Shown: positions 1 to 20,073 of the stretch, piece by piece
How the letters are laid out: each line of letters begins with the position of its first letter
Numbering within the stretch: the stretch's first letter is position 1
Source: a virus
Reading direction: 5' to 3' (one strand)
DNA: 20,073 nt
IMG/VR virus record: IMGVR_UViG_3300003690_000692
Coordinates: 1 to 20,073 of that record
Notes under the pieces: generated by a model
Told to the model about the DNA's origin: nothing
What the model saw: only the letters and a program-made list of their open reading frames with translations
The model's database searches: none
Translations under genes and position numbers: made by a program

Positions 1-138
1 ATCTGCCTTGGCGTATGGGTGACGCTAGCGGTTATAATTGGAGTGAACAGAGAGAACTTCAAACGAATGGAGGCTGCTACTATGACTACTTCAGACTGTG
101 GCTGCGGTGGCAATTGTAAATGCGGAAAGAAAGGATAG
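1..138 (+). CDS. Partial small membrane protein with Cys-rich tail, or separate 18-aa Cys-rich peptide
   Basis: A reading frame is open from the window edge to the TAG at 136-138, giving at least 45 residues. The first part is hydrophobic (LGVWVTLAVIIGV), like the end of a transmembrane helix, followed by a charged stretch (NRENFKRME). The end is DCGCGGNCKCGKKG, with the spacing C-x-C-x3-C-x-C, which resembles a miniature metallothionein or metal-binding clasp. Alternatively, translation starts at ATG 82: GGAGG at 69-73 lies 8 nt upstream, which is ideal spacing, and would give an 18-residue peptide MTTSDCGCGGNCKCGKKG. The sequence cannot decide between the two; both may be used. The nuclease start follows 8 nt after the stop, suggesting an operon. 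I do not recognise a family, and metal binding is inferred only from the cysteine pattern. Confidence 0.5.
   Translation: MCLGVWVTLAVIIGVNRENFKRMEAATMTTSDCGCGGNCKCGKKG
8..38 (+). promoter_or_regulatory. Candidate sigma70-type promoter
   Basis: A perfect TATAAT lies at 33-38 with TTGGCG at 8-13, a spacing of 19 nt, slightly longer than ideal. A transcript starting near 45 would reach the GGAGG ribosome site at 69-73 and the ATG at 82. It would drive the plus-strand nuclease genes. The same bases are inside an open reading frame, so the match may be chance. Confidence 0.3.
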
Positions 139-146
139 GTAGCATC

Positions 147-695
147 ATGTCGATGGGGCCTAGTTATCAATTTCCAGTAGTGATCACAAGGATAGTTGAT
201 GGCGATACCGTCGATGCCCGAATCGACATGGGCTTCAAGATAATCTACGAGGAGCGTATACGACTTCTAGGAATCGATACGCCTGAGTCATTTACCTCCA
301 ATAAGAAGGAAAAGGTTCTGGGACTGGCTGCGAAAGCCAGGATCAAGGAACTCATAGCTTCGGCTAATGTTCTCCCCAAGAAACGTGGTAAGAAAGACGT
401 AATCCTTAAAACCTCAAAGCACGGCAAGGGGAAATTTGGGAGGATATTAGGAGAGATTTGGATCAACACCAACACTGGCGAAGGCATCAATGTGAACGAA
501 CAGCTTATCAAAGACGGACATGCCCGATGGTACATGGGTGGCGCTAAAGGTGAGATGGGTGAGTGGACTATTGACGATGGCTGCTCCCATAATCATAAAG
601 GCAAGAGAATGACCAGAGGTCGCAAGTGCGACGGTACTTGGACTAAGTGGACACCTGATGGATATGTCCCCCACGATGTGGATGTAGGAATTTAA
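147..695 (+). CDS. Staphylococcal-nuclease-like (SNase/thermonuclease) endonuclease
   Basis: This is a 182-residue SNase-domain protein, expected to be a Ca2+-dependent phosphodiesterase cutting DNA or RNA. Key motifs are present: VDGDT (D19, D21, metal ligands), RIRLLGIDTPE (R39, D44, E47, matching S. aureus R35, D40, E43) and GKFGRILG (R99, matching R87). NEQLIKDGHAR matches the helix that closes the OB fold. All catalytic residues are therefore kept. No signal peptide is visible, so it probably acts in the infected cell. The 40-residue C-terminal tail (SHNHKGKRMTRGRKCDGTW) is basic and contains His and Cys, beyond the usual domain. I chose ATG 147 because AAAGGA lies upstream; ATG 120 (191 aa) is an alternative. 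It is transcribed opposite to the late genes and is more A+T rich than them, consistent with an early or separately acquired gene. Confidence 0.88.
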   Translation: MSMGPSYQFPVVITRIVDGDTVDARIDMGFKIIYEERIRLLGIDTPESFTSNKKEKVLGLAAKARIKELIASANVLPKKRGKKDVILKTSKHGKGKFGRILGEIWINTNTGEGINVNEQLIKDGHARWYMGGAKGEMGEWTIDDGCSHNHKGKRMTRGRKCDGTWTKWTPDGYVPHDVDVGI

Positions 696-836
696 ATCGG
701 CACCTGCGACTGGTGCGGGCACAGGTTCCGTAACGCGACTGAGATGGGCGCTAGGCTCGGGCACATTGTGTGTCGCTTCGGCTGCGTTCCGACTGGCCGA
801 CAGCCTCGGCGGAGTGGAAAGGAGCCAGATGATTGA
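696..836 (+). other. Zinc-ribbon-like reading frame directly after the nuclease stop, no canonical start
   Basis: Directly after the TAA at 693-695 the same frame stays open for 46 codons to a TGA at 834-836. It contains CDWCGHRF, then HIVCRFGC: a C-x2-C-x18-C-x3-C pattern typical of a small zinc ribbon, followed by a basic tail. No ATG, GTG or TTG precedes the first cysteine pair. An ATC at 696 has AGGA 6 nt upstream, so either an unusual AUC start, readthrough of the nuclease stop, or a nonsense-split C-terminal domain could explain it. The frame overlaps the next gene's ATG by 8 nt, which resembles genuine coupling. Translation is inference. Confidence 0.4.
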
Positions 837-1065
837 CCTAGATGAAATGCTGTTAACCGATGACGAGTGCCCTGACGGAAGCGTGCTGGCTGCTCAGAGG
901 GACAAGACGCTGCAAGCCGTGGTTCAGATGCTTATCGATCTCACCAGGCAGCAGGGCCAGGAAGAGCCTTTCAGCGCTGCTTGGGCAGGACTGATGCTAA
1001 CTGGAGCAATGACTCAGGCCGGTATCCCGCTGAAGGCCCGCCAGCCAATCGTAGGTCAAGCGTGA
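829..1065 (+). CDS. Hypothetical 78-aa protein
   Basis: A short, acidic-to-neutral, mostly helical protein starting MIDLDEMLLTDDE and ending RQPIVGQA. I chose ATG 829 because AAAGGAG lies at 818-824 directly before it; the frame is open further upstream to about 766 but that part overlaps the zinc-ribbon frame and reads like non-coding sequence. The central part (QRDKTLQAVVQMLIDLTRQQGQ) could form an amphipathic helix. There is no signal peptide, transmembrane segment or cysteine motif, and I recognise no family. It is the last plus-strand gene before the convergent late operon, so it probably shares a transcript with the nuclease. Confidence 0.6.
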   Translation: MIDLDEMLLTDDECPDGSVLAAQRDKTLQAVVQMLIDLTRQQGQEEPFSAAWAGLMLTGAMTQAGIPLKARQPIVGQA

Positions 1066-1111
1066 AGATCACATGACTGAACAAGCACTGCCAGTTTAAG
1101 CACCGGAGGGC

Positions 1112-1300
1112 CTATTCGTCCGTTTCAAGTACCTTCATCCCCAAAACCCCGATCAAGCTCACCGTTGCGCCCAAGGCCCCCGTCACGATCTCGGCAGCAG
1201 ACATCTTAAGGCCGACGAAGCATCCAAGAGCGCCAAGCCCCGCGATGAGGAACATAGCACACAGGATTTGCGGGCGGATTTTAGTAACCATATTGCCCAT
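1112..1300 (-). CDS. Small holin-like membrane protein
   Basis: A 62-residue protein with a short basic N-terminus (MGNMVTKIRPQ), a first hydrophobic segment around residues 12-30 (ILCAMFLIAGLGALGCFVGL), a short polar turn (KMSAAE) and a second segment around 36-54 ending in an acidic tail. Two helices joined by a tight turn, small size and a position at the 3' end of the late operon fit a class II holin. That role is inferred from topology and place only. ATG 1300 has AGGAGG 8 nt upstream; the in-frame GTG 1303 is an alternative. The ribosome site overlaps the stop of the preceding gene. This is the last minus-strand gene before the convergent junction. Confidence 0.65.
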   Translation of the reverse strand: MGNMVTKIRPQILCAMFLIAGLGALGCFVGLKMSAAEIVTGALGATVSLIGVLGMKVLETDE

Positions 1301-1312
1301 CACATCAGCCTC

Positions 1313-2173
1313 CTATCGGATGAACACCGGCTCCTCGACCACGCCGTCATGCACGGTGTTGACCGACACCGAGGAGTGTAGAATCAGATCAGCCGAGTTG
1401 ATGTCCCCATCGTCACCAATCCTGACGTTCTCTAGGATCAGCCTCCCGATCTCAAAATAGTCTGCATTGAAGGCCCCCGTCCACGCCCTTACGCCGTCCA
1501 GTATCATCGTGTCGATGATCACGTCGCCGCCCGTGGTCGTCTGCTGGAGGATGATGCGGTCAACGACCATGTTCTCTGCAATGTAGCTGGTGGCCCCTCT
1601 GCCCGAGCCGATCACCACGTCGTTGGTGGAGCTACTCAACGTGGGCGAGAACGTGTGGCCCGCCACTACTACCGAGGACGTGGCGTGGAGCGAGTAGATG
1701 TTACCGTTGGCCCAATCCATCGTCGGAAACTCACTGTTGCGGATGATCAGGGTGTCGATGGTGATCACGTCGGATGTCGATGTGCCCGTGAGTTGGAACG
1801 CATCCGTGATGCCGGACTTGCCCAACGAGACATTCGTGAAGCTGATCACGTCGATCCTGATACCCGCTGGCATGTTGATTTCCAACGTCTGGCTGCGATC
1901 TGTGGGAAACTCGGCGTCCACCACCCTAGACCCGATCATCGACGGGGCATCATAGGACGCCCCGACCATCGGCCAGGTAATCTCCTGGTCGCCTGACGAA
2001 ATGAGCAAAAACGTCGCCGCCAGGAACCCCAGCACAACCGAGGTCAGTGATGCAAAGATGAGCTTCCCGCCACCAAGGTACAGTCCGCCGGGCAGCGGAA
2101 TCCGAAGCTTTGATATGCCAGGGATTTTGAGGGTCAGCCCTGGTATCGAGAACCGAAACTTTTTCTCATTCAT
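1313..2173 (-). CDS. Membrane-anchored protein with beta-solenoid-like repeats
   Basis: A 286-residue protein of unrecognised family. Residues 1-37 are basic and rich in Pro/Gly/Ile (SIPGLTLKIPGISKLRIPLPG). Residues about 38-60 form a transmembrane helix with positive charges on the N-terminal side, predicting cytoplasmic N-terminus and an exported C-terminal domain. From about residue 95 there are hydrophobic-alternating segments such as VITIDTLIIRNSEF, MVVDRIILQ, VIIDTMILDGVRAW, YFEIGRLILENVRI and ADLILHSSV, which look like rungs of a right-handed beta-solenoid. There is no lysozyme, amidase or peptidase motif. The start ATG overlaps the end of the upstream membrane-protein gene by 8 nt. 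Possible roles include a spanin-like or surface-exposed superinfection protein, but these are guesses. Confidence 0.75.
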   Translation of the reverse strand: MNEKKFRFSIPGLTLKIPGISKLRIPLPGGLYLGGGKLIFASLTSVVLGFLAATFLLISSGDQEITWPMVGASYDAPSMIGSRVVDAEFPTDRSQTLEINMPAGIRIDVISFTNVSLGKSGITDAFQLTGTSTSDVITIDTLIIRNSEFPTMDWANGNIYSLHATSSVVVAGHTFSPTLSSSTNDVVIGSGRGATSYIAENMVVDRIILQQTTTGGDVIIDTMILDGVRAWTGAFNADYFEIGRLILENVRIGDDGDINSADLILHSSVSVNTVHDGVVEEPVFIR

Positions 2174-2480
2174 CTGACTTCATCCTGCCCTTTATTTCAT
2201 CGCTCATAAGGCCCACGATTACGCCTGCGGCACTGGTCACAGGCAGCGCAAATATGGAAAACGCCACGAGTATGATATCGAGATGCGGCGCAATCTCCGC
2301 AGGCTTGGAGGTGGTCTTCCAAACGATCAGTACTCCCAATGTGACGAAAGCCAGAAATAACGGCCCGATCAATACAATGGTGAGAAATTGCGAGCCTGTG
2401 AGGGTGGTTTTGGTTCGTATCTCCAGCTCGGCAATTCGCAGCCGCGCCTCTTCAAGCTCCTGTTGAGGATCAGTCGCCAC
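2166..2480 (-). CDS. Small membrane protein with N-terminal coiled coil
   Basis: A 104-residue protein. The N-terminus (TDPQQELEEARLRIAELEIRT) is a heptad-rich short coiled coil. Two hydrophobic segments follow: about residues 30-53 (FLTIVLIGPLFLAFVTLGVLIVW) and about 68-92 (IILVAFSIFALPVTSAAGVIVGLM), then a charged tail. I chose GTG 2480, which overlaps the preceding small membrane gene by 11 nt; an in-frame TTG at 2522 would add an Arg/Trp-rich stretch that belongs to the overlapping gene's other frame. No convincing ribosome site precedes it, so translational coupling is likely. Placement between two other small membrane proteins suggests a lysis or membrane-active function, but no family is recognised. 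Confidence 0.6.
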   Translation of the reverse strand: MATDPQQELEEARLRIAELEIRTKTTLTGSQFLTIVLIGPLFLAFVTLGVLIVWKTTSKPAEIAPHLDIILVAFSIFALPVTSAAGVIVGLMSDEIKGRMKSDE

Positions 2481-2628
2481 TGATGCGGAACCATGCCACG
2501 ACCATCGCCGCCCCCGCTGCAACCGAGGCGATTAGTCCCCCACCCGAGAGCATGACATAAATCACGAATGCCGCTGCCAGAATGAACCCCAGTATAATCA
2601 AGGCGTCCCAGAACTCATTAGTCATCAT
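2470..2628 (-). CDS. 52-aa single or double-pass membrane protein
   Basis: A short protein, MMTNEFWDALIILGFILAAAFVIYVMLSGGG then LIASVAAGAAMVVAW, ending RISGD. Residues about 8-28 form a clear transmembrane helix; after a Gly-rich turn a second hydrophobic segment spans about 32-46. The first ATG overlaps the TGA of the SpeD-like gene (ATGATGA), and GGAG lies just upstream, so translation is coupled. The stop overlaps the next gene's GTG start region. Size, topology and the run of three membrane genes resemble holin/antiholin sets, but function is inferred from context only. Confidence 0.65.
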   Translation of the reverse strand: MMTNEFWDALIILGFILAAAFVIYVMLSGGGLIASVAAGAAMVVAWFRISGD

Positions 2629-2975
2629 CGCTCCAGAATCTCCCATCGACGGATGTCCACCTTCGGGAAGAACTCTCCCAGCAGATTAAGAACAACGGTG
2701 GCCTTGATCGTCCGACACGAAAATAGGTCCACGTGCAGGCTCTTTCGGTTCGGTGCCGTGTGGATCACCAGGTGGCCCTCGGTGAGGATCGCCACGGCGG
2801 TAATCCCCGGCCCGAAGTCGGTCCCGTTCGGGGACTCCTCCAGGTGGGTGAACACGGGCCGCAGATCACACGCCTGGACCATCGCCTCTACGAACCGACG
2901 AACGTGAGCCACCTCGCTGAGTCTGTCCGAGTCGGTCAGGGCGTCCACGATCAGGAGTTCGCCGCTAGCTGTCAT
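2625..2975 (-). CDS. SpeD-like (S-adenosylmethionine decarboxylase family) protein lacking the pyruvoyl serine
   Basis: A 116-residue protein matching the bacterial/archaeal class of AdoMet decarboxylase, which self-cleaves at a Glu-Ser bond to make a catalytic pyruvoyl group. Here the motif reads PGITAVAILTEGHLVIHTAP followed by VDLFSC. Aligned with the well-known T. maritima enzyme, E66, H68, H72 (processing histidine, H68 there) and C87 (proton donor, C83 there) keep exact spacing, but position 67, the serine that becomes pyruvoyl, is Gly (codon GGC). Self-processing by the standard route should be impossible. Length fits the family (about 120-130 aa). The family assignment is by motif; the loss of activity is inference. 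ATG 2975 lacks a good ribosome site. It is coupled by ATGA to a membrane-protein gene, with no other polyamine gene nearby. Confidence 0.8.
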   Translation of the reverse strand: MTASGELLIVDALTDSDRLSEVAHVRRFVEAMVQACDLRPVFTHLEESPNGTDFGPGITAVAILTEGHLVIHTAPNRKSLHVDLFSCRTIKATVVLNLLGEFFPKVDIRRWEILER

Positions 2976-3008
2976 CTAGCGCCACACCAGTTCCGGCACC
3001 AAACCCCC

Positions 3009-3248
3009 TCATTCGCACAGTCCTGTCGCAATAGACCCCCCCATGATATTATCATTCATAGCACGCCTCAACTTCAGCCCGTATCGCCACGAAGGCTTCC
3101 CATAACCCGCCTCTCGGTTCGAGAATACCCTCCCCTCCCCACAGAACCGGCATACCGCAGCGCTCTCAGGATGGGTCGGCGGCAATACCTCCCAGAAGTG
3201 GACGCAGGACTCAGCGGTCTTCAGCATGAACTGCTCATCCTGGTTCAT
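3009..3248 (-). CDS. Small CxxC zinc-ribbon-like protein
   Basis: A 79-residue protein. The motif C-V-H-F-W near residue 15 and, after a Pro-rich loop, VCRFCGEGRVFSN resembles short zinc-ribbon proteins with a C-x-H-x-W ... C-x2-C-G arrangement that I recall as frequent in environmental phages. The single Cys/His pair plus CxxC could make one four-ligand metal site. The C-terminal half (YGKPSWRYGLKLRRAMNDN) is basic. ATG 3248 begins 2 nt after the stop of the adhesin gene; a TTG at 3254 would add two residues. No strong ribosome site is visible, so it probably depends on coupling. Function unknown. Confidence 0.65.
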   Translation of the reverse strand: MNQDEQFMLKTAESCVHFWEVLPPTHPESAAVCRFCGEGRVFSNREAGYGKPSWRYGLKLRRAMNDNIMGGSIATGLCE

Positions 3249-3250
3249 GC

Positions 3251-4291
3251 TCAAAATGGCACTGTAGGAACCGTCATGTTGAGATAACTAACGACCCGTG
3301 CCTTGCCTGTGGCTCCTGCGCCACCTGAACGATTTACCTGTCCCCCACACGCACCACCGCCACCGCCAGACGGGGCAGTGCCTGCCACCCCAGCCGCGCC
3401 ACTAGACCCGCCTGCGCCACCATTGCCGCTCTGGTTTGATACTCCTCCTGCTCCGCCAGCCTGGTCGTATACGCCAGACGATGATTCTCGGCCTCCACCT
3501 CCACCGCCTCCCCCGCCTATCGTCGAAGTTCCCCCCGCGCCACCTATATAATTGCCGCCATCGCCACCAAACCCCTCACCGCCACTGCCCCCACTGGTGC
3601 CGCCACCAGAGCCTGCTGATGCAGATAACACATATGCCTTACTCGCAGCAAATGATGAGAGGCTGCCGGTTGACCCATTGCTCCCCGATGCTCCACCCGC
3701 TCCACCCGCGCCGACGACAATGGCCTCCGTGCCAGCAAGGTCGTCGGCATCGAACATATACACTACGCGGCCACCGCCGCCACCTCCACCGCCACCGTTA
3801 TCTGGCGTGGCAGTCCCGGTCTGGTTGCCCCTACCTCCCCCGCCGCCACCCAACAACTCCACCATGACACGCTCCGCTCCTGCGGGTTTCGTCCATGTGC
3901 CGCTTGAAGTGAAATTCTGGACATCAGTGTGCGTATGATTCCCTGCCGATGCCTTGACTGCCGTGGTGCCAAGACTCCGCAGGCTAGCCGTCCCAGCCGA
4001 TGCGTCAGCCGCTGTCAGGTTGACGACGGACGAGCCGTACCATTTGAGATCATTGCCGTTGCGCTGTAACTCTCCGGCTGCGTCTGGATTTTCTTCTTGG
4101 TCGGCGAACGTGAGAGTCACCAGAGCCGCCAGGGTCAGGCCCGTCATGGACGACGCGCCGAATCCAGCCGCCCCTGTGTGGGTGTGAGTACTGAGAACGC
4201 CAAGGTTATCCCGCACGTCAGTATTCAACATTGCCGCCGTGACAATATCACTGGCGATCCCCGTCCAATCTCTCGGTGCAGTCCAAGCCAT
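3251..4291 (-). CDS. Glycine-rich tail fibre / adhesin
   Basis: A 346-residue protein. Residues 1-125 form a fibre-head module: MAWTAPRDWTG, then VTAAMLNTDVRDNLGVLSTHTHTGAAG, ending NHTHTDV. Residues about 126-150 (FTSSGTWTKPAGAERVMVELLGG) are the classic lead-in to a glycine-rich phage domain. From about 150 to 330 there are many runs of GGGG and GGAGG blocks, the pattern of polyglycine-II sandwich adhesin domains such as the T-even gp38 tip. It ends with a hydrophobic strand (ARVVSYLNM). It is expected to sit at the fibre tip and bind the host surface. AGGAG lies 6 nt before the ATG. The N-terminal module is a paralogue of the next upstream protein. The GC-rich triplet run creates long proline-rich frames on the other strand that I do not consider genes. 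Confidence 0.85.
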   Translation of the reverse strand: MAWTAPRDWTGIASDIVTAAMLNTDVRDNLGVLSTHTHTGAAGFGASSMTGLTLAALVTLTFADQEENPDAAGELQRNGNDLKWYGSSVVNLTAADASAGTASLRSLGTTAVKASAGNHTHTDVQNFTSSGTWTKPAGAERVMVELLGGGGGGRGNQTGTATPDNGGGGGGGGGRVVYMFDADDLAGTEAIVVGAGGAGGASGSNGSTGSLSSFAASKAYVLSASAGSGGGTSGGSGGEGFGGDGGNYIGGAGGTSTIGGGGGGGGGRESSSGVYDQAGGAGGVSNQSGNGGAGGSSGAAGVAGTAPSGGGGGACGGQVNRSGGAGATGKARVVSYLNMTVPTVPF

Positions 4292-4300
4292 ATTATTCTC

Positions 4301-4318
4301 CTACTGTACCTACTGTAC
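4301..4318 (+). repeat. Tandem 9-nt direct repeat before the adhesin gene
   Basis: Two exact copies of CTACTGTAC (GTACAGTAG on the coding strand) lie back to back. The copy nearer the adhesin contributes to its AGGAG ribosome site, and both copies carry a TAG, the first of which ends the small frame at 4310-4447. Confidence 0.8.
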
Positions 4319-4447
4319 CGGGAACCGGAACGGGAATTCGTAGACGAAGCCATGGGATACGATTCGGCTGATTAGCATGAGGGCCGGAGGCGGTGGTCGC
4401 TTCGCCTGCCGGATCATCGGTCGGGCCGTGACTGTCGTCATACCCAT
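4310..4447 (-). CDS. Possible 45-aa protein in the fibre intergenic gap
   Basis: A short frame, MGMTTVTARPMIRQAKRPPPP then ALMLISRIVSHGFVYEFPFRFPVQ, fills most of the 168-nt gap between the two fibre genes. GAGG lies 9 nt before the ATG. The first half is basic and proline-rich, the second is hydrophobic/aromatic with alternating pattern (strand-like). It fits the tight gene packing of the operon, but it is short and no family is recognised. Chance reading is possible. Confidence 0.4.
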   Translation of the reverse strand: MGMTTVTARPMIRQAKRPPPPALMLISRIVSHGFVYEFPFRFPVQ

Positions 4448-4459
4448 TCAGCGGCACCT

Positions 4460-4816
4460 CTATACATGGGTATGGTTACCAGCCGCCGCCTGCGTCGAGC
4501 CTGTGCCAAGCGTCCGGTGGGAGGCAGTCCCGGCTACTGCGTCCGCGTATAGCCCAACCACCGCCGAGCCGTTGTAGTATTCCAGGTTGTTGCTTTTGCG
4601 TAACAACATACCTTGAGTTGCAGGCGAACTGCCCTGCGATGCCAGCACGGGAATTGTCAGAGTCAGAGACACGCCGGAGAGCGTCGAGGAACCCATCCCA
4701 GCCGCGCCAGAGTGGGCATGTGTCGATAGCACCAGCAGATTGTCACGGATGTGAGTGTTGAGGTCGCTAGCAACCGCCATCGTACTCGTCCAGCTTTTCG
4801 GTGTAGTCCAGCCCAT
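4460..4816 (-). CDS. Short fibre-head protein, paralogue of the adhesin N-terminus
   Basis: A 118-residue protein, MGWTTPKSWTSTMAVASDLNTHIRDNLLVLSTHAHSGAAG, ending ASHRTLGTG then AAAGNHTHV and stop. It aligns over its whole length with the first ~120 residues of the glycine-rich adhesin (LNT-x-x-RDNL-x-VLSTH-x-H-x-GAAG near the start, AGTAS-x-R-LGT and NHTH at the end). It lacks the glycine-rich tip. I chose ATG 4816, 1 nt after the stop of the hub gene; the frame continues upstream but that part overlaps the hub gene. It probably forms a fibre base or an adaptor that trimerises with, or competes with, the longer paralogue. Confidence 0.75.
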   Translation of the reverse strand: MGWTTPKSWTSTMAVASDLNTHIRDNLLVLSTHAHSGAAGMGSSTLSGVSLTLTIPVLASQGSSPATQGMLLRKSNNLEYYNGSAVVGLYADAVAGTASHRTLGTGSTQAAAGNHTHV

Positions 4817-4817
4817 G

Positions 4818-6314
4818 TCAGAATGCCGGAATCGTGGACGTACCGAGGACGCTCGTCCCCAGCACCCAGAATTGAGAATAGCCACCGGTCGCAGGCGACA
4901 GCTTCCAGGTCGTGATATGGTCTGTCCCTCCGCTGGTCACGCTATGCTGCTCCGACTCGACGAAGAAATCCGCGCTGATGCCCAGGGCCGCGTCATTGGT
5001 TGCGGTGACGGTGATCCGCTCCGACAGGTCTCGGCTCAGTGCCTGCCCGATATTGCCTGGATCGGATGCCGATATTGTCATCGTCAAAATCTCGATGGGT
5101 GAGCCGTAGATCGCCATCTGGTACTCGCACCAATCCTGGGCCTCGGAGGTCGTTGGGATAAACTTCGTCTCGGCGACGTACTTCCGTTCACCGTAAATCC
5201 CCTGAGAGGTCGTGTCGATAGCCCTGACGATACATGGGTTCTTGGTGCTGACCGCCGTCCCTCTCGCCTGGAGCTTGGTCACGTAACCGCTCGACCCGGT
5301 CGCCGAATTGGTCAGCGTGATCGCCATCCGCTCCGCTGTTCTCACGGCAGAGATAGTGATGTCCTCCGCAACAGTCAGGTCAGTACCAGACCCGTTTGAG
5401 TTCGTCCAGACCTTTACGTCAGTATTTACGACCGGCACCGTCCAGGCATCGACCTCCATCGCATTATTCGCTGCATCAGGGTTCGGGAATTCTGCCTCAA
5501 ATGTTTTTGCCTCACCGGGAGCCAGAGTGGGAGATGCCGCCCCGGTCTCTGGATGCGTCCAGAGGACAGCGAGGGAGGCCAACGCAATGTAGCTGTGCGT
5601 GGCTCCTGATGCGTCGGAGAACGTCGCCTGGGACGTAGTGGATGCCGTCTCTGTTAGCCGGTGGAACCGATTCTCAAATGCTATCTGGCCGGATTTAGAC
5701 TCCTTGATGAACCCGGCCTCAGCCTCCTCGACAAGCCGGAGAGCGTCGATGGCCTTCTTCCCGCTCATCCAAAACCGGCTGATCGTGGTCTGCCCGGTGT
5801 CCAGGTCACGATCCGCTGCCTCAGTCCAGCCCACGTCGTCCAGAATATCCCCTACCGCCTGGTCTGTGCGGCGATTGGTCTGCGATGCCAACTGAGTCTC
5901 GAACTGGTTGAGATAACCGAGAGTTCCGAACGCCGTCAGTGTACAGGTCTTGACCCCTACACTAGACGGAGCAGGCAGGATGCGATCCAGCTTCCCCTGC
6001 CAACGGACGCCGTCATTGAACGCGACCGGGAACGTGTAAGGGAAGCTCCCGCTTCCGGCCTGGAGCCGAACGGTACGCCCCGGCAGGATTTTACCAGTCA
6101 GGGCCGAGGAGGTATTGGACGGTGAGTATTTACCAGCCGTATTGATTAGCCCAGCGGTCAACTTCCCGCTGATCGACCGGCCCAGTAGGGCCGAGGCGTA
6201 GTCCCGACCCCGCTCCCATGTGACCCACAAGGTGTCGCTGGTCACGTCCTCGTTCGCGTCGGTGAAATCCCCGTCGTCGTTCCAGTCGACGAGGAGGGTG
6301 TAGCTACCCGCCAT
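4818..6314 (-). CDS. Distal tail / hub-like structural protein
   Basis: A 498-residue protein. It begins MAGSYTLLVDWNDDGDFTDANEDVT, where DWNDDGDF is a D-x-N-D-x-D calcium-loop-like motif, followed by a mainly beta region containing RGRDYASALLGRSISGKLTAGLINTAGKYSP, typical of phage tail proteins placed after the tape measure. Residues about 130-220 (LNQFETQLAS..., ILDDVGWTEAADRDLDTG) resemble a baseplate-hub insertion domain. The C-terminal part (GERKYVAETKFIPTTSEAQDWCEYQ, ERITVTATND, TTWKLSP) resembles tail proteins that close the hub. There is no peptidase or lysozyme motif. It overlaps the preceding 62-aa gene by 11 nt. The role as distal tail/tail-tip protein is from order and general motif; exact equivalence to Dit or Tal is uncertain. 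Confidence 0.7.
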   Translation of the reverse strand: MAGSYTLLVDWNDDGDFTDANEDVTSDTLWVTWERGRDYASALLGRSISGKLTAGLINTAGKYSPSNTSSALTGKILPGRTVRLQAGSGSFPYTFPVAFNDGVRWQGKLDRILPAPSSVGVKTCTLTAFGTLGYLNQFETQLASQTNRRTDQAVGDILDDVGWTEAADRDLDTGQTTISRFWMSGKKAIDALRLVEEAEAGFIKESKSGQIAFENRFHRLTETASTTSQATFSDASGATHSYIALASLAVLWTHPETGAASPTLAPGEAKTFEAEFPNPDAANNAMEVDAWTVPVVNTDVKVWTNSNGSGTDLTVAEDITISAVRTAERMAITLTNSATGSSGYVTKLQARGTAVSTKNPCIVRAIDTTSQGIYGERKYVAETKFIPTTSEAQDWCEYQMAIYGSPIEILTMTISASDPGNIGQALSRDLSERITVTATNDAALGISADFFVESEQHSVTSGGTDHITTWKLSPATGGYSQFWVLGTSVLGTSTIPAF

Positions 6315-6492
6315 CTACCGCCTCAAGGGCCTCTACGTTGCCCTCAGAGCCGTTAGATGCCGCAAGCTGGGCCTGCAGCTCCACCACCTGACGCTCGGCC
6401 ATGATCCGTCGCAGTTGCTCTGCCGCCAGCGGGTTCTGGGCCAGGAGCGCCTGGAGGTCTGCATCTGTTATCTGGTTCTGTTGCTGGGTCAT
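6304..6492 (-). CDS. Small Gln-rich helical protein
   Basis: A 62-residue protein, MTQQQNQITDADLQALLAQNPLAAEQL..., predicted to be almost wholly helical with a coiled-coil segment (RRIMAERQVVELQAQLAAS) and a short acidic tail. It has no cysteine or transmembrane segment. Its ATG overlaps the stop of the preceding gene (ATGA) and its end overlaps the hub gene by 11 nt, so it is translationally coupled on both sides. I do not recognise the family. A small assembly adaptor or trimerisation helper for neighbouring fibre and hub proteins is possible. Confidence 0.6.
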   Translation of the reverse strand: MTQQQNQITDADLQALLAQNPLAAEQLRRIMAERQVVELQAQLAASNGSEGNVEALEAVDGG

Positions 6493-6710
6493 TCAGATTC
6501 CTCCCGAGGAGGTTCATGAGTTCCGTCAAACTCCTGGCACGCGACACAGTCGGGGTGTAGTGCCCGGATCGTCTCGATGTGACTCGTAAGGTGCGCAGCT
6601 TTCCAGTTGTCACGCTCCTCATCGAGGCGCACCAAGCCGTTGAAGCCCCTGGTAATCTTGTCCCGTTTCCCCGCCAGGTGGGCGTGCATAGCCTCGACTG
6701 TCCTAACCAT
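6489..6710 (-). CDS. Small charged protein with CxxC
   Basis: A 73-residue protein: a helical, basic N-terminus (MVRTVEAMHAHLAGKRDKITRGFNGLVRLDEERD), a middle with HLTSHIETIRALHPDCVACQEFDGTHEPP and an acidic end. HPDCVACQ plus nearby histidines could bind a metal. The ATG overlaps the tail-fibre stop (ATGGTTAG). The DNWKAAHLTSHIETI portion looks like the helix of small phage proteins located after fibres, but I cannot name a family. Gene order suggests it travels with the fibre rather than acting in replication. Confidence 0.6.
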   Translation of the reverse strand: MVRTVEAMHAHLAGKRDKITRGFNGLVRLDEERDNWKAAHLTSHIETIRALHPDCVACQEFDGTHEPPREESE

Positions 6711-8304
6711 TGGATACCTCCGCTAGTTGCTTCTCAAGATCGGCCACCGCAGCCTTTAATTCCACTAAGCGAATCTCATGCTCAAATAGATGCAACTGTT
6801 GCTGCTCCTGGCCCTCCCAGAGGCGCTTCTGAATCTGGCCCAGACTCAAGCGACCATCCCGCTCCCACTCTTCGCGCCCGATGATCCAGGGTAGGTGCCG
6901 GTTCTCGCGGGTGAATGCCAGGGTTTCTGCCACAGTGGGGAGCCATGTCTTCGCGTACTCCTCGTCGTCGGGAAGTACCTTGCCGTCAAAGTAAAGGTCA
7001 AAGATGTAGTCGGTGGTAAGGATGGTGCCGTCGTCATAGACTGCGACGAAGTTCGCAGTTCCTACTCCTTGGCTCCCGCCACTGGCCGCTCCCCAGAAAA
7101 TGCCCCCATTCTGGTCGATAGTGCCTCGGAGGTCAAGGGTCGTCGTTGTGTTATCGACCGTATAGAACTCTATTCTGGTTCCACGCGCTGAGCCGCTCCA
7201 AGTCTCGGTCGCGTCTGCTTTTATTTGCGCCCCCGTTTCAAACCCGCTACCGTTTGAACCTTGCCATGACAACTCGCCCAGTATGTCATCGGCGGCCATT
7301 GCTGTATGTGAGCCTACCGTACCATTCATTGAGTGTGCCATGCGAATTTCAGCCGTGTTGGCGTCACCGGTGTTATAGGCCCTAAGTTGGAATCGCGTCG
7401 CGTTGTTCCTCGCATGGACAATGCCACTGGCATTCCATACGTTCTCGGCATTGGCTACGTTGGAGAGGGTATTGTTCGCTAGATCAACGGCAGCAGCTAT
7501 CTGCAAGCCACCCGCATCAGTGATTACACCGTCTGTAATGATCGTGGCCCCGATGGTGAAGTCGGTCGTCGCATCTATTGCCCCTGTAACCGCCAGCGTT
7601 GACCCGTCAAAATTGAGGTTTGATTCTGACGTGACCGCGCTTGTCCCGTTGCCGGTCAGAAGCTTATTAGTTGCCAAGGTCGATACGCCCGTGCCACCGT
7701 AGGCCACGCCGACATCGGTGCCCTGCCATACTCCGGTCGCGATAGTCCCGACAGAGGTCAGCGAGGATGCCGTGACGCCACTGGCAAGGGTTGAGCCTGT
7801 CAGAGACCCCGCTGCCGCTGCCGCCGGAGCGGCCCACTTCACGCCGGTCGTCTCGCCCGAATCAGCCGTCATTACGTGGGTGTTAGTACCGACACCAAGC
7901 ATCTGAGGATTACCGGAGCCGTCGCCGATCAGGACATGGCCCTTGGTACTCATATCGACAGCCCCGATAGCAGAGGTGCCGTTACCGATCAGGACTCCGT
8001 TGGCGGTCAGAGTGCTGACACCCGTCCCTCCATAAGCCACCCCGACATCCGTGCCCTGCCAGACCCCTGTCGTGACCGTTCCCAGCCCGGTGATAAACGT
8101 GGTGGCCTGCCAGTCTGGCTTGCCTGACGTGACCCGCAGCACATCGTTCGTCGAACCGATCCCAAGCCTGAGAAGCTGAGAGGTCGTATCGGCATAAACT
8201 ATGTCGCCCACGGCCTGGTTCGCGACGACGTGCGTCCCGATCCCCTCCCATTCTGCTTGGGTAAGCTCGGTGCCGACGGTGCCGTGCTTCAGTTCGTTCG
8301 CCAT
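6703..8304 (-). CDS. Tail fibre protein with repeat stalk and C-terminal chaperone-like domain
   Basis: A 533-residue protein. Residues 1-70 are a short head (AEWEGIGTHVVANQAVGDIVYAD). Residues 70-230 hold repeated fibre modules: GVWQGTDVGVAYGGTGVST occurs at about 80 and again at about 191, with ANGVLIGNGTSA-like partners. Residues 305-400 (RFQLRAYNTGDANTAEIRM, ADDILGELSWQGSNGSGF, IEFYTVDN) match a common phage receptor-binding fold. The end (TDYIFDLYFDGK, NRHLPW, GRLSLGQIQKRLW, then a heptad coiled coil VELKAAVADLEKQL) resembles C-terminal S74-like trimerisation/intramolecular chaperone tails that fold fibres and may be autocleaved; cleavage is not shown here. AGGAG precedes the ATG. It follows the tape measure directly. 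Confidence 0.85.
   Translation of the reverse strand: MANELKHGTVGTELTQAEWEGIGTHVVANQAVGDIVYADTTSQLLRLGIGSTNDVLRVTSGKPDWQATTFITGLGTVTTGVWQGTDVGVAYGGTGVSTLTANGVLIGNGTSAIGAVDMSTKGHVLIGDGSGNPQMLGVGTNTHVMTADSGETTGVKWAAPAAAAAGSLTGSTLASGVTASSLTSVGTIATGVWQGTDVGVAYGGTGVSTLATNKLLTGNGTSAVTSESNLNFDGSTLAVTGAIDATTDFTIGATIITDGVITDAGGLQIAAAVDLANNTLSNVANAENVWNASGIVHARNNATRFQLRAYNTGDANTAEIRMAHSMNGTVGSHTAMAADDILGELSWQGSNGSGFETGAQIKADATETWSGSARGTRIEFYTVDNTTTTLDLRGTIDQNGGIFWGAASGGSQGVGTANFVAVYDDGTILTTDYIFDLYFDGKVLPDDEEYAKTWLPTVAETLAFTRENRHLPWIIGREEWERDGRLSLGQIQKRLWEGQEQQQLHLFEHEIRLVELKAAVADLEKQLAEVSNG
7675..8067 (-). repeat. Diverged protein-level repeat inside the tail fibre
   Basis: The codons for residues 80-99 (8008-8067) and 191-210 (7675-7734) encode the same 20-residue stretch around VWQGTDVGVAYGGTG, yet differ at many third positions. 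This shows an old duplication held by selection on protein sequence. Confidence 0.8.
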
Positions 8305-8316
8305 AATCTGCTCCTA

Positions 8317-10143
8317 CTATGCCGTTGCCAGGATGCCCTGGAACCCGCCGCGCCTCGCACCGTCCCTGACGGCCTCGGCCACACGGCGCTCGAAATCGTC
8401 CATGCCATAGGTCGGCCCCAGGATGTTAATGATGATACTCCCCATGACGCCTGCTCTGCCTAACGGGACGACGGCCTCCGGGCCAGCCTCGCCGAGCATC
8501 GCCAGCGTAGGCGACCGGACGATGCCGCCAGCCGCCATAGTCGGAATCTTCGGGATGATGGGGAGGTTCTTGAACGGGGCAAACTGGAAGGCCGGTAGGA
8601 CGGTGATGCCCAGCTTCGTCTTTTTCTCCCAACCGAATTGTACTTTTTTCAAGGCTTCAAATAGAGAGTTAACTGCACCGATTACAGTGTTGATTATTCC
8701 GATGATCGGATTCGCAATAGCTTTAACAACGCCCTTCATACCGTTCCAGATCGTATCCCAGTTATCGCGTAGGAGGAACAACGCTTTGAGCAGCGCACCG
8801 CCGGGAAGGAGCCAGCCGAATTTGGAATTGAACGCTGACTCGATGGCTCCCATGACCGTGTCGAATGCGGTCTTGATGGCTCCCCATACCGTGTCCCAGG
8901 TGGCCTTGAGTACCCTGACGATCTTGTCCCAGTTCTTGAATATGAGGATGCCTGCCGCCACCGCTGCGACTATCCCAAGGATGATGAGTCCAATCGGCCC
9001 CATCGCGAAGTTCAATACGGTCATTGCTCCTGACAAGACGGTAGTGGCTCCAGCTTGTATCAGAGTGCCAGCCGCTGCGATTTTGGACTTCAGCCCGACG
9101 AGGGCTTGGGTAGATGCGAGGGCGCTCATCGCGGTGCCGAGGGCAGGAATCATGATTACCATCGGGCCGAGAGCCGTGGCAAACTCCCCCACCGGAGCAA
9201 GCGAAGCCTTGACCTTGTTCTTCATGATGTCGAACTTGTCCGACATCGTCAGGGTAGTCGCTCCGAGTTCTTCGACCTTGCCCTCGGAGTTCCCCATCGC
9301 CTCCAGCATATCCTCCAGCGAGAATACGCCCTTGTCGATTGCGTCCTTAAACCGGATACCGGCACCTGCGCCGAAGTTGGAGGTCGCAATCGCCAGCGCC
9401 TCAGTGTCTGTCTCAGCGTTCTCGATGCTGGCGATCATCTCCATCAGCCCAGCGGAGATGTCAGTCACGCCCTCCTTCGCCAGTTTCTGCACCGCCGTAT
9501 TGAGTCCCGGCATCATCTTAGACGCCGAGAGTCCCGCCGCCTCCATATTACCGACCAGGGCGGTGGCCTCGTCCAGACTCAGGCCCATCGTTGCCAACTG
9601 CGGGCCAAATTTGACGACGGTGGCCGCGAGGGTACTCATCGGCACACCCACCGCCTGGGAGACCGTGGTTAGCTTGTCCAACTGAGCGCGTGTATCTTCA
9701 GCCGGAACGCCGAAGGCAATCATGGAGTCGGCCACCGATTTAATCATCGGCCCCGCTTCCTCTCCCATCGCTCTTGACACGTCGAGGAAGGCTTTGGTCA
9801 CATCCTCCAGGGCTGCGCCCTCCAAGCCCATCTCGGTGTTGACGTCCGCGATTGCCGCCGACACTGCCGCCGCGTCCTGGGGAACCGTAGCCCAGACATC
9901 CTTGAAACTCTGGGTCAGCCCTTCCAGTTGCTCGCCGCTCGCACCGGTTCCTGCGGCGATGGTGTTGGTGGCCTCCTGGTACTCCTGGCCGAGTTTCGCC
10001 GCCGCGCCAGCGGCCAGGGTGAGACCACCAGCCGCCATAGCAACGCCCTTCATGGCCGAGCGGAATTTATCGCCCATGCCTTTGACGTTTTTCTCTGCCG
10101 TCTTGGTATCGGCGTCGACCGTTATGGTGACGGTATTAGCCAC
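8317..10143 (-). CDS. Tape measure protein
   Basis: A 608-residue phage tail tape measure protein, which sets tail length and is later ejected with the DNA. It is Ala/Gly-rich and helical, with the PhageMin-tail-type core (residues ~60-330: GASGEQLEGLTQSFKDVW, PAEDTRAQLDKLTTVSQAVGVP, GMNxEAAGLS-like segments), a hydrophobic region at ~375-410 (GPIGLIILGIVAAVAAGILIF) and the typical C-terminal AAGGIVRSPTLAMLGEAGPEAVVPLGR motif. The length is short to medium for siphoviruses. There is no muralytic domain. The GTG start at 10143 overlaps the end of the frameshifted chaperone frame by 8 nt, the standard arrangement. Confidence 0.93.
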   Translation of the reverse strand: MANTVTITVDADTKTAEKNVKGMGDKFRSAMKGVAMAAGGLTLAAGAAAKLGQEYQEATNTIAAGTGASGEQLEGLTQSFKDVWATVPQDAAAVSAAIADVNTEMGLEGAALEDVTKAFLDVSRAMGEEAGPMIKSVADSMIAFGVPAEDTRAQLDKLTTVSQAVGVPMSTLAATVVKFGPQLATMGLSLDEATALVGNMEAAGLSASKMMPGLNTAVQKLAKEGVTDISAGLMEMIASIENAETDTEALAIATSNFGAGAGIRFKDAIDKGVFSLEDMLEAMGNSEGKVEELGATTLTMSDKFDIMKNKVKASLAPVGEFATALGPMVIMIPALGTAMSALASTQALVGLKSKIAAAGTLIQAGATTVLSGAMTVLNFAMGPIGLIILGIVAAVAAGILIFKNWDKIVRVLKATWDTVWGAIKTAFDTVMGAIESAFNSKFGWLLPGGALLKALFLLRDNWDTIWNGMKGVVKAIANPIIGIINTVIGAVNSLFEALKKVQFGWEKKTKLGITVLPAFQFAPFKNLPIIPKIPTMAAGGIVRSPTLAMLGEAGPEAVVPLGRAGVMGSIIINILGPTYGMDDFERRVAEAVRDGARRGGFQGILATA

Positions 10144-10366
10144 TCGATTCGTCCTCTACTTTGCCCTCGCCCACGATTGCCAACATCCGCAGTATCCCCA
10201 CGTCCTCGGCCATTAGCTCGGAGGGCAGGCAACTATACCGTTGGCAGATGCCGTCCACCATCTCGGCCTGTTCCAACTCGATGGGCTTAACGATAGGCGT
10301 ACCGTCCTGATACGTACCGCCCCGGACTGCCAGCCACCGGGCTATTCCGAGGCTGAGGCTTCCCCC
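10136..10366 (-). CDS. Tail assembly chaperone, -1 frameshift extension (gpGT-like)
   Basis: This frame, -1 relative to the preceding chaperone gene, runs past that gene's TAG and encodes 74 residues after the slip (SLSLGIARWLAVRGG..., IVKPIELEQAEMVDGICQRY, SCLPSELMAEDVGILRMLAIVGEGK). It has only a weak internal GTG (10390) and no ribosome site, whereas its content matches the T part of lambda-like gpGT. Slipping at GGGGGAA would give a fused protein of about 190 residues. Its known role is to bind the tape measure and recruit tail-tube subunits. Position directly before the tape measure supports this. Confidence 0.8.
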   Translation of the reverse strand, partial: GGSLSLGIARWLAVRGGTYQDGTPIVKPIELEQAEMVDGICQRYSCLPSELMAEDVGILRMLAIVGEGKVEDESSG

Positions 10367-10707
10367 GCTGTGGTCGCGGCCTCGCTCCACGCTCCCAGGA
10401 TCGCGGTGCCGAGCGAGGGCGGCAGGGATAGGAAACCCTTAGCGTCCGGCGTCAGCACCGTGCCGTCCTCATCTTGCAGGTTCCAGGCGTCAAGAATCTC
10501 GTCTCCGAACATGCTGAACGCGGCCCGAAGTTTGTCAAGGTCATTGTCCACCCCGCCCGCGAGTTGCTGTAGATCGAGGAACGTCCGCAGATCGACGTCC
10601 AGCCGGGCCTCGATGCGGATGCCCTCGTATTCCGGCTGGGCGAATACCAGGATCGCCCGACGACGCTGGATTGTATACGGCCTGACGCCGTTCTTAGTTG
10701 CTACCAC
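10342..10707 (-). CDS. Tail assembly chaperone (gpG-like)
   Basis: A 121-residue protein (NGVRPYTIQRRRAILVFAQPEYEGIRIEARLDVDLRTFLDLQQL..., FGDEILDAWNLQDEDGTVLTPDAKGFLSLPPSLGTAILGAWSEAATT). It lies between the tail-tube genes and the tape measure, the invariant place of gpG-type chaperones, and the GAWSEA helix near its end is typical. It starts with GTG at 10707, overlapping the tail-tube stop by one base (TAGTG). It ends at TAG 10342 shortly after a candidate slippery site, producing a short abundant form and a longer rare form. The assignment rests mainly on position and the overlapping frame. Confidence 0.8.
   Translation of the reverse strand: MVATKNGVRPYTIQRRRAILVFAQPEYEGIRIEARLDVDLRTFLDLQQLAGGVDNDLDKLRAAFSMFGDEILDAWNLQDEDGTVLTPDAKGFLSLPPSLGTAILGAWSEAATTAGEASASE
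10360..10366 (-). promoter_or_regulatory. Candidate -1 ribosomal frameshift site GGGGGAA
   Basis: On the coding strand the heptamer G GGG GAA sits in the chaperone frame 15 nt before its TAG. Moving back one base keeps GGG perfectly paired in the P site and GAA-to-GGA with one wobble mismatch in the A site. A CAGCC/GGCTG stem could form just downstream. It resembles but is not identical to the lambda GGGAAAG signal. Confidence 0.6.
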
Positions 10708-11132
10708 TAGACCGTTGACCAGGCAGGAACCGTGCCGTCAGCAAGGTTGAGCGTCACCGACCAGGTCAACGAGGTCAACGTCCCTGTGGCATCCCGTGTA
10801 ATGCCGTAATTAGCGACGACCATCTCCATTGCCAGCTTGGGATTGGAGGAGCTATTGCCGCCGACCCGGAGATCGAACGTCCGAGTCCCGGTACGAGTCT
10901 TGAAGACGTCGTGGGACTTGTTGCTCGCCGCGTTGAAGAAGCCGTTGAGCGATACGTCTCCGTCGCTCATGCCCGTGATCCGTTCCCGCGCCGACTTGTC
11001 GAGGCCGGTGGTCTCGACTAACTCCTGCGCGATATTGATCCCGTAGTCTCCGATGTCATTGGAGATATCTCGCACCGTTCCACCGGAGTCGTCCACTGCA
11101 AGGTAGTCGCCCAGTCCTGTCTGCTTCGCCAT
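10707..11132 (-). CDS. Major tail tube protein (shorter paralogue)
   Basis: A 141-residue beta-rich protein, MAKQTGLGDYLAVDDSGGTVRDISND..., containing LDKSARERITGMSDGDVSLNGFFN and TSLTWSVTLNLADGTVPAW at the end. This matches the phage tail-tube fold, in which hexameric rings stack to form the tail. AGGAGG lies 7 nt before the ATG, among the best ribosome sites in the window, consistent with a high-copy structural protein. The gene sits immediately before the chaperone pair and tape measure. A paralogue is encoded just upstream (11143-11883). Which of the two forms the bulk of the tube cannot be told; this one has the standard size and position. Confidence 0.82.
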   Translation of the reverse strand: MAKQTGLGDYLAVDDSGGTVRDISNDIGDYGINIAQELVETTGLDKSARERITGMSDGDVSLNGFFNAASNKSHDVFKTRTGTRTFDLRVGGNSSSNPKLAMEMVVANYGITRDATGTLTSLTWSVTLNLADGTVPAWSTV

Positions 11133-11142
11133 TTGTGGCCTC

Positions 11143-11883
11143 CTATGCCCTGGTGAATGCTATCGCGTATGTTATTGACCCAGAGGATGCGTCCAGCACA
11201 ACCCGCTGCCGCACGTATCGATTCAGTGTCCCGGTGAACTCAGCCCTGGCGGCTCCGATCCCATCAGATGCGGACACGGTTGCCGACGATGCGTCCGTCC
11301 AGGTCGAATTATCCGTGGAGTGCTGGACGTTCAAATGCCAGCGGGCGTTCCCGCCGACCGCACTGAGGGCAGTGACCTGGTAAATCCACGACCCGCCAGA
11401 GCTACTCGATGCAGAGTTATCAACCGATGATCCCGACGTGGACGCCGTGATCGAGTCGGTATGGCTGGTCAGCATGATCCCGAACTCTGGGCCTGAGCCG
11501 TTCGCCGCGAACGTCGCGTTGGCCGTTATCGCAGAGCCAGGAGACCGGGCCACGGTATACGTCGCCTCCTTGGACACCAGGCTCACCGAGGGATCGCCCA
11601 CCGCTGATCCCATTGGGACGAGAACCTCCTGGTCTGCCGTCGGGAGCTTTCCCGAATTGGAAGTCCAGACCGCGTGTTGCCGGGACGATGCATTGTCGAA
11701 CCACGCAGCCACGCTGATCTCCCCATCCACGATCCCGATAATCCGCTTCTTCGCCGATACGTCCAGCGTGGTCACGTCCAGAAGCTCATTGGTATACCCC
11801 AAGCCATTCAAAGCGTTCGCGTCACCGGAGAGGTCGTACCCCTCGACGTAGAGCCGGACGTTCAAGCCGTTTACCTTAGCCAT
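11143..11883 (-). CDS. Second tail tube paralogue with extra C-terminal beta domain
   Basis: A 246-residue protein. Residues about 1-150 share the tail-tube fold with the next gene: LDVSAKKRIIGIVDGEISVAAWFDNAS aligns without gaps to LDKSARERITGMSDGDVSLNGFFNAAS, and 15 of 34 residues across that segment are identical by eye. After a Ser/Gly-rich linker (SGSSVDNSASSSSGGS) comes a ~90-residue beta domain (WIYQVTALSAVGGNARWHLNVQHSTDNSTWTD... RYVRQRVVLDASSG), like the decoration domains often appended to phage structural proteins. GGAGG lies 5 nt before the ATG. It may decorate the tube, cap it, or form a mixed tube; this is inference. Confidence 0.78.
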   Translation of the reverse strand: MAKVNGLNVRLYVEGYDLSGDANALNGLGYTNELLDVTTLDVSAKKRIIGIVDGEISVAAWFDNASSRQHAVWTSNSGKLPTADQEVLVPMGSAVGDPSVSLVSKEATYTVARSPGSAITANATFAANGSGPEFGIMLTSHTDSITASTSGSSVDNSASSSSGGSWIYQVTALSAVGGNARWHLNVQHSTDNSTWTDASSATVSASDGIGAARAEFTGTLNRYVRQRVVLDASSGSITYAIAFTRA

Positions 11884-11928
11884 ATATACCTCCCGCGATT
11901 GCGCCCCTGTACGGCGTTCCTGGTGCGT

Positions 11929-12363
11929 CTAAGCCGTGATCGTGACCTCGCCGTATATCTCCATTTCGAACGGAACCGAGACAGTGCGGTATACTCCCCC
12001 GCTCATGTTGGTATATCCGACCGTAGCAGGGCCGAGGCTGCTGTCCGTCACGTTGCCCCCAAGCTCTGCATCAGACCGGAGTTGAGTGTCGATCTGCACC
12101 ATCGCATCCCAGACCGCAAGTTCGATGCTCTCCCGCACGTCCGGCGAATCCTGCATACGGAAATATGCCCGCACCATCACGGTCGTCCGTGATCCAATAT
12201 CCCCCAGCGTCTCGAAATCGTTCCTCCTGCCCGTGACCCAGAACGCCAGCACCGGCGTCCCTGAGATCGCCAGCGGCTCCCCACGATAGACCGCGACGAA
12301 GGCGGGGTCGGAGATCGCCGCGAGTAACGTGTCGATCTGAGCCAATGCTCCCGACCGGCTCAT
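11929..12363 (-). CDS. Tail terminator-like protein
   Basis: A 144-residue protein, MSRSGALAQIDTLLAAISDPAFVAVYRGEP..., with a central segment TTVMVRAYFRMQDSPDVRESIELAVWDAMVQIDTQL and a closing strand SVPFEMEIYGEVTI. Mixed alpha/beta layout, size and position between the neck protein and tail tube fit gpU-type tail terminators, which cap the finished tail and join it to the head. The ATG overlaps the stop of the neck gene (ATGA), so translation is coupled. The family is judged from order and layout rather than a diagnostic motif. Confidence 0.7.
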   Translation of the reverse strand: MSRSGALAQIDTLLAAISDPAFVAVYRGEPLAISGTPVLAFWVTGRRNDFETLGDIGSRTTVMVRAYFRMQDSPDVRESIELAVWDAMVQIDTQLRSDAELGGNVTDSSLGPATVGYTNMSGGVYRTVSVPFEMEIYGEVTITA

Positions 12364-12776
12364 GCGTTAAATGCCTCGGCAATTGCCCCGCCAATGTAAT
12401 CCTCGTAGAGCTTGGGATTGTTGTTGATATGATCGTAGGCGTTGCCGAACATTCGGTAGCCAGGGAACCCTGGCCTCGCTCGGTTTCGCTTATCAATCCC
12501 CTCCACCCAGTTTGCGTAGATCAGGTTCTGTCGACCCTGCTGCTGCTCCCCCGCCGCGATGATCGCCACGCTATCCCGTATGGTTGCGGCTCCTACGTGG
12601 CGACGAAGCTCTCCGATGACCCGTCCGTGGCCGGGATATAGCTGGTCAAGGACTTTGTTAGCTCCCTCAATCGTCGCCAAATCGAGCAAGCCCCGGTTAG
12701 TCGCCTCGATCAAGTCCTGCGAAGCATTCTTGCCGAATAGCGGGCCGAGCATCTTGAAGGTCGTAGTGGGCGGCAT
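12360..12776 (-). CDS. HK97 gp10-like neck / head closure protein
   Basis: A 138-residue basic protein. Its C-terminal half, NLIYANWVEGIDKRNRARPGFPGYRMFGNAYDHI, followed by an amphipathic helix (YEDYIGGAIAEAFNA), resembles gp10-type neck or tail-completion proteins, which have the Y-A-x-W-x-E...F-x-G-Y-x-M-x-x-x-A pattern. It lies between the connector and the tail terminator as expected. The start overlaps the connector's stop (TAATG). It would act in the head-tail joint. Confidence 0.75.
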   Translation of the reverse strand: MPPTTTFKMLGPLFGKNASQDLIEATNRGLLDLATIEGANKVLDQLYPGHGRVIGELRRHVGAATIRDSVAIIAAGEQQQGRQNLIYANWVEGIDKRNRARPGFPGYRMFGNAYDHINNNPKLYEDYIGGAIAEAFNA

Positions 12777-13693
12777 TAGAACATCACCCCGTTAGACGTT
12801 GCCGCCACGCGGTACTGGGCCAGGGTCATGAGGATCGATTGAATCTCGCCCTCGGCTGACGTGATCGCCGCGTCGCCGGAGCCGATAGTGGTCGCCGTCC
12901 CCAGGTCACGGTCGCGGAATACGATCTTGGAGAGATCGAGGCAGGCTTGGACGACAAGCTCCGGGTAGTCGTACCGGTAGACCGTCGCCCCTCCGCTATG
13001 AGTTGCCGCAGTCGAGCCATTGACTCCTCGCTCGACCGTCAAAGTATTCCCGCTGATCGCAGTAATATATAACTGCTCCGAGTCGATGAGGATTACCTGG
13101 GCTGGCCCCAGATTGGTGGCAGATGTGACCGACGCGGATGTCGCCGTCGTAGACGTTATGGCGTCCGAGGTTGTTACGCTGGCCGTGTTGGACGTGTAGC
13201 CCCACTCCGCGAGAATGGATAGCGTCTGCTGGCCTGCATCGAGACCCTTGGTCGTGTCCTCGTTCAGCTTGAGGATGGTCTTGGGTGCGAAGTTGTAGGG
13301 CATCAACCAGAAGTCGTTAGCATGGCCCTCGGTTAATGTCTCCGAGGTGGCGCGATCTGTTGCGCCGTATGCCGTCACAGTAGTCGGCGAGATCAGCCAG
13401 CCGTCCAACGGTATGACCCCTACTGTGCTGACCGTTGACGATAGGTCTCCTCGGTCGGTCGCGGTCGTGTACTGGGGCGACTGCCGGAGAGCGCCGGAAC
13501 CAATATCGTAATATCGCGTCTGGGTCTGTGGCCCAAACGTCCCGCCCCCGCAGTAGTCGTCAATCCTGCGGCTGGAAGCCTCAAGGATACGCCGGATTGC
13601 TCCCGCATCCTCAGTCCAGCCAGATGAGTAGGACGTACCCGCGAGGTAGTCCCGCAGATCGTCCGAGGTCGCGTAGGTGTGACGGGTCGCCAC
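12776..13693 (-). CDS. Head-tail connector (gp6-like) with large beta insertion
   Basis: A 305-residue protein. The N-terminal helices (TSDDLRDYLAG..., AIRRILEASSRRIDDYCGG) and C-terminal helices (YPELVVQACLDLSKIVFRDRDLG, EIQSILMTLAQYRVA) form the usual HK97 gp6-like connector, about 100 residues. Between them is a beta-rich insertion: residues ~55-165 contain RYYDIGSGALRQ and PLDGWLISPTTVTAYG, and residues ~185-235 contain the repeat-like QVILIDSEQLYITAISGNTLTVERGVNGSTAATHSGGATVY, a domain seen inserted in many environmental phage connectors. GTG 13693 begins directly after the TAA of the 56-aa gene, with GAGGAG upstream. It docks on the portal ring. Confidence 0.8.
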   Translation of the reverse strand: MATRHTYATSDDLRDYLAGTSYSSGWTEDAGAIRRILEASSRRIDDYCGGGTFGPQTQTRYYDIGSGALRQSPQYTTATDRGDLSSTVSTVGVIPLDGWLISPTTVTAYGATDRATSETLTEGHANDFWLMPYNFAPKTILKLNEDTTKGLDAGQQTLSILAEWGYTSNTASVTTSDAITSTTATSASVTSATNLGPAQVILIDSEQLYITAISGNTLTVERGVNGSTAATHSGGATVYRYDYPELVVQACLDLSKIVFRDRDLGTATTIGSGDAAITSAEGEIQSILMTLAQYRVAATSNGVMF

Positions 13694-13864
13694 TTACTTG
13701 TTCTCCTCGGTCTCGGCCTGTTTATTCGCCGCTGTGTTCCTGATCTTGAAGTAATCGGGATACCGTTTGAGGGTCGCAGCCGGGACGTCGTAGGTTTTCC
13801 CGTCCTCGTAGACCTCCCCAGTAGCTCCGAACGTGACGTTCTGGGTACATTTCGCCTTGGGCAT
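13694..13864 (-). CDS. 56-aa post-capsid protein
   Basis: A small protein, MPKAKCTQNVTFGATGEVYEDGKTYDVPAATLKRYPDYFKI then a charged tail ending TEENK. GGAGGAG lies 4 nt before the ATG, a strong site. GxVYEDGKTYDVPAATLKRYPDYF has the look of small phage proteins, located between capsid and connector genes, with a short beta hairpin followed by a helix. The stop is directly abutted by the connector's GTG. Function is unknown; a capsid-associated or head-joining role is inferred from its place. Confidence 0.75.
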   Translation of the reverse strand: MPKAKCTQNVTFGATGEVYEDGKTYDVPAATLKRYPDYFKIRNTAANKQAETEENK

Positions 13865-13942
13865 AATGCTCCTCCAAGGAAGGGCACGGAGATCGCTGAG
13901 GTAGGTAAGTCAGCTAGCCCCGCACCCAACCCGTTGACCGCC

Positions 13943-15235
13943 CTACGCGGCTCTTGGAATCTTGAAAGCTGCCGCCAGCCCGACCTGGCCGTCGCCCCGA
14001 CGTGAGGCGAAGAAGCCGACCTGGTCATTTTCCATGTACAGGCTGTCGTTCCGACGGATCGTGAATCCGACCCGGTCGAATATGTAGTACTGCCGGAAGT
14101 CGCCGAAGATGGCGATCTTCTCCGTGGAGGTGATGGTTCCACCCAGACCGCTTACAACGTCGGTATCCACCACTGGCCGACCCAGGATGAACGCCGCCGG
14201 AGCGGTGGTGATGTTGGCGATCCCAGTGACGCCGTTCCCGGTTACCTGGCTGTTGATCGCCGACTTCATCACCCAGGTCGAGTTCGCCCGGTGCTGCGCC
14301 TCCAGGGCGTAGAACGTGCCGATGAGGTCTGCCACGACGACACTTGTCGATCCGGCCATCGTGTAGAAGGCAACGCTGGAGTCGGACATGATCCCGGCGT
14401 ACTGCGTGGTGTTGTTGCCGCTGATGATGCCCACGTCCTCAAACCGACCAGCCGACTCTTGGAATACCGAGGTCAGCAATGCCGGAAGGTTAATAGCTGA
14501 GTCGTCCAGAAGCTCCCTGGTCACCTTGACCAGCCCGCCGGACTTCTCCAGCGCGAAGGCAACCTGCCCGACGGTCGGGGTCTGGTCGCTGTACGCCGCT
14601 TCCTCCGCTATCGCCGCCCAGGTGGCCGAACCCATCGTGGGAACGTAGCCGTCCTTGGAACTGACGCGGATCACGGTGCAGAGGGGCCGAAGCTGGGAGC
14701 CTGGGACTCCTGGGTCTCGAATTACCTGGTTGACAAACTGCTCAGGAACGAAGAACCCGCCCTCGGCGTCGGTCTCCTCCTGCATGGCCTTGACTTCGTC
14801 TGACGATGCGGTCTTCCAGAACACGTCGTCGGACGTTGACCTGAGCCACTTGACGAACGTGTCGGTTTGGAACCGGGCCTCGTCCTTCTGGGTCTGGCCC
14901 ATCTGCTCCTGCACCCACATCGGTTGCGCCATTGCGGGCATTCCCTTGACCCATGAAGAGGGCCGATATGACGCCTTGGTGTTGGCGGTCGTGTCGGTCG
15001 GGTCGTATGCCGCCACGTCCTTGTCGGCTATCGGCACGGTGTTGACGGGTCGATTAAACTCGCCCTTGAGCGCCTTGAGCTGGCTTGCCGCCTGGTCGAT
15101 CCGGTCGGCCTCCTGCATCTTGGCCTGAGCGTCCGCGATCATCCCCTCAAACTGCTCGACGTTGCCGCCGGTGAGGGCCGCTTCGGCCTGACCAAGGAGA
15201 GCGTTGGCTTCCTTGCGGGTTTCGTGCGTGTTCAA
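13943..15235 (-). CDS. HK97-fold major capsid protein
   Basis: A 430-residue major capsid protein. Residues ~4-60 (THETRKEANALLGQAEAALTGG..., MIADAQAKMQEADRIDQAASQLKALKGEF) form the coiled-coil scaffold or delta domain; the HK97 fold begins around residue 150 (EETDAEGGFFVPEQFVNQVI), with the typical VPT, VKVTRELLDDS, ALEAQHRANSTWVM and IFGDFRQYYIFDR segments. I chose TTG 15235: AGAGGAG at 15244-15250 lies 8 nt upstream, and the protease stop in its natural frame lies just before (15241-15243). The frame is open further upstream and fused to the protease frame, but I regard this as the result of a frame break at 15330-15333. It builds the icosahedral shell after removal of the scaffold domain. 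Confidence 0.9.
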   Translation of the reverse strand: MNTHETRKEANALLGQAEAALTGGNVEQFEGMIADAQAKMQEADRIDQAASQLKALKGEFNRPVNTVPIADKDVAAYDPTDTTANTKASYRPSSWVKGMPAMAQPMWVQEQMGQTQKDEARFQTDTFVKWLRSTSDDVFWKTASSDEVKAMQEETDAEGGFFVPEQFVNQVIRDPGVPGSQLRPLCTVIRVSSKDGYVPTMGSATWAAIAEEAAYSDQTPTVGQVAFALEKSGGLVKVTRELLDDSAINLPALLTSVFQESAGRFEDVGIISGNNTTQYAGIMSDSSVAFYTMAGSTSVVVADLIGTFYALEAQHRANSTWVMKSAINSQVTGNGVTGIANITTAPAAFILGRPVVDTDVVSGLGGTITSTEKIAIFGDFRQYYIFDRVGFTIRRNDSLYMENDQVGFFASRRGDGQVGLAAAFKIPRAA

Positions 15236-15250
15236 AATCCTTACTCCTCT
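15236..15250 (-). promoter_or_regulatory. Internal ribosome site for the capsid gene
   Basis: AGAGGAG at 15244-15250 is followed after 8 nt by TTG at 15233-15235 (an ATT at 15236-15238 is a second possible start). The site sits inside a long open frame, so its strength argues that the capsid is translated on its own. Confidence 0.75.
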
Positions 15251-16486
15251 TTCTGGTTGTGTATTCCATGCAGGGCGAGCTTGGCACGTTGTAGGCGCAG
15301 GGATCGCTCTGCCGTGTCCAAGACACTCTGGGGCCGTGTCGGAGGCGGCTACGTCCGGTGCGTCCTCGGTGTCTGCTTCGCCAGTTGCTGGCTCAAATAG
15401 GATACCGTCGTGATCGGTGCAGAACGACCTGGCCTCGGTCTCGCTCCAGTCATCCAACGGCAGGCGGTAAGATGCGATTTCCCAATCGCCGGTTTCCTTA
15501 TCTCGCCCGAAGAGTATCTCCACGGGTCGGTCGTCAATGGTCTCGGTGCTGGAGCGGAACGTGTCGAACTGACCAGGCTCCCGCATCCTGCAAGCGTGGA
15601 AGTTCGGGTACGGCTTCGACCCGTCGGGGAGATCGGCAGACCGTAGCTCGGAGGGCTTCCGGCCAGCCTCGCGGAGATGCCGCGCCAGGTGGTTGTAGAC
15701 CCCGCGTCGGTCGGTCTCCGGTATCGCCGTCTTGCGGGCGTTGAGGCCCGCCAGGGCAGTCGTGATGGCCCTGACGTTAGCCGCACCGCCTCGACCGTTC
15801 CGACCAATATGGTGATGGAGGTATTTATAGCTCGACTTGAGTTCGGGATCGCCCTCGGTATCTACCCAAGCATAAGCCGCTCGGAGGATCGCCGCGCCGC
15901 CCTTGATCCGGCCACGCATCAGATCGCCGTCCCAGGCGTCCTCGACCCATGCCGTCAGGTGGGACGGGATCGCGCCCTTCACCTCATCCGTTACCGGCGA
16001 GGTCTTAGCCGCAACTGTCGAGGTCGATGGTGAAGATCCTCGGATGACCGATGAGACCTCCACCCAATCGAGATTCGCGATCCGTCGAAGTACGGTCGAG
16101 ACGTCGCTGCCCTCCTGGCTCACATCGCCGTCCTTCGGGATGTTGAAGCCGATGCTCCACTCGCGGACGTAATCGCCAGCCACGTTGGAGAACGCATCGC
16201 GACCCGCTTCGGTGTCCATGTTGAACTGCATCCTGGTGAACAGCCGATACTCGTCTCCGGTAATGTATTTGGGCTGGGCAAATATTACCTTGCCGACCAG
16301 CTTCCCCCGGTCATGGCCCGATAGGACTGGGATCGGGAGGTTCTCGCGGATGCTCTTGTCGAACGCGGTCGGCTCTACTATGTCCCCGTCCGCGTCCATG
16401 ACACCCATCGTGTTCGTGTACGCCTCGACTATGCCCTCGGCCTCGTCGATGGCCTTAGCGGTGCTAGCGATGGTCTTGTGAATCAT
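15241..16486 (-). CDS. HK97-type prohead protease with two accessory domains, frame-broken near its end
   Basis: The protease processes the scaffold domain during capsid maturation. Residues 1-160 are the S78-like fold: candidate catalytic His58 in LSGHDRGKLVGKV, WSIGF at ~110, and Ser145 in EVSSV. Residues ~170-285 form a second domain (AWVEDAWDGDL, YKYLHHHIGRNGRGGAANVRA, DRRGVYNHLARHLREAG). Residues ~290-370 form a third (FHACRMREPGQFD, WEIASYRLPLDDWSETEARSFCTDHDG). The ATG overlaps the portal stop (ATGA). In the sequence as given the frame runs on into the capsid gene, but the +1 frame from about 15333 gives a natural end: SVLDTAERSLRLQRAKLALHG then HNQKEE and TAA at 15241-15243. Removing one C from CCCC at 15330-15333 restores it. 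I therefore place the end at that TAA. Confidence 0.82.
15330..15333 (-). other. Probable +1 frame break (C4 run) in the protease gene
   Basis: On the coding strand GCC CCA GAG keeps the frame that runs on into the capsid gene. With CCC instead of CCCC the frame becomes GCC CAG AGT GTC TTG and yields a coherent protease C-terminus and stop. A sequencing or assembly error, a real mutation, or a programmed shift could each explain it. Confidence 0.65.
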
Positions 16487-18585
16487 ATAGCCTGCTCCTC
16501 CGGCTTGAATCCCCTGGGCATCGGCATCCAGTTCAGCGTCCCGTTCGGGTGGTCGTCTACGAGGGCGGCTGCTTCCGTTGTGTAAATCAGCCCGTTCCGT
16601 TCGGCGCAAGTCCGACCATCGCCAGGGTCAATGTAGGTATCATCAGGATCGTCGCCGTCATCAGCCTGGACGTAGAAAAAACCCTGCTCCTTGTAGAACC
16701 CGACCGTGGTCTGGTTCTGCGTCCTCATGATCTCGGTGCGGGCGATCAGCCGAGAGCGGTTCTCAGTCTCAGTCAAGAGTGAGCGGATGCCTGGGAACTT
16801 GTCGTCCGGTACGCCCCGCGCCAACTGCGTGACCGTGTAGCCCCGTTCTATCCCGATCTGTACGGCTTTGCCGATGGCCTTGTTGGTTGTCCGGTGGATC
16901 ATTGCGGCCCGCGTCGGAGCTTGTACTAGCACCTCTTGAACGACGGGCAGCTTCTCAGACCAGTCCAGGGTTCCGGCGACGCCGATGTCGTTGATGATTT
17001 TGAACGTCTCCTTGCTAGCCTTCCGCGCCGCTGCCTCTAGGATTCGCGACAGGTTGCCCGTCTCGATGGGCGGCAACATATCCTCGATCCCGAATGGGTA
17101 GTCCTTGACCACCTCGGTCTGACGTTCCATGTGACGCCCCAGGATGCCGTCTACGCGGTTCCTGATGCCTCGGAAGTGGGTTAACACCTTTGCAGCCAGT
17201 TCGTCTGTCTCCTCCTCACGTTCCTCGATCAACTGCCGCCGCATTATCCGGCCACGCGAAGCAACGCGAGGAGCCTTCAGCTCAGGCAACGCCAGCGTCT
17301 GCTCGACCGGAGCCGCGTCCACGGCAACGGGTGCGGCAGCACCCTCCGCAATCTCAAACACCGACGACGGGACGCGACGCACCGCGCCGTCCGATACTGC
17401 ATCAAACCCTAGCTCCTCCCGCGCCTCGTTGAGAGTGACAATCCCACCAGCAAACAGGGCTGTTAGCCGAGTGGTAGTCGCTGCCTGGTCATCGAGAACG
17501 CCCCGCATTGCAGCCCAGTCGACCGAGAGGGTCTCGTTCCCGCTGTACTCGTCGAACAGGTTGCGGTTGAAGTACCTCAAAATCCTAGCGACCATCGGCT
17601 CCAGGGTCTCTGAATGGAAGGCAAGACGAGCCTCCCGATAGTTGGAGAACGTGGAACGCTGAAGGCCGACGTTGGCCCCGATCAGGATGGGCGGGACACC
17701 GAACACCGCGCAGATGCGGGACTCGGTCAGGTTGTGAAGACCGGTCAGCTCCATGTCCTTCGGGCTATTGCTCATCGGCTGGTACTCGGCATCGTCGTCG
17801 AGGATGGCGATCCGATGGAAGTTGTTGACCCCGCCAAACTGGCTGCGCCATCGCGCCCGAATCGTTGACGCCTCCTCCTGAGAGGTCAGCCGGCGCTTGA
17901 TCTTCAGCAATCCAGACGGGACGCCAGCGTTTTGGAAATAAATCTTGGCGAAGTCCGTCATATTCAGATCGAGATTGACCGTGCGGGACAGCACCTTGAG
18001 CGGACTGAGGCCGTAGAGATCGCCGCTCGGATGCGGCAGGGCGAGGTGGCACATATCGCGGACGTCGACGCTGTACTCCTTACCGCCCACGGTGTAGACA
18101 TAGCCCTGCGCCCCGTAGTCCCCAGGCACGATGGTCACGCGGTCTGGACGCAGTAGGTAGATGGCTGAGACCTGGTCGTTCCGCGCCCGCTCCTTGATCG
18201 CGTAGGCGTTGCCTGCCACCATGAGGAACGTGACCAATCTCTCGATGAACGAATACCAGTCGCTGTACGGGTTGGGCGTGGTGGTCAGGTCGTAGAGGAG
18301 GCCCCGGTCGACCTCAACGGTGCCGCCATCGGTTGAAGGGGCCGAGACATAGTACCGGGGTGTAGCTGCGGAGGTTGCTAGCTCACGGATGCAGGCGTGA
18401 ACGATCTCGTTCTTGCCGTAACCCTCGGAGGCGAAGTTCTCGTAGTTGGCATCAGGATACGAGACCACGCCCACGTCCATATTGAGTGGAACGGTGGTGG
18501 ACAATTCCGGTTGCTGCTTGCGGAACAGCGTATCCCAAAACGCCAAAAGCGACCTCCCCGGCGTTCGGGCTTGCGCCTCGGACAC
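16483..18585 (-). CDS. Portal protein fused to MuF-like head morphogenesis domain
   Basis: A 700-residue protein. Residues ~55-400 are an HK97-type portal: NEIVHACIRELATSAA, the GNAYAIKER and YLLRPDRVTI segments, IYFQNAGVPSGLL, CAVFGVPPILIGANVGLQRSTFSNYREARLAFHSETLEPM and GGIVTLNEAREELGF. After an Ala/Pro-rich linker (~412-440) come charged helices, then residues ~560-690 form a MuF-like domain: SRLIARTEIMRTQNQTTVGFY, an acidic loop DDGDDPDDT, DGRTCAERNG and a closing HPNGTLNWMP. The portal forms the 12-mer DNA gate; MuF domains are packaged in the head. No toxin domain follows. GTG 18585 is the best start, though with a weak ribosome site. The stop overlaps the protease ATG. Confidence 0.92.
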   Translation of the reverse strand: MSEAQARTPGRSLLAFWDTLFRKQQPELSTTVPLNMDVGVVSYPDANYENFASEGYGKNEIVHACIRELATSAATPRYYVSAPSTDGGTVEVDRGLLYDLTTTPNPYSDWYSFIERLVTFLMVAGNAYAIKERARNDQVSAIYLLRPDRVTIVPGDYGAQGYVYTVGGKEYSVDVRDMCHLALPHPSGDLYGLSPLKVLSRTVNLDLNMTDFAKIYFQNAGVPSGLLKIKRRLTSQEEASTIRARWRSQFGGVNNFHRIAILDDDAEYQPMSNSPKDMELTGLHNLTESRICAVFGVPPILIGANVGLQRSTFSNYREARLAFHSETLEPMVARILRYFNRNLFDEYSGNETLSVDWAAMRGVLDDQAATTTRLTALFAGGIVTLNEAREELGFDAVSDGAVRRVPSSVFEIAEGAAAPVAVDAAPVEQTLALPELKAPRVASRGRIMRRQLIEEREEETDELAAKVLTHFRGIRNRVDGILGRHMERQTEVVKDYPFGIEDMLPPIETGNLSRILEAAARKASKETFKIINDIGVAGTLDWSEKLPVVQEVLVQAPTRAAMIHRTTNKAIGKAVQIGIERGYTVTQLARGVPDDKFPGIRSLLTETENRSRLIARTEIMRTQNQTTVGFYKEQGFFYVQADDGDDPDDTYIDPGDGRTCAERNGLIYTTEAAALVDDHPNGTLNWMPMPRGFKPEEQAI

Positions 18586-18637
18586 ATCACCGGATTAGGC
18601 CACTATCAAGGACAATACCACGCCTGGTTAGACCGCG

Positions 18638-18757
18638 TCAATTAGCCTCGTTGCGAGACTTGCACCGGGAACAGACGATCACCGTGCCGGGTGCGGCCTT
18701 CTCGGCCAGGAGCTTACCGCAGCACTGACATCGGAGTTCCTTGCAATCCTCTACCAT
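18638..18757 (-). CDS. Com-like small zinc finger protein
   Basis: A 39-residue protein, MVEDCKELRCQCCGKLLAEK then APGTVIVCSRCKSRNEAN. C10-x2-C13 and C29-x2-C32 form a four-cysteine zinc ribbon with the RCxxCGKLLA...VxCxRCKxxN pattern of the Mu Com family. In Mu, Com binds the mom mRNA leader and permits its translation. No mom gene is seen here. The ATG overlaps the terminase end (ATGGTAG), which suggests co-translation. Family match is by motif; the target RNA or other role is unknown. This type of short gene is found near the terminase in many phages. Confidence 0.78.
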   Translation of the reverse strand: MVEDCKELRCQCCGKLLAEKAAPGTVIVCSRCKSRNEAN

Positions 18758-19956
18758 ACGCCAACCCCTGGAGCACCTGTCCGGCCATATACCGCGAGGG
18801 CCAGCGCCATGACGCAGTCGTCGTGCATCCCGTCTGGCGCAGAGTACCGGACGCCCGTCCTGGTGTACTCGTAGGCGAAGACGTCAAGCTCGGAGACGAT
18901 CACGCCCTGCGGATACCGCACCTCTCCGGTCTGGATCGCCATCGCCAAGCCCTCCATGAGCTTCTGCTTAGACGAGGAGGAGAAGTGGTAGCCCTCGACG
19001 TTCGGTAGCTCCCGCTGGAGCCGTTCGACGATAGGATCGCCGACCCCGGTGGAGTCCACGATGGCGGGCGTCAGGCCGATCTCCCGCGTCAACCTTGCCA
19101 CGGTCTCCTCCCAAGGCCACTGATAACGGTCGAACCGGCAGACGGCACCGGTCTCGTCGAGGCCGACCACGACCGTCCAGTCAACGCTCTTCGCCAGGTC
19201 TACCCCGTAGACCACCGCAGGATCGCCGGAGACGTCCCCGATGCAAGCTCTGATAGCCTCCTGCCCGAACGGGTTCCCGCCGTCGTCTGACGGCTCGGCG
19301 AAGTAGAGTTCGCGGAACACGTTCTCCGGCAACTGCCGCTGGGCCTGGTCGATCTCCTCCGACGCTATGATCCCCGCGTCGATGGCGTCCGTGGCCGTGA
19401 GCTTCGCATACGCCCACTCCGGCTCCCCTCCCTCGGCCCGACGCGCCAGGGCATACGCCCAGTTCCTCCGACCCTTGACATTGCCGATGATCCGCACCGG
19501 GCCACGGGTCGCGGTCAGGGTCGAGCGGATCGCGTGCCAAGCCTCCTCCCGCATCCGCGTCGCCTCGTCCAGTACCGCGGCGTAGACGTCCTCGCCGTAG
19601 AGGTTGTCAGGCTTCTCCGCAGACCGGAAGGAGATGATCGCCCCATTGACCAGGGTGATCGTTAGCTCGGACTCGTTGGCCGTGTACAGGGTCGCCGGTA
19701 GGCCGCGCTTGAGCCGTCGGTATGCCACCTTCGCCTGGGGATAGACCGGAGATATCCACCAGAACGCTTGACCCCGCAGCCCTCCCATCGCCCGCTCCAG
19801 TATCCACGCGATACAGGCTACGGTCTTGCCGCACTTGGTCGACCCCTCGATGATCCCGTAACGCTCAGGACAGAAGATCGCCGTCTTCTGCTTCGGGTAG
19901 AGCGCCGGCCTGCGGTACGTTACCGTTGGGGCCGTCGCCGTTGAGGTAGTTACCAC
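18751..19956 (-). CDS. terL: Terminase large subunit
   Basis: A 401-residue packaging motor and nuclease. The ATPase has Walker A GSTKCGKT (residues 38-45), Walker B VYAAVLDEATR (D130, E131) and a SF-type coupling region (TRGPVRIIGNVKG). The RNase H-like nuclease contributes D253 (YGVDLAKSVDW), D301 (IVDSTGVGD) and D379/D380 (GMHDDCVMALALA). All key residues are present, so it should be active. The N-terminus PALYPKQKTAIFCPERYGIIEG is typical. GTG 19956 is chosen with GAGG upstream. Length is a little short for the family, with no extra domain. The small subunit is not seen inside the window. Confidence 0.95.
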   Translation of the reverse strand: MVTTSTATAPTVTYRRPALYPKQKTAIFCPERYGIIEGSTKCGKTVACIAWILERAMGGLRGQAFWWISPVYPQAKVAYRRLKRGLPATLYTANESELTITLVNGAIISFRSAEKPDNLYGEDVYAAVLDEATRMREEAWHAIRSTLTATRGPVRIIGNVKGRRNWAYALARRAEGGEPEWAYAKLTATDAIDAGIIASEEIDQAQRQLPENVFRELYFAEPSDDGGNPFGQEAIRACIGDVSGDPAVVYGVDLAKSVDWTVVVGLDETGAVCRFDRYQWPWEETVARLTREIGLTPAIVDSTGVGDPIVERLQRELPNVEGYHFSSSSKQKLMEGLAMAIQTGEVRYPQGVIVSELDVFAYEYTRTGVRYSAPDGMHDDCVMALALAVYGRTGAPGVGVW

Positions 19957-20071
19957 TCGCCGCCTCGATTGAGAATGTGACCTCGCCCTGGGTCAGGTGG
20001 ATCGCCCGCTGGTCGATAGTGATGAGCGGCTCCTTCGGGATCACGCCGTTGATCTCGCTGATCCGGTGCAT
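19865..20071 (-). CDS. Possible small ORF preceding and overlapping terL
   Basis: A 68-residue frame beginning with ATG at the very window edge (MHRISEINGVIPKEPLITIDQRAIHLTQGEVTFSIEAASGNYLNG...). The first ~40 residues look protein-like, whereas the last ~30 overlap the first 92 nt of the terminase gene and read as low-complexity DGPNGN...PEAEDGD. Such a long overlap is unusual, so the frame may be chance or only partly used. It shows no helix-turn-helix and does not resemble a small terminase subunit. Confidence 0.25.
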   Translation of the reverse strand: MHRISEINGVIPKEPLITIDQRAIHLTQGEVTFSIEAASGNYLNGDGPNGNVPQAGALPEAEDGDLLS

Positions 20072-20073
20072 GA

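What the first reader, a model, noticed from the sequence alone, without database searches (positions are those of the whole stretch)
2625..2975. SpeD-like protein with the pyruvoyl-forming serine replaced by glycine
The frame keeps the AdoMet decarboxylase core motif and exact spacing (E66, H68, H72, C87), but residue 67 is Gly (codon GGC) where every self-processing enzyme needs Ser. A Ser-to-Gly change needs one base (AGC to GGC). The rest of the domain is intact and in a tight, coupled gene context, suggesting retention for another job such as binding AdoMet or polyamines, inhibiting the host SpeD by forming mixed oligomers, or acting as a structural element. Neighbouring genes are small membrane proteins, not polyamine genes.
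Basis: partly seen in the sequence, partly recalled or inferred. Interest (0 to 1): 0.75.

Follow-up and report, generated by a model that had tools for sequence, protein, structure and literature searches.

The report
Phage-borne SpeD pseudoenzyme with Ser-to-Gly
A marine phage carries a gene for a protein folded like the polyamine enzyme AdoMet decarboxylase but lacking the serine that makes its cofactor, so it is almost certainly a dead enzyme kept, or just carried, for a non-catalytic role; the same serine loss has happened separately in a well-conserved family of Selenomonas-type bacteria.

Summary
It encodes 116 aa and matches Pfam AdoMet_dc. Residue 67 (T. maritima Ser63) is Gly, codon GGC at 2777-2775. 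E66, H68, H72 and C87 are kept.

"The rest of the domain is intact" is only half right. AlphaFold predicts the whole fold (pLDDT 95; Z about 16 to T. maritima SpeD). But the positions equivalent to Thr66, Trp70 and Glu72 are Val, Ala and Asn, unlike 159 distinct Ser-type cores. The pocket, not just one codon, has changed, so a lone sequencing error is a poor explanation.

Among viruses the Gly is so far unique: all related viral proteins read here have Ser, and IMG/VR scans for Gly variants found none. The gene is cargo: about 670 bp inserted into a small holin-like gene that is whole in sister phages, none of which carries a SpeD.

A genome scan found Gly-SpeD as a conserved family in Negativicutes (43 loci; dN/dS 0.05-0.12), mostly beside a class 1a SpeD. 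The phage and bacterial Gly arose separately.

Most likely reading: a non-catalytic SpeD-fold partner protein, perhaps acting on host SpeD (inferred). Dead AdoMetDC paralogs are a known kind; a stand-alone phage one is a new variant.

The parts
2625..2975 (-). SpeD-like (AdoMet_dc) ORF, 116 aa, pyruvoyl serine replaced by glycine
   Evidence: AlphaFold model pLDDT 95; Z about 16 to T. maritima SpeD
2775..2777 (-). codon GGC = Gly67 (T. maritima Ser63 position)
   Evidence: alignment
2542..3209 (-). 668-bp segment present in the window and absent from the sister phage L261; splits a holin-like gene and contains the SpeD-like ORF
3009..3254 (-). ORF of 81 aa whose start (MNQDEQFMLKTAE...) is the N-terminal part of the ~80-aa gene that is whole in L261/L262
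   Evidence: no Pfam or PHROG match
2470..2646 (-). small membrane-protein ORF (probable start ATG at 2628, overlapping the SpeD-like stop); its end GGGLIASVAAGAAMVVAWFRISGD is the C-terminal part of the split gene
2166..2522 (-). conserved small membrane protein of this phage group
   Evidence: 91.5% identical in L121
1313..2173 (-). 286-aa conserved protein used to fetch 31 sister loci
3251..4291 (-). glycine-rich tail-fibre-like protein upstream of the insertion
   Evidence: Pfam Gly_rich_2 and PHROG tail matches

Best explanation
It is a class 1b SpeD homologue that can no longer make its pyruvoyl cofactor and is therefore a pseudoenzyme. The phage acquired it as accessory cargo, within a ~670-bp insertion into a small holin-like gene. 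Most likely it acts through the kept fold, as a non-catalytic partner protein; the natural candidate partner is the host's own class 1b SpeD. Bacterial SpeD works as a face-to-face dimer of half-sandwiches, so a dead protomer could pair with a live one and change polyamine synthesis during infection. Shown here: family membership, Ser to Gly, changed pocket, intact predicted fold, insertion site, and existence of conserved Gly relatives in bacteria. Inferred: lack of processing and activity. Speculative: the partner and the direction of the effect.
For: AdoMet_dc match. Gly67 with Tm Thr66, Trp70 and Glu72 also replaced, against 159 Ser-type cores. H72 and C87 kept. Fold predicted at pLDDT 95, pTM 0.87; top structural matches are T. 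maritima and Aquifex SpeD, including the S63A non-processing mutant 1tmi. Insertion into a gene that is whole in L261 and L262, with no SpeD in 38 plus 31 sister loci. An independent Gly-SpeD family in Negativicutes with dN/dS 0.05-0.12, alongside a class 1a SpeD in 13 of 14 genomes tested and spermidine synthase in 12 of 14. Precedents for useful dead AdoMetDC folds: trypanosome prozyme, which activates its partner about 1000-fold (PMC5201418), and the degenerate SpeD domain of the V. vadensis fusion (PMC10407285).
Against: Only one viral sequence is known, so selection on the phage gene itself cannot be measured. No polyamine gene is adjacent. No host is known, so it is unknown whether the host has a class 1b SpeD at all. 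The ATG has no obvious Shine-Dalgarno sequence close upstream. Sister phages do without it, so it could be a neutral passenger. A partner role has no direct evidence.
Confidence: 0.42

Rival explanations
1. A decaying or neutral passenger: a speD gene picked up with an accessory segment lost its serine and pocket and now does nothing.
For: Singleton among viruses; absent from all sister loci; very long branch in the tree; inserted into a gene that other phages keep whole.
Against: Full-length open frame, coding-like codon composition, core H/C/D positions kept, confident fold. At about 30% identity to any relative, unconstrained drift would be expected to leave stops.
Confidence: 0.27
2. A repurposed ligand-binding or other non-pyruvoyl protein: the old pocket now binds a different small molecule, acting as a sensor, sink or new enzyme.
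For: The pocket is changed in a cluster (63, 66, 70, 72) while the scaffold is kept; SpeD homologues are known to change substrate (PMC10407285, PMC9992855).
Against: The substrate-switched SpeD groups reported keep the Ser63, His68 and Cys83 positions (PMC10407285); no ligand is indicated.
Confidence: 0.15
3. Part of the lysis cassette: the SpeD-like protein is translated together with the rebuilt small membrane protein and serves that function structurally.
For: Stop/start overlap with the downstream ORF and position inside the split holin-like gene.
Against: The sister phage L121 has a different insert at the same gene, suggesting a cargo slot rather than a lysis part; no precedent.
Confidence: 0.07
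4. Sequencing or assembly error: the true codon is Ser and the protein is an ordinary decarboxylase.
For: A single contig; one base separates AGC from GGC; every other viral homologue read here has Ser.
Against: Val and Ala at Tm 66 and 70 were seen in none of 159 Ser-type cores, and Glu stands at 72 in 154 of them; P0001 scores below every canonical core even on columns not fixed by the search pattern.
Confidence: 0.06

Closest known systems
Class 1b S-adenosylmethionine decarboxylase (SpeD; T. maritima 1tlu/1tmi, Aquifex 2iii)
   Same: Pfam family, fold (Z 15-16), length, conserved E/H/H/D/C positions
   Different: Lacks the self-processing Ser and the Trp/Glu pocket residues; 20-24% identity to these structures; scores 41.9 bits against the enzyme model TIGR03330 (cut-off 75.65)
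Phage SpeD homologues turned L-ornithine or L-arginine decarboxylases (PMC9992855, PMC10407285)
   Same: Stand-alone phage-borne SpeD with a changed substrate pocket
   Different: Those are pyruvoyl enzymes with Ser63, His68 and Cys83; this one cannot form pyruvoyl
Trypanosomatid AdoMetDC prozyme (PMC5201418)
   Same: AdoMetDC-fold protein that lacks the pyruvoyl and other active-site residues
   Different: Two-lobe eukaryotic protein, a paralogue in the same genome, proven heterodimer; none of this is shown here
Degenerate C-terminal SpeD domain of the Victivallis vadensis fusion (PMC10407285)
   Same: Bacterial SpeD domain that lost critical active-site residues
   Different: Fused to an active SpeD; the phage protein stands alone
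N-terminal domain of human spermine synthase (3c6k)
   Same: AdoMetDC-like fold without decarboxylase function (own knowledge); Z 10.3 to the model
   Different: Domain of a larger enzyme, very remote in sequence
Gly-SpeD family of Negativicutes (found here)
   Same: Ser replaced by Gly, His and Cys kept, Glu72 lost in most
   Different: Independent origin in the tree, ~150 aa with a conserved C-terminal tail (LKRGDFG..DMKPK..), cellular not viral

Membership tests
AdoMet_dc superfamily (Pfam PF02675) | Profile match above the gathering score | tested here: met
   50 bits against 25
AdoMet_dc superfamily (Pfam PF02675) | Alpha/beta half-sandwich fold of class 1b SpeD | tested here: met
   Predicted model, pLDDT 95; Z 16.4, rmsd 2.0 over 110 residues to 1vr7
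Active AdoMetDC (SpeD, class 1b) | Ser63, the pyruvoyl precursor | tested here: not met
   Gly67, codon GGC
Active AdoMetDC (SpeD, class 1b) | His68 and Cys83 of processing and catalysis | tested here: met
   H72 and C87 aligned
Active AdoMetDC (SpeD, class 1b) | Aromatic at Tm 70 and Glu at Tm 72 | tested here: not met
   Ala and Asn. Not decisive alone: Sinorhizobium phage phiN3 SpeD also lacks the usual W-P-E, yet restores spermidine (PMC9992855)
Active AdoMetDC (SpeD, class 1b) | NCBIfam TIGR03330 equivalog cut-off | tested here: not met
   41.9 bits against 75.65
Active AdoMetDC (SpeD, class 1b) | Self-cleavage and decarboxylation | not testable with these tools
   needs purified protein
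SpeDC/SpeDA ornithine or arginine decarboxylases | Conserved Ser63, His68 and Cys83 | tested here: not met
   Ser absent; requirement from PMC10407285
SpeDC ornithine decarboxylases | Diagnostic Gln, Thr, Phe and Tyr of the central region | not tested
   exact columns are in a figure that could not be read
Prozyme-like regulatory pseudoenzyme | Loss of pyruvoyl with fold kept | tested here: met
Prozyme-like regulatory pseudoenzyme | Binds an active AdoMetDC and changes its activity | not testable with these tools
   host unknown; needs binding and activity assays

The most novel reading that the evidence does not exclude
Bacteria and phages have their own 'prozymes': stand-alone SpeD-fold proteins with the pyruvoyl serine changed to glycine, arisen at least twice (Negativicutes and this phage; possibly also a Myxococcota/deltaproteobacterial protein, L196), that control polyamine synthesis by pairing with an active enzyme, in the phage case to reset the host's polyamine pool.
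Probability: 0.22. Interest if true: 0.75.

Novelty: new variant of a known kind. Interest (0 to 1): 0.5.

Why it matters
Phages are known to carry active SpeD and substrate-switched SpeD. A phage SpeD that cannot make its cofactor points to a third use of this fold in viruses: as a binding or regulatory protein. The independent, strongly conserved Gly-SpeD family in Negativicutes, mostly in genomes that also have a class 1a SpeD and a spermidine synthase, makes this testable in cultivable bacteria (Pectinatus, Propionispira, Selenomonas). I found no paper in the library searched that describes it. It also warns annotators: both proteins pass the AdoMet_dc cut-off and can be mislabelled as active decarboxylases.

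Tried and rejected
Close viral relatives by direct protein query: none. Viral scans for E-G-H variants, strict and relaxed, and for residues other than Ser/Gly: none. These patterns also fix other motif residues, so variants with several losses would be missed, and the tools warn that near-identical records of the window may be left out. Cultured phages and plasmids: best matches about 27-35% identity over most of the protein, all with Ser where read. Sister phages: no SpeD in any. Myxococcota sample: relatives at about 21-46% identity, all 20 read have Ser. Tree: groups the window with a Gemmatirosa plasmid SpeD at high support, but both branches are long and I do not trust the placement; by alignment the 'PNGGISGVAxLxESH' SpeDs of Alphaproteobacteria and Myxococcota are the nearest read in full (29-32%). 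Donor and host remain unknown. E72/W70 loss as proof of no AdoMet binding: rejected as too strong because of phage phiN3. TubC_N docking domain in the L121 insert: below cut-off.

Full report
OBSERVATION. The ORF is real but on the minus strand, 2975..2625 (116 aa). The plus strand of that interval has an internal stop. It matches Pfam AdoMet_dc with 50 bits (cut-off 25), two PHROG families annotated AdoMet decarboxylase, and TIGR03330 only below its cut-off (41.9 against 75.65). The motif reads TEGHLVIHTAPNRKSLHVDLFSC. T. maritima has [23 protein letters not shown], so Gly67 stands where Ser63 forms the pyruvoyl; codon GGC at 2777-2775. His68 and Cys83 are kept. Codon-position GC is that of a coding frame and matches the phage's portal gene.

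MORE THAN ONE CHANGE. I collected 159 distinct core sequences of Ser-type SpeDs from viruses, plasmids and bacteria. Ser at 63 is fixed by the search pattern in many of them, so that column alone says little there. Other columns are free: Tm 66 is Ser/Thr/Ala, 70 is always aromatic, 72 is Glu in 154. The window has Val, Ala and Asn. On the free columns it scores below every canonical core left out in turn. So the change is a cluster in the pocket, which fits loss of AdoMet decarboxylation better than a base-calling error. Caution: phage phiN3 SpeD has LQDSHSSAHFCDVTGDFYFDCFSC and still restores spermidine (PMC9992855), so these positions alone do not exclude AdoMet binding.

FOLD. AlphaFold on an alignment of window, viral and bacterial homologues gives pLDDT 95.1 and pTM 0.87. 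The best solved matches are T. maritima SpeD, including its S63A non-processing mutant, and Aquifex SpeD (Foldseek; Z 15-16). Human spermine synthase, whose N-terminal domain has this fold, follows at Z 10.3. The prediction used homologues, so it shows compatibility with the fold, not proof.

CARGO. The window is an IMG/VR record of 20,073 bp. Related loci were fetched by a tail gene (38 loci) and by the 286-aa gene 1313-2173 (31 loci). None encodes a SpeD by tblastn or by a SpeD profile; many of these loci end before the slot, so the count of informative ones is smaller. In sister contigs L261 and L262 one ~80-aa gene, coiled-coil plus membrane segment by eye, stands here: NQDEQFMLKTAEALGRIEERGEDTLRHVIALNVTVSDQGQRITVLESSWRTGKVLGGGLIASIAAGAAMVVAWFRISGD in L261. 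In the window its start is at 3250-3210 and its end at 2544-2470, with 668 bp between. The SpeD-like ORF lies in that segment, and its TGA overlaps an ATG of the downstream membrane ORF. L121, 84-93% identical in neighbouring proteins, has a different insert at the same gene. The site looks like a cargo slot. Holin identity is inferred from length and context only.

OTHER VIRUSES. A scan allowing any residue at position 63 stopped at 119 loci, all Ser. Scans for Gly, strict and relaxed, and for non-Ser/non-Gly residues found none. An alignment-based scan whose pattern allowed Ser or Gly kept its best 80 loci, all Ser.

BACTERIA. The relaxed Gly pattern in 84,980 species genomes gave 44 loci. 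One is a Myxococcota/deltaproteobacterial protein (L196). The other 43 form one family in Selenomonadaceae, Sporomusaceae and relatives. In a sample of 200 genomes of that class, 43 match the any-residue pattern; by my count 17 have Gly and 26 Ser, and nothing else occurs. Ser orthologues there mostly use AGY codons, one base from GGY. Twelve close pairs give dN/dS 0.05-0.12, strong purifying selection. Of 14 such genomes tested, 13 have a second AdoMet_dc protein; the four class 1a examples printed keep the KSH[IV]TVHTYPE motif, and 12 of 14 have spermidine synthase. In two Pectinatus the Gly gene sits just downstream of an rpoD-like gene (identified by eye). The tree needs three changes for Gly, so window, L196 and Negativicutes are separate by that count.

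MECHANISM. Gly cannot undergo serinolysis (established chemistry of pyruvoyl enzymes), so no pyruvoyl and no decarboxylation. What remains is a scaffold. Bacterial SpeD dimerises through its sheet faces (PMC5201418), and prozyme shows that a dead AdoMetDC can be a strong regulator. I therefore favour a partner role, with host SpeD as first candidate, but only the loss of catalysis is well supported. A neutral passenger is the main rival.

VERDICT. Observation confirmed, interpretation partly supported, new variant of a known kind. The Negativicutes family is the stronger lead for experiments.

Noticed in passing
L159-L202 (except L196), e.g. L200:194-673, L172:3582-4037: A conserved family of Gly-for-Ser SpeD paralogues in Negativicutes with a shared C-terminal tail (KRGDFG..DMKPK..APLRR), under strong purifying selection and mostly in genomes that also have a class 1a SpeD.
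   Followed up: partly
L196:5-532: A Myxococcota/deltaproteobacterial SpeD-like protein with AEGHLSIHAFVDKGYSFVDLFSC: Ser also replaced by Gly, apparently a third independent case, the only AdoMet_dc match in its genome.
   Followed up: partly
L121:9843-10360: Sister phage with a different insert at the same holin-like gene, including an ORF weakly like the TubC docking domain (below cut-off).
   Followed up: partly
13943-16609: One ORF holds both a prohead protease (Peptidase_S78) and the major capsid protein (Phage_capsid).
   Followed up: no
3251-4885: Two adjacent ORFs (4460-4885 and 3251-4291) share related N-terminal regions, as they do in the sister loci; looks like a tandem tail-gene duplication.
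   Followed up: no
L234:2749-6153: Xenorhabdus plasmid pXT141: an unannotated SpeD homologue (with Ser) next to a HutW-type radical SAM gene, a hypothetical protein and ornithine decarboxylase speF.
   Followed up: no
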